Source: Flavobacteriales bacterium (lineage in GTDB: Bacteria; Bacteroidota; Bacteroidia; Flavobacteriales_C; GCA-002722245). Taken from it: 47,126 nucleotides of DNA. Under the pieces are notes generated by a model. It was given only the letters and a program-made list of their open reading frames with translations. It was not told the origin of the DNA and ran no database searches. The translations under genes and the position numbers were made by a program. The stretch's first letter is position 1. Each line of letters begins with the position of its first letter. The stretch is from the NCBI GenBank assembly GCA_023251075.1, contig JAHEZM010000029.1, positions 1-47,126 of the forward strand, given 5' to 3'. Of this stretch, positions 1 to 47,126 are shown piece after piece.

Positions 1-817
1 TTTCTACTATTCCCAAAACAGGAACATTGATGGAATCCATTTTAAACATCGCCACTCCTTTACGAACATCGGCCAAGGCAATACCTTGCGGAGTAGTAAC
101 AATTACTGCACCCGTAACAGGAACAGTTTGTACCAATGACAAATGAATATCACCTGTACCTGGAGGTAAATCAATCAACATGTAATCCAACTCACCCCAA
201 TATGCTTCTGTAAACATTTGTCCGAGAGCACGCGAAGCCATCGGACCTCTCCAAGCAATAGCCTGATCAGCATTTGCGAAAAAACCAATCGACAACATTT
301 TTACGCCATAACTAGTTACCGGACGAATCCATGTTTTTCCATCTTTTTCGAAAGCTTCAGGCTTTTCTTCCAAACAATCGAACATTAAAGGCATGGACGG
401 ACCGTAAATATCGGCATCTACCAATCCTACCTTATATCCTTTTTGCGCCAACCCCACCGCTAAATTTGCAGTTACAGTAGATTTTCCTACTCCACCTTTA
501 CCCGATGAAATAGCAATAATATTTTTTACGTTGGGCAATACTTTTCTCAATTCATTAGGGCGATCAATAGGCAAGGCAATCACGTTTACTAATGTCTTAT
601 ATTCCTTACCAATAAAGCGTTCTACCGCAAAAGCACAAGCCTCTTCCATTTTCTTTTTATTGTGGAGAGCAGGACTGTGAACTTTTAAAGTAAATGAAAT
701 TTTTTGATCGGAAATAACCAAATCAGAAACCAGATTCAGCTCCACTATATTTTTCTTCAAATCGGGCTCTTGCACCGATTCTAAAGCTTTTAATACTTGT
801 TCATTATTGATTGCCAT
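1..817 (-). CDS. mrp: Mrp/NBP35-family Fe-S cluster carrier ATPase (3' end beyond window)
   Basis: Reading leftward from the ATG at 815-817, 272 residues are visible before the window ends, so the C-terminus is missing. An N-terminal MIP18-like domain (about residues 1-90) is followed by a P-loop ATPase domain. Its deviant Walker A is SGKGGVGKST, followed by DADIYGPS and then the DLPPGTGD motif. This order is typical of Mrp/ApbC proteins, which bind and deliver [4Fe-4S] clusters in the cytoplasm. The Fe-S-binding CxxC motif would lie in the missing part and cannot be confirmed. A perfect TAAATTTG promoter element (822-829) ends four bases before the start codon, suggesting a leaderless transcript. 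Identification is firm; the carrier role is inferred from the family. Confidence 0.93.
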   Translation of the reverse strand, partial: MAINNEQVLKALESVQEPDLKKNIVELNLVSDLVISDQKISFTLKVHSPALHNKKKMEEACAFAVERFIGKEYKTLVNVIALPIDRPNELRKVLPNVKNIIAISSGKGGVGKSTVTANLAVGLAQKGYKVGLVDADIYGPSMPLMFDCLEEKPEAFEKDGKTWIRPVTSYGVKMLSIGFFANADQAIAWRGPMASRALGQMFTEAYWGELDYMLIDLPPGTGDIHLSLVQTVPVTGAVIVTTPQGIALADVRKGVAMFKMDSINVPVLGIVE

Positions 818-821
818 GCGG

Positions 822-829
822 CAAATTTA
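822..829 (-). promoter_or_regulatory. -7 promoter element TAAATTTG of mrp
   Basis: It matches the Bacteroidota -7 consensus TAnnTTTG exactly on the minus strand and lies four bases upstream of the mrp ATG. No convincing TTG/TTTG -33 element is seen at the usual 19-21 bp spacing. Confidence 0.55.
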
Positions 830-870
830 AGAAAAGAGAATCATTATTTAGAATAATTCTTAAGAAGGGT

Positions 871-1215
871 TTATAAAGCTAATTCTATCGTGGGATCCCA
901 AAAGATTTTATCAAAATTTTGCACCTGATCTTTTTTTACTTTTACACCTTCCTTCTCTAACTTTTCTTGCATTTCTGTGGGGGAAGAAAAATGATGTTTA
1001 CCTGTAAGTAAGCCATCTCTGTTTACTACACGATGAGCTGGAACTTTTGGTTTTTGAGAATGAGAAGCATTCATCGCATAACCCACCATACGTGAGGCCT
1101 TGGGGGAGGAAAGGTATTTAGCAATGGCTCCATAAGAAGTAACGCGTCCTTTAGGAATCAAACGAACTACCTGATAAACCTGAAGAAAAAAATCTATTTC
1201 ATTGGAAGATTTCAT
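871..1215 (-). CDS. Alkyltransferase-like (ATL) protein, MGMT DNA-binding-domain family
   Basis: This 114-residue protein has the C-terminal DNA-binding fold of O6-alkylguanine-DNA alkyltransferases, with the conserved stretches RLIPKGRVTSYGAIA and VGYAMNA. The active-site motif PCHR reads PAHRVVNRDG here, so the alkyl-accepting cysteine is alanine. Such ATL proteins bind O6-alkylguanine without repairing it and hand the lesion to nucleotide excision repair. The start at 1215 is preferred over an upstream in-frame one because it makes an ATGA overlap with the trmB stop codon, a sign of translational coupling. The upstream start would overlap trmB by 49 bp and add residues foreign to the family. 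Confidence 0.88.
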   Translation of the reverse strand: MKSSNEIDFFLQVYQVVRLIPKGRVTSYGAIAKYLSSPKASRMVGYAMNASHSQKPKVPAHRVVNRDGLLTGKHHFSSPTEMQEKLEKEGVKVKKDQVQNFDKIFWDPTIELAL

Positions 1216-1898
1216 GGAACGAATGAAATAAACTTTATTTTTTTTCCCTCGCTCAACCAACGACTTTCATAATAAGTTAATATTTTCAAGTCTGTTGCTA
1301 AAGCGTCATTGCCTAAAGAGGGAATCAATTCTTCATAAACATTGGCAGAATTTATTTTCACTTCCAATTTATTATTTTGAACCACTTCATTGGTAAACTC
1401 ATAAAAAAAATCACTGTCGGTTTTAAGATTTACCGCAGCACCTTTCTTTAAAATCTGGCGGTAGCGCCCTAAATACAACTCTCCTGTAAGTCTCTTCTTC
1501 GCTCTATTTTTAGGTGGTTGAGGATCGGGAAAAGTAATCCATATTTCACTTACTTCATCTTGAGCAAATAAGTTAACGATGAAATCGATTCTTGTTTTAA
1601 CAAATGCAACATTCAACATCTTATTTTCAATCGCATATTTTGCACCGGCCCATATTCTGGCACCCTTAATATCCATTCCAATAAAATTCTTATTGGGATA
1701 ATTTTTTGCCAAACCTATAGTGTATTCTCCCTTGCCACAAGCCAGTTCCAAAACTATAGGATTGTCGTTTTTAAAGTAATCAGAATTCCATTTACCTTTC
1801 AAAGAGAATTTATCTTGCATGGCTTCGTCTAAGGTTGGTTTAAGCACATTATCAAATGTATCCACCTCTGCAAAACGCTTTAATTTTCTTTTCGCCAT
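1212..1898 (-). CDS. trmB: tRNA (guanine(46)-N7)-methyltransferase
   Basis: TrmB is a SAM-dependent enzyme that makes m7G46 in the variable loop of tRNAs. The 228-residue length is normal. Motif I (LELACGKGEYT, about residues 49-59) binds SAM, and the family signature appears as FPDPQPPKNRAKKRLT near residue 125. The N-terminus (MAKRKLKRFAEV) is the basic extension typical of the Bacteroidota version. It forms a two-gene unit with the ATL protein through an ATGA overlap. Its promoter region is only 41 bp long and is shared with the divergent glycosyltransferase gene. Confidence 0.93.
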   Translation of the reverse strand: MAKRKLKRFAEVDTFDNVLKPTLDEAMQDKFSLKGKWNSDYFKNDNPIVLELACGKGEYTIGLAKNYPNKNFIGMDIKGARIWAGAKYAIENKMLNVAFVKTRIDFIVNLFAQDEVSEIWITFPDPQPPKNRAKKRLTGELYLGRYRQILKKGAAVNLKTDSDFFYEFTNEVVQNNKLEVKINSANVYEELIPSLGNDALATDLKILTYYESRWLSEGKKIKFISFVP

Positions 1899-1905
1899 TA
1901 ATTCT

Positions 1906-1922
1906 TAATTTGCGCTAAATTA
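1906..1922. promoter_or_regulatory. Divergent AT-rich near-palindrome between trmB and glycosyltransferase gene
   Basis: Within the 41-bp divergent gap, TAATTT and AAATTA arms flank a GCGC-type centre with one mismatch. On the minus strand the arm reads TAATTTAG, one mismatch from the TAnnTTTG -7 consensus. On the plus strand it contains TAATTTG. It may be a pair of overlapping back-to-back promoters. Confidence 0.35.
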
Positions 1923-1939
1923 GAAAAAGACAAGCGCTA

Positions 1940-2902
1940 TTGAGCAAAAAAAATAAAATACTATTCGCGCCGCTAAATTGGGGATTGGGTCATGCCACCC
2001 GTTGTATTCCTTTAATTGAAGAGGAAATCACTAAGGGAAACGAAGTGATTATAGCTGCGGATGGTTCGCCATTAACTATACTACAGCAGAGATTTCCGCA
2101 ATGCGAATTTATTACTTTCAAAGGAATAAATATTCATTATTCTCGATGGATGATTTTATCGATGTTATTTCAAATTCCTAAAATACTTTGGGGAATTTAC
2201 CGCGAACATAAAGAATTAAAAAAAATCATTCATTCTCATAAAATTGATGTTGTTATTTCCGACAATCGCTACGGATTATGGAACACAAATATTCACTCCG
2301 TTTTCATCACTCATCAGATAAATATTATTAGTCCGTTTGCAGAAAAAACACTCTTTAAAATCAACAAATGGTTTATAGAAAAATATGATGAATGCTGGGT
2401 TCCCGATTACGAAGGAGAAAATAATTTATCGGGAGATTTATCGCATCCTAAAAACGAATATTACCAAAAAAACTTCCCAAAGAATATAAAATATATCGGT
2501 CCGCAATCGCGATTCAGCAAAGGGAATTCTAATGTGGAAAAAAAATATGAAATAGTGGGAATTGTTTCCGGACCAGAACCACAGCGTACTTTATTTTTTG
2601 AGCAAGTGAAAAATGAATTTCAAAAGATAGAGGGGAAAACTTTACTCATTTCCGGCAAGCCTTCATTCAATATTCAATCCGTCAGTGGACGGACGAGCTA
2701 TTCAACATTCAACAATCTCGAAATAGTTCCTCATCTCCACGACAACGAATTTATTACTGCGCTTTACTCCGCAAAAAAAATAATCTGCAGATCGGGATAT
2801 TCTTCTATTATGGATTTACACGCTTTAGGATTAAAGGCGGAATATATTGCTACACCCGGACAAACGGAACAGGAGTACTTAGCATCGAGAATGAAATATT
2901 AA
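1940..2902 (+). CDS. MurG-like glycosyltransferase (GT28 superfamily), TTG start
   Basis: A 320-residue GT-B type protein. The N-terminus ILFAPLNWGLGHATRCIPL has the glycine-rich nucleotide-sugar transferase loop of MurG-like enzymes. The C-terminal half contains IICRSGYSSIMDLHALGLKAEYIATPGQTEQEYLA, comparable to the donor-binding region of GT28 enzymes (named here in parts: RSGYSS, then PGQTEQEYLA). The start is TTG at 1940, because the frame is closed by a stop at 1916 and no ATG precedes the conserved N-terminus. It ends soon after the donor motif, slightly earlier than I would expect for relatives of about 350 residues, so a natural short form or a C-terminal loss are both possible. The substrate is unknown. 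Confidence 0.8.
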   Translation: MSKKNKILFAPLNWGLGHATRCIPLIEEEITKGNEVIIAADGSPLTILQQRFPQCEFITFKGINIHYSRWMILSMLFQIPKILWGIYREHKELKKIIHSHKIDVVISDNRYGLWNTNIHSVFITHQINIISPFAEKTLFKINKWFIEKYDECWVPDYEGENNLSGDLSHPKNEYYQKNFPKNIKYIGPQSRFSKGNSNVEKKYEIVGIVSGPEPQRTLFFEQVKNEFQKIEGKTLLISGKPSFNIQSVSGRTSYSTFNNLEIVPHLHDNEFITALYSAKKIICRSGYSSIMDLHALGLKAEYIATPGQTEQEYLASRMKY

Positions 2903-2929
2903 ACTCGCTTTTTTAAAAAGAAACACATT

Positions 2930-3631
2930 CTACTTTTTACTCTCCAATTTATTAAACAAATCATTCATCATTTCTACCTGTACCTTTTGAATCTCCATAA
3001 TTTCCTGATGTTGATGCATAATTAGATGATCCATTTTCTCATGAAGCATTCTGATTTCGAGCTCTGATTTGAGATTAATCATATAGTCTTTTTTAGCTCG
3101 TTCACGATCTTTTTCTTCTTGTCGGTTTTGACTCATCATAATCACCGGAGCCTGTAATGCTGCTAGGCAAGAGAGAATTAGATTTAATAAAATAAAAGGA
3201 TAGGGATCAAATCCATCATTCAATAAAAAAACAGCATTCAACGTAATCCAAATGAGAATAAAAATTCCGAACGATATGATGAAAGTCCAACTACCTCCAA
3301 ACGACGCCACTTTATCGGCAATTCGCTGCCCGAAAGTCATCACTACAACATCTTCTTCATCTATTTTATCTGATAAAGTAGATCGATCAGTTAGAGCAGA
3401 TAACACTGTTTTCTCCAATTCACCCAGCTCTCCTAATTCTTTCAATAAATATTCGGAGATATATTTTTCTCGATAGTAGTTTAGTTCACTTAGCGACAAA
3501 CATTTATCTTCTAAAAAACCGGGTTTATCCTTTTGAATAAAGAGTAGTAAAGATTCGCGAATAGTTTTAGCGGACACTTGCTCAGCAATAGGAAACTCCT
3601 GATTGCTAATATCACTTTTGAAAGTTTGCAT
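2930..3631 (-). CDS. DUF1003 membrane protein
   Basis: A 233-residue protein with a soluble N-terminal part (1-95), the DUF1003 core, and a coiled-coil-like charged tail. The core begins GQRIADKVASFGGSW and is followed by two hydrophobic helices (about 115-137 and 143-165) with LAALQAPVIMMSQNRQ between the second helix and the tail, the hallmark of the family. The tail (175-233) is rich in Glu, Lys, Met and His and probably lies in the cytoplasm. It converges with the glycosyltransferase gene and stands apart from the phoR gene by 28 bp, so it may share that transcript. No biochemical function is known for the family. Confidence 0.85.
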   Translation of the reverse strand: MQTFKSDISNQEFPIAEQVSAKTIRESLLLFIQKDKPGFLEDKCLSLSELNYYREKYISEYLLKELGELGELEKTVLSALTDRSTLSDKIDEEDVVVMTFGQRIADKVASFGGSWTFIISFGIFILIWITLNAVFLLNDGFDPYPFILLNLILSCLAALQAPVIMMSQNRQEEKDRERAKKDYMINLKSELEIRMLHEKMDHLIMHQHQEIMEIQKVQVEMMNDLFNKLESKK

Positions 3632-3659
3632 ATCAATGAAGTTAGACCGTAAAAGTAAA

Positions 3660-4697
3660 CTATTTTTTTGCGTTCTCTAAAGTAAAATGAAAAACACTTC
3701 CTGATTTCAGAGAACTACGTACACCAATACTTTGCTGATGAGCTTCTACAATATGTTTAACGATAGCCAAACCCAAACCAGATCCACCCAGTTCTCTGCT
3801 TCTACTTTCATCTACACGATAAAATCTTTCGAACAAACGCGGTAAGTGTTTCTCATCAATCCCGATTCCATTATCCTCCACTTCCACCATTAATACACCA
3901 TCCATATCGGTGAACTGAATTTTAACCCAACCCCCTTGAATTCCATATTTCACTGCATTGATTACAAGATTAGTAAGTACTTGTCGGATTTTATCTTTAT
4001 CAGCACTCACCCAATATTCTCTTGGTTTTTCAACCTTTAGTTCAATGGCTTTTTTCTTTGCAGGAATCTCTGCCGAATGAATTACTTCTACAGCCAATTC
4101 AGTAAGATTAAAAACACTTTTATGTATGGCAATCTCACCTGAATCCAAACGAGAAATTTCATCTAAATCCTCAATGATACTAATCATACGCTCTGCGTTG
4201 TTAGCAGCTCTTTTCAAATAATCAACATTGATAGTTTCATCTTGTAATCCACCATCCAATAAGGTTAAAATGTATCCCTGTAAATTGAAGGCAGGGGTTT
4301 TCAATTCATGGGCTACATTTCCCAAAAATTCTTTTCTAAATTTCTCTTGTTTCTGAAGTGTAGCAATTTCTATTTTTTGCTTTTCGTTCCAACGTTCTAC
4401 TTTCTCTCCTGCAGCATCTAAAGGATTCTCTTCCCATGATTTTTGAATATCTGCCTCGAATAACTCATCAGATTTATGGGTAGTAATATTTTTATAAATC
4501 CCCTTAATTTTATCTACCACAAACTTTTTAATCAAGCTATACACTAAAGCATACACCACCATAAAAAACAACGCAGTGGAGATCAATTTCAACCACCATT
4601 CACTACCTTGAAAAAAAATAAAAACAAAAAATAAAAATAACGCAGAAATTAGCGTTGATAAAAGGAATACTAATCGTTTTGGATTAGAGAAGTTCAT
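3660..4697 (-). CDS. phoR: Phosphate-regulon-type sensor histidine kinase
   Basis: A 345-residue inner-membrane kinase. Two transmembrane helices (about 9-29 and 37-55) are separated by only a short loop, so there is almost no periplasmic sensor, as in PhoR. A linker follows, then the HisKA domain with the phosphoaccepting His130 in GNVAHELKTP. The HATPase domain has the N box NLVINAVKYG, G1 VEDNGIGID and G2 GGSGLGLAIV. It overlaps the upstream response-regulator gene by 14 bp. The pairing with a PhoB-like regulator and the divergent pst operon supports phosphate sensing, probably through Pst/PhoU. The symbol is assigned from context, since HisKA kinases are hard to tell apart by sequence alone. 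Confidence 0.85.
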   Translation of the reverse strand: MNFSNPKRLVFLLSTLISALFLFFVFIFFQGSEWWLKLISTALFFMVVYALVYSLIKKFVVDKIKGIYKNITTHKSDELFEADIQKSWEENPLDAAGEKVERWNEKQKIEIATLQKQEKFRKEFLGNVAHELKTPAFNLQGYILTLLDGGLQDETINVDYLKRAANNAERMISIIEDLDEISRLDSGEIAIHKSVFNLTELAVEVIHSAEIPAKKKAIELKVEKPREYWVSADKDKIRQVLTNLVINAVKYGIQGGWVKIQFTDMDGVLMVEVEDNGIGIDEKHLPRLFERFYRVDESRSRELGGSGLGLAIVKHIVEAHQQSIGVRSSLKSGSVFHFTLENAKK

Positions 4698-5382
4698 CGT
4701 TTTGTTCTTCGTATTTGTACCCTACACCTTTAACCGTAACAATATATTCTTCACCTACTTTTTCGCGCAATTTTCGAATATGAACATCAATCGTTCTATC
4801 TCCCACCACTACCTCTGTTCCCCAAACTTTATCTAAAATTTCATTGCGTAAAAAAACTTTTCCGGGTTCTGATAACAACAATTTCAACAATTCAAATTCT
4901 TTGCGGGGAAGAACAATTTCTTCTTCATTTTTAACAGCAAGATAACGTGAATTATCAATTTTAATAGTGGTTTCAGAAGCTTCTTCCTGTACGCCTCCAT
5001 TTTTCTTTCTTCTCAACAATGCTTTAATCCTACTCACTAAAACACGTGGACGAACAGGCTTTGAGATATAATCATCGGCACCTGCTTCTAAACCAGAAAT
5101 TTCTGAATAATCTTCATTTCTTGCGGTAAGAAAAGCAACCACTACATTTTTTAATTCGGGTTTTTCTTTGATCTGATAACAGGTTTCCATGCCATCCATT
5201 TCGGGCATCATTACATCTAACAAAATCAAATCGGGAATTACTTTTAAAGCCACCTCTAAACCAATTTTTCCATTCTCTGCTTTAAACACCTCAAAACCTT
5301 CCTTTTTAAGATTATAGGAAAGAAATTCAAGGATATCTCTATCATCATCTACTATCAATATTTTCTCGTTCGAGTTTTCCAT
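4684..5382 (-). CDS. phoB: PhoB/PhoP-type response regulator, OmpR family
   Basis: A 232-residue regulator. The receiver domain (1-120) has the acidic pocket VDDD, the phosphoacceptor Asp56 in LLDVMMP, the conserved Thr in FLTAR and the Lys in SKPVRPR. The C-terminal winged helix (about 140-228) has the OmpR/PhoB signature GDRTIDVHIRKLREKVG and VKGVGYKYE. It probably binds the TTAAC direct repeats at 5471-5498 and 5650-5676 in the divergent gap upstream. One tract lies about 90-115 bp before its own start, consistent with autoregulation. A perfect TATTTTTG element lies 11 nt before the ATG. The phosphate assignment rests on the pst neighbours. Confidence 0.88.
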   Translation of the reverse strand: MENSNEKILIVDDDRDILEFLSYNLKKEGFEVFKAENGKIGLEVALKVIPDLILLDVMMPEMDGMETCYQIKEKPELKNVVVAFLTARNEDYSEISGLEAGADDYISKPVRPRVLVSRIKALLRRKKNGGVQEEASETTIKIDNSRYLAVKNEEEIVLPRKEFELLKLLLSEPGKVFLRNEILDKVWGTEVVVGDRTIDVHIRKLREKVGEEYIVTVKGVGYKYEEQNDELL

Positions 5383-5393
5383 AAGTGGTTTTT

Positions 5394-5401
5394 CAAAAAT
5401 A
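5394..5401 (-). promoter_or_regulatory. phoB: -7 promoter element TATTTTTG of the phoB-phoR operon
   Basis: It matches TAnnTTTG exactly on the minus strand, 11 nt upstream of the phoB ATG. It sits about 70 bp from the TTAAC repeat tract at 5471-5498. Confidence 0.5.
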
Positions 5402-5470
5402 CATTAAATCATTTACAATTCGCTATCTAAAGTAGGTACAGAGAAAGAGAAGGTCAAGCAATCACACAAG

Positions 5471-5498
5471 GTTAACTATTGCTTAACCTTTTGTTAAC
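5471..5498. promoter_or_regulatory. Putative Pho box 1: three TTAAC direct repeats at 11-bp spacing
   Basis: TTAAC occurs at 5472, 5483 and 5494, each exactly 11 bp (one helical turn) from the next. The first and third copies sit in palindromic GTTAAC, so the tract can be read in either direction. The core GTTAACTATTGCTTAAC matches box 2 in 16 of 17 bases. Eleven-bp repeat spacing is known for PhoB/PhoP-family operators. It lies upstream of phoB and, further away, of pstS. Confidence 0.72.
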
Positions 5499-5649
5499 CT
5501 TTATAAATCTACTCACTACAACTATTCATAAAATGCAAAACTTGTTAAAGCCATTTTTATTGGGGAAAATTAATTTCAAAAAAACAACACGTTATTTAAC
5601 ATTCTGTTTGTCATTAATTTACAAAATAATTACATACTTAAAGTGAGAG

Positions 5650-5676
5650 AGAACTAAAAGTTAACTATTACTTAAC
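5650..5676 (+). promoter_or_regulatory. Putative Pho box 2 upstream of pstS
   Basis: TTAAC occurs at 5661 and 5672, with a degenerate third unit (AGAAC) at 5650, again at exact 11-bp spacing. The core GTTAACTATTACTTAAC (5660-5676) differs from box 1 by one base. It ends 60 bp before the pstS ATG and 33 bp before a TATCTTCG -7-like element, a position suited to an activator site. Confidence 0.72.
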
Positions 5677-5708
5677 ATGAGATGAGAATAGAAGGTTGAT
5701 TTACTTCC

Positions 5709-5716
5709 TATCTTCG
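5709..5716 (+). promoter_or_regulatory. pstS: -7-like element TATCTTCG of the pst operon
   Basis: It has one mismatch to TAnnTTTG and lies 19 nt before the pstS ATG. No good -33 element is present, as expected for a promoter that needs an activator. Confidence 0.45.
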
Positions 5717-5735
5717 CTTCATTAAATCAGAAAAA

Positions 5736-6689
5736 ATGAAAAAATTAATTTTATCAGCAATAACTCTAAGTACATTATTCGCATACTCATGCGGAGGTGA
5801 AGATTCAAAAAAAGAAGGAGAATCTACAGAACTTTCTGGAACGATTGTTATCGACGGTTCGAGCACTGTATTTCCAATTACTAAATTAGTTATTGAAGAT
5901 TTTACAGCAGAACACAACAAAGTAAAAATATCTGCAGCGGCAGGAGGAACGGGTAGCGGTTTTAAAAAATTAATCAGAAAAGAAATTGGAATCTGTGGTG
6001 CTTCTCGCCCTATTAAAGAATCTGAAGCTCACGAATGTGATAGTTTAGGTATTAAATATCAGGCTTTAGAAGTTGGGAAAGATGGATTATCAATTGTTGT
6101 AAATCCTCAAAATACTTGGTTAACCAGTATTACAGTAGCTGAATTAAAAATGATTTGGGAACCTGCTGCAGAAGGAAAAATTAAAAAATGGAATCAAATT
6201 CGTAAAGAGTGGCCTAACGAACCTATTAACCTTCATGGTGCAGGTCATGAATCAGGTACTTTTGAATATTTCACAGAGGTAATTAATGGTAAAAAGAATG
6301 CTTGCAGAACAGATTACAATGCAAGTGAAAACGACAACCAATTGGTTCAAGGTGTATCGGGCGATAAATATGCTTTAGGTTTTTTTGGATACGGATACTA
6401 CGAAACCAACAAAGCAAAATTAAAAATTGTTGCGGTTGATAATGGAAAAGGTGCTATTACTCCTAATGAAAAAACAATTATGGATGGAACTTATGCTCCA
6501 CTATCTCGTCCTCTGTTTATTTATGTAACTGCTGAAGAAGCAAAAAAACCAGAATCAGCTGCATTTGTTCAATTTTACTTAGACAATGCTCCAACTTTAG
6601 TGAAAGAAGCGCACTATGCTGCATTAACTGCCGATCAGTATAAAGCAGAAGCTGTAAAGTGGGATGCTTTTGTTAAAGGATTGAAATAA
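5736..6689 (+). CDS. pstS: Periplasmic phosphate-binding lipoprotein PstS
   Basis: A 317-residue substrate-binding protein that captures inorganic phosphate for the Pst ABC importer. A signal sequence ends at Cys19 in [10 protein letters not shown], so it is probably a lipoprotein. The mature part begins [14 protein letters not shown] and contains [11 protein letters not shown] and [13 protein letters not shown]. The DGSST and SGTFEYF loops are phosphate-contacting regions in PstS proteins. It is the first gene of the operon, preceded by Pho box 2, and is separated from pstC by a strong hairpin that probably lets it be made in excess of the membrane components. Confidence 0.94.
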
Positions 6690-6717
6690 AAAAGAATAGT
6701 ATAAATCCTATATTTGG

Positions 6718-6744
6718 AACCTGCTACCCATGGTAGCAGGTTTT
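6718..6744 (+). terminator. Intra-operon hairpin with short U-tract between pstS and pstC
   Basis: A perfect 11-bp stem (AACCTGCTACC pairing with GGTAGCAGGTT) encloses a 3-nt loop and is followed by two further T residues. It lies 28 bp after the pstS stop and 16 bp before the pstC ATG. It may be a leaky terminator or an mRNA 3'-end stabiliser that raises pstS over pstCAB, an arrangement common for genes of binding proteins. Confidence 0.7.
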
Positions 6745-6760
6745 ACTGTTAAAAAAGAAT

Positions 6761-7615
6761 ATGAAAAGAGTATTGATGATTTGCGCCATAATTACCGTTC
6801 TAACTACTGTTGGAATTGTTTGGGTGCTTTTCTCTGAGAGCTATACTTTCTTTCAACATGTTTCAATTTGGGACTTCCTTACCGATACCAAATGGAGTCC
6901 GGTTTCTACAGAAAAACATTTCGGTATTTTACCTCTTCTCTCCGGAACTTTACTTACCACTATCATTTCAATGGCCATTGCTGTACCTATGGGTGTAACC
7001 ATCGCTATTTATTTAAGTGAATACGCACCCAAAAAATTCAGATACTACATTAAACCAATGCTAGAAATTTTGGCTTCGGTACCCACCGTAGTGTATGGTT
7101 TTTTTGCCTTAACAGTAGTTACTCCGTTTTTACAAAATTATATTCCCAATCTTTCAGGATTCAATGCTTTAAGCGCCGGATTAGTAATGGGAATTATGAT
7201 CATTCCCATGATTTCCTCTTTAAGCGAAGATGCATTGTATGCTGTACCTAAATCATTACGAGAAGGAGCATATGGAATGGGATCAACTCGTTTACAAACT
7301 TCTTTTCAAGTAATTTTGCCCGCGGCTTCATCAGGTATTATCGTGTCGATCATTTTGGCTTTTGCCCGTGCCGTAGGAGAAACAATGATAGTAACCGTAG
7401 CTGCCGGAAATATGGCCAACTTAACTGCCGATCCACGAGAAACAGTTGCTACCATTACTGCATTCATCGTAAATATGTCGACTGGCGACGTACCTCAAGA
7501 CTCCATTGAATACCAAACTATTTTTGCTGCAGGAGTTACCTTATTTGTTTTCACTTTCATTTTAAATAGCATAAGCTTTCTCATTAAAAAAAGATTCCAA
7601 GAAAAGTATGACTAA
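6761..7615 (+). CDS. pstC: Phosphate ABC transporter permease PstC
   Basis: A 284-residue inner-membrane permease with about six transmembrane helices. An N-terminal helix (1-24) is followed by a periplasmic segment. The core contains FGILPLLSGTLLTT and the EAA-type cytoplasmic loop LREGAYGMGSTRLQTSFQVILP (here in parts: REGAYGMG, then FQVILPAA), which docks onto PstB. The AFARAVGETM motif is typical of PstC/PstA permeases. It overlaps pstA by 8 bp, which indicates translational coupling. Confidence 0.93.
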   Translation: MKRVLMICAIITVLTTVGIVWVLFSESYTFFQHVSIWDFLTDTKWSPVSTEKHFGILPLLSGTLLTTIISMAIAVPMGVTIAIYLSEYAPKKFRYYIKPMLEILASVPTVVYGFFALTVVTPFLQNYIPNLSGFNALSAGLVMGIMIIPMISSLSEDALYAVPKSLREGAYGMGSTRLQTSFQVILPAASSGIIVSIILAFARAVGETMIVTVAAGNMANLTADPRETVATITAFIVNMSTGDVPQDSIEYQTIFAAGVTLFVFTFILNSISFLIKKRFQEKYD

Positions 7616-8474
7616 CGCCGATAAAAATAGAATCAAAGACAAGATGTTTGGATACTTCGGTATGGCCTGCACCTTCTTTGGTATTTTTATGCTGCTTATT
7701 TTTCTGAGCGATATTGTAATTTCCGGATGGCAAAAAGTTGATTTTGATTTCTTAAGTAGTTTCCCTTCAAGCCGACCAAAAAAAGCAGGAATTTACCCTG
7801 CATTAATTGGAACATTATGGATTTTAGGTTTAACGGCAATCATCGCTTTACCTATTGGCATTGCTGCCGGAGTATACTTCGAAGAATATGCGAAAAAAAG
7901 TAAAATGGCTAATTTTTTAGAAATAAATTTGGCCAATTTAGCAGGTGTTCCATCCATTATTTATGGATTATTAGGACTTCAAATTTTTGTAAGAACATTA
8001 AATTTTGGCACAAGTATTTTATCGGGAGCCTGTACATTAGCTCTATTAATTCTACCCATTATTATAGTATCTACCAGAGAAGCATTGAAAGCTGTTCCCG
8101 ATAGCATTCGTCAGGCTTCTTATGGAATGGGCGCCAATACATGGCAAACCATTTGGCACCAGGTTTTACCTGCATCTTCAGGTGGAATTATTACAGGAAT
8201 TATATTAGCCATTTCACGCGCAATTGGTGAAACTGCGCCATTAATTGTTATTGGTGCCGCAACTTATATCACTTACATTCCTGAAGATGCAATGAGCAAC
8301 TTTACTGTTCTACCTATGCAAATTTACGATTGGGTAGGCATGCCTGAAACTCCAGATGGTGATTACAAAACAATATCATCAGCAGGAATTATCGTCCTTT
8401 TAATGATCACTTTTCTTTTGAATGGAATTGCTGTTTTTTTGCGCAACAGATGGCAGAAAAAAGTGAAGTGGTAA
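7608..8474 (+). CDS. pstA: Phosphate ABC transporter permease PstA
   Basis: A 288-residue partner of PstC with about six transmembrane helices. It has the PstA-like start of the permease core ([16 protein letters not shown]), the loop [22 protein letters not shown] (key parts RQASYGMG and [10 protein letters not shown]), and [16 protein letters not shown], which is diagnostic for PstA. A periplasmic segment with [15 protein letters not shown] is also characteristic. PstC and PstA together form the phosphate channel. It is followed directly by pstB. Confidence 0.93.
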
Positions 8475-8484
8475 AATATTGTTT

Positions 8485-9258
8485 ATGGAAAAATTAAGCA
8501 TTAAAGAAAAAAAATTAGAGGCCATTAATCTCGATGTTTATTACGGTCAGAAACAAGTTCTGAAAAATGTAAACATTGCTATTAAAGCCAATACAGTTAC
8601 CGCTTTTATTGGTCCTTCTGGCTGTGGTAAATCAACATTTCTGCGCACTTTCAATCGTATGAATGATTACGTTGAAGGGTTTAGAAAAGAAGGTGATATC
8701 ATTATTGATGGTAAAGATATTTACCAAAAAATGGTGCGTGTGGAAGAGCTTCGAAAAAAAGTAGGAATGGTATTTCAAAAACCAAATCCTTTTCCAAAAA
8801 CTATTTTTGAAAATGTTGCTTACGGATTAAAAATTCAAGGCATCAAAAATAAAAAGCTGATTGAAGAAACAGTTGAAAAATCTTTAAAACAGTCGGCATT
8901 GTGGGATGAAGTAAAAGATGATTTGAAAAAATCAGCGCTTTCGCTTTCGGGCGGACAGCAACAAAGATTGTGTATCGCAAGAGCTTTGGCTTTAGAACCA
9001 AGTATCTTGTTAATGGATGAACCTGCTTCTGCACTCGATCCAATTTCTACTTCGAAAATTGAAGATTTAATTTGGGAGTTAAAAGAAAAATATACCATCG
9101 TTATTGTTACGCACAATATGCAACAAGCAGGTAGAATTAGCGATAACACCGCGTTTTTCTACATGGGTGATTTGGTAGAATACGATGAAACAAAAACTAT
9201 TTTCACCAATCCAAAACAAGAAAGAACTCAGAATTACATCACTGGTCGTTTTGGTTAA
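8485..9258 (+). CDS. pstB: Phosphate ABC transporter ATPase PstB
   Basis: A 257-residue ATPase that powers the Pst importer. Walker A is GPSGCGKST (43-51), followed by the PstB-typical [15 protein letters not shown]. The Q-loop is [12 protein letters not shown], the ABC signature [15 protein letters not shown], Walker [14 protein letters not shown], and the switch His is in VTHNMQQA. I chose the ATG at 8485 over the in-frame TTG at 8479, because the latter adds only two residues and leaves little room after the pstA stop. Fourth gene of the operon. Confidence 0.94.
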
Positions 9259-9265
9259 ACGTATA

Positions 9266-9294
9266 GTTAACATTGAACATTAAACATTGAACTA
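9266..9294 (+). repeat. Four heptameric near-repeats between pstB and phoU
   Basis: Four consecutive 7-bp units read TAACAT-, TGAACAT, TAAACAT and TGAACTA, filling most of the 42-bp gap. The spacing is 7 bp, not 11, so it is unlike the Pho boxes. It may be chance low-complexity sequence or an RNA-level element ahead of phoU. Confidence 0.45.
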
Positions 9295-9300
9295 ATTTAT

Positions 9301-9963
9301 ATGTCACATTTAGCAGCAGAATTACAACATCTTAAAGACGAGGTTTTTCAACTTCTTCAGTTGGTGCATTCTCAAATCGAGAAAAGTAAAGAGGCTATCT
9401 CTAAAAGCGATCGCGATTTGGCAAGTCATGTGGTAGCAAATGATAAAAGAGTAAATGCATCAGAATTAACTATCGACCGCGATTGTGAAAATATTTTAGC
9501 GCTTTACAATCCTGTGGCCATCGATTTACGTTTTGTGTTGGCGTGTATCAAAATGAATCACAGTTTGGAAAGAATTGGCGATAACGCTGAGGGTTTGGCA
9601 ATGTATGTAAATCATGCTCCAGGCCCATTTCCTCAAGATATTTTAGAGGTATTCAATATTATGCCTGCTTTCGACAGGGTATTGGAAATGTTCTCTCTGA
9701 TCATGGATTCCTACCGCCAGGAAGACCCAACCTTGGCCAGAAAAGTATTCAATTTAGATGAATTGCTAAATGAATACAACAGAAAAGCAACCAAAATAGC
9801 TATTGAGAAAATGAAATCTAATCCTGAAAAAGCAGAAGAGATTTTATACATCATGGGAGCCATGAGAAAGATTGAAAGAATGGGTGACCTTACTAAAAAT
9901 ATGGCCGAAGAAATTATTTTCTACATCGAAGCAAAAGTTTTACGACACATAAAAAAACAATAA
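9301..9963 (+). CDS. phoU: Phosphate uptake regulator PhoU
   Basis: A 220-residue all-helical protein with two tandem three-helix PhoU domains. Each carries the metal-cluster signature: SLERIGDNAEGLA around residue 90 and KIERMGDLTKNMAEEI around residue 193. PhoU connects Pst activity with PhoR, keeping the Pho response off when phosphate is plentiful. It starts with ATG at 9301 after the heptamer repeats and is followed after 3 bp by the Na/Pi cotransporter, so the operon continues. Confidence 0.93.
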   Translation: MSHLAAELQHLKDEVFQLLQLVHSQIEKSKEAISKSDRDLASHVVANDKRVNASELTIDRDCENILALYNPVAIDLRFVLACIKMNHSLERIGDNAEGLAMYVNHAPGPFPQDILEVFNIMPAFDRVLEMFSLIMDSYRQEDPTLARKVFNLDELLNEYNRKATKIAIEKMKSNPEKAEEILYIMGAMRKIERMGDLTKNMAEEIIFYIEAKVLRHIKKQ

Positions 9964-9966
9964 ACA

Positions 9967-11652
9967 TTGAATCCAGAATTATATAATCTCCTTTATCTCT
10001 TAGGCTCGTTAGCTTTTCTTCTTTTTGGATTGAAAATGATGAGCGAAGCCGTTCAAAAAGTATTAGGTGACAACTTAGGAAAAATGCTGAGTTCAACCAC
10101 TGAAAATCGTTTTACCGGAGTTTTTAAAGGAATGTTTACCACTTCATTGATTCAATCTTCATCGGCTACTATAGTGGTAACTGTAAGCTTGGTAAATGCA
10201 GGTATTCTTACTTTATTACAATCATCAAGTATTATTTTAGGAGCTAACATTGGTACCACTATCACTTCCTGGTTGGTAGCTACCATAGGTTTCAAAACAG
10301 ATATTTATTATGCTGCTTTACCACTTATTGCTCTGGGTGTTCCTTTCCTCTTTGCGAAAAAGAAAAAAGTAAAATTCGTAGGAGAAATCATTATTGGTTT
10401 TGCTATTCTTTTTTGGGGATTAGAAATTTTAAAAGATTGTGTTTTTGAATTGCGTCAAAGCAGAGTACTTGAATTTGTAATGAGTAATAACGATCCTTCA
10501 TTTTTAAATGAAGTTTCCTTTGTGTTAATCGGTGCTGTACTTTCTTTTCTTTTACAATCATCTGCGGCAGCAATAGCCTTTACTCAAACTTTATGTTTCG
10601 CAGGAATAATGCCTATTGAAAGTGCGCTGGCAATGGTGCTGGGGCAAAACATAGGCTCTACCATCAATGCAGAAATTGCTGCTTATACCGGTAATGTTCA
10701 TGCCAAAAGAGCTGCACGAATTCACTCTTTATTTAATTTAATAAGTATGGTTTGGATGATTCTTTTATTAAGTGTCATTACTCCACAAATTAATTTTATT
10801 GCTGAAAATATTTTTAATCAGGATAGCATTTACACTAGCAGTGGCGCACCAATGGGCATTGCTGTTTTTCACACTACTTACAATGTGATCAATGTTTTAA
10901 TTATGATTGGTTTGTTGCCTTATTTGGTTAAACTGGCCACTCAATCGGTAAAATCAAAAGGCAATGCCGATGAAGAATATCACCTTGAGTTCATGAACAG
11001 TGGCCTAATGACTTCGCCTGAAATATCCATCACCGAAGCAAAAAAAGAAATGGTGAAATTTGCAGAATTAACCAAGTCGATGAATGCCACTTTTAGAAAT
11101 TTATTAAAAGAACAAGAAAACAATAATTTCGAAGAACTCATTTTGGAAATGAGAAAAAGAGAAGATCTCACCGATAACATGCAAGAAGAAATTGCCAACT
11201 TCTTAACTAAAGTTTCGCAAGGAGAACTTACCGAAGAAAATTCTATTTGTATTCGACGACTCATTGGAATGGTAGGTGATATGGAACAAGTGGGTGATAT
11301 TTATTACGCCAACGCTCTCATTATGGAGCGCAAAAAAGAAAATAAAGTTTGGTTCATTCAAGAACAAAGAGATATCTTAAATCAAATGTTGGATAAGCTA
11401 GATAAAGCTTTTGAGATTTTAATTCAAAACTTAAAAAGCGAATACAACGATGTAACCATAAGTGAAGCAAAAAAAATTGAAGAAGAAATTGATGCCCTTC
11501 GCGACAAAGCACAAGAACAACATTTAGATAGTATGGAGAATGGTGCTTACAGCTTTAAAAGCGGATTGTTTTACAAAGACCTTTACGCCAACTTCGAACG
11601 TGTGGGCGATTATGTAATGAAGGTGAATGAGGTGATTGCGGAGAGGGATTAG
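9967..11652 (+). CDS. Na+/phosphate cotransporter with C-terminal PhoU domain, TTG start
   Basis: A 561-residue NptA/PF02690-type symporter. Two inverted repeats carry the QSS motifs: SLIQSSSATIVV with GANIGTT, and FLLQSSAAAIAF with GQNIGST. These are the substrate-binding hairpins of the NaPi-II fold. After about residue 345 comes a cytoplasmic helical region with PhoU-like signatures (MVGDMEQVGDIYYANAL near 440, NFERVGDYVMKV near 545). The start is TTG at 9967, three bases after the phoU stop. It probably serves as a lower-affinity phosphate importer or regulator co-expressed with Pst. Transport direction and affinity are inferred from the family. Confidence 0.9.
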   Translation: MNPELYNLLYLLGSLAFLLFGLKMMSEAVQKVLGDNLGKMLSSTTENRFTGVFKGMFTTSLIQSSSATIVVTVSLVNAGILTLLQSSSIILGANIGTTITSWLVATIGFKTDIYYAALPLIALGVPFLFAKKKKVKFVGEIIIGFAILFWGLEILKDCVFELRQSRVLEFVMSNNDPSFLNEVSFVLIGAVLSFLLQSSAAAIAFTQTLCFAGIMPIESALAMVLGQNIGSTINAEIAAYTGNVHAKRAARIHSLFNLISMVWMILLLSVITPQINFIAENIFNQDSIYTSSGAPMGIAVFHTTYNVINVLIMIGLLPYLVKLATQSVKSKGNADEEYHLEFMNSGLMTSPEISITEAKKEMVKFAELTKSMNATFRNLLKEQENNNFEELILEMRKREDLTDNMQEEIANFLTKVSQGELTEENSICIRRLIGMVGDMEQVGDIYYANALIMERKKENKVWFIQEQRDILNQMLDKLDKAFEILIQNLKSEYNDVTISEAKKIEEEIDALRDKAQEQHLDSMENGAYSFKSGLFYKDLYANFERVGDYVMKVNEVIAERD

Positions 11653-11678
11653 TTTGCTTCTTTTCTAAAGAAGATTGA

Positions 11679-12668
11679 CTACAACACCATCCCACTATAA
11701 TTCACCGCAATTTCATCCATCACACTTTCCAACTCTTTCGAATTTTCTATGGTTACTAATTTCTGACGGTAATCTTTAATACCAGGATATCCTTTGAAAT
11801 AATTGGTGTAATGTCGGCGCATTTCTACAATACCCAACTTTTCTCCTTTCCAACGAATTGATGCATCTAAATGGAATTTCGCGGCTTCTACACGCTGCTC
11901 TATCGTAGCATCAGGCAAATGTTCACCTGTTTTTAAATAGTGTTTCATTTGATTAAAAACCCAAGGGTTTCCAATACTCGCCCTACCTATCATGATACCA
12001 TCAACACCATATCTTTCTTTATATAATTTTGCTTTCTCAGGAGAATCAATATCACCATTTCCAAAAATGGGAATTTTCATTCTTGGATTATTTTTTACTT
12101 CACCAATGAGAGTCCAATCAGCCTCTCCTTTGTACAATTGAACTCTTGTTCTTCCGTGAATAGACAAAGCTTGAATACCCACATCCTGCAATCGTTCGGC
12201 AACATCAACAATGAATTTAGTTTTCTCATCCCAACCCAAACGTGTTTTAACTGTTACAGGTAATTTAGTTGATTTTACTATTCTTTCCGTGAGTCGGATC
12301 ATCTTGGGAATATCTTGTAAAATTGCGGCTCCACCTCCTTTACAAACCACTTTTTTTACCGGACAACCAAAATTAATATCTATTAAATCAGGATTGGCGG
12401 CTTCCACAATTTCAGCTGCTTCCCCCATTGCTTCTATATCTCCACCAAAAATCTGAATACCCACCGGGCGTTCCTGATCGAAAATATCCAACTTCATTTT
12501 ACTCTTATGCGCATCGCGAATCAATCCCTCTGAGGAAATAAATTCAGTATACATCAAATCGGCACCATGCATCTTGCATAAAGCACGAAAGGGCGGATCA
12601 CTAACATCCTCCATTGGCGCCAGCAACAAAGAAAAATCGGGAAGCTCTATATTTCCTATCTTTACCAT
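11679..12668 (-). CDS. dusB: tRNA-dihydrouridine synthase
   Basis: A 329-residue FMN-dependent enzyme that reduces uridine to dihydrouridine in the tRNA D loop. The TIM barrel begins LLLAPMEDVSDPPFRALC. The catalytic cysteine lies in INFGCPVKKVVCKGGGAAIL (the DusB form NxGCPxKKV). FMN-contacting motifs are VKTRLGWDE, LSIHGRTR and FGNGDI. A C-terminal helical domain from about residue 245 binds tRNA. It converges with the Na/Pi transporter, 26 bp away, and diverges from the CPBP gene. Confidence 0.93.
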   Translation of the reverse strand: MVKIGNIELPDFSLLLAPMEDVSDPPFRALCKMHGADLMYTEFISSEGLIRDAHKSKMKLDIFDQERPVGIQIFGGDIEAMGEAAEIVEAANPDLIDINFGCPVKKVVCKGGGAAILQDIPKMIRLTERIVKSTKLPVTVKTRLGWDEKTKFIVDVAERLQDVGIQALSIHGRTRVQLYKGEADWTLIGEVKNNPRMKIPIFGNGDIDSPEKAKLYKERYGVDGIMIGRASIGNPWVFNQMKHYLKTGEHLPDATIEQRVEAAKFHLDASIRWKGEKLGIVEMRRHYTNYFKGYPGIKDYRQKLVTIENSKELESVMDEIAVNYSGMVL

Positions 12669-12710
12669 TGAAAGTTAAAAGTACAAAGTAATACGCCAAA
12701 AGAAAAGAAA

Positions 12711-13706
12711 ATGAAATTTTCGAAAGACAGTTCTACAGGAGTTAAATTGTTAATGTTATTGATGTTGTTCGCTCTTAGCTTAATACTCACACCTGTTTTA
12801 ATTTCCATAGTATTTCAATTGACCACCGATTTAGGTATGGAAGAAGTAGGAGAGATTTATGGAAAATTAGATCAAGTGACGACATTAAGTATGAGCAAAT
12901 TTTCTGATCCCCAAGAGGCAATAAAATATGGATATAGCATTTTACCAAACTACATCTCGAATTTCCATAAAGTAAAATTAGTATCGTGGTTGATGGTAGT
13001 GAGTAGTCCAATCAGCTTACTTATTCCTGCAATGATTTATAGTTTTTTATTTCACAGAAATTCTGAACTGCTGAATCTAAAAAAAATTAAAGGAAGAACT
13101 TATTTTTACTCCATTTTGGCTTTCTTCAGTTCAATGGCACTTATTGGAATGATTGGGATATGGAATGGGAAATTAATATTTCCAATAGAAAGCATTCAAA
13201 AATATATGCTCGATCAGGAAGTTAAAATTGGAATTATACAACAATGTTTTGCACATATGAATTCAGTAAAAGAATTGTTGTTTATTATTTTATTCGTGGG
13301 CATTTTAACAGGTATTGCAGAAGAACTTACTTTTAGGGCGGCACTTCAAAACATCATTATTGAAACAAAAATAAATCCGCATTTAGCCATTTTAATTGCA
13401 GCTTTTATATTCAGCGCCGTGCACATGCAGTTTTTTGGTTTTTTTGTGCGCTTGAGTTTAGGTTTACTGTTGGGCTACATTTATTATTTCTCCAAAGATA
13501 TTAAGGCAAGCATTATTTCTCATAGCTTTTACAACAGTTTAATTGTGGTTTTTGCTTACTATGCAGGCAATACAGAAGCGAGTCCTTTAGACAATCTACC
13601 CAATGAATTTTTCTTTCAAACTATTATTTCTACAGCCTTTTGCGGATTTTGTTTATGGAAAATTTATTCTTTAAATAAAGAAGAAAATGAATTACCCGCG
13701 TTGTAA
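12711..13706 (+). CDS. CPBP-family intramembrane metalloprotease
   Basis: A 331-residue polytopic protein with about eight hydrophobic helices. The CPBP (Rce1-like, ABI) motifs are present in the last third: EELTFRAALQ (the EExxxR motif) and HMQFFGFFVR (HxxxF), followed by GLLLGYIYYFSKDIKASIISHSFYN, in which the final His is also conserved (named in parts). These residues bind the catalytic metal. Bacterial members act in bacteriocin immunity or in processing membrane proteins, but the substrate here is unknown. Its 3' end overlaps the convergent phosphoesterase gene by 15 bp. Confidence 0.88.
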   Translation: MKFSKDSSTGVKLLMLLMLFALSLILTPVLISIVFQLTTDLGMEEVGEIYGKLDQVTTLSMSKFSDPQEAIKYGYSILPNYISNFHKVKLVSWLMVVSSPISLLIPAMIYSFLFHRNSELLNLKKIKGRTYFYSILAFFSSMALIGMIGIWNGKLIFPIESIQKYMLDQEVKIGIIQQCFAHMNSVKELLFIILFVGILTGIAEELTFRAALQNIIIETKINPHLAILIAAFIFSAVHMQFFGFFVRLSLGLLLGYIYYFSKDIKASIISHSFYNSLIVVFAYYAGNTEASPLDNLPNEFFFQTIISTAFCGFCLWKIYSLNKEENELPAL

Positions 13707-14915
13707 TTCGATCACCGTAATTTCAGGCATTATACCTACTCTACCCGGAAAACCAAGGAATCCGAAACCGCGATTTACATATAAGTATTTGCCTGCATTT
13801 TCGTAAATACCAGCCCACTGTTTATAAATGTATTTTACCGGACTCCATTTAATTCCAAACATTTCAATTCCGAATTGCATACCGTGTGTATGTCCGGCCA
13901 AAGTTAAGTGAATATGTTTGTCATGATCCAATGTCTCTGCTTCCCAATGTGAAGGATCATGTGATAAAAGAATTTTAAACTGATGGTGATCAACCTCTGC
14001 TATTGCTTTTTCTAAATCGCCATATTTTGTAAAACCTCTTTTGCCCCAATTCTCTACTCCTATTAGCGAAATTGACTGTCCGTTCTTCTCAATCTTCACG
14101 TGTTCATTCATCAGTAAATTAAAACCCATTTCTTTTTGAATTTTAATTAAACGATTCAAATTTTCTCTTTTAGATTCTTCATTTTTCCAAGAAATATAAT
14201 CTCCATAATCATGATTTCCAAGAATAGAATACACTCCTTTTTCTGCTTTCAATTTAGAAAATGTGTCGATCCACTCCACCATTTCTACGGCTACATTATT
14301 GACCAAATCACCTGTAAAAACAATAATATCACTAGCCTGCTGATTGATCAATTCTACGCCTCTTTCCACTAAGGCTTTATTGTCGAGTGAACCAGAATGA
14401 ACATCGGAAATCTGAGTTAATTTAAAGCCATGAAAAGCTTCTGGTAAATCTTTAAATTTCAATTGTACTTTATGAACTTTGTAAGCATACTTTCCTTTAA
14501 TTACTCCGTAAATAATTCCTACCACAGGAAAAACAAGAAGAGCTTGTAATATTTGATGATACAAAACATTTCGATATCCCATACTGAAATCTCCGTTCAG
14601 AACAAAAGCATGATAAAGAGCTCTACAGAAACGATAAAGATCCTCCAACATTAAAAATGGCACCAGTAGTAATTTAGGAATGATTGAAATCATAAATAAG
14701 GCCATTAACCAATGTAATTTTTTATTGGGACCTTGAGCCATTTTTCCACGAGCAACAAAAAAAACAATCGTTACCAATAAAGCCAAATCTATCAACCAAA
14801 ATAACCAGGTAGTTAATTCCGATAAAGATTCATTACCAGAAAAAGCTGTAGATACCGAACGGAATGTAAACAGGTCAACCAGTAGCCAAATAACTAAAAT
14901 AGGAAGTACTCTCAT
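13692..14915 (-). CDS. Membrane-anchored calcineurin-like metallophosphoesterase
   Basis: A 407-residue protein. About five transmembrane helices occupy residues 1-150, followed by a YkuE-type metallophosphoesterase domain. The metal ligands are in QISDVHSGS, VFTGDLVNN, LGNHDYGDY, LLSHDPSHW and LAGHTHGMQFG, the complete five-motif set. It probably hydrolyses a phosphodiester or phosphomonoester at the membrane. YkuE relatives have been linked to UDP-diacylglucosamine or other envelope substrates, but this cannot be decided from sequence. Its 3' end overlaps the CPBP gene. Confidence 0.88.
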   Translation of the reverse strand: MRVLPILVIWLLVDLFTFRSVSTAFSGNESLSELTTWLFWLIDLALLVTIVFFVARGKMAQGPNKKLHWLMALFMISIIPKLLLVPFLMLEDLYRFCRALYHAFVLNGDFSMGYRNVLYHQILQALLVFPVVGIIYGVIKGKYAYKVHKVQLKFKDLPEAFHGFKLTQISDVHSGSLDNKALVERGVELINQQASDIIVFTGDLVNNVAVEMVEWIDTFSKLKAEKGVYSILGNHDYGDYISWKNEESKRENLNRLIKIQKEMGFNLLMNEHVKIEKNGQSISLIGVENWGKRGFTKYGDLEKAIAEVDHHQFKILLSHDPSHWEAETLDHDKHIHLTLAGHTHGMQFGIEMFGIKWSPVKYIYKQWAGIYENAGKYLYVNRGFGFLGFPGRVGIMPEITVIELQRG

Positions 14916-15004
14916 CTTCTAAATCTAAAACTCTAAGCTTTAATTGACAAGTATAAATAGGTAAAAGTGTATGTGGAGTCGGTAAACTAACAAACAAATT
15001 AACT

Positions 15005-15012
15005 TACCTTTG
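15005..15012 (+). promoter_or_regulatory. -7 promoter element TACCTTTG of the MATE gene
   Basis: It matches TAnnTTTG exactly and ends five bases before the MATE ATG, so transcription would start at or within a few bases of the start codon. No clear -33 element is seen. Confidence 0.55.
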
Positions 15013-15017
15013 CAAAC

Positions 15018-16403
15018 ATGGCCACCGCATCCATTAAAAACATATATGCACTGATTAAGCAATCTTTAAACGGAGAAGAACTTGATTATACACAAGGTAG
15101 CATTCGCAAAGCAGTTTTTTTGCTTTCTATTCCTATGATATTGGAATTGAGTTTAGAAAGTGTTTTTGCAATAGTGGATATGTTCTTTGTAAGTAAGTTG
15201 GGTGAAAATGCGATTGCAACCGTTGGTTTAACGGAATCGGTAATTACTATCATTTACTCTTTGGCTATTGGAATAAGCACCGCAGCAACGGCCATTGTTG
15301 CACGAAGAATTGGTGAAAAAAATCACGAAGCAGCGGCACATGCTGCTGCACAAACAATGACTATTGCAGCTTTACTATCCGTGGTTTCTGGAATAGCAGG
15401 AATAATATTCGCAAAAGATATTCTTACAATAATGGGAGCCAGTGATGAAGTGATAAGAGATGGAACCAGTTTCACACAAATTCTATTGGGAGGCAGTGGT
15501 GTAATTATTTTTCTCTTTTTAATTAATGGTATTTTCAGAGGTGCAGGAAACGCAGCTATGGCGATGAAAAGCTTATGGGTGGCCAGTGCAATCAATATTA
15601 TTTTGTGTCCGTTTTTTATTGAATGGTTTGGGTTGAAAGGTGCTGCTATTGCTACGGTAATTGGAAGAGGATCAGGAGTACTATATCAATGCTATCATTT
15701 GTATTGGGGAAGTGGAATTATTAAAATTAAATCAACTTTATACAAATGGAATAATTCAAGTATTAAAGCCATTGTAGATATTGGATGGCCGGCAGCTTTT
15801 CAGTTTATTTTGGCCAGTGGAAGCTGGATAATTTTAACGCGCTTAGTAGCTGAAAGCGGAGGAACAACAGCCTCTGCCGGATATCAAATTGCCATGCGAT
15901 GCTTTATTTCATGCATTCTTCCGGCCTGGGGATTAAGTAATGCAGCGGCAACTTTAGTAGGACAAAATTTAGGTGCAAAACAAATTGAGCGAGCCGAAAA
16001 AAGTGTAATGCTCACCGTTAAATACAATGTGTATTTTTTAAGTGTAATCACTCTTTTTTTTATTTTGTTTGCTGAACCCATCATTCGATTTTTCACGGCA
16101 GAAGAAAAGGTAGTTGAATTTGGAACAATCGCCCTGCGTACTATGGGATCAGGCTTTGTATTGTGGGGAATTGGAATTGTTTTAACTCAGGCATTGAATG
16201 GTGCTGGCGACACAAAAACACCCACATGGATTAACTTTTTTTGTTTCTGGATATTTCAATTGCCTATGGCGTATTTCTTTGCCTTTGGAATGGAATGGAA
16301 ATCACAGGGAGCTTTTATAGCAATACCTTTAACCGATGCTGTAGTAGCTATTTGTGCTTGGTATTATTTCAAAAAAGGAAAATGGAAAAGTATAGAAGTA
16401 TAA
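15018..16403 (+). CDS. MATE-family multidrug/cation antiporter
   Basis: A 461-residue efflux protein with 12 predicted helices in two homologous six-helix halves. The N-half core reads LSIPMILELSLESVFAIVDMFFVSKLG (conserved P, D and G positions) and VGLTESVITIIYSLAIGIS. The C-half repeat begins with WPAAFQFILASGSWIILTRLVAESG and has the paired SNAAATLVGQNLGAKQ motif. MATE proteins expel drugs or metabolites using an H+ or Na+ gradient. The start is the ATG at 15018, five bases after a -7 element. Substrate unknown. Confidence 0.92.
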   Translation: MATASIKNIYALIKQSLNGEELDYTQGSIRKAVFLLSIPMILELSLESVFAIVDMFFVSKLGENAIATVGLTESVITIIYSLAIGISTAATAIVARRIGEKNHEAAAHAAAQTMTIAALLSVVSGIAGIIFAKDILTIMGASDEVIRDGTSFTQILLGGSGVIIFLFLINGIFRGAGNAAMAMKSLWVASAINIILCPFFIEWFGLKGAAIATVIGRGSGVLYQCYHLYWGSGIIKIKSTLYKWNNSSIKAIVDIGWPAAFQFILASGSWIILTRLVAESGGTTASAGYQIAMRCFISCILPAWGLSNAAATLVGQNLGAKQIERAEKSVMLTVKYNVYFLSVITLFFILFAEPIIRFFTAEEKVVEFGTIALRTMGSGFVLWGIGIVLTQALNGAGDTKTPTWINFFCFWIFQLPMAYFFAFGMEWKSQGAFIAIPLTDAVVAICAWYYFKKGKWKSIEV

Positions 16404-16485
16404 AATTTTATTTTGATTTTTGTTCAATACAAACCAACATTTCCCATGATTGAAATTCATTTTCAAAAAAGTAATGATTCAAACA

Positions 16486-16923
16486 TTATTGAGTGAAACC
16501 TGAATAAACCAAAAAAGAAATACTTGTCATCACAAAACTCCAAGCAAGAGCAACAAGAACAAGCACTGGTACTGCGAGTTTATTTTTAGCAAAATACTTA
16601 GCCACCAATATAGCACTCAATGGTACAGATATAAAACCCATGGTAGAGGCAATTCCTACCAATCCAAACCTATGTTTCAGCTTCACAATAAACCTGTTTT
16701 TACGAGTAAAAGCCTTTTTTTTCTTTTTACTCTTAACGGCTGTAAAAATAACCCTTCCCATATAAAAGAACACAATAGCACCCAAAGCTCCACCAGTAGA
16801 GGTAATGATAATGGTAGTCCAAAAAGAATAGCCAGCCGCAACCATACCAATAGGAGTCAATAAAATTTTGACACTACTCAACAACAAAAAAGAAATGGTT
16901 TCTAATATTCCGATCTCAAACAT
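16486..16923 (-). CDS. Small four-helix membrane protein, possibly COG2426-like
   Basis: A 145-residue protein with four hydrophobic segments. A strongly basic loop (KSKKKKKAFTRKNR) lies between helices two and three. The stretch RFGLVGIASTMGFISVPL resembles the small-multidrug-export (COG2426)/VTT superfamily, which suggests a transporter-like role, but I do not recognise it with certainty. The ATG at 16923 is preferred to a TTG two codons upstream. A CACTTTTG element, one mismatch from the -7 consensus, ends three bases before this ATG. Confidence 0.7.
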   Translation of the reverse strand: MFEIGILETISFLLLSSVKILLTPIGMVAAGYSFWTTIIITSTGGALGAIVFFYMGRVIFTAVKSKKKKKAFTRKNRFIVKLKHRFGLVGIASTMGFISVPLSAILVAKYFAKNKLAVPVLVLVALAWSFVMTSISFLVYSGFTQ

Positions 16924-17050
16924 TTTCAAAAGTGCGGAATAATAAGCGCTTAAAGAAATTTATGGGCTAAATAGTTGTTAAATATGACGTTGAATAATAA
17001 TTAAGGTGCTAAAAATGATTTTTGTCAACCCCAAGACGCAGCCAATTAGT

Positions 17051-17058
17051 TATATTTG
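17051..17058 (+). promoter_or_regulatory. -7 promoter element TATATTTG of the ECF sigma operon
   Basis: It matches TAnnTTTG exactly, 24 nt before the sigma-factor ATG. A TTTG at 17021-17024 lies 26 bp upstream, longer than the usual -33 spacing. Confidence 0.5.
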
Positions 17059-17082
17059 CCGTAATTGATAAAGAGCTAAAAA

Positions 17083-17643
17083 ATGAATGCCGACGAAATA
17101 CAAGTGATACAACTCATAAAAGATTGCAAAAACCATAATCGTCTTGCGCAGGAAACCTTGTATAAAAAGTATTATGCATATGGCTTAACTGTATGTATGC
17201 ACTACAGCAGCGAGCGATCTGAAGCAGAAGATATACTGATAGAAAGCTTTTATAAGGTGTTTAGCAAATTAGATCAGTTTGATGAAAAAAATAATTTCAA
17301 ACCTTGGTTTAGAAAAGTAATAGTCAACACTGCCATTGATTATCACAGAAAATACGGTAAAATTAAAACAACAGAGAGCTTATTATATGTACAAGAAGAA
17401 TCCATTGAATTGACAGGTTTAGATCTTTTGGGTTATGATGATTTACTGGAGCTTTTAAATAAATTACCAACACAATATCGCTTAGTATTTAACTTGTATG
17501 TAATAGAAGGTTATTCTCACGAAGAAATTGCTGAAAAACTAGGAATAGGCTTCAGTACATCAAAATCAAATTTATCGAGAGCAAAAATGCAACTGAGAAA
17601 CGCTTTGCTTCCGATGACCAATAAAATAGCAAATCATGGATAA
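17083..17643 (+). CDS. ECF-family RNA polymerase sigma factor
   Basis: A 186-residue sigma-70 family protein with only regions 2 and 4, as in ECF factors. Region 2 includes YYAYGLTVCMHYSSERSEAEDILIESFYKVF (key residues EAEDILIESF) and the aromatic PWFRKVIVNTAIDYHRK. Region 4 has LPTQYRLVFNLYVIEGYSHEEIAEKLGI (helix-turn-helix part SHEEIAEKLGI). Its stop overlaps the next gene by 8 bp. That downstream gene has an N-terminal cytoplasmic segment plus one transmembrane helix, as expected of an anti-sigma partner. The inducing signal is unknown. Confidence 0.9.
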   Translation: MNADEIQVIQLIKDCKNHNRLAQETLYKKYYAYGLTVCMHYSSERSEAEDILIESFYKVFSKLDQFDEKNNFKPWFRKVIVNTAIDYHRKYGKIKTTESLLYVQEESIELTGLDLLGYDDLLELLNKLPTQYRLVFNLYVIEGYSHEEIAEKLGIGFSTSKSNLSRAKMQLRNALLPMTNKIANHG

Positions 17644-18853
17644 AAAAGAATTATCTGACCTATTTAACAAAAGCATTGAATCTGAAAGAGATTACCATGC
17701 AAGTAAAGTAGGTTGGGAAAAAATACACCAACAATTAGATAACGATGGTGCAAATCGTCGTAAAAAATTTCTAAAGGTTTTACCTTGGACCATTGCTGCC
17801 TGTTTACTCGGATTAAACTTATTATCAATTTACAATCAAAATAAAACCAATGATTTAATTCAGGATTTACTTGCTCAAAATAATTCAGTAACCCTTCGGA
17901 ATAAAAATAAAATTCAGGTAATTCACGATACACTTTTTCAACAAAAAATAGTGTACGTTAAAACAATTGCTGAGGAGAAAGAGGAAATAAACACTGAAAA
18001 CATAAAAATCAACTCTCCATTATCTGAAAAACATAAAACAAATAATTACCCTCTGCTTCAAGAAACTTCTGCTAAAAGTGAAGCATTAAACACTATTGCT
18101 GCAAATGAAATCACAAAAGAAGTTTTAAAATTAACCGAAGCAACAAACGAAATTTCAGTAAGAGAGAAGGATAGTACATTGAATATAGCAACAACTATTA
18201 GCGAAAACGTTGATGATTCAATTGCAGGATCTCTTGATAAAAAAGAAGAAAAAAAGATTCATCAAAAATTAGGTCAGGAATTAGGTGCTTCTGTTGGAAC
18301 CCTATTTCCTCATCAGGGAAATGTAGAAGTACAAATCGGATTTCGTGGCGGGTTACATCATAATCTGATTTTATCCAGAAACTTACAATGTGAAAGTGAA
18401 ATCAGCTACAACTCCTTATATTTCTATAGTAGGCAATTTGAAAACATGATTGGTATTCCGCATAAAACAGCCCCAATAACCGGTTATACTTTATCCAGTG
18501 CTTACACTACATTATCCTCCTTAAATCTTCAGGTTGGTTTAAAATACTTACTTCCCGTAAAAACAAAAATTAAACCCTACGTTGGCTTAGCTTATGGTTT
18601 TCGCTATGTTTTACCCAACGTAGTAATTTACAATTTTAAAAACGGTGATAATCATGAAATTAAAGAAGAAGACTCTTATCCACAAAGGGTTTTCATTTGG
18701 AATAACTTCATTCCATCTGTTGGATTCATTAACTCTTCATACAATCGTTGGAATTGGTATATTTGTGCTCAATACTTTATTAATAATAATGTAAAAGTGA
18801 ATTCAATGCCTAATTATTTTGGTGTTAATTCTGGCATTAATATAAAAATATAA
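17636..18853 (+). CDS. Anti-sigma-like membrane protein with C-terminal beta-barrel-like domain
   Basis: A 405-residue protein coupled to the ECF sigma gene by an 8-bp overlap. Residues 1-46 are charged and probably cytoplasmic, 48-66 form one transmembrane helix, and about 70-210 are Asn-, Glu- and Lys-rich and low in complexity. Residues 215-405 look like an outer-membrane beta-barrel: alternating hydrophobic strands such as GASVGTLFP, VQIGFRGGLHHNL and KIKPYVGLAYGFRYVLP, and a final NSGINIKI. No cleavable signal peptide is seen. Position and topology suggest an anti-sigma factor, with the sensory part outside the inner membrane. Sequence identity to known anti-sigma domains is not evident, so this is inferred. 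Confidence 0.65.
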   Translation: MDKKELSDLFNKSIESERDYHASKVGWEKIHQQLDNDGANRRKKFLKVLPWTIAACLLGLNLLSIYNQNKTNDLIQDLLAQNNSVTLRNKNKIQVIHDTLFQQKIVYVKTIAEEKEEINTENIKINSPLSEKHKTNNYPLLQETSAKSEALNTIAANEITKEVLKLTEATNEISVREKDSTLNIATTISENVDDSIAGSLDKKEEKKIHQKLGQELGASVGTLFPHQGNVEVQIGFRGGLHHNLILSRNLQCESEISYNSLYFYSRQFENMIGIPHKTAPITGYTLSSAYTTLSSLNLQVGLKYLLPVKTKIKPYVGLAYGFRYVLPNVVIYNFKNGDNHEIKEEDSYPQRVFIWNNFIPSVGFINSSYNRWNWYICAQYFINNNVKVNSMPNYFGVNSGINIKI

Positions 18854-18917
18854 ACTCACGCAGCCTTTGCTGAAAACATAACGTACTGGGACTATAATAC
18901 AATTGAATATTTTACTG

Positions 18918-20051
18918 ATGAAAGCATTTGACAAAAAGAAATTAAAATACACTTCGAAAGACACCCCCGATCATATCTTAAAACAAATAAAAGCTCGTTC
19001 TGATAAATATTTTGAAAACAAAAAAGAAGGCAAAAATGCCGGCCCTTTGTTGTGGATTAAAGCTTTTGTTTTTCTTGCGATTTTTGGAGCTGCGTTTTAT
19101 ACCACTTTCCAAATTGACTCTTTTATAATTCTTTGTTTATTGTATTTAACCATGGGAACTTCCTTGCTTTTGCTGGGAATTAATTTGGGCCATGACGCTG
19201 CTCACCATTGCATCACAGGAAATAAAAAAATTGATGATTTGCTTTTTCAATTTTCTTTTAACATTAATGGAATGGGAAGCTACTACTGGCAAATAAGACA
19301 CAACAGCTCTCATCATATTTTTCCCAACGTATTGAATTACGATTCGGATCTTGAAACAACCAATTTATTACTACTACATTCTAGTCAGAAATCACACTAC
19401 TGGCATAAATTTCAACATATTTATGCTACTTTTTTATATATGCTTTCCTCCATTCTTTGGATCCTTTTTATCGATTTCACTTTCTTCTTTAAAAAACAAC
19501 AAGCCAATTTAAATTTCAAAAAATTTCAAGCTTATGAACTAGCAAAAATGGCTGTGATTAAGGTAAATTATTTGGTAATTTTTGTTGCCTTACCCATTTA
19601 CTTCTCTTCCTTTTCCACATGGCAAATAATTAGTGCATTTTTAATTATGCATTTTTTAGTTTCGGCATTTTTAACCTATACCTTTTTTATATCACATCAT
19701 GTGCAAGAGGTACCCTATATTGCAGCGGAAGAATCAAAACAATTGGTAGATGATGCATGGGTGCATCATCAAATAATAACCACCATCGATTTTAACGCCG
19801 ATAGTCCTGTAGCAAACTTTATTTTCGGAGGATTCAATTTACATATTGCACACCACATTTTTCCTGAAGTTTGTCATACACACTACCCCGAGTTAACTAA
19901 AATTATTAAAGAAGTACTTGCCGAAAATAAATTAGATTGGTATCAAAGTTTTAGTTTTTTCGAAGGTGTTAGCTCACATATCAAACACCTTAAAAAAACG
20001 GCAGAAGAAATTATTGAAGAACAAGATTTACAAATCTCACAATCCTATTAA
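18918..20051 (+). CDS. Fatty-acid desaturase (acyl-lipid/acyl-CoA type)
   Basis: A 377-residue membrane di-iron desaturase. The three histidine clusters are present: HDAAHH at 92-97, HNSSHH near 128-133, and HIAHHIFPEVCHTH in the last fifth. Four hydrophobic segments flank them. The C-terminal HxxHHxFP pattern is typical of linoleoyl-CoA/delta-6-like desaturases found widely in Bacteroidota. The enzyme would introduce a double bond into membrane fatty acids; regioselectivity cannot be told. I prefer the ATG at 18918 over a TTG five codons upstream. It is followed after 23 bp by a glycosyltransferase. Confidence 0.88.
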   Translation: MKAFDKKKLKYTSKDTPDHILKQIKARSDKYFENKKEGKNAGPLLWIKAFVFLAIFGAAFYTTFQIDSFIILCLLYLTMGTSLLLLGINLGHDAAHHCITGNKKIDDLLFQFSFNINGMGSYYWQIRHNSSHHIFPNVLNYDSDLETTNLLLLHSSQKSHYWHKFQHIYATFLYMLSSILWILFIDFTFFFKKQQANLNFKKFQAYELAKMAVIKVNYLVIFVALPIYFSSFSTWQIISAFLIMHFLVSAFLTYTFFISHHVQEVPYIAAEESKQLVDDAWVHHQIITTIDFNADSPVANFIFGGFNLHIAHHIFPEVCHTHYPELTKIIKEVLAENKLDWYQSFSFFEGVSSHIKHLKKTAEEIIEEQDLQISQSY

Positions 20052-20074
20052 CTACCTACAATTCCAAGTATAAC

Positions 20075-20815
20075 ATGATCTCTATTGTAATTTGCACACT
20101 TAACGAAGAACATTATCTTCCAAAACTACTAGAAAGCATTAAACTTCAAGACGGTGTTAAGTATGAAATAATAATTGCCGATGCTGGTTCTGATGACAAA
20201 ACCGGAGAAGTTGCTTTAAAGTACAAAGAGCAAGGAATGCCCATCAATTTATTGGTATTAAAAAACCTGCGAAATATTTCCGCACAAAGAAATAAAGGTG
20301 CCGAGGCAGCGATCTACGATCAGCTTCTGTTTCTTGATGCAGATGTAGTGTTACCAAAAAACTTTTTGAAAATAGCTTTGGAAGAAATACAAAAAAAAGG
20401 AATTAAAGTGGGCGGCACCAAAATATATGCAGCTGAAGATAACTTTTATTACAAATCATTGTACTGGAACTACTCCAATATCTATTTACCTGTACTAAGA
20501 TTATTTAAACCGGCAGTACATGGTTGCTGCATTTTTTCAACCAAAGGAATACATCAAAAAATAGGTGGTTTTCATGAAGGAGTTATTTTTGAAGATTACC
20601 GATACGGTGTTGATGCTGCAAAATATTATCGTTCTAAATTATTGAGAAAAACTGCTGTTAAAACTTCTGCAAGAAGATTTTACAATGCAACCTTTAGAAG
20701 TATGATAGAGCTTTTCTTAGCGGGTATTTATTCCATTTTCAGAGCAGGTATTGAAGGCAAATACATGAAAGGGTATTTCAAATTAAGTGGTAAACATTCT
20801 GCTCCAAAATATTAA
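20075..20815 (+). CDS. Family 2 glycosyltransferase
   Basis: A 246-residue GT-A enzyme. It begins ISIVICTLNEEHYLPKLLESI, with the nucleotide-sugar-binding ADAGSDDKT, the RNISAQRNKGAE segment and the DxD-like metal site in LLFLDADVVLP. The acceptor region contains HGCCIFSTKG and GGFHEGVIFEDYRYG. Near the C-terminus a hydrophobic stretch (IELFLAGIYSIFRAG) may attach it to the membrane. Such enzymes build lipids or surface polysaccharides. It overlaps the following Omp85-like gene by 29 bp, so the two are probably expressed together. Confidence 0.87.
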   Translation: MISIVICTLNEEHYLPKLLESIKLQDGVKYEIIIADAGSDDKTGEVALKYKEQGMPINLLVLKNLRNISAQRNKGAEAAIYDQLLFLDADVVLPKNFLKIALEEIQKKGIKVGGTKIYAAEDNFYYKSLYWNYSNIYLPVLRLFKPAVHGCCIFSTKGIHQKIGGFHEGVIFEDYRYGVDAAKYYRSKLLRKTAVKTSARRFYNATFRSMIELFLAGIYSIFRAGIEGKYMKGYFKLSGKHSAPKY

Positions 20816-22052
20816 TAAAATTAACCCGTTCCTGACCATAAAAAAAGTAAGAAGAACAAAAAAGATATTCTTTATATATGGGAATATTTTTATTTTATTC
20901 CTGCTCTTAAGCAACAGCATTCATGCCCAAAACGATAGTATTCCTCAGGTTGATCTTATTGATTTAACTCGAAAAGCCTTTAGAATCAAAGAAAAAAAAG
21001 ATACACTAAAGCAAAAAGACACTCCCGTTTATTTCTCTGTATTACCCTGCATAGGTTACGCCATTCAAAATGGTATCTCTGCTGTTCTCATTTCCAATAC
21101 TTCTTTTTATTTGGCAGATACTACCGACAATATCTCTACTGTTAGTTTAATCGCAGAATATACCGAGTATAAGCAAACAATGGTGCCTATCAATATTAGT
21201 ATTTGGACTAAAGCCAATAAATGGAATCTTGTGGGAGATTGGAGATTTTATGATTACAATGTTTTTAATTACGGATTAGGTGGAAATACAAAAATAAGCA
21301 GTAAAGAACCCGTTTCATTCAATTATATAAGAGTATATCAATACGCATTAAGAAGAATTGCAAAAAATTTCTTGGGTGGTATTGGTTACAATTTAGATCA
21401 TCATTGGAACGTACTAAGAACGGATCCAAGTGCAAATCCGAATAGTGATTTTTTAAAATACGGATACAGCAAAACCACTACTTCTTCTGGTTTGTCGGCA
21501 TGCTTATTATACGACAACAGAAAAAACTCAAATACACCCATAGCTCACGAATATTATGCAAACGCTGTTTTTCGTTCAAACCATACTTTTTTAGGAAGCA
21601 ATCAAAATTGGCAATCACTAATGTTTGATTTACGCACGTATTTTAATCCCACAAAAAAATCAAAAAATGTAATAGGCTTATGGGGAATTGCCTGGTTTAC
21701 CTTAGCAGGAAAACCTCCTTACTTTGATTTACCAAGTATTGGCTGGGATGCTTACACTAATGCCTCCAGGCAGTTCCGACAAGGACGTTACATTGGAAAT
21801 AATTTAGTGTATTTAGAAAGTGAATACCGATTCAATATTAGCAAAAACGGACTCTTCGGTGGTGCCGTGTTTGCCAACGCACAAAGCGTATCGAATTGGC
21901 CCGATAATAAAATGAAAAATATTATTCCTGGTATTGGTATAAGCCTGCGTACCAAATTAAACAAAAAATCAAACGTAAATTTGATCACTAGCTATGGCAT
22001 TGCAGGTGATGGATCAAGAGGTTTTTTCTTTAATTTAGGTGAAGTGTTCTAA
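20787..22052 (+). CDS. Omp85/BamA-like outer-membrane beta-barrel protein, GTG start
   Basis: A 421-residue predicted outer-membrane protein. A basic N-terminus and a hydrophobic segment ending SNSIHAQND resemble a signal peptide with an unusually long leader. The start is uncertain: GTG at 20787 is the only standard in-frame start before it. The C-terminal 350 residues have alternating strands with Omp85/D15 hallmarks: LYDNRKNSNTPIAHEYYAN (like the BamA DxRxxPxxP motif) and RQFRQGRYIGNNLVYLESEYRF (like the R-G-Y/F-R strand, quoted as RQFRQGRY and ESEYRF). It ends GRGEVF-like in Phe (FNLGEVF), typical of barrel proteins. No POTRA domains fit in the short N-terminal region. Confidence 0.75.
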   Translation: MVNILLQNINKINPFLTIKKVRRTKKIFFIYGNIFILFLLLSNSIHAQNDSIPQVDLIDLTRKAFRIKEKKDTLKQKDTPVYFSVLPCIGYAIQNGISAVLISNTSFYLADTTDNISTVSLIAEYTEYKQTMVPINISIWTKANKWNLVGDWRFYDYNVFNYGLGGNTKISSKEPVSFNYIRVYQYALRRIAKNFLGGIGYNLDHHWNVLRTDPSANPNSDFLKYGYSKTTTSSGLSACLLYDNRKNSNTPIAHEYYANAVFRSNHTFLGSNQNWQSLMFDLRTYFNPTKKSKNVIGLWGIAWFTLAGKPPYFDLPSIGWDAYTNASRQFRQGRYIGNNLVYLESEYRFNISKNGLFGGAVFANAQSVSNWPDNKMKNIIPGIGISLRTKLNKKSNVNLITSYGIAGDGSRGFFFNLGEVF

Positions 22053-22100
22053 ATATCTCTGTTCTGTGATTAAAAAATCACTTACTAAATTCATAATCCC

Positions 22101-22310
22101 TCTCCACCTGCTCTAAAACTCACTGAATTATGGGTAAATGGTGCAATCAGACAAAAAGAGCAATTGCAAAAACTGGTGTTTCCTGAAGGAATTTCTTATA
22201 ACCGTGAAAACAACACAGTTCGAACATTTAAAGTAAGCGACTTTTTTCGAGGAATCTTTGAATTGTCTAAGGGTACAGGGGAAATAAAAAAAGGGACTTC
22301 CCCTTTTTTA
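22101..22310 (+). pseudogene. Relic of a serine site-specific recombinase (C-terminal fragment)
   Basis: The frame from 22101 encodes LKLTELWVNGAIRQKEQLQ, then KLVFPEGISYNRENNTVRT, then KVSDFFRGIFELSK. This matches the conserved C-terminal end of large serine recombinases of Bacteroidota (the LVFPEGxxYNxExxxxRTxKVN segment). A stop at 22086 closes the frame, and no resolvase or zinc-ribbon domain precedes it. The rest of the gene is therefore gone. It abuts the tRNA-Ser terminator, suggesting a former integrated element. A short upstream start (TTG at 22164) would run into the tRNA and is not credible. Confidence 0.7.
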
Positions 22311-22326
22311 TCAGGTAAGTCCCTTT
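22290..22326 (-). terminator. Rho-independent terminator of tRNA-Ser
   Basis: On the minus strand, just after the tRNA, AAAGGGACTT pairs with AAGTCCCTTT (10 bp, 17-nt loop) and is followed by TTTTATTT. The hairpin covers the very end of the recombinase relic. Confidence 0.8.
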
Positions 22327-22328
22327 CA

Positions 22329-22414
<86 letters not shown>

Positions 22415-22448
22415 TGTTTTTTAAGGATTACGAAAATACGAAATATCT

Positions 22449-23474
22449 TTACACCATCGTCATTTCACCACGCAACGATTGTTGCAAGCGAGTATCGACA
22501 TCGGCTTTAGAACTATAATTGCCCATCACATGCATCATTTTTGTAACTGCTGCTACTGATGTTATATCATGACCAGAATGCACTTCCATTTTTCTTAAAT
22601 CTTCGCTGGTAGCATATCTTCCCAACTCCACTCTTCCTTTGATACACTGCGTTACCACCAATACGTGAACTCCTCTTGCCGCCAATTGATTCAAACCTGC
22701 CAATAAATGCTTCTCTTGCGGAATATTTCCTGTTCCGTAAGTTTCTAAAACCAATCCACGTAAATATTGATTGTCAAAAACACTTTGAAAAACCTTGGCT
22801 GAAAAGCCAGGAAAAACTTTAAGTAAAGCTACATCCTGACTCAATTTATCGCGAAAAGAAAATGGAGTGGTACTTTTATGCACTAAAGATTCATTCAATT
22901 TAAAATGCACTCCCACCTCTGCTAATGCAGGAAAATTAGGCGACATAAAAGCATCGAAATTTTCGGCATTTGCTTTTATCGTTCTATTGGCGCGAAATAA
23001 ACTGTTTTCAAAATACACACACACTTCAGGAAAAACAGCATTACCCTTTGCATCATGCATGGAAGCCAGTTCAATGGAAGTCAATATATTTTCTTTGGCA
23101 TCGCTTCTTAATAAACCAATAGGCAACTGCGAGCCCGTAAAAATTACTGGTTTAGATAAGCCATCAAACATAAAGCTCAATGCTGATGCGGTATAGGCCA
23201 TAGTATCAGAACCATGTAAAACCACGAAACCTGAATATTTTTCATAATTATCGGCCACCGCTTTTCCAATCATTTTCCATTCATCGGGACCAATATTCGA
23301 AGAATCCAAAGGCTTTTCGAATGCAGAAATAGATTCAATAGGAAAATTAAATTTCGATAACTCGGGAATAGAGACCAATAAATTTTTAATGTCGAAAGGG
23401 AGTAAAGTTCCGTTACCCGAATCAATCATTCCTACTGTTCCTCCGGTATATATGATTAAAATTGATTTGCTCAT
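22449..23474 (-). CDS. ansA: Type I (cytoplasmic) L-asparaginase
   Basis: A 341-residue enzyme that hydrolyses L-asparagine to aspartate and ammonia. The nucleophilic threonine lies in IYTGGTVGM near the N-terminus. The second signature is VVLHGSDTMAYTASALSFM with the catalytic Thr and Asp in HGSDTM, and GSQLPIGLLRSDAKEN is typical of the cytoplasmic type. There is no signal peptide, which agrees with type I. The start is 9 bp after the tatD stop, so both are probably co-transcribed on the minus strand. Confidence 0.92.
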   Translation of the reverse strand: MSKSILIIYTGGTVGMIDSGNGTLLPFDIKNLLVSIPELSKFNFPIESISAFEKPLDSSNIGPDEWKMIGKAVADNYEKYSGFVVLHGSDTMAYTASALSFMFDGLSKPVIFTGSQLPIGLLRSDAKENILTSIELASMHDAKGNAVFPEVCVYFENSLFRANRTIKANAENFDAFMSPNFPALAEVGVHFKLNESLVHKSTTPFSFRDKLSQDVALLKVFPGFSAKVFQSVFDNQYLRGLVLETYGTGNIPQEKHLLAGLNQLAARGVHVLVVTQCIKGRVELGRYATSEDLRKMEVHSGHDITSVAAVTKMMHVMGNYSSKADVDTRLQQSLRGEMTMV

Positions 23475-23483
23475 AATAATAAA

Positions 23484-24251
23484 TTAAATAGTGAAAACCT
23501 GATTCGAATTTGCTGTTGTTGTATTGGCAACTTCATCTAAAGACTTGCCATAAATATCGCACAACTTCAATGCTACTAGCTTAACGTAAGAAGATTCATT
23601 TCGTTGCCCCCGGTGCGGAACGGGAGGTAAATAAGGTGCATCTGTTTCGAGAACAACATGCTGTAAATCTACATTTTTCAATACTTCCGGAAGATTTGAA
23701 TTTTTGTAGGTTACTGTTCCACCAATCCCCATTTTGAAGCCATAAGAAATAATTTTTTGCGCTTCTTCCACCGATCCTCCAAAACAATGAAAAATTCCTT
23801 TTAAGCCTTCGCGGTATTCCTCATCTAAGATTTGAAAAATTTCCTGCAGTGATTCACGCGCATGGATAATGATGGGTAATTTCAATTCCACGGCCCAACG
23901 AATTTGATTACGAAATGCTTCTTGTTGCTGAACAAAAAAAGTTTTATCCCAATGTAAATCAATACCAATTTCACCCACTGCAACGTATTTACCTTCACGC
24001 AATTCTTTTTCAATAACAGCCAATTGCTCTTTGTAATCTTCTTTTACATAACAGGGATGCAAACCCATCATAGGAATAAATAAATCGCTATTTTTTTCTA
24101 CCAAAGCTTTTACCTCCCGAATGGAAGACACATCAACATTGGGCAAATAAATTTTAGAAACACCGTTTTCTTTAGCACGTGCCATTACCTCTTGAATATC
24201 AGATTGAAAATCTTCCTGATAAATGTGGGCATGGGTATCAATTAAATTCAT
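23484..24251 (-). CDS. tatD: TatD-family metal-dependent DNase/hydrolase
   Basis: A 255-residue TIM-barrel hydrolase. Metal ligands are seen in LIDTHAHIYQEDF (HxH), GEIGIDLHWD, PIIIHARES, IFHCFGGS and LETDAPYLPP, followed by HRGQRNESSY, the complete TatD/YcfH set. Family members are 3'-5' exonucleases or DNA-repair and D-aminoacyl-tRNA-related hydrolases; the actual substrate is uncertain. It lies upstream of ansA with a 9-bp gap. A TATTTTAG -7-like element ends four bases before the ATG. Confidence 0.9.
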   Translation of the reverse strand: MNLIDTHAHIYQEDFQSDIQEVMARAKENGVSKIYLPNVDVSSIREVKALVEKNSDLFIPMMGLHPCYVKEDYKEQLAVIEKELREGKYVAVGEIGIDLHWDKTFFVQQQEAFRNQIRWAVELKLPIIIHARESLQEIFQILDEEYREGLKGIFHCFGGSVEEAQKIISYGFKMGIGGTVTYKNSNLPEVLKNVDLQHVVLETDAPYLPPVPHRGQRNESSYVKLVALKLCDIYGKSLDEVANTTTANSNQVFTI

Positions 24252-24255
24252 AAAG

Positions 24256-24263
24256 CTAAAATA
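24256..24263 (-). promoter_or_regulatory. tatD: -7-like element TATTTTAG of tatD-ansA
   Basis: One mismatch to TAnnTTTG on the minus strand, ending four bases before the tatD ATG, so the transcript would be leaderless or nearly so. Confidence 0.4.
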
Positions 24264-24340
24264 GTCATTCCAAAATGTGATTGCTTTATTTTTGAGTACA
24301 AAAATTTCGCAATGACAAAGTACCGCCCTATATTTAAAAA

Positions 24341-25309
24341 ATGAAGAGGTTTTTAATCATAAGGTTCAGTTCTATTGGAGACATTGTACTTACAACTCCG
24401 ATAGTGCGCTGCTTGAGAAAAAAATTTCCTGGCGCACAGATTCATTATCTCACAAAATCGGCTTTTGCTCCTATTTTACAAGCCAATCCAAATATTGATA
24501 AAGTATTCTCTTTGGAAGGATCTGCAAAATCAGTAATCGAAAAATTAAAAAAGGAAGAATACAACCATATCATTGATCTTCACAAAAATTTCAGATCAAA
24601 AAAAGTGATTTTAAGTCTGGGTATTAAATCAACTTCCTTCAGAAAACTGAATGTAGAAAAATTCATGATGGTAAAATTCAAAATGAATTTGTTGCCTAAA
24701 ATTCACATTGTGGATCGCTACTTTGAAGCAGTAAATATTTTAGGCGTAAAAAATGATAAAGAGGGACTTGATTTTTTTATTCCCGAAAAAGAAACTATTT
24801 CAAAAAACAATTTGCCTCCAATATATAATGTTTTGGTGGTAGGGGCGGCACACAACACAAAATCTCTTACTGAAAAACAATTGATTGAAATAGCTCAAAA
24901 AAGTGTTCTACCTATTGTTTTAGTAGGTGGGAAAAAAGAAAAAGAATTGGCAGATAAAATCGTTTCACAAGTAAAAGAAAATATATTTAATACTTGTGGG
25001 GAAATGAATTTATTTCAATCGGCAATTGCAATAAAAAATGCCAACTGCATCATCACCCCCGATACGGGAATGATGCATATTGCTTCCAGTTTCAAAAAGA
25101 GAATAATAAGTATTTGGGGAAATACTATTCCTGATTTTGGGATGTATCCTTATTTACCCAACAACAAAGATTTACATACAAGCTTTGAAGTAAAAGATCT
25201 CAGTTGCCGACCATGCTCAAAAATCGGATTTAATGAATGTCCCAAAGGACATTTTAAATGCATCAATAATATTGATCTGGATGGAATTGTGAGGGAGATG
25301 AATTCTTAA
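24341..25309 (+). CDS. Family 9 glycosyltransferase (heptosyltransferase-like)
   Basis: A 322-residue GT-B enzyme of the ADP-heptose:LPS heptosyltransferase superfamily. The N-terminus FLIIRFSSIGDIVLTTPIVRCLRKKFPG is the canonical GT9 opening (key RFSSIGDIVLTTP). The C-terminal donor site has IITPDTGMMHIAS (D-T/S-G-xxH-xA), and the region before it is CGEMNLFQSAIAIKNA. A cysteine-rich tail (LSCRPCSKIGFNECPKGHFKC) is also seen in many GT9 members. It probably adds a sugar to the lipopolysaccharide core. It diverges from tatD and converges with the response regulator 6 bp away. Confidence 0.9.
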   Translation: MKRFLIIRFSSIGDIVLTTPIVRCLRKKFPGAQIHYLTKSAFAPILQANPNIDKVFSLEGSAKSVIEKLKKEEYNHIIDLHKNFRSKKVILSLGIKSTSFRKLNVEKFMMVKFKMNLLPKIHIVDRYFEAVNILGVKNDKEGLDFFIPEKETISKNNLPPIYNVLVVGAAHNTKSLTEKQLIEIAQKSVLPIVLVGGKKEKELADKIVSQVKENIFNTCGEMNLFQSAIAIKNANCIITPDTGMMHIASSFKKRIISIWGNTIPDFGMYPYLPNNKDLHTSFEVKDLSCRPCSKIGFNECPKGHFKCINNIDLDGIVREMNS

Positions 25310-25314
25310 AAAAT

Positions 25315-26016
25315 TTACCCCACACTCAATTTAAAACCTCTACCGTGAACATTTACAATTTCAATGGTAACATCATCTTTTAAGTATTTTCTCAACTTAG
25401 TGATATATACATCCATACTTCTGGCGTTGAAATAGCTATCGTCTTTCCATATGTGATTCAAGGCCACAGATCGTTCTAAAACTGCATTCGTGTTTTCACT
25501 TAACATGCGCAACAATTCTGATTCTTTACTGGTTAATTTTTGATCACCCGATGGACCTTTCAATAAATTATGGTCATAATCAAATTGATATCTGCCAATA
25601 GAAAAATTTCTTTTTTCTGAATTGGCGGCAGGAACACCTGCTTTAGTTCTTCTTAACACAGCTTGAATTCTCGCCAACAATTCTTCCATTGTAAATGGTT
25701 TAGTGATATAATCATCGGCCCCACTGCGAAACCCTTCCAGCTTATCTTCTTTTAAGGAACGTGCAGTAAGAAATATAATAGGAATTTGTTTGTCGGTATT
25801 TCTAATTTCTTTTGCCAAAGTAAAACCATCTTTTATAGGCATCATGATATCTAAAACACACATATCATATTTGTTGGCCAAAAAAGATTTGAATCCTTTG
25901 TCGCCATCAACTTCCAGGGTTGTTTCATACCCTTTTGCCACTAAGTAATCTTTCAATAAATTACCCAAATTGCGGTCGTCTTCAACCAGCAATAATTTAA
26001 TTTTTTCTGTGCTCAT
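25315..26016 (-). CDS. rprY: RprY-like OmpR-family response regulator
   Basis: A 233-residue regulator. The receiver domain has the acidic pair VEDD, the phosphoacceptor Asp56 in VLDIMMP, Thr in FLTARS and Lys in ITKPFTMEEL. The winged helix ends with SYFNARSMDVYITKLRKYL and VNVHGRGFKL. The ATG at 26016 is preferred to an upstream start that adds ten residues of unrelated sequence. It overlaps the end of the kinase gene by 20 bp and is transcribed after it. The pair resembles RprX/RprY of Bacteroides, but this is based on overall layout and the kinase N-terminus. Confidence 0.87.
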   Translation of the reverse strand: MSTEKIKLLLVEDDRNLGNLLKDYLVAKGYETTLEVDGDKGFKSFLANKYDMCVLDIMMPIKDGFTLAKEIRNTDKQIPIIFLTARSLKEDKLEGFRSGADDYITKPFTMEELLARIQAVLRRTKAGVPAANSEKRNFSIGRYQFDYDHNLLKGPSGDQKLTSKESELLRMLSENTNAVLERSVALNHIWKDDSYFNARSMDVYITKLRKYLKDDVTIEIVNVHGRGFKLSVG

Positions 26017-27562
26017 GATTTTGATTTTTTGGAATAAATAAAACAAATGTGCTACCTTCTCCTAACTGACTTTTCACTTGAATTTCGCCTTGATGTTGAT
26101 CGACAATCGCCTTCACATAACTCAATCCTAAACCAAAACCTTTTACATCATGTAAATTGCCAGTATGAACCCGATATAATTTTTCAAATATTTTTTTCTG
26201 ATCATCTTTGGCGATACCAATTCCATTATCGCTGATTGAAATAGCCATTCCCGATTCTACATTTTTAGTAGAAATATGAATGATTGGTTTTTCTTTAGAG
26301 TACTTAATCGCATTATCAATTAAGTTAGAAATAGCATTAGCAAAATGCACTCTGTCGGCCTCCAACATGGAGTCTTCTGCTTTATAATCTACCATAACCT
26401 GACCTTCACAAGCTTCCAATTGCACTTCATATCGCGCCACCACACTTTGTATAATTTGGTGTATATCCAATTCTATTTTTTGCAATTTAAAATCAGGGCG
26501 ATCCCATACGGCCGATTGCAAAACATTTTCTACCAATGTGCCCAATCTTTTGTTTTCTTCATTAATTACATCAACATAGTGCTCTAATCTTTCTTCATTT
26601 TTAGGAATATCGCGATCTTTCAAAACTTCACAAGCCAAAGAAATGGTAGAAATAGGTGTTTTTAATTCGTGTGTCATATTGTTAATAAAATCATTCTTCA
26701 CAATTGCCAGTTTCTTTTGTTGGAGAATAACATTCAAACTATACCAAAAAACAAAAACGATAGTAGCAATGAATAAAATAGATATAGCCACCACACCACT
26801 CATCGATTGCAATAAAAATCCTTTTTCACGTGGAAAATAAATACTTAAATAACTTGGGTAAAGAGAGAACTCACCCGGGAACATTTTAATTTTGTATATA
26901 CTTTGAATAAGTTCTTTATCTACTGCGTCTTTTTCTTTCAATAAAACTCCATCCACTTTAGATACCACACCAAAATTTACTGCAGTTGAAATTCCAACTC
27001 TATTCAATTCCTCTTCTAGTAACAAACGAACAATTTCCGGATCAATTCTATCTTCCACCCGCAAATTCTGCATATTCATTAAATCATTAATAATTTCACT
27101 CACCATGGATGCCTTTTGACCAGCATTGTTAGGGAAATCAACTTTATGCGTTTTATTGATTTGCGCATATTGTCGGTCATTGAAACACTGCTTTAAAATT
27201 TCCTTGCGATCTCTTCTGATGGTTTGCCCGTCGGCAGTAACATAATATGAAATTCCCTCTTTTTTGGTGTTGACATTTGTAAGATTAAAACAACAGGAAT
27301 CACCTGGAGCCGTAATATCAATAAGGAGTGCCGACATATCTGCCGGAACTCTTCCATTCAAATTATGATTTTTGATGTAGTTCGCTGCCTCAATTTTTTC
27401 GATATTATATACCACTGTATGCAGTACGCTTCCTACATTTTCTCCAAACTGTTGTTCTTTAATTTCAATGGCCGATTGTACCCAATAAAATTGAATTGCT
27501 GTGAGGCCCACGAGGGCAACAGTCATAATTAACACCAACGTTTTTATGTATCTAATTTTCAC
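25997..27562 (-). CDS. rprX: RprX-like sensor histidine kinase, GTG start
   Basis: A 521-residue membrane kinase. Transmembrane helices at about 7-29 and 255-277 enclose a periplasmic sensor of some 225 residues. The dimerisation/phosphoacceptor helix carries His298 in NNMTHELKTPIST. The ATPase domain has NLIDNAIKYS (N box), ISDNGIGIA (G1) and GFGLGLSYV (G2). The opening QFYWVQSAIEIKEQQFGENV resembles the RprX group. The start codon is GTG at 27560-27562. The sensor contains a CC pair (residues 90-91). The ligand is not known. Confidence 0.87.
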   Translation of the reverse strand: MKIRYIKTLVLIMTVALVGLTAIQFYWVQSAIEIKEQQFGENVGSVLHTVVYNIEKIEAANYIKNHNLNGRVPADMSALLIDITAPGDSCCFNLTNVNTKKEGISYYVTADGQTIRRDRKEILKQCFNDRQYAQINKTHKVDFPNNAGQKASMVSEIINDLMNMQNLRVEDRIDPEIVRLLLEEELNRVGISTAVNFGVVSKVDGVLLKEKDAVDKELIQSIYKIKMFPGEFSLYPSYLSIYFPREKGFLLQSMSGVVAISILFIATIVFVFWYSLNVILQQKKLAIVKNDFINNMTHELKTPISTISLACEVLKDRDIPKNEERLEHYVDVINEENKRLGTLVENVLQSAVWDRPDFKLQKIELDIHQIIQSVVARYEVQLEACEGQVMVDYKAEDSMLEADRVHFANAISNLIDNAIKYSKEKPIIHISTKNVESGMAISISDNGIGIAKDDQKKIFEKLYRVHTGNLHDVKGFGLGLSYVKAIVDQHQGEIQVKSQLGEGSTFVLFIPKNQNHEHRKN

Positions 27563-27680
27563 AGTTTAAAGCAATGGAAGTAAATGTAGTTGAAAGCTAT
27601 AAAGGAATAAAGAAGTTAACAATTATTAGGAAAAGAATTATTGAACAAAATGAATACTTTGTATACTTTAAAAACGCAGC

Positions 27681-27710
27681 ATAAAAAAGGGCGAGTATCA
27701 ACTCGCCCTT
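27681..27710 (-). terminator. Rho-independent terminator after the 91-aa gene
   Basis: A perfect 10-bp stem (AAGGGCGAGT / ACTCGCCCTT) with a 4-nt loop is followed by TTTTTTAT on the minus strand, 30 bp downstream of the stop codon at 27740. Confidence 0.85.
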
Positions 27711-27739
27711 CCAATATAATTTTTTATTCTATTTCATTA

Positions 27740-28015
27740 TTAGTTTAAATACTCTACAGCAACAATATCCTCTTTTTTTACAAGGTGTTTTAATCGGCGA
27801 ATAGCTTCAATTAATAATGCAGGGTTATCGTTACTTATTTTTCTCATTTCGCTCGAATCAGCGAAATAATAATCCATTTTTTTCTTATTAGAATTATACA
27901 CTGCCCAAACAGTTCCAAATACTTTCATTCCGTTTTTGAATTCTATCCGTGGGTAACGGTGCTGGTAGTTTAAATTAAAGTCTTCCATACGCAGTGATTT
28001 AAGTTTATAAAACAT
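27740..28015 (-). CDS. Small uncharacterised protein
   Basis: A 91-residue soluble protein that I do not recognise. It is basic, with aromatic-rich stretches (FNLNYQHRYPRIEF and VFGTVWAVYNSNKKKMDYYF) that suggest a small beta-sheet followed by a C-terminal helix (NPALLIEAIRRLKHLVKKEDI). A second in-frame ATG nine codons in (27988) is an equally possible start. It is followed by a strong terminator, which supports it as a real gene. No membrane segment or signal peptide. Confidence 0.7.
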   Translation of the reverse strand: MFYKLKSLRMEDFNLNYQHRYPRIEFKNGMKVFGTVWAVYNSNKKKMDYYFADSSEMRKISNDNPALLIEAIRRLKHLVKKEDIVAVEYLN

Positions 28016-28136
28016 GCCGGAGATGATATAGCAACTACTATGCTAATTTAACGCAGAAGTGTTAGATCAGTTGTGTATTGCAACTGTGTATTTACTAACA
28101 AAAAAAGGAAGGGTGTTGATAACCTTTGTTCAAAAA

Positions 28137-28529
28137 TTATCGATCTAAAATGTTTTTAATATTTGGCTTAAAGTAATTGGGGCCTTTCATTACTTTTCCA
28201 TCTTCGCGATAGATAGGTTTTCCATCGGCACCCAACTTCGACATATTACTTCTTTGAATCTCGTCAAAGACTTCTTCTATTTTGTATTGTAATCCATGTT
28301 TAAGCATAGTACCAAACAAAATATACAATTGATCTCCTAATGCATCGGCAATTTCAACCAAATCTCCTTGATTGGCCGCATCTAAATATTCTTCATTCTC
28401 CTCCTTGATCAAATCGAATCGAAGTTGAATTTCTTCTTTGGTTAATTGTGTGGTAGGTTCTTCGTTGTTTTGAATTCCAAAAGCTTCGTGGAATTCTTTT
28501 ACCTTATTTATTTTATTCAATAAACTCAT
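28137..28529 (-). CDS. MazG-like nucleotide pyrophosphohydrolase
   Basis: A 130-residue all-alpha NTP-PPase. The metal-binding motif EExxE-x(n)-ExxD is seen as IKEENEEYLDAANQGDLVEIADALGD (Glu residues in EENEEY, and EIADALGD). The C-terminal GADGKPIYREDGKVMKGPNYFKP is shared with phosphoribosyl-ATP pyrophosphohydrolase-like proteins of phage and Bacteroidota. It would hydrolyse nucleoside triphosphates to monophosphates, either as house-cleaning or as nucleotide-pool control. It starts 19 bp after the stop of the 124-aa gene, so they probably form a two-gene operon. Confidence 0.87.
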   Translation of the reverse strand: MSLLNKINKVKEFHEAFGIQNNEEPTTQLTKEEIQLRFDLIKEENEEYLDAANQGDLVEIADALGDQLYILFGTMLKHGLQYKIEEVFDEIQRSNMSKLGADGKPIYREDGKVMKGPNYFKPNIKNILDR

Positions 28530-28548
28530 AACCGTAAAATAAATATTG

Positions 28549-28923
28549 TTACTTACCCAGTTCTATTCCTTTCAATTTTGCCGGAACAGTTTCCATATCA
28601 AAGAAAAATCCTTCAGCGAATCCAACTTCCCAAATATCTTTATCACCTATTAACTCTATTTCTATCACTTGCTCTTCAGGCGTTTTATCATGATCAAATG
28701 AAAAAATAAGAGAATTTGACACAATTACTTCTTCTTTAAAATTATCTCCCTCTACCGTAATTATCTTGCAGTTAGGAATCTCAAATGTTTCTTGATTTCC
28801 TTCCCCATCAAAAAGATTAAGAGGAAAAACAGCTACATCACTTACTGTTATTTTAGTAACCGGAACTTCCGGATTTGAAGAAAAGGAATGTTCTCCTGAA
28901 TTGATTGAAATTTTTGCTTGCAC
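28549..28923 (-). CDS. Uncharacterised protein, GTG start
   Basis: A 124-residue acidic protein that I do not recognise. It has no membrane helix or signal peptide and alternates hydrophobic and polar residues, consistent with beta-structure (for example CKIITVEGDNFKEEVIVS). The start is GTG at 28921-28923. A perfect TATCTTTG -7 element lies 13 nt upstream. It is the first gene of a probable pair with the MazG-like gene. Not assigned a function. Confidence 0.7.
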   Translation of the reverse strand: MQAKISINSGEHSFSSNPEVPVTKITVSDVAVFPLNLFDGEGNQETFEIPNCKIITVEGDNFKEEVIVSNSLIFSFDHDKTPEEQVIEIELIGDKDIWEVGFAEGFFFDMETVPAKLKGIELGK

Positions 28924-28936
28924 GGTTCTTTTTTTT

Positions 28937-28944
28937 CAAAGATA
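28937..28944 (-). promoter_or_regulatory. -7 promoter element TATCTTTG of the 124-aa gene
   Basis: Exact match to TAnnTTTG on the minus strand, 13 nt before the GTG start codon. Confidence 0.5.
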
Positions 28945-28952
28945 GCAGAAAC

Positions 28953-28981
28953 AAAAAAAGCGGCAAGAAAACTTGCCGCTT
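28953..28981 (-). terminator. Rho-independent terminator of the large secreted protein gene
   Basis: A 10-bp stem (AAGCGGCAAG / CTTGCCGCTT) with a 4-nt loop is followed by a T-run on the minus strand, 18 bp after the stop at 29000. Confidence 0.85.
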
Positions 28982-28999
28982 ATTCTGTATTTAATTTGA

Positions 29000-31900
29000 T
29001 TAGTCGCGAATTAACTGAACAAACCCTGTCTGTTCATATTCAGCCATACTAGAATCTTTATAACGCACTACCCAATAGTAAACCCCTGGAGAAGCAGGTA
29101 GTCCCTGGAAATTGCCATCCCACACCGGCAGTAAATTTTTGGATTGAAAAACTCTGATTCCCCATCTGTCATACACAATGAAATCTACCGAAAGAATATT
29201 ATCCATAAAGCCCTTGTAATTTCCATCCCAAATGGAATCCATTTGATCATGACACACTTTAAATAAATCGTTGTATCCATCATTATTCGGGGTCATTACA
29301 TTCGGGAAACACAATTTAGTTGGTTTACAATAATTTGTTATCACCGCTGTATCTTTTGCTACGCAATTGAAGTTATTGGTCACTGTTACTATAAGATTTC
29401 CAGGTACAGTTAATATGCCTTTAACACCTAACTGACCGGTTGACCAAGTAATAGTTTTATAATTATTTGGTAGCGTAAATGAATATTTTTCATGTCCTAC
29501 AAAACATACTGAAGTATCTGGACCAACATCAACAACCGGTAAAGCATGCACTGCTGCCGATACCGTATCACCTCCAATACAACCTCTGCCATCCATTACT
29601 AAAACACCATATAATCCACTTCCAGTTACAGTTAAAGTAGATGTAGAAGAAATTCCACCATACCATTGATAAGTAACAGGAGCTGAAAAAGGACCATATT
29701 TAGCGGCATCCAAAACTACTGTTTGATCGGCACAAAAATCTTTTGGCCCACCCAAATCAACATGTAAGGTATCACCCATACTCACAAAAGCAAAAGCAGT
29801 GTCTTTACAACCATTAGCATCGGTTACCAATACCCAATATTGTGTATTTGGAACACTCACATTTAAAGTGGCAGTCGTTGCTCCTGTATTCCATTCATAT
29901 TGCGACCAGGAAGGAGGAGAAGGAATTAAAATGATGCCTGAACCACCTGGGCAAACACTGGTATCTTGTAAACTAACCACAGGCAGGAGATTAATAATAA
30001 TGATATCGGTAGCTGAATTAGTACAAGTAGTGGTTGGATCGGTATAAGTATAAGTAATTGTATCTGGTGAAGCACCTAACATTGGATCAAAAGTATTAGC
30101 AGAAACACCATTTCCACTGTAGGTTCCTCCCACCGGAGAGCCACCAGTTAAAGCAAATGGAGCCAAATCAATACAAACACTACTATTTGGTAATGTTAAA
30201 GTTACCGTAGGAAGTGGATTAACTTTAATAGTATCGGTTGCCGAATTTTTACAAGTAAATGCATCGGTATATTCATAAGTAATTGTTTTTGTTCCAGCAG
30301 TAGCTGAAGAAGGAGAGAATATTCCACCACTTACACCCGGACCAGAATAGGTTCCACCCAAAGGAGAACCACCAGATAAAGCAAAAGCCGGAGCATCAAT
30401 ACATATAGTCGCCACAGGAATATCCAAAGTAACTACAGGTAAATCATGAACATTTAAAGTAGCATGAGCTGAATCGGTACAACCAGAAGCCGTTAAGGTA
30501 TAAGTCAATTGTTTTGCTCCTGCGCCACCTGCATTTGCAGGATCAAAATTTCCACCGGAAACACCCGGGCCAGAATAGGTTCCGCCAGATGGAGAACCGC
30601 CACTTAAAGCAAAGGCTGCCTCATTAATACAGGCATCAGCATCAGCCAATACAAAAGTAACAACAGGTAAAGGAGTAATTGTTAAATGAGCTGTGTCACT
30701 ACCCGTACAACCATTTAAGGTTACCGTAACAGTATATTTTCCAGCAGTAGAGGTTAATAATGTTTGTGAAGATCCGGTGATTGCACCAGGGCCCACCCAT
30801 GAATAAGGATTATAACCGGCACCCGCATCGAAAGTCCATGCAGGATCACCAAAACATTGAGTGTGATCAGCAACATTAGGTGTAGGGGCTGCTTTAACAT
30901 TAAAAGATTGTTCAGAGTACTGAGTACAGCCACCACCAGGTAAGGGGTTTAAAGTATATCTCACCGTGAATGCACCTGCGGTATTCGACTTGAAAGTTGT
31001 TCCTGTAATCGATCCGCCAACTCCCGACACGATAGACCAATTTCCTGTTCCTTGAGCAACGTAAGCAGATAAATCTAAATTATCACCCGGACAAATATCA
31101 CCAATCGGATTCGTAGATACTGGAGGACAACAAACCGTAACTGTGATAGTAACAGAGTCGGTAGTCATACACGGAGGATTGCCATAATATACTTTTACAG
31201 GCCAGGGCCCAGCACCCGATCCTGCACCAGGATCAAACATCCCTGAATTATTTACAAACCCTGAAGGAGATGAAGACCAAACTCCTCCTGGAGGAGCTGC
31301 TACAATTTGAAATGCAGCATCGTTATCGCATACATTAAGTGATGCGGGATCGGTAATAACACCCACCTGGCTACCAGCACCACCAGAATTAATAAACATT
31401 TGAGGTAAGCCAGAACTTACTGTAGTATTGGTTGCAAAACCATTAAAATTATAACCAATAGAACCCAAAGTAAGGTTATTTGGATCATCAATCACTGCTA
31501 ATGAACTGCTATTTTCGGCATGATGCTTACCTACATATAGTTTACCATCTTTACCACGTTCGATATCTCCCCAGAAATGACCGGTATTTTCTACTGTTTG
31601 TACCGTTGCTGTACTTAAAATATATCTTTTCATTTTTGCAGCATTTGCACCATTGTAATAAAGAATATTACCATCTGGAGAAAATTCACAACCATACCAT
31701 CCTGAAGTAACATCGGCAGAAACCATGTTACTTAAAACTCCCGTGGACGCATTAAAATCATAGATATATGCACCTGCACCACCAGCACCTGAATTTTGCA
31801 TACAAAAAGCAATTTTTTTTCCATCAGGTGTAAAGTCCATAGATCCCCTGGTATTATTCACTGAATTCACCAAATTTGGGGTTATTGTAGTAGTTACAGG

Positions 31901-32572
31901 AGCGCCGAAACCAGCAGAAGTCAAAGGATAAGCGTAAAAATTTTGACCAGATCGAGCATGAACCACAATCCATGTTGTATCGCCACAAGGAGATCCATAA
32001 GCAGCCATTGCTTCCGACATCATAGGATTACCCGCATCCACCAATTTATCTATTTGACCTGCAACCAAATTACCTTTTGGGGAAGGTACAGTACCATTTC
32101 CAGGCAGTGTCATATCTAAGATAGAGTACCTAAAGCCATTCACATTATTACTTACTGTTTCACCCACAGTTAAAATATAAAACCTTGTAGTACTGCCTGG
32201 TTCATTTACAACCAAAACACCATTAATACTACTTCCGGAAATAGTTGCTGGTTCATTTGGCCCAGTGAGTTTTCCTGCACCGTTAGTTGGACTGGTATAA
32301 GCAGCCAATGCCGGCATTAATGCATTTCCTTTATCAAAAACCTCAATACCATCAGTATAAAATTTCACATTTCCACTACCATCACTCAACACACTTATCG
32401 CTTCATAAAAACCTTTAATTCCATTGTTTTTTTGTACCGGAGAATTACCAGGGCCAGTAAAACTCAAACCATTATTACCACCCCATAAGCCACCAAAATA
32501 CCAAACTTCTGTTTGGGCAATAGTTACCATTGTTAGCAAAGAGAAAAGCAAAGTAAATCGCAACGATTTCAT
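29000..32572 (-). CDS. Large secreted adhesin-like protein with type B T9SS (CHU_C) domain
   Basis: A 1190-residue protein beginning with a signal peptide (MKSLRFTLLFSLLTMVTIAQ); this ATG at 32572 is preferred to one 23 codons upstream. Residues about 20-400 form a propeller-like region with DFTPDGKKIAF and EFSPDGNILYY repeats. Several PKD/Ig-like modules follow, including three near-identical copies with the GGTYSGPGVSGG motif. The last 100 residues (CFPNVMTPNNDGYNDLFKV, then VYDRWGIRVFQS, WDGNFQG, GVYYWVVRY and VQLIRD) are the gliding-motility-associated CHU_C domain, a type B type IX secretion signal. It is probably surface-exposed or released. Role in adhesion or motility is inferred. Confidence 0.88.
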   Translation of the reverse strand: MKSLRFTLLFSLLTMVTIAQTEVWYFGGLWGGNNGLSFTGPGNSPVQKNNGIKGFYEAISVLSDGSGNVKFYTDGIEVFDKGNALMPALAAYTSPTNGAGKLTGPNEPATISGSSINGVLVVNEPGSTTRFYILTVGETVSNNVNGFRYSILDMTLPGNGTVPSPKGNLVAGQIDKLVDAGNPMMSEAMAAYGSPCGDTTWIVVHARSGQNFYAYPLTSAGFGAPVTTTITPNLVNSVNNTRGSMDFTPDGKKIAFCMQNSGAGGAGAYIYDFNASTGVLSNMVSADVTSGWYGCEFSPDGNILYYNGANAAKMKRYILSTATVQTVENTGHFWGDIERGKDGKLYVGKHHAENSSSLAVIDDPNNLTLGSIGYNFNGFATNTTVSSGLPQMFINSGGAGSQVGVITDPASLNVCDNDAAFQIVAAPPGGVWSSSPSGFVNNSGMFDPGAGSGAGPWPVKVYYGNPPCMTTDSVTITVTVCCPPVSTNPIGDICPGDNLDLSAYVAQGTGNWSIVSGVGGSITGTTFKSNTAGAFTVRYTLNPLPGGGCTQYSEQSFNVKAAPTPNVADHTQCFGDPAWTFDAGAGYNPYSWVGPGAITGSSQTLLTSTAGKYTVTVTLNGCTGSDTAHLTITPLPVVTFVLADADACINEAAFALSGGSPSGGTYSGPGVSGGNFDPANAGGAGAKQLTYTLTASGCTDSAHATLNVHDLPVVTLDIPVATICIDAPAFALSGGSPLGGTYSGPGVSGGIFSPSSATAGTKTITYEYTDAFTCKNSATDTIKVNPLPTVTLTLPNSSVCIDLAPFALTGGSPVGGTYSGNGVSANTFDPMLGASPDTITYTYTDPTTTCTNSATDIIIINLLPVVSLQDTSVCPGGSGIILIPSPPSWSQYEWNTGATTATLNVSVPNTQYWVLVTDANGCKDTAFAFVSMGDTLHVDLGGPKDFCADQTVVLDAAKYGPFSAPVTYQWYGGISSTSTLTVTGSGLYGVLVMDGRGCIGGDTVSAAVHALPVVDVGPDTSVCFVGHEKYSFTLPNNYKTITWSTGQLGVKGILTVPGNLIVTVTNNFNCVAKDTAVITNYCKPTKLCFPNVMTPNNDGYNDLFKVCHDQMDSIWDGNYKGFMDNILSVDFIVYDRWGIRVFQSKNLLPVWDGNFQGLPASPGVYYWVVRYKDSSMAEYEQTGFVQLIRD
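29975..30660 (-). repeat. Three tandem Ig-like repeat units within the large secreted protein
   Basis: Three consecutive copies of about 75 residues (roughly 225-235 bp) each carry CI(N/D)xxxFAL(S/T)GGSPxGGTYSG and end with a threonine-rich strand. The cysteine positions are conserved in every copy. Their similarity suggests recent internal duplication. Boundaries are approximate. Confidence 0.75.
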
Positions 32573-32780
32573 ACAATTAAATTTGAGAAAATATTTAGAA
32601 ACACTCCATACCCGCATAATAGAACAAAACCGCAACACCAAATGTTACAAGAACAAAGCAATACAATTAAATTCGACCCAATCAGTAACAACCAAGACTT
32701 AAAAAAAGCCAATCGTTGCCCAAAAGTAAAAAATATTTTGCTACAAGAAATTAAAATCGGGCCGTTTCCAAAGAGTTTCT

Positions 32781-32788
32781 TACATTTG
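32781..32788 (+). promoter_or_regulatory. -7 promoter element TACATTTG of the 104-aa gene
   Basis: Exact match to TAnnTTTG on the plus strand, 24 nt before the ATG at 32813. This supports the start at 32813 rather than an earlier in-frame one at 32642. Confidence 0.5.
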
Positions 32789-32812
32789 CAGCGATTCAAT
32801 AAAAAGTTAAAT

Positions 32813-33127
32813 ATGAAAGATCCAAAAGCCATTCAATTGCTAGATGAATTAATTAAATCGTCTGAGCAAAATTTTGATGTAGCTAATATCGCTACGAAGC
32901 TTACAGAAATAAGAACCTTTGCTTTGAAGGAAGAAGACCCATTGGTGGTAAAACTGCTTCGATTATCAAAAGAATATATCGAACAAAACAATGAATTCGA
33001 TTTAGTTTTTGAAGGTCCGGAAGAAGAGGAAAACAAATTCATTTACTTCTTAAACTTGATCAAAGGATCAGAAAATAAATACAATCGTGAAGAATTAGCC
33101 GAAATCAGAAATTTATTGATGGCTTAA
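32813..33127 (+). CDS. Small acidic helical protein
   Basis: A 104-residue protein beginning MKDPKAIQLLDELIKSSEQ. It is acidic, without membrane segments, and predicted to be mostly helical (for example DPLVVKLLRLSKEYIEQN). The strongly acidic stretch EGPEEEENKF is notable. I do not recognise a family. The open frame extends upstream to 32642, but the preceding sequence is unlike a protein and contains the promoter element. It is followed by a perfect 15-bp terminator hairpin, which supports it as a gene. Confidence 0.75.
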   Translation: MKDPKAIQLLDELIKSSEQNFDVANIATKLTEIRTFALKEEDPLVVKLLRLSKEYIEQNNEFDLVFEGPEEEENKFIYFLNLIKGSENKYNREELAEIRNLLMA

Positions 33128-33141
33128 CAATAAAGTAACCA

Positions 33142-33177
33142 AAAAAGCCCCTTGATCAGCAAATCAAGGGGCTTTTT
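33142..33177. terminator. Bidirectional 15-bp perfect terminator hairpin
   Basis: AAAAAGCCCCTTGAT pairs perfectly with ATCAAGGGGCTTTTT across a 6-nt loop. With A-run on one side and T-run on the other, it works in both directions between the convergent 104-aa gene and the 922-aa sensor gene. Confidence 0.9.
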
Positions 33178-33180
33178 AAT

Positions 33181-35949
33181 TTAAAGCTGACGTAAATATT
33201 CATTTAGTGTAATCTCCTCCGGAACATTGAATTTCTCACGCAATCGAGACTTCCGTTTATCTAAGGCATTAATAGAAATATTCAATAAATTACAAATGTC
33301 TTTGTTGCTTTTCCCCATTCTTATATAAGTGCACATCAATAGCATGGATTCTTTAATTTTGGGATCAACAGCCTTTATTTTTTCCAGATAGTCGTTGTGC
33401 TCCTTATTAAAATGCACCTGAAATTCCAGCCATTTTTTCTCCTCATCTCCTTCTGAATTGTTTAGTGAATATTCCAATCCTTTAATTTCTGAACGCATGG
33501 CACGAGGATCGTCCAACTTTTCCATCAAGCCTTCTAACTTATCTGATACATGTTCAAACAATTCTTTTTTCTGAGAATAATTTAAAGCGATGAACGACAA
33601 TTCCGTTTCTTTTTCTTGTAATTCTTTTTGTAAAAGTTCGGCTTTATGCAGGTTCTCCTGAATCAACAATTCACGTTTCTTCTCTTCTTCCATTTTTTCT
33701 TCCAACCTCTTCAGTCGTTTTTTCCAGAGCTGAGAACCAATATAAATGGTTATAACAATGAGTAGAAAATAAATTATTTTGGCTAAAATGGTTCGGTACC
33801 ATGGCGGTAAAATACTGAAGGTATAAGCCGATTCTCCTAAAACCTGAAAACGGCGAACTGCTTTCACTTTAAATACATAATCACCCTCATGCAAATTGGT
33901 AAATTCCTTGAAGTGAACTTTCTCCATTTTTTTCCATTCTCCTTCTCCATCCTCTTCTAACATCACATACCAATCAATATCATAGAAATTTTCTAATCCG
34001 GAAAAAGAAAAATAAAATCGCAAATCATTAGATGCATAAGGAATAGATAAACTGGATAGATCCAATAAACTATCATTACTCATCGATTGAATTCTGCGCA
34101 CTTCCACTTTACCATAATATTTCTGTTGAGAATGGTTGGTACCAATAATAAATCCATCAGGAGTTCCTACTAAATACCTATCCTCTGCTATCTCTGCTAT
34201 CCATTCCGAATTCCCAATCAATTCAATTTTTATAGTATTGAGTAAATGAGTACTATCAATACTATAAACACCATTATTCTTTTTGATAACTAGAGGTGCC
34301 CGTTGATCTATTGTGTAAAGCAAGCCATCCTTAATCTTTCTAATCCTGTCGAAAACCAATCCTTCCATCATCGGAAACTTCATCAAGTACTGATTTTCCA
34401 CTTTATATATACCTCCTTTAGAGGCCACCAAAATGGTATTATCATCTTTCACCAACTCGGTAAAATAATCTCTCGATAAATTCAATTTTTTGCAATAATC
34501 GTCCATCACCAAAACCTTGGTAAAATCCTTATCCATTTGCAAACGATACAATCCTGTTGAACCGCTGGTTACCCATAAAAAACCATTATCGTCAAATTCA
34601 AAAGTTCTACCCTGCTCTTTATACCCCGCCAATGCATGAGAAAACAACCATGCCTTACCATTCCATTTGTAAACATCAATTCCCGAATAGGTTCCTACTA
34701 AAAATAAATCCTTTCTGCCCGGCACAGCTTTAAATACCCAAGCACCTCGCCAACTATTGTTAGATATTACTTTAGCATTAGCACCACTGATTTCGTAGAC
34801 ATCTTTTTGATCAGAGCAAAAAACTCTACCCTGATGGTAAAACAAACTGCGAACAAAAGCTTGAACTCCTTGTATTTTTTGGTATTTAGAAATGTGTGTA
34901 TCAGAAGAAAAAAACAATCCCTGTGAAGTACCTAAATATAAAGTATCGTTTCTTTTTAGCGATGAGTATCCGCCACCTTCAATTCCCTCTCTTTGTTCAA
35001 TGTAATTTATAGAACCAGATAAATTAATTACGCTCACCCCATTATTGGTAACCACACAGATATCACCTTGTAGATTAGCAGCCACAGCATAAACATAGTT
35101 ACTTTTCAAGGTTCCATCTGTAGCACTAAAATGATGCAGCACTTCAAATTTCTGATTGAGAACATAAACACCATTTTGTTCAGTTGCCAACACCTTTAAA
35201 TTACCACATATCACTACGTCAGATATAATATTTTCGGCTATTTCTGGTAAGGTCAAATTCATATTTCCTGATAGATAATGGTAAATCCCTGTTCGACCAT
35301 ATAAGTAATATTCATTCTCTTTAACTTTCTCAATTCCCCTTATCTCCAGATTTTTTAAATCCCCCTTTAACCAATCGGTACCTGTTTCACGCAAAAAACC
35401 AATTCCCTTTCCCTCTTGCATCAAGCACAAATCCTGATCTACTTTATCGAGAAATAAAAACTTAGTTCCTTTTTCAGCAGAAGTTACTGTTAAAGTTTTT
35501 CCATTAAAAACATACAATCTATATTCCGATGCGAAATAAATTTTGCCTTTATACTCTTCGCAATGATGCACCCAACCTATTTGATTTTTAACAGAATCAG
35601 GAAGTAATCCGGCTAAAGAATGATAGGTCATCATGCCATATTTATCCTTTTCTGCATACCCCAGATCATTGTTCCCTCCGAAATACAATTTTTTGTCGGT
35701 TGATAAACACAAGGCAATCGGACTATTACTCACTGCCATCGGCAGTTTATTCCATGCATCACCGTCGAACGACAAAATACCGTATGCATTGGCCAAATAC
35801 AAAAGGCCCTTTTCGTCAAACAAAGCATCGTAACTCACCTGATGGGCATCATAATCTTTAGTAGTATATGATCTTATTCCTGGTGTATAAGAATACAATG
35901 AAATATAGGCAGCAAAAAAAGCAACGAGAAAAATTCCCTTTTTAATCAT
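33181..35949 (-). CDS. Membrane-bound sensor-regulator: beta-propeller, Y_Y_Y and LuxR-like HTH
   Basis: A 922-residue one-component regulator. After an N-terminal signal/anchor helix (1-22), about 600 residues contain repeats like those of the two-component regulator propeller (for example ATEQNGVYVLNQ and DNGFLWVTSGSTGLYRL). A Y_Y_Y-like domain with SFSGLENFYDIDWYVML follows. A transmembrane helix (about 738-757) leads to a coiled coil (760-830) and then a C-terminal helix-turn-helix: SMLLMCTYIRMGKSNKDICNLL with the LuxR-like MGKSNKDICNLLNISINALDKRKSRLREKF (quoted in parts). Unlike hybrid two-component systems with similar sensors, no histidine-kinase or receiver domain is present. Ligand and targets are unknown; it may control nearby genes. 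Confidence 0.8.
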   Translation of the reverse strand: MIKKGIFLVAFFAAYISLYSYTPGIRSYTTKDYDAHQVSYDALFDEKGLLYLANAYGILSFDGDAWNKLPMAVSNSPIALCLSTDKKLYFGGNNDLGYAEKDKYGMMTYHSLAGLLPDSVKNQIGWVHHCEEYKGKIYFASEYRLYVFNGKTLTVTSAEKGTKFLFLDKVDQDLCLMQEGKGIGFLRETGTDWLKGDLKNLEIRGIEKVKENEYYLYGRTGIYHYLSGNMNLTLPEIAENIISDVVICGNLKVLATEQNGVYVLNQKFEVLHHFSATDGTLKSNYVYAVAANLQGDICVVTNNGVSVINLSGSINYIEQREGIEGGGYSSLKRNDTLYLGTSQGLFFSSDTHISKYQKIQGVQAFVRSLFYHQGRVFCSDQKDVYEISGANAKVISNNSWRGAWVFKAVPGRKDLFLVGTYSGIDVYKWNGKAWLFSHALAGYKEQGRTFEFDDNGFLWVTSGSTGLYRLQMDKDFTKVLVMDDYCKKLNLSRDYFTELVKDDNTILVASKGGIYKVENQYLMKFPMMEGLVFDRIRKIKDGLLYTIDQRAPLVIKKNNGVYSIDSTHLLNTIKIELIGNSEWIAEIAEDRYLVGTPDGFIIGTNHSQQKYYGKVEVRRIQSMSNDSLLDLSSLSIPYASNDLRFYFSFSGLENFYDIDWYVMLEEDGEGEWKKMEKVHFKEFTNLHEGDYVFKVKAVRRFQVLGESAYTFSILPPWYRTILAKIIYFLLIVITIYIGSQLWKKRLKRLEEKMEEEKKRELLIQENLHKAELLQKELQEKETELSFIALNYSQKKELFEHVSDKLEGLMEKLDDPRAMRSEIKGLEYSLNNSEGDEEKKWLEFQVHFNKEHNDYLEKIKAVDPKIKESMLLMCTYIRMGKSNKDICNLLNISINALDKRKSRLREKFNVPEEITLNEYLRQL

Positions 35950-36069
35950 GCAGTTAAATATTTGAAGTAGTTAATTCCTTTCCAAGTTACATCAATCGCT
36001 TAGGAGATACCATAGCTAAGGCGCTAAAAACCACGATTAAAGCAAAATGTCAGGATTATGTCAGTGCTT

Positions 36070-36094
36070 TATACCCCCAAATAGTACTTTGGGT
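36070..36094 (-). terminator. Weak hairpin after the cupin gene
   Basis: CCCAAA and TTTGGG arms separated by six bases lie directly after the stop at 36096 on the minus strand. The T-run on this strand is short, so terminator function is uncertain. Confidence 0.3.
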
Positions 36095-36095
36095 T

Positions 36096-36581
36096 TTATA
36101 CAGAATACTTTTCCTTGGTTAACCTCAGAATGGAAGATTCATATTGAGGATAGTTTTTCATCAGTTGAGAGGTAGTAAATAACTCAAAATCTCTAAAATC
36201 AAATCCAGGAGATACCATACAGCCTACCAGTGAAAATTCTCCCTCAATTACCTCCGACCCAAAAATGGATCCTGCCGGAATGATGAGTTGTAAAGTCTGC
36301 CCTTTGGCTGTATCAGGACCAACAAAATATTCCTGTAATTTTCCTTCCTGGTTAATCACCGTTACTTTTAAAGCACTCCCCTGATGATAATACCACAACT
36401 CATCGGCAGTGAGCCGATGCAAATGTGACACCTCCTCCTTTTTCAACAAAAAATAAATGCTGGTAGCAATATTTCTATTGCCATGCATCACTTTAGCTCT
36501 ATAAATTTCTTTGAAATATCCGCCTTCCGGATGGGCGGTCAGTTGTAAATGATTGATCCAAAAATCTGCTCCTGACTTCAT
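36096..36581 (-). CDS. DUF985 cupin-domain protein
   Basis: A 161-residue protein of the cupin_5/DUF985 family. The typical opening is NHLQLTAHPEGGYFKEIYRA, followed by TSIYFLL, VSHLHRLTADELWYYHQGSAL and a C-terminal GCMVSPGFDFRDFEL. The His and Glu residues in SHLHRLTADELWYYH may bind a metal as in other cupins. Its ATG overlaps the stop of the upstream DUF3857 gene (TAATG), making it the last member of a translationally coupled operon. The substrate is unknown. Confidence 0.87.
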   Translation of the reverse strand: MKSGADFWINHLQLTAHPEGGYFKEIYRAKVMHGNRNIATSIYFLLKKEEVSHLHRLTADELWYYHQGSALKVTVINQEGKLQEYFVGPDTAKGQTLQLIIPAGSIFGSEVIEGEFSLVGCMVSPGFDFRDFELFTTSQLMKNYPQYESSILRLTKEKYSV

Positions 36582-38587
36582 TATTTTATTTTTTCAAAAA
36601 CAACATGCTTTTTATTGAAATCGGCAGCAGCATTAATCACTTTTCTGAAGGGTTCAAATTCAGCTTTAGGCACACGAATATCTCCGTAAAATTCATACAC
36701 AGCAACAGTATAAACATTTCCTTCCTTTTTATAAGAGCTGGTAAAACCCATGTTTCTTACTCCCTCTTTTTCCACAAAAACATCCATGTTTAAATCCTCT
36801 ATATTTTTAACCTGATAACCTTCCGGAACAGTAAATTTTATAATACGAGTATAAGAATGTTCATAGGTGTTTTCTACATCGGTTAAACGTTCTTTATCTT
36901 CATACAATTCTGCTTGCGGACCAATTACCTTACCTATTTCAAAAAAGTAATTGTTACCGGCTTTCTCAATCAACGCAGAAGAATGTACTTTCCCTTTCAC
37001 CACAAAAACCTTTTTAAGAATATCGCCACCAGCCTGGGTGGTATCAAATTCAAAAGATTTTACTTCAGCATCATCAGAAACATTGGTTAATAAACCCTTA
37101 GCGATTTCTTCTTTTTTCTCGGCAGAATATAATTTTTTATAAAACAGATAATACACTGCTTCATGTCCGGCTTTAGTTTCAGTAACATCTAAATCACAAC
37201 CCGAAAAATCAGCATCAAAAGTAACATCAATATCTAGGTTCGAATAAGTTTGTTTTTCAGTGTTTCCATCGATATAACCTACACGAACAATAGGACTCTT
37301 CAGTTCACCCAAACTCACAAATCGAATAAAAATTCCGTCATTATAGGAATAATTATAAGGCACTAAACCATATCTGTATTCAGCTTCCATCGGCGTTAAA
37401 TACTTATTGTATTTAGGGAAATACAATAAAATATGCGTTAAGAAATTCCAACTCTCAAAATTTCCATCAAAACGCTTATTACTTCTGTCGTTGGTAATTA
37501 CCATTTGGTGTTCAATTCCTAAACGATCTAAACTCAATGCAAATATTCTACACATGGTAATAGGCATCAATTCCTTAGATTCCAAAACAGAAACTATATT
37601 CATTTTTTGAGCCTGATTGTTCAGCGTAAACGACTTGATATAATCCTCCAGTTTTATAATCTTTTGTTCTTCCAACAATCCGTCCAACGCCAATGACTTC
37701 AGCATTTTGTCAATCGCCTTAATTTCTTTTTTGAAAACCTTCGCGTTCTTCTTGTTTACTGATGGATTATCACCCTGCGGACTCTCATAAAAATATTTGA
37801 AATACATTTTTGCGAAATCATCAAAAGTGTTGGCTTCACCCGCATTATCTGATTTCGATTTAGAGTACTTATACTCCAATCTTTTATAGGCTGATCTTTT
37901 GTAAGAAAAATCTTCTTCATCAACCGATGGACTATTATTTACTTCCACCGTTTGACGGTTTTTACCCGTCTTTGTAGTATCGTATTTAGGCTCAGGTAAT
38001 CCGTTGTATGATTTACATAAAAACACTAAATCTTTATCGTAAATCAATTCGAAATGCGCATTCTTAACAGTATAAAAATTATTTAATAAATATGAATCAC
38101 AATTGAAAGTAAAAATAGCAGATTTCAAAGTGTACATATACTCCACTTCACTCCCTTTTTCAACGCCTTCTAAAGCAAAAATAGTGTAAGGACCAGCATT
38201 TTCGAAGTTCTCAATCTCTTTAATATTATCTTTATTAAATTCTACTACCTTACCATCTTTCGAAATACAACGCGCTTTCAAACCAATTACTTCTGTGTTG
38301 TTTTCCTTTCTTATATACACTTTATTATTACCTTCCACACCTTCATCATCATTCACTCTAACTTTTTGATGAATGGTAATTACTTCTGTAAGAAAACCAT
38401 TTATATAACTATATTCTCTCACTTCAAAATCTTTGGTAATAACGGCATGGTCTTTTGCCTCTTCCTCACTAATAGAAGTTAGAACAGGATTAGCATCCCA
38501 ATCATAATCCTTCATTTCATAAGTATCGGTTTGAGCAAAGGAAAAAGAGGTAAATAATACCAGAATTGCGGAAAAAATACTTTTCAT
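36581..38587 (-). CDS. DUF3857 / transglutaminase-like protein lacking the catalytic cysteine
   Basis: A 668-residue secreted protein with signal peptide MKSIFSAILVLFTSFSFAQ. DUF3857 spans about 40-240, the transglutaminase-fold region about 290-400, and a C-terminal beta-rich region the rest. Alignment of the ELMPITMCRIFALSLDRLGIE segment with GDCKDMASIITEMLQYAGIE of the next gene upstream puts Pro342 where the catalytic Cys should be. The Asp that normally follows two residues later is Thr344. The fold looks kept but the enzyme is probably inactive. It follows its active-looking paralogue with no gap and shares a TAATG overlap with the cupin gene. A binding or regulatory role is inferred. 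Confidence 0.85.
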   Translation of the reverse strand: MKSIFSAILVLFTSFSFAQTDTYEMKDYDWDANPVLTSISEEEAKDHAVITKDFEVREYSYINGFLTEVITIHQKVRVNDDEGVEGNNKVYIRKENNTEVIGLKARCISKDGKVVEFNKDNIKEIENFENAGPYTIFALEGVEKGSEVEYMYTLKSAIFTFNCDSYLLNNFYTVKNAHFELIYDKDLVFLCKSYNGLPEPKYDTTKTGKNRQTVEVNNSPSVDEEDFSYKRSAYKRLEYKYSKSKSDNAGEANTFDDFAKMYFKYFYESPQGDNPSVNKKNAKVFKKEIKAIDKMLKSLALDGLLEEQKIIKLEDYIKSFTLNNQAQKMNIVSVLESKELMPITMCRIFALSLDRLGIEHQMVITNDRSNKRFDGNFESWNFLTHILLYFPKYNKYLTPMEAEYRYGLVPYNYSYNDGIFIRFVSLGELKSPIVRVGYIDGNTEKQTYSNLDIDVTFDADFSGCDLDVTETKAGHEAVYYLFYKKLYSAEKKEEIAKGLLTNVSDDAEVKSFEFDTTQAGGDILKKVFVVKGKVHSSALIEKAGNNYFFEIGKVIGPQAELYEDKERLTDVENTYEHSYTRIIKFTVPEGYQVKNIEDLNMDVFVEKEGVRNMGFTSSYKKEGNVYTVAVYEFYGDIRVPKAEFEPFRKVINAAADFNKKHVVFEKIK

Positions 38588-40546
38588 CTATTTAGTGGCT
38601 TTGGTTACTTTTTGAAGCACAACAACTTCGCTGTATGCCTTGTTTAGTTCTTTGATCATATTGTTAAAATTCACGAACTGATCTTCTTTCAATATCAAAT
38701 AATTGATGTAATGTTTTTTAGTCATAGTAACTTTTTCTCCTTCGTTTTTATAACTAATATTAAAACCAAAATAATCATTTTGATATTCCACATTCGAAGG
38801 CACATAATCTACTCTGTAACCTTTAGGGACAGATAATACATTGATATCTTCTTCTTGGTATTTATACTCGTTATCCAGGGGAATACCCTTACGCTTTTTA
38901 ATATCTAATTGTGAACCGCGCAACTCCTTTTCTAAATTCATATTAATAAAAATATCATCGCCTGAAACTTTCAAATAATCGGGCAATTTAAAATCATAAG
39001 CAATAGAAAGGTTGGTATCTCTATTTTCTAAACCATAAAACTTTGCATGTCCGTAATCAATCTTATTATTTCCTTTATCGAGAGTGGCTTTTAATTTTTC
39101 CTTTCTTTTTTCCTCGTTGTCATTGAGCATATTATTTACGAAATCAATTTTATCATATCCTCTGGAGTCAATCATTCCTGTTCCTACTAAAACATCACCT
39201 TCTATCTGCAATTGTAAACTATCCTTTCGTGCATTCCTTTCTTTCGGAATTACAGGCACTGTAACCACTTCGCAAACACCTTTACCCTGACAACGCAAGG
39301 CCTCTTTACCTTGAATAAAAGCAGTGGGGAAACCATATGGAGTATAATAACCAACAGCATCTAAAAATACTACTTCACCTTTGTCGTTTCTGTAAGAGGA
39401 AATCATGTGATTATCGGCGGCAGGTGTAGGCATTTCTTCATAAGTATAAGGTATATCTCTACTTCCCACCCATGTTAAACTTCCTTCTATTCCGGCATAT
39501 TGCAACATTTCTGTAATGATACTGGCCATATCTTTACAATCGCCATATCTTTTCTGACAAACCATTGCCGCTTCTCTCGGAATAAAGCCACCCATGCCAT
39601 CTTCAAAGGCAATATATTTCACATTATTTTGAACCCAATTGAAAATCGTTCTCGCTTTTTCATCTCTGTTAGGAACATTTTTCACCAATGAATCAACCAG
39701 TTTTTTTAACTCCACATTTTCTTCCTGATTCACATTTTCCACAAAACCATAGTAGTAATCGTATAACCCTTTTACATCAGGCAATAATTTTTCCACTTCG
39801 CCATTTTTATGTTTCACCTCTGCAATGCGTACCACAACATGTGGAGCATAATAGCTTAAAGCGGGAGAATTGCTGTAGGCATCATTCGATGGAATATCTC
39901 GGGTAGTCCATGTATAGGTTGTAATTCCCTTTTTTACTTCCGATTTAAAATCGATTTTGTATTTCTCGGTATTGAACAAAGTATATTCAATTTTTACTTC
40001 CGAAGGAAAAGAAACCGAATATTGAGAATACTCAATGGGTACGTACGTGCTGAAATAATAAGAGCCTATGAAATGAGGATCATTATAAGTTTCACGATAC
40101 TGTAAAAAACCAGCTCCATTTTTTTGGGCTTTCGGATAAACAAAAGCCTTTCTCTTAGTGCTGCCATAAAAAACACCTGAAGATGAAGTATTGTTCTCGG
40201 TAATTTTGGTTACAAATTCCTGATTGTATTTCCCTTTCTTTTCGGTAGGAATAAATGAAACAGCATGAATATCAGAAATACCAGTAAAATAATAATAGTG
40301 AATTGATCGATCGGCATAATCAGAAGCATTGTCTTTCAAAAACCACAACATAGATTCATGATCGGAATAAGATACCAACTTATCCTTTTCCATTTTGATG
40401 GTGAGTTTTTCCTTAAAAGTACTATAAGCTGCGCCTTCCTCCTTAAATTTCAAGCGCAAAGAATCCACATCAACAATCTGTGCATTTAAACTAAGCGCTA
40501 ACACCAAACCCAAACAAACACTATAAAATCGCATCACTTTCTCCAT
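38588..40546 (-). CDS. Secreted DUF3857-transglutaminase protein with intact catalytic triad
   Basis: A 652-residue protein with a signal peptide ending about ALSLNAQ. DUF3857 covers about 45-245 and a transglutaminase core about 280-400. Cys337 (RYGDCKDMASIITEML), His380 (AADNHMISSY) and Asp396 (VVFLDAVGYY) form the complete papain-like triad. The C-terminal 230 residues are beta-rich. The start overlaps the MORN-protein gene by 13 bp; an alternative ATG four codons in (40534) would form a TGATG coupling with its stop. The enzyme may cross-link or hydrolyse amide bonds in the envelope, probably acting with the adjacent Cys-less paralogue. The exact reaction is unknown. Confidence 0.88.
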   Translation of the reverse strand: MEKVMRFYSVCLGLVLALSLNAQIVDVDSLRLKFKEEGAAYSTFKEKLTIKMEKDKLVSYSDHESMLWFLKDNASDYADRSIHYYYFTGISDIHAVSFIPTEKKGKYNQEFVTKITENNTSSSGVFYGSTKRKAFVYPKAQKNGAGFLQYRETYNDPHFIGSYYFSTYVPIEYSQYSVSFPSEVKIEYTLFNTEKYKIDFKSEVKKGITTYTWTTRDIPSNDAYSNSPALSYYAPHVVVRIAEVKHKNGEVEKLLPDVKGLYDYYYGFVENVNQEENVELKKLVDSLVKNVPNRDEKARTIFNWVQNNVKYIAFEDGMGGFIPREAAMVCQKRYGDCKDMASIITEMLQYAGIEGSLTWVGSRDIPYTYEEMPTPAADNHMISSYRNDKGEVVFLDAVGYYTPYGFPTAFIQGKEALRCQGKGVCEVVTVPVIPKERNARKDSLQLQIEGDVLVGTGMIDSRGYDKIDFVNNMLNDNEEKRKEKLKATLDKGNNKIDYGHAKFYGLENRDTNLSIAYDFKLPDYLKVSGDDIFINMNLEKELRGSQLDIKKRKGIPLDNEYKYQEEDINVLSVPKGYRVDYVPSNVEYQNDYFGFNISYKNEGEKVTMTKKHYINYLILKEDQFVNFNNMIKELNKAYSEVVVLQKVTKATK

Positions 40547-43500
40547 TTATTTTTTACTAAAGTACCATGATTATATTCGGCATATACTAACAATGTGCCT
40601 GTTTTGTTGTAGGCCTTGTAGTCGCCATGGCTATTTCCAAGATAATAATTTTCTTGTTCACTTATTTGTCCATTCTCGAAGTATTCTGTTTTTTGACCAT
40701 GTAATACACCATCTTTGTAATTATTTTGACTGTATAATTTTCCGCTAGAATAGTACTCTTCCTCTAATCCAACCGGTTGATCATGCTTATATTGTGAATG
40801 CTCCATCATTTGCCCATTATAATAATATTTAACAATTGCACCTTCAAATAAGCCATTGTTTAAACGCGCGCAGTAGGCCAACTGACCATTATCGTAATAA
40901 AAATTCAAGGTATCGTTAGAGTTCAATTTGGGCACTACAACAACAGTATCTTTTCCGTTGCTTGCCAACCCCTTAATAATTATAGCAACTCCGGTATGGT
41001 AAAACCTCTCCATGAGTATTCTTCCTTCTGGTTCGTAATCGATAGTCCACCCCTCTCGTTCGCCATTAGAACAACTCGTGATTTTCTTAACAGATCCATT
41101 CTCATAGTACCAAATTGAAACTCCATCCAGCTTACCCTCTACATACACATTCAACATTCTTAAAGCTCCCGATGGATAATAACTAAAAACGGTATCGGTT
41201 AATTTTTCGAGATTAAATGCACTTTTATTTTTTAATGTTCCGGCAGGATAGTAATATTTCCAAACACCATTTCTTTCTCCATAAACAACTTCTCCGGAGC
41301 TCATCAATTGGCTGTTGGAAAAATAATAATTCTGAATCCCATGCATTTCCCCATTATCATAATTCAGATCGCTCACCAAATTATTTCCTAAATATTCCCT
41401 GGAATTACCATTTAAAACTCCATACTGCATTTTTCCTTTTTGTTGGTATTCACTATTTGGAATTTGCAGATTGATTTCTCCATTTCCATTATTTGTTTCG
41501 ATGGATGTTATTTCATCGCCACCAACATTGTAATAATAACGAGCAATGAAATCGCCCATATTGTATTTTTCTTCATAGTTCGGGGTACTATCGGCATTCC
41601 AGAATTCTGCTATTCCATTAATCTCTCCGTTTTGGTAATAGAATTTTTCTTGAGGATTTCCATTGGAATAGTATCCATTCCAAACCCCTTTTTGTTTGCC
41701 GTTTACATAAAGACCTTCTACTTTCAAATTTCCGTTTTCATAAAACTCAGTGTACATACCATCTAATAAATCATAGGAATAATAAGATCTACTTTCCAAT
41801 GCTCCACTTTTAAAATAAGCCTCATAAACACCTTCTAATTCTCCATTTATGTTGTACAAACAGCTCGCTTGTTTTACTCCTTCCTTGTAATAAAAAACCC
41901 ATTTTCCCTCTCTTTTTGAACCCACAAAAGAACCTTCGGAAACCAACATTCCATATTCATTATAATTTTTTACGTGATTGCTTCCTTTATCTAATTCTTT
42001 ACCCTTTTCAGTAAAATAAGTGTACTTAATTAACGCATCATTTTTATAAATAAATTCTGCCAGCAACCAACCTTTAGAGGCATAAATATATTGGCTCCCC
42101 ACTCTTTTTCCTTTCTTGTAAAATGTTTTACTCTCTACATTTCCATTAGGATGGAAGGTTAACGTAGAATCAATATATTCGCCCTTGTTATTGTAATGGT
42201 AAACACTTGAAATTTTTCCATTGTTGAAATACTCTTCCCATTTTCCAAGTCCTTTTCCATTTTCCAGCATTCCCGATTTACTCACCTTTCCATTTTCATA
42301 AAAAGAAGTGAATATTCCATTGGCTTTCCCTTCTGTGTTTTTTAAAATCGTGCTCGGTCGCTTTCCTTGATAATAATAAATTTCATCACCGTCGAGTTCA
42401 TCATTTTTGTAGTTTATTTCCGACACTAAAACTCCTTTAGAATTATAATTGAAAGCTTTCCCATTTGCTTTTCCCGACTTATAAATAGAATTGATTTTCA
42501 AAGCACCTGTAGGGTAATAATCTTTTTGTATTCCTTCCAAAGTATCGTTTACATAATTCCATTCCGATTTCACAACACCAGTGGGATAGAAAGTGGTGAA
42601 TGTACCATTTACCAAACCATTTTTACTGGTACAAATGGAAAGCAGTTTTCCATTTTCATAATACACTTTAGAACTATCGGTAAACTTACCCTGTTGATCG
42701 AAATTCACTACAGATTTCAAAGCCCCTGTTGGGTAAAAATAATACCACTTTCCCTGAGGTATATCGCCTTCCATTTTACCTACCGATTGCAAAAAATCAT
42801 CCTCATCATAAAACTTAGTTTTTGTAAATTCTTGTCCTTCCACCACAATAATTGATTGCTCTCTTAAGGATGAAAAATAATCTACAGTAAAATCTACATA
42901 AGCTTTTATTTCATCAGCATATTTTATTTTCCCTTTTTCTACTTCTGCATTACCCAAATAAGATAAAAACTGATAAGTATGAGCTCTAATGAAATTTCTC
43001 TCTCTAACAGCAATTAAAAACGAAACATAAAATTCCATCCAAAAATCAGCACCTTCCGATTTATACTGAACATTTTTCAATAGAAGATCTGTTTGACGAG
43101 ATATGGAATATTTTAAGGGCGATGCACTAGGATACTTCGTACCCAAAGCGATTCCCGATTCCACCAATTCTTCTAACTCCTGAAACAAATTATTTCTGCT
43201 GATGCCTTTAATTTTAATTTCATATTCATGTTGAGCAATTTGATTCAAAACATTAAGAGCAGTGTCTGTTCTTAATGAATTATTGTTCGAGAATAAAAGA
43301 AAAGTTTCCAAAGAAAATACGGCTCGAATAAAATCCCCTCTATCAGCCATATGGCGACCTAAGTAATAATGTGCCGATTTATTGAATGGATTTCTGCGAA
43401 TTACATTTTGTAAAATTTTAATTCCTTCATCGTAATGTTGAAAACGAATCAAGCCACGTGCTTCCATTACCAATAATTCTTCGCTGTATGGATACCTTTT

Positions 43501-43884
43501 TTTTGCAGTTACAAGATGTGTAAAAAATTCTTCATCTTTTAAATTGAGCAAGCTTTCCAATAAATAATCGCGAAAAATAAAATCATTCTCTCCATCAATA
43601 GAAATACCATTTAAACAAAGCTCCACTACTTCAGAATCATTCCTTTGAGAAAAATGAATTTCTGCCAATTCAGTCAATGCTTTTTCATACAAGCTATCAT
43701 TCCGCGAAATATTTTCAAATCGTTGAATGGCCTTATCCACTTCACCACGATTTTTAGCACTTAAACCAGAAATATAATTGTCAAAAGAATTTACATCAAA
43801 CTCTTCCCGCAAGGGAATATTTTGTTTTTGTGAGAAAGAAAAACAATAAGCTAAAACAAAAATAATCCAAATAGATTTTCTCAT
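40534..43884 (-). CDS. Giant secreted TPR plus MORN-repeat protein
   Basis: An 1116-residue protein with a signal peptide (MRKSIWIIFVLAYCFSFSQ). Residues about 30-380 form TPR-like helical repeats (for example NRGEVDKAIQRFENISRND and PFNKSAHYYLGRHMADRGDF). Residues about 385-1110 are roughly 30 tandem MORN_2/YwqK-type repeats of 22-24 residues, with the pattern YYxNGxLxxxxxYxxGxxxGxW. Such repeats form long beta-sheets that bind lipids or proteins. It lies 3 bp after a cysteine desulfurase gene and overlaps the transglutaminase gene. A scaffold role in the envelope is likely but unproved. YwqK-type proteins are often labelled antitoxins, though nothing here shows a toxin partner. Confidence 0.85.
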   Translation of the reverse strand: MRKSIWIIFVLAYCFSFSQKQNIPLREEFDVNSFDNYISGLSAKNRGEVDKAIQRFENISRNDSLYEKALTELAEIHFSQRNDSEVVELCLNGISIDGENDFIFRDYLLESLLNLKDEEFFTHLVTAKKRYPYSEELLVMEARGLIRFQHYDEGIKILQNVIRRNPFNKSAHYYLGRHMADRGDFIRAVFSLETFLLFSNNNSLRTDTALNVLNQIAQHEYEIKIKGISRNNLFQELEELVESGIALGTKYPSASPLKYSISRQTDLLLKNVQYKSEGADFWMEFYVSFLIAVRERNFIRAHTYQFLSYLGNAEVEKGKIKYADEIKAYVDFTVDYFSSLREQSIIVVEGQEFTKTKFYDEDDFLQSVGKMEGDIPQGKWYYFYPTGALKSVVNFDQQGKFTDSSKVYYENGKLLSICTSKNGLVNGTFTTFYPTGVVKSEWNYVNDTLEGIQKDYYPTGALKINSIYKSGKANGKAFNYNSKGVLVSEINYKNDELDGDEIYYYQGKRPSTILKNTEGKANGIFTSFYENGKVSKSGMLENGKGLGKWEEYFNNGKISSVYHYNNKGEYIDSTLTFHPNGNVESKTFYKKGKRVGSQYIYASKGWLLAEFIYKNDALIKYTYFTEKGKELDKGSNHVKNYNEYGMLVSEGSFVGSKREGKWVFYYKEGVKQASCLYNINGELEGVYEAYFKSGALESRSYYSYDLLDGMYTEFYENGNLKVEGLYVNGKQKGVWNGYYSNGNPQEKFYYQNGEINGIAEFWNADSTPNYEEKYNMGDFIARYYYNVGGDEITSIETNNGNGEINLQIPNSEYQQKGKMQYGVLNGNSREYLGNNLVSDLNYDNGEMHGIQNYYFSNSQLMSSGEVVYGERNGVWKYYYPAGTLKNKSAFNLEKLTDTVFSYYPSGALRMLNVYVEGKLDGVSIWYYENGSVKKITSCSNGEREGWTIDYEPEGRILMERFYHTGVAIIIKGLASNGKDTVVVVPKLNSNDTLNFYYDNGQLAYCARLNNGLFEGAIVKYYYNGQMMEHSQYKHDQPVGLEEEYYSSGKLYSQNNYKDGVLHGQKTEYFENGQISEQENYYLGNSHGDYKAYNKTGTLLVYAEYNHGTLVKNKWRK

Positions 43885-43887
43885 GAA

Positions 43888-44991
43888 TTACCGATTTAAT
43901 TTGTGAAATATCTCTACAATATTATCGATCTCCAATTTATTGGTATTTCTTCCCAAACTCAATCTAAAACTTTCCTTTATCTCAGAATCACTCAACCCCA
44001 TAGCTTTAAGAACATGCGAGGGTTCGTTGTTAGAAGAATTACAAGCCGACCCTAATGAAAAAGCCAATTCGCTACATTTTGAAATCAATTCGCTCGCCTT
44101 TACTCCTGGAAAACGAATATTTAAAGTGTTGCATAATGTGGTTGAATGCGGAATATTATTTACAGCTCCTAAAGCTTGCAATCCCTTGAGTAATTCTTCT
44201 TTCAAATAAAACTGATGGGCTGCCTCTTTCTCTATATCCAACAATTGAAAAGCTTTTGCCATTCCCACAATTGTGGGAACATTACTTGTTCCTTCATGCA
44301 AAACAGAAGGTAATTTTACACGAGGATTTTTTCTTCTGGTATATAAAACTCCCACCCCCTTCGGACCATAAATTTTGTGTCCGGAAACCACCATCACATC
44401 AATTCCCAATTCATCTACATTCACTTTCATTTTCCCCACAGCCTGCACCGCATCACAAAAAAGCAAGGAACTGCTATTGTGAACTATTTCTGCAATTTTC
44501 CGAATATCCTGAATCACTCCTGTTTCATTGTTAGCCATCATTACAGAAACCATTGCGGTATTTTCTGAAATACTGTTTTTTAATTCTTCCAAATCAATAA
44601 ATCCACTTCTATCCACTTTCAAATAAGTAATTTGAGCCCCTCTTTTTTCTAAATATTGGTGTGCTTTAAGTACCGATTTGTGCTCTGTTTCGCAAGTAAT
44701 AAAATGATTTTTATATCCAGAAAACAACTCGAAAACACCCACTATTGCTTTATTGATGGCATCCGTAGCCCCAGATGTAAAAACCAATTCACTTTCATCA
44801 GCACCAATGGCATTTGCAATCGTTTTTTTCGCATCATCTACCGCATTTTTCGCCACCCATCCCAAACGATGTGTGCTGCTCGATGCATTCCCAAACTCAT
44901 TGGTAAGATAAGGCATCATTGCTTGTAACACTCTTGAATCAATAGGTGTTGTAGAATTATAATCGAGGTAAATCGTTTCTTTTGCACTCAT
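43888..44991 (-). CDS. Cysteine desulfurase family protein (NifS/IscS-like)
   Basis: A 367-residue PLP enzyme that takes sulfur from cysteine for Fe-S clusters, tRNA thiolation or other cofactors. The PLP-binding lysine is in VVSGHKIYGPKGVGVLY. The catalytic cysteine loop is SLGSACNSSNNEPSHVLKAMGLS. The opening IYLDYNSTTPIDSRVLQAM and MMANNETGVIQDI are classic NifS-family segments. It is the first gene of the five-gene cluster that continues into the MORN and transglutaminase genes. It diverges from ispG, which needs an Fe-S cluster. IscS-type and NifS-type cannot be distinguished here. Confidence 0.92.
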   Translation of the reverse strand: MSAKETIYLDYNSTTPIDSRVLQAMMPYLTNEFGNASSSTHRLGWVAKNAVDDAKKTIANAIGADESELVFTSGATDAINKAIVGVFELFSGYKNHFITCETEHKSVLKAHQYLEKRGAQITYLKVDRSGFIDLEELKNSISENTAMVSVMMANNETGVIQDIRKIAEIVHNSSSLLFCDAVQAVGKMKVNVDELGIDVMVVSGHKIYGPKGVGVLYTRRKNPRVKLPSVLHEGTSNVPTIVGMAKAFQLLDIEKEAAHQFYLKEELLKGLQALGAVNNIPHSTTLCNTLNIRFPGVKASELISKCSELAFSLGSACNSSNNEPSHVLKAMGLSDSEIKESFRLSLGRNTNKLEIDNIVEIFHKLNR

Positions 44992-45047
44992 TTTTCTTGT
45001 TGCTCGTGATGTTCATTAACGAAGGTAACAAATACGCACAATATTCT

Positions 45048-45055
45048 TATTTTCG
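45048..45055 (+). promoter_or_regulatory. ispG: -7-like element TATTTTCG of ispG
   Basis: One mismatch to TAnnTTTG (the same TTCG variant as at pstS). It ends four bases before the preferred ispG ATG, so the mRNA would be nearly leaderless. Confidence 0.45.
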
Positions 45056-45059
45056 CATT

Positions 45060-46937
45060 ATGGCAATGTACACCAATCATCTCACACAATACGAACGCTG
45101 GCTTACACGCGAAATAAGCATAGGCGACTTGAAAATGGGCGGAAAAAATCCTATTCGAATTCAATCGATGACCACTACCGATACTATGAATACCATTGCT
45201 ACAGTGGAGCAAACGATTCGTATGGTGGAGTCGGGTTGTGAGCTGGTGCGCATCACCGCGCCCAGCATCAAAGAGGCCGAAAATTTAGCCAATATTAAAA
45301 AAGAATTGAAAGTTAGAGGATACAATGTTCCTTTAATTGCAGATATACATTACACGCCTAACGCTGCTGAAGTAGCTGCGCGCCTTATTGAGAAAGTGCG
45401 TGTGAATCCGGGTAACTACGTCGATAAAAAGAAATTTCAAACCTTAGAATATACCGATTCAGAATATCAACAGGAGTTGGATAGAATTCGCGAGAAATTT
45501 TCGCCTTTGGTAAAAGTGTGCAAAGAGTACGGCACCTCTATGCGTATTGGCACCAATCACGGTTCGTTAAGCGATAGAATTATGTCGCGATATGGCGATA
45601 GTCCATTAGGAATGGTAGAATCGGCCATGGAATTTTTACGCATTTGTGAAGATTTAAAATACCACAATATTGTTCTTTCCATGAAAGCAAGTAACACCCA
45701 AGTGATGGTGCAAGCCTATCGTTTGTTGGTGAAAACCATGAAAGAAAACAACATGAATTACCCACTGCACCTGGGTGTTACCGAAGCAGGAGATGGCGAA
45801 GATGGAAGAATAAAATCGGCGGTAGGTATTGGTACTTTGCTGGAAGACGGGTTAGGCGACACCATTCGTGTTTCGCTAACTGAAGACCCTGAATTTGAAG
45901 CACCGGTAGCAAAAGCTTTAGCTGACAGATATGTGGGCAGAGAAAAACATACAGCAATTACGCCCATTAAAAATTATCAAATAGATTCATACAATTACAA
46001 CAGAAGAGAAACCATTGCTGTGAATAATATTGGTGGAAAATCTATTCCTGTGGTAGTAGCCGACCTTTCTGAATTGAAAGAAATTAAACCTGCTAATTTA
46101 TTTGCGGTAGGTTATACTTACTCTGTACCAAATGATAAATGGTCCATTTCCGACATGGCCGTTGATTATATTTATGTAGGAAATAACACCGTTGATTTTG
46201 AAATTCCAGGAACTCTAGGTGTGATTCAAAACGAAGGAAAAGTACAGAAAAAAGAACGTCATTTTTCAATTGGCAAAGCAGGTTCTCAGCATTTTCTGAG
46301 CGTTCATGCGCACAATCTCGATATCATTCCAGCACTAAAATCTTTGAAGAATACTACACTTGTTCTTAAAACTACCAATCTTCATGGAATGGCAGAACAA
46401 CGAGCTTTCTTCAACGCTTTGATAGAAAATAAGATCAAAATTCCTGTGATAGTAAAAAGAGAATACGAGAATTTATCACCACAGAATTTTCAGCTGTATT
46501 CTGCCACCGATTTCGGTGCATTGCTGTTAGATGGTTTAAGTGATGGTGTATGGATAAAAGCGAAAGATATTGCCTTACAAGCACAAACATCACAAGCCTT
46601 TGGAGTGCTTCAAGCCACCCGAACCCGGATTTCTAAAACCGAATATATTTCTTGTCCGAGCTGCGGAAGAACTCTTTTCGATCTACAAGAAACCACTGCT
46701 AAAATTCGTGCAGTTACCAATCACCTGAAAGGCGTGAAAATTGGTATTATGGGTTGTATCGTTAACGGTCCGGGCGAAATGGCCGATGCCGATTACGGCT
46801 ATGTTGGTTCAGGTGTTGGTAAAATTACTTTATACAAAGGAAAAAAAGTAGTTCAAAAATCTATATCCTCCGAATTGGCGGTTGATGCACTGATTGATTT
46901 GATTAAGGAAAATGGTGATTGGGTGGAGAGGAAGTGA
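45060..46937 (+). CDS. ispG: (E)-4-hydroxy-3-methylbut-2-enyl-diphosphate synthase, long three-domain form
   Basis: A 625-residue IspG/GcpE that makes HMBPP in the penultimate step of the MEP isoprenoid pathway. The N-terminal TIM barrel begins SIGDLKMGGKNPIRIQSMTTTDT. A middle insertion (about 285-500), absent from the short E. coli form, matches the three-domain type of Bacteroidota, Chlamydiae and plants. The C-terminal domain has the [4Fe-4S] ligands in SCPSCGRTLFDL and IGIMGCIVNGPGEMADADYG. I use the ATG at 45060, since the -7 element directly precedes it. An in-frame start at 44982 would place the promoter inside the gene and overlap the divergent desulfurase. Confidence 0.93.
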   Translation: MAMYTNHLTQYERWLTREISIGDLKMGGKNPIRIQSMTTTDTMNTIATVEQTIRMVESGCELVRITAPSIKEAENLANIKKELKVRGYNVPLIADIHYTPNAAEVAARLIEKVRVNPGNYVDKKKFQTLEYTDSEYQQELDRIREKFSPLVKVCKEYGTSMRIGTNHGSLSDRIMSRYGDSPLGMVESAMEFLRICEDLKYHNIVLSMKASNTQVMVQAYRLLVKTMKENNMNYPLHLGVTEAGDGEDGRIKSAVGIGTLLEDGLGDTIRVSLTEDPEFEAPVAKALADRYVGREKHTAITPIKNYQIDSYNYNRRETIAVNNIGGKSIPVVVADLSELKEIKPANLFAVGYTYSVPNDKWSISDMAVDYIYVGNNTVDFEIPGTLGVIQNEGKVQKKERHFSIGKAGSQHFLSVHAHNLDIIPALKSLKNTTLVLKTTNLHGMAEQRAFFNALIENKIKIPVIVKREYENLSPQNFQLYSATDFGALLLDGLSDGVWIKAKDIALQAQTSQAFGVLQATRTRISKTEYISCPSCGRTLFDLQETTAKIRAVTNHLKGVKIGIMGCIVNGPGEMADADYGYVGSGVGKITLYKGKKVVQKSISSELAVDALIDLIKENGDWVERK

Positions 46938-47019
46938 TCTTATAATTGACGGTCATCCATCTCCCTGCAGCGCGCAGGGCAAAATCACACCCCTCTTCTC
47001 TAAGAGGTAATGACCCATA
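46938..47019. other. Inverted repeats between ispG and transposase, possible insertion-sequence end
   Basis: Two short hairpins, CCCTGC/GCAGGG at 46963-46979 and CCTCTT/AAGAGG at 46992-47007, flank the segment GGGCAAAATCACACCC. The local base composition is more GC-rich than the surroundings. The outer end of the insertion sequence probably lies here, but I cannot place it without the other end. Confidence 0.4.
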
Positions 47020-47126
47020 TTAAGGCAAATTCATATCTACCATTCTTTTCAAGAGGATATTAAACCCTTTATCTTTTATTTTTCTGTGGTTATACTTGAA
47101 GGCCATTTCATCAAGATAATGTTGCA
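47020..47126 (-). CDS. C-terminal fragment of an IS1595-like (ISXO2-type) transposase, cut by window edge
   Basis: Thirty-five residues are visible before the stop at 47020-47022. They read QHYLDEMAFKYNHRK, then IKDKGFNILLKRMVDMNLP. The YLDEFxFRxNRR-x-FxxLL pattern is the usual end of IS1595/ISXO2-like DDE transposases. Whether the upstream part is intact cannot be seen. The gene points toward ispG, and the inverted repeats just beyond the stop may be the end of the element. Confidence 0.7.
   Translation of the reverse strand, partial: QHYLDEMAFKYNHRKIKDKGFNILLKRMVDMNLP

Follow-up and report, generated by a model that had tools for sequence, protein, structure and literature searches.

Two arrays of TTAAC direct repeats, located between the divergent phoBR genes and the pst operon of a Flavobacteriales bacterium, are very probably PhoB-type Pho boxes. 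The downstream array (box 2) would drive pstS, and the upstream array (box 1) would be the operator of a lost porin gene, now a relic or an accessory site. The arrays were analyzed in the window, by which we mean the whole stretch of DNA under study (47,126 nucleotides), and were compared with relatives from the same genus, those with names being uncultured Flavobacteriales/Bacteroidetes genomes. A preliminary description of the sequence had suggested that the arrays are the Pho boxes of this lineage, and this proposal is strongly supported by conservation, exact spacing, and promoter phasing.

Table 1. Features of the phoBR–pst region, in window coordinates
Feature	Position	Strand	Remarks
phoR, sensor histidine kinase	3660..4697	-	PF00512 + PF02518
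phoB, OmpR/PhoB-family response regulator	4684..5382	-	PF00072 + PF00486; presumed binder
TATTTTTG, −7 box of divergent phoB promoter	5394..5401	-	conserved in five genomes
Box 1	5471..5498	+	three tandem 11-bp units, TTAAC at 5472, 5483, 5494
Scar where siblings carry ~405-aa Porin_O_P gene	5499..5652	.	no significant remnant
Box 2	5660..5677	+	two tandem units, TTAAC at 5661, 5672; putative pstS operator
TATCTTCG, −7 box (TAnnTTTG class) of pstS promoter	5709..5716	+	32 bp after second repeat
pstS, phosphate-binding protein	5736..6689	+	PF12849; orthologues found
pstC, pstA (two permease genes), pstB, phoU	6761..9963	+	operon 3′ of box 2
Na/Pi cotransporter with PhoU domain	9967..11652	+	PF02690 + PF01895

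Results

Two TTAAC arrays between phoBR and pst

The TTAAC positions, the 11-bp spacing, and the common forward orientation are as previously described (Table 1), and the 17-bp cores of the two boxes, GTTAACTATTGCTTAAC and GTTAACTATTACTTAAC, are identical at 16 of 17 positions. Both arrays therefore have the at least two direct repeats of an 11-bp period that characterize a Pho box. In box 1, the second of the three units matches CTTAACCT exactly, and the third is GTTAACCT. A degenerate third copy (AGAAC) had also been assigned to box 2 at 5650. However, this position is not conserved among siblings, where it is occupied by ACTAT or ACTAC in the three porin-bearing genomes (porin stop-codon region) and by AGCTT in genome G006, so that box 2 is best regarded as two repeats. 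In the operon downstream, PF00528 marks the first permease and PF01895 marks phoU, and pstA and pstB were assigned by position and sequence.

There is a single exact three-copy array in the 3.28-Mb genome. An argument from rarity was dropped for the two-copy pattern, as exact TTAAC-N6-TTAAC has 18 matches in the genome compared to 45 for the reversed control pattern and shows no genome-wide enrichment. The significance of the pattern rests instead on position and conservation. Among the remaining exact sites that were assigned a downstream gene, none lies before an obvious phosphate gene.

Conservation upstream of pstS and phoB-type genes

In 5/5 genus genomes, TTAAC-N6-TTAAC begins 74 or 75 bp upstream of the pstS start codon and is kept there although the upstream neighbor gene differs, which supports the earlier suggestion that box 2 acts on pstS. 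A total of 73 pstS upstream regions was then compared, taken from the genus, the family, sampled phylum genomes, and named loci including Nitrospirota; these regions are not fully independent because relatives are included. The exact pattern was found within 300 bp of pstS in 17 of the 73 (dinucleotide shuffles: mean 0.05, maximum 1), and the pattern with up to one mismatch in 38 (dinucleotide shuffles: mean 1.6, maximum 5). When spacers of 3 to 13 bases were compared, only a spacer of 6 stood out, with 38 regions and the next best at 8. Likewise, exact TTAAC pairs in the pstS regions lay 11 bp apart in 19 instances and at any other distance in no more than two. The unit consensus across the pst boxes is [CG]TTAACATT. 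Approximately half of the sampled pstS genes (35 regions) are without a clear box within 300 bp, and in 14 of these 35 a degenerate array of two units is present at p ≤ 0.05.

Class-wide, a box within one mismatch precedes phoB-type regulator genes in 14/28 cases, and control rplT promoters have it in 0/30. The repeat had been expected to recur, in the manner of a Pho box upstream of phosphate-starvation genes, before orthologous pst, pho, and phosphatase genes. This was borne out, at the exact spacing, by enrichment upstream of pstS, the genus porin, and phoB-type genes, but not at the phosphatase gene examined, phoX, whose promoters in the phylum showed no enrichment (1/18). Manganitrophus-type Nitrospirota pstS promoters (L068, L071) carry a similar three-unit array, GTAAC/TTAAC/TTAAC, indicating that the code extends beyond Bacteroidota.

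Phasing of the boxes to the −7 element

The primary sigma factor of Bacteroidota recognizes a −7 box with the sequence TAnnTTTG (PMC9723704). We measured the offset from the end of the second repeat of a pair to the −7 element downstream. In 5/5 genus members, TAT[CT]TTCG begins exactly 32 bp past the second repeat of the pst box. Among 31 non-redundant pstS promoters, in which a −7 match was defined as 5-of-6 to TAnnTTTG, the element occurred six times at offset 21, six times at offset 32, and at most twice at any other offset; the gap between the two preferred offsets equals one repeat unit. In an independent set of phoB-type promoters, the −7 box lay at 21 (six promoters), 22 (three), and 32 (two). 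Additionally, when the five genus genomes were scanned for a box combined with a −7 element, zero-mismatch matches came only from the pst and porin promoters. The boxes thus have the fixed place beside a core promoter that is expected of a Pho box, 21 or 32 bp before TAnnTTTG. This arrangement is the geometry of an activator beside RNA polymerase, and from it we infer the mechanism of activation.

Box 1 and the porin gene of sibling genomes

In three siblings (G007, G008, and G009), the phoB–pstS interval is ~1.46 kb long and harbors a ~405-aa gene between box 1 and box 2. The product of the G008 gene was assigned to Porin_O_P (PF07396, phosphate-selective porin), and the G007 and G009 products share 59% and 88% identity with it, respectively. 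The porin promoter in all three contains a three-repeat box that is almost identical to box 1 and has the same place relative to phoB, followed 21–22 bp after the third repeat by a −7 element, TAGATTTG or TACATTTG, and box 2 lies beyond the end of the porin reading frame. The window retains the two boxes and the flanking sequence on either side, with 353 bp in place of 1.46 kb. No homologue of the sibling porin was detected anywhere in the window's genome, no phased −7 box follows box 1 in the window, and a search for porin remnants in 5499–5660 gave alignment scores no better than shuffles. A suggestive ATG..AAAACTTGTTAA at 5533 was considered as a porin remnant and rejected, since its alignment was likewise no better than shuffles. 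With the porin and the −7 element of box 1 both lost in the window, box 1 has probably been left behind as the operator of a deleted porin gene and would be a relic or have no more than an accessory role.

The G006 genome is also without the porin at the phoB–pstS place and has one box there, 69 bp from the phoB −7 box like box 1 of the window and 75 bp from pstS like box 2. This single box (L129, 4275–4434) looks as if the left part of box 1 had been joined to the right part of box 2. We hypothesize that a deletion between the two boxes would yield such an arrangement. A second Porin_O_P gene is present elsewhere in G006 behind its own three-repeat box.

A paralogous PhoB-type regulator

Alignment of the recognition helix gives RTIDVHIRKLR in the window PhoB and RTVDVHIRRLR in Escherichia coli PhoB. 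The genome encodes a second PhoB-type regulator (G000:C21:21635) that is 58% identical to the window PhoB and shares its recognition-helix residues RTIDVHIRKLREK. This paralogue adjoins a TonB-dependent receptor, and in five genomes both promoters have phased arrays that are more degenerate and contain two to four units. The TonB-receptor promoter (L197, G000:C21:12000-27000, site at 4553) has a phased three-unit TTAAC/GTAAC/CTAAC site in G000, G008, and G009 and a related two-unit site in G006 and G007, and the paralogue's own promoter has up to four units. In Flavobacterium johnsoniae, a low-phosphate-induced phoB and TonB receptor occur together with oprP in one cluster (PMC8115612), which makes a role in phosphate plausible for the paralogue locus. 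That cluster resembles the porin–phoBR and paralogue–TonB receptor clusters found here; oprP of F. johnsoniae was not induced, and the text of the paper gives no binding motif (PMC8115612). The window PhoB is presumed to be the cognate regulator of the boxes, with the shared recognition helix of the paralogue counting against it.

Related arrays were also observed at other loci. A one-mismatch box, TTAATATTGGCTTAAC, with a −7 box 21 bp on, precedes exbB in an exbB-exbD-exbD-tonB operon that includes a phosphate-binding-like protein (G000:C11:72467-72511), and the same box is found before exbB in G008. Between a photolyase-like gene and one whose product has no Pfam match, an array of four TTAAC-like units (L204, ~2514–2560; G009:C21) is bordered by −7 boxes on either side. 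A further site, TTAACCATTACTTAACATT, is conserved between G007 (L202, 1684; G007:C151), where it lies 3′ of an ftsZ-like gene, and G006 (G006:C34:38248), and it has a −7-like box in phase.

Alternative assignments of the boxes

It is possible, although we doubt it, that the boxes belong mainly to the paralogous regulator or to both regulators, as RTIDVHIRKLREK is common to the two proteins and the paralogue's own and TonB-receptor promoters bear phased arrays of the same kind. However, the pst box adjoins the phoBR pair in the window and in siblings, whereas the paralogue is linked to the TonB receptor and not to pst, and its own boxes are more TTAAT/GTAAT-like. Box 1 had further been suggested to serve phoB, and as a working autoregulatory operator, divergently shared with pst, it would lie ~90 bp from the start codon of phoB in the window (84–90 bp in siblings). 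Its palindromic GTTAAC units allow it to be read on the reverse strand with one mismatch, and phoB-type genes elsewhere in the class have boxes. Nevertheless, those boxes are co-oriented with their genes and mostly 21–22 bp from the −7 element, whereas box 1 is inverted and separated from the phoB −7 box by a gap that varies between 65 and 69 bp with no common phase, and its counterpart in siblings is the porin promoter. We consider a working phoB operator improbable for these reasons; phoB may be autoregulated through box 1, but the anatomy does not suggest it.

A much more remote candidate is an OmpR-family regulator without a connection to phosphate, ArcA-like or other. ArcA of E. coli likewise recognizes direct repeats with a matching 11-bp spacing (PMC3798270), and the Riemerella PhoP motif was called ArcA-like (PMC9603813). 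Against such a regulator, the sites recur from genome to genome at phosphate genes (pst and Porin_O_P) and at phoB-type genes, and they keep phase with the core promoter. A chance origin of the repeats, in an intergenic region that is AT-rich, would agree with the 18 TTAAC pairs of the genome, a number at or below the background rate. This explanation is refuted by conservation, exact spacing, and promoter phasing over dozens of genomes, and its probability is close to nil.

Discussion

We favor a model in which a PhoB-type regulator would bind the arrays head-to-tail, with one subunit on each 11-bp unit ([CG]TTAACATT). Upon phosphate starvation, PhoR would phosphorylate PhoB, and phosphorylated PhoB would occupy box 2, just upstream of the core promoter. 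From there, it could recruit RNA polymerase carrying the Bacteroidota primary sigma factor to TATCTTCG at 5709, and this recruitment would turn on pstS together with the genes that follow. Box 1, with its three repeats, would have played the same part for an ancestral gene encoding a phosphate-selective porin; it would now be a relic or, at most, an additional place where PhoB loads for the pst or phoB promoters. PhoB binding and the response to phosphate are read here from sequence features. In Bacteroides and Flavobacterium, PhoB-dependent phosphate responses have been measured. PhoB from Bacteroides fragilis binds a pst promoter fragment of 512 bp, in which the site is unmapped (PMC3547664). 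No mapped operator at a Bacteroidota pst promoter was found in a literature search that had most subscription papers outside its reach.

The Bacillus PhoP repeat, TTAACA, has a similar core and spacing and comes from a phylogenetically distant organism. It had been named as a better parallel than the E. coli Pho box; the cyanobacterial unit CTTAACCT (PMC1906773) and the Riemerella core TTTAACA (PMC9603813) are closer, and a TTAAC-type box is thus already known from the cyanobacterial box and from the Riemerella DAP-seq motif. The closest known system is the cyanobacterial SphR/PhoB Pho box, composed of CTTAACCT and a 3-bp linker, which has in common with the window the TTAAC core, the 11-bp period, the two or three tandem units, and the place upstream of pst (PMC1906773). 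Each of its TTAA cores was needed for PhoB binding in EMSA (PMC11126600). The boxes described here differ by the downstream flank, ATT rather than CT, in most pst units and by the Bacteroidota −7 promoter; phylum-wide, most pst units are TTAACATT compared to the cyanobacterial-type CTTAACCT.

Within the same phylum, PhoP of Riemerella anatipestifer is a PhoR-partnered OmpR-family regulator with a TTAACA core. DAP-seq gave the core TTTAACA from a very broad set of 583 peaks, binding was seen in EMSA, and neither a pst-centered operator nor −7 phasing is described in the accessible part of that report (PMC9603813). Deletion of phoPR in Riemerella raised pstS expression (PMC5399024), which fits poorly with simple activation there. 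The E. coli Pho box (CTGTCAT; TGTCA units with an 11-bp period) is likewise built from tandem 11-bp direct repeats, on which PhoB is bound head-to-tail beside the core promoter (PMC4415409). Unlike in E. coli, the core is TTAAC and not TGTCA in all genus members, and the clearest change in the aligned recognition-helix core is K for R.

Promoter phasing and the history of porin loss are additions to the first reading of this sequence. Taken together, we lean, with some reservation, toward a single Bacteroidota Pho-box code, in which TTAACATT is repeated in tandem every 11 bp at a quantized 21 or 32 bp from the −7 element, and in which deletion of a porin gene has stranded one operator in the window. 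The occurrence of TTAAC-type boxes in Cyanobacteria, Bacteroidota, and Nitrospirota suggests that the TGTCA core of E. coli is not the general form. As the units lie at quantized distances from an unusual −7 element, PhoB would activate a divergent sigma factor by a defined geometry, and the spacing between box and −7 element offers a geometry of activation that can be tested for the Bacteroidota sigma factor. A defined box and promoter spacing would make phosphate regulons predictable in a phylum that is abundant in the gut, in soil, and in the sea.
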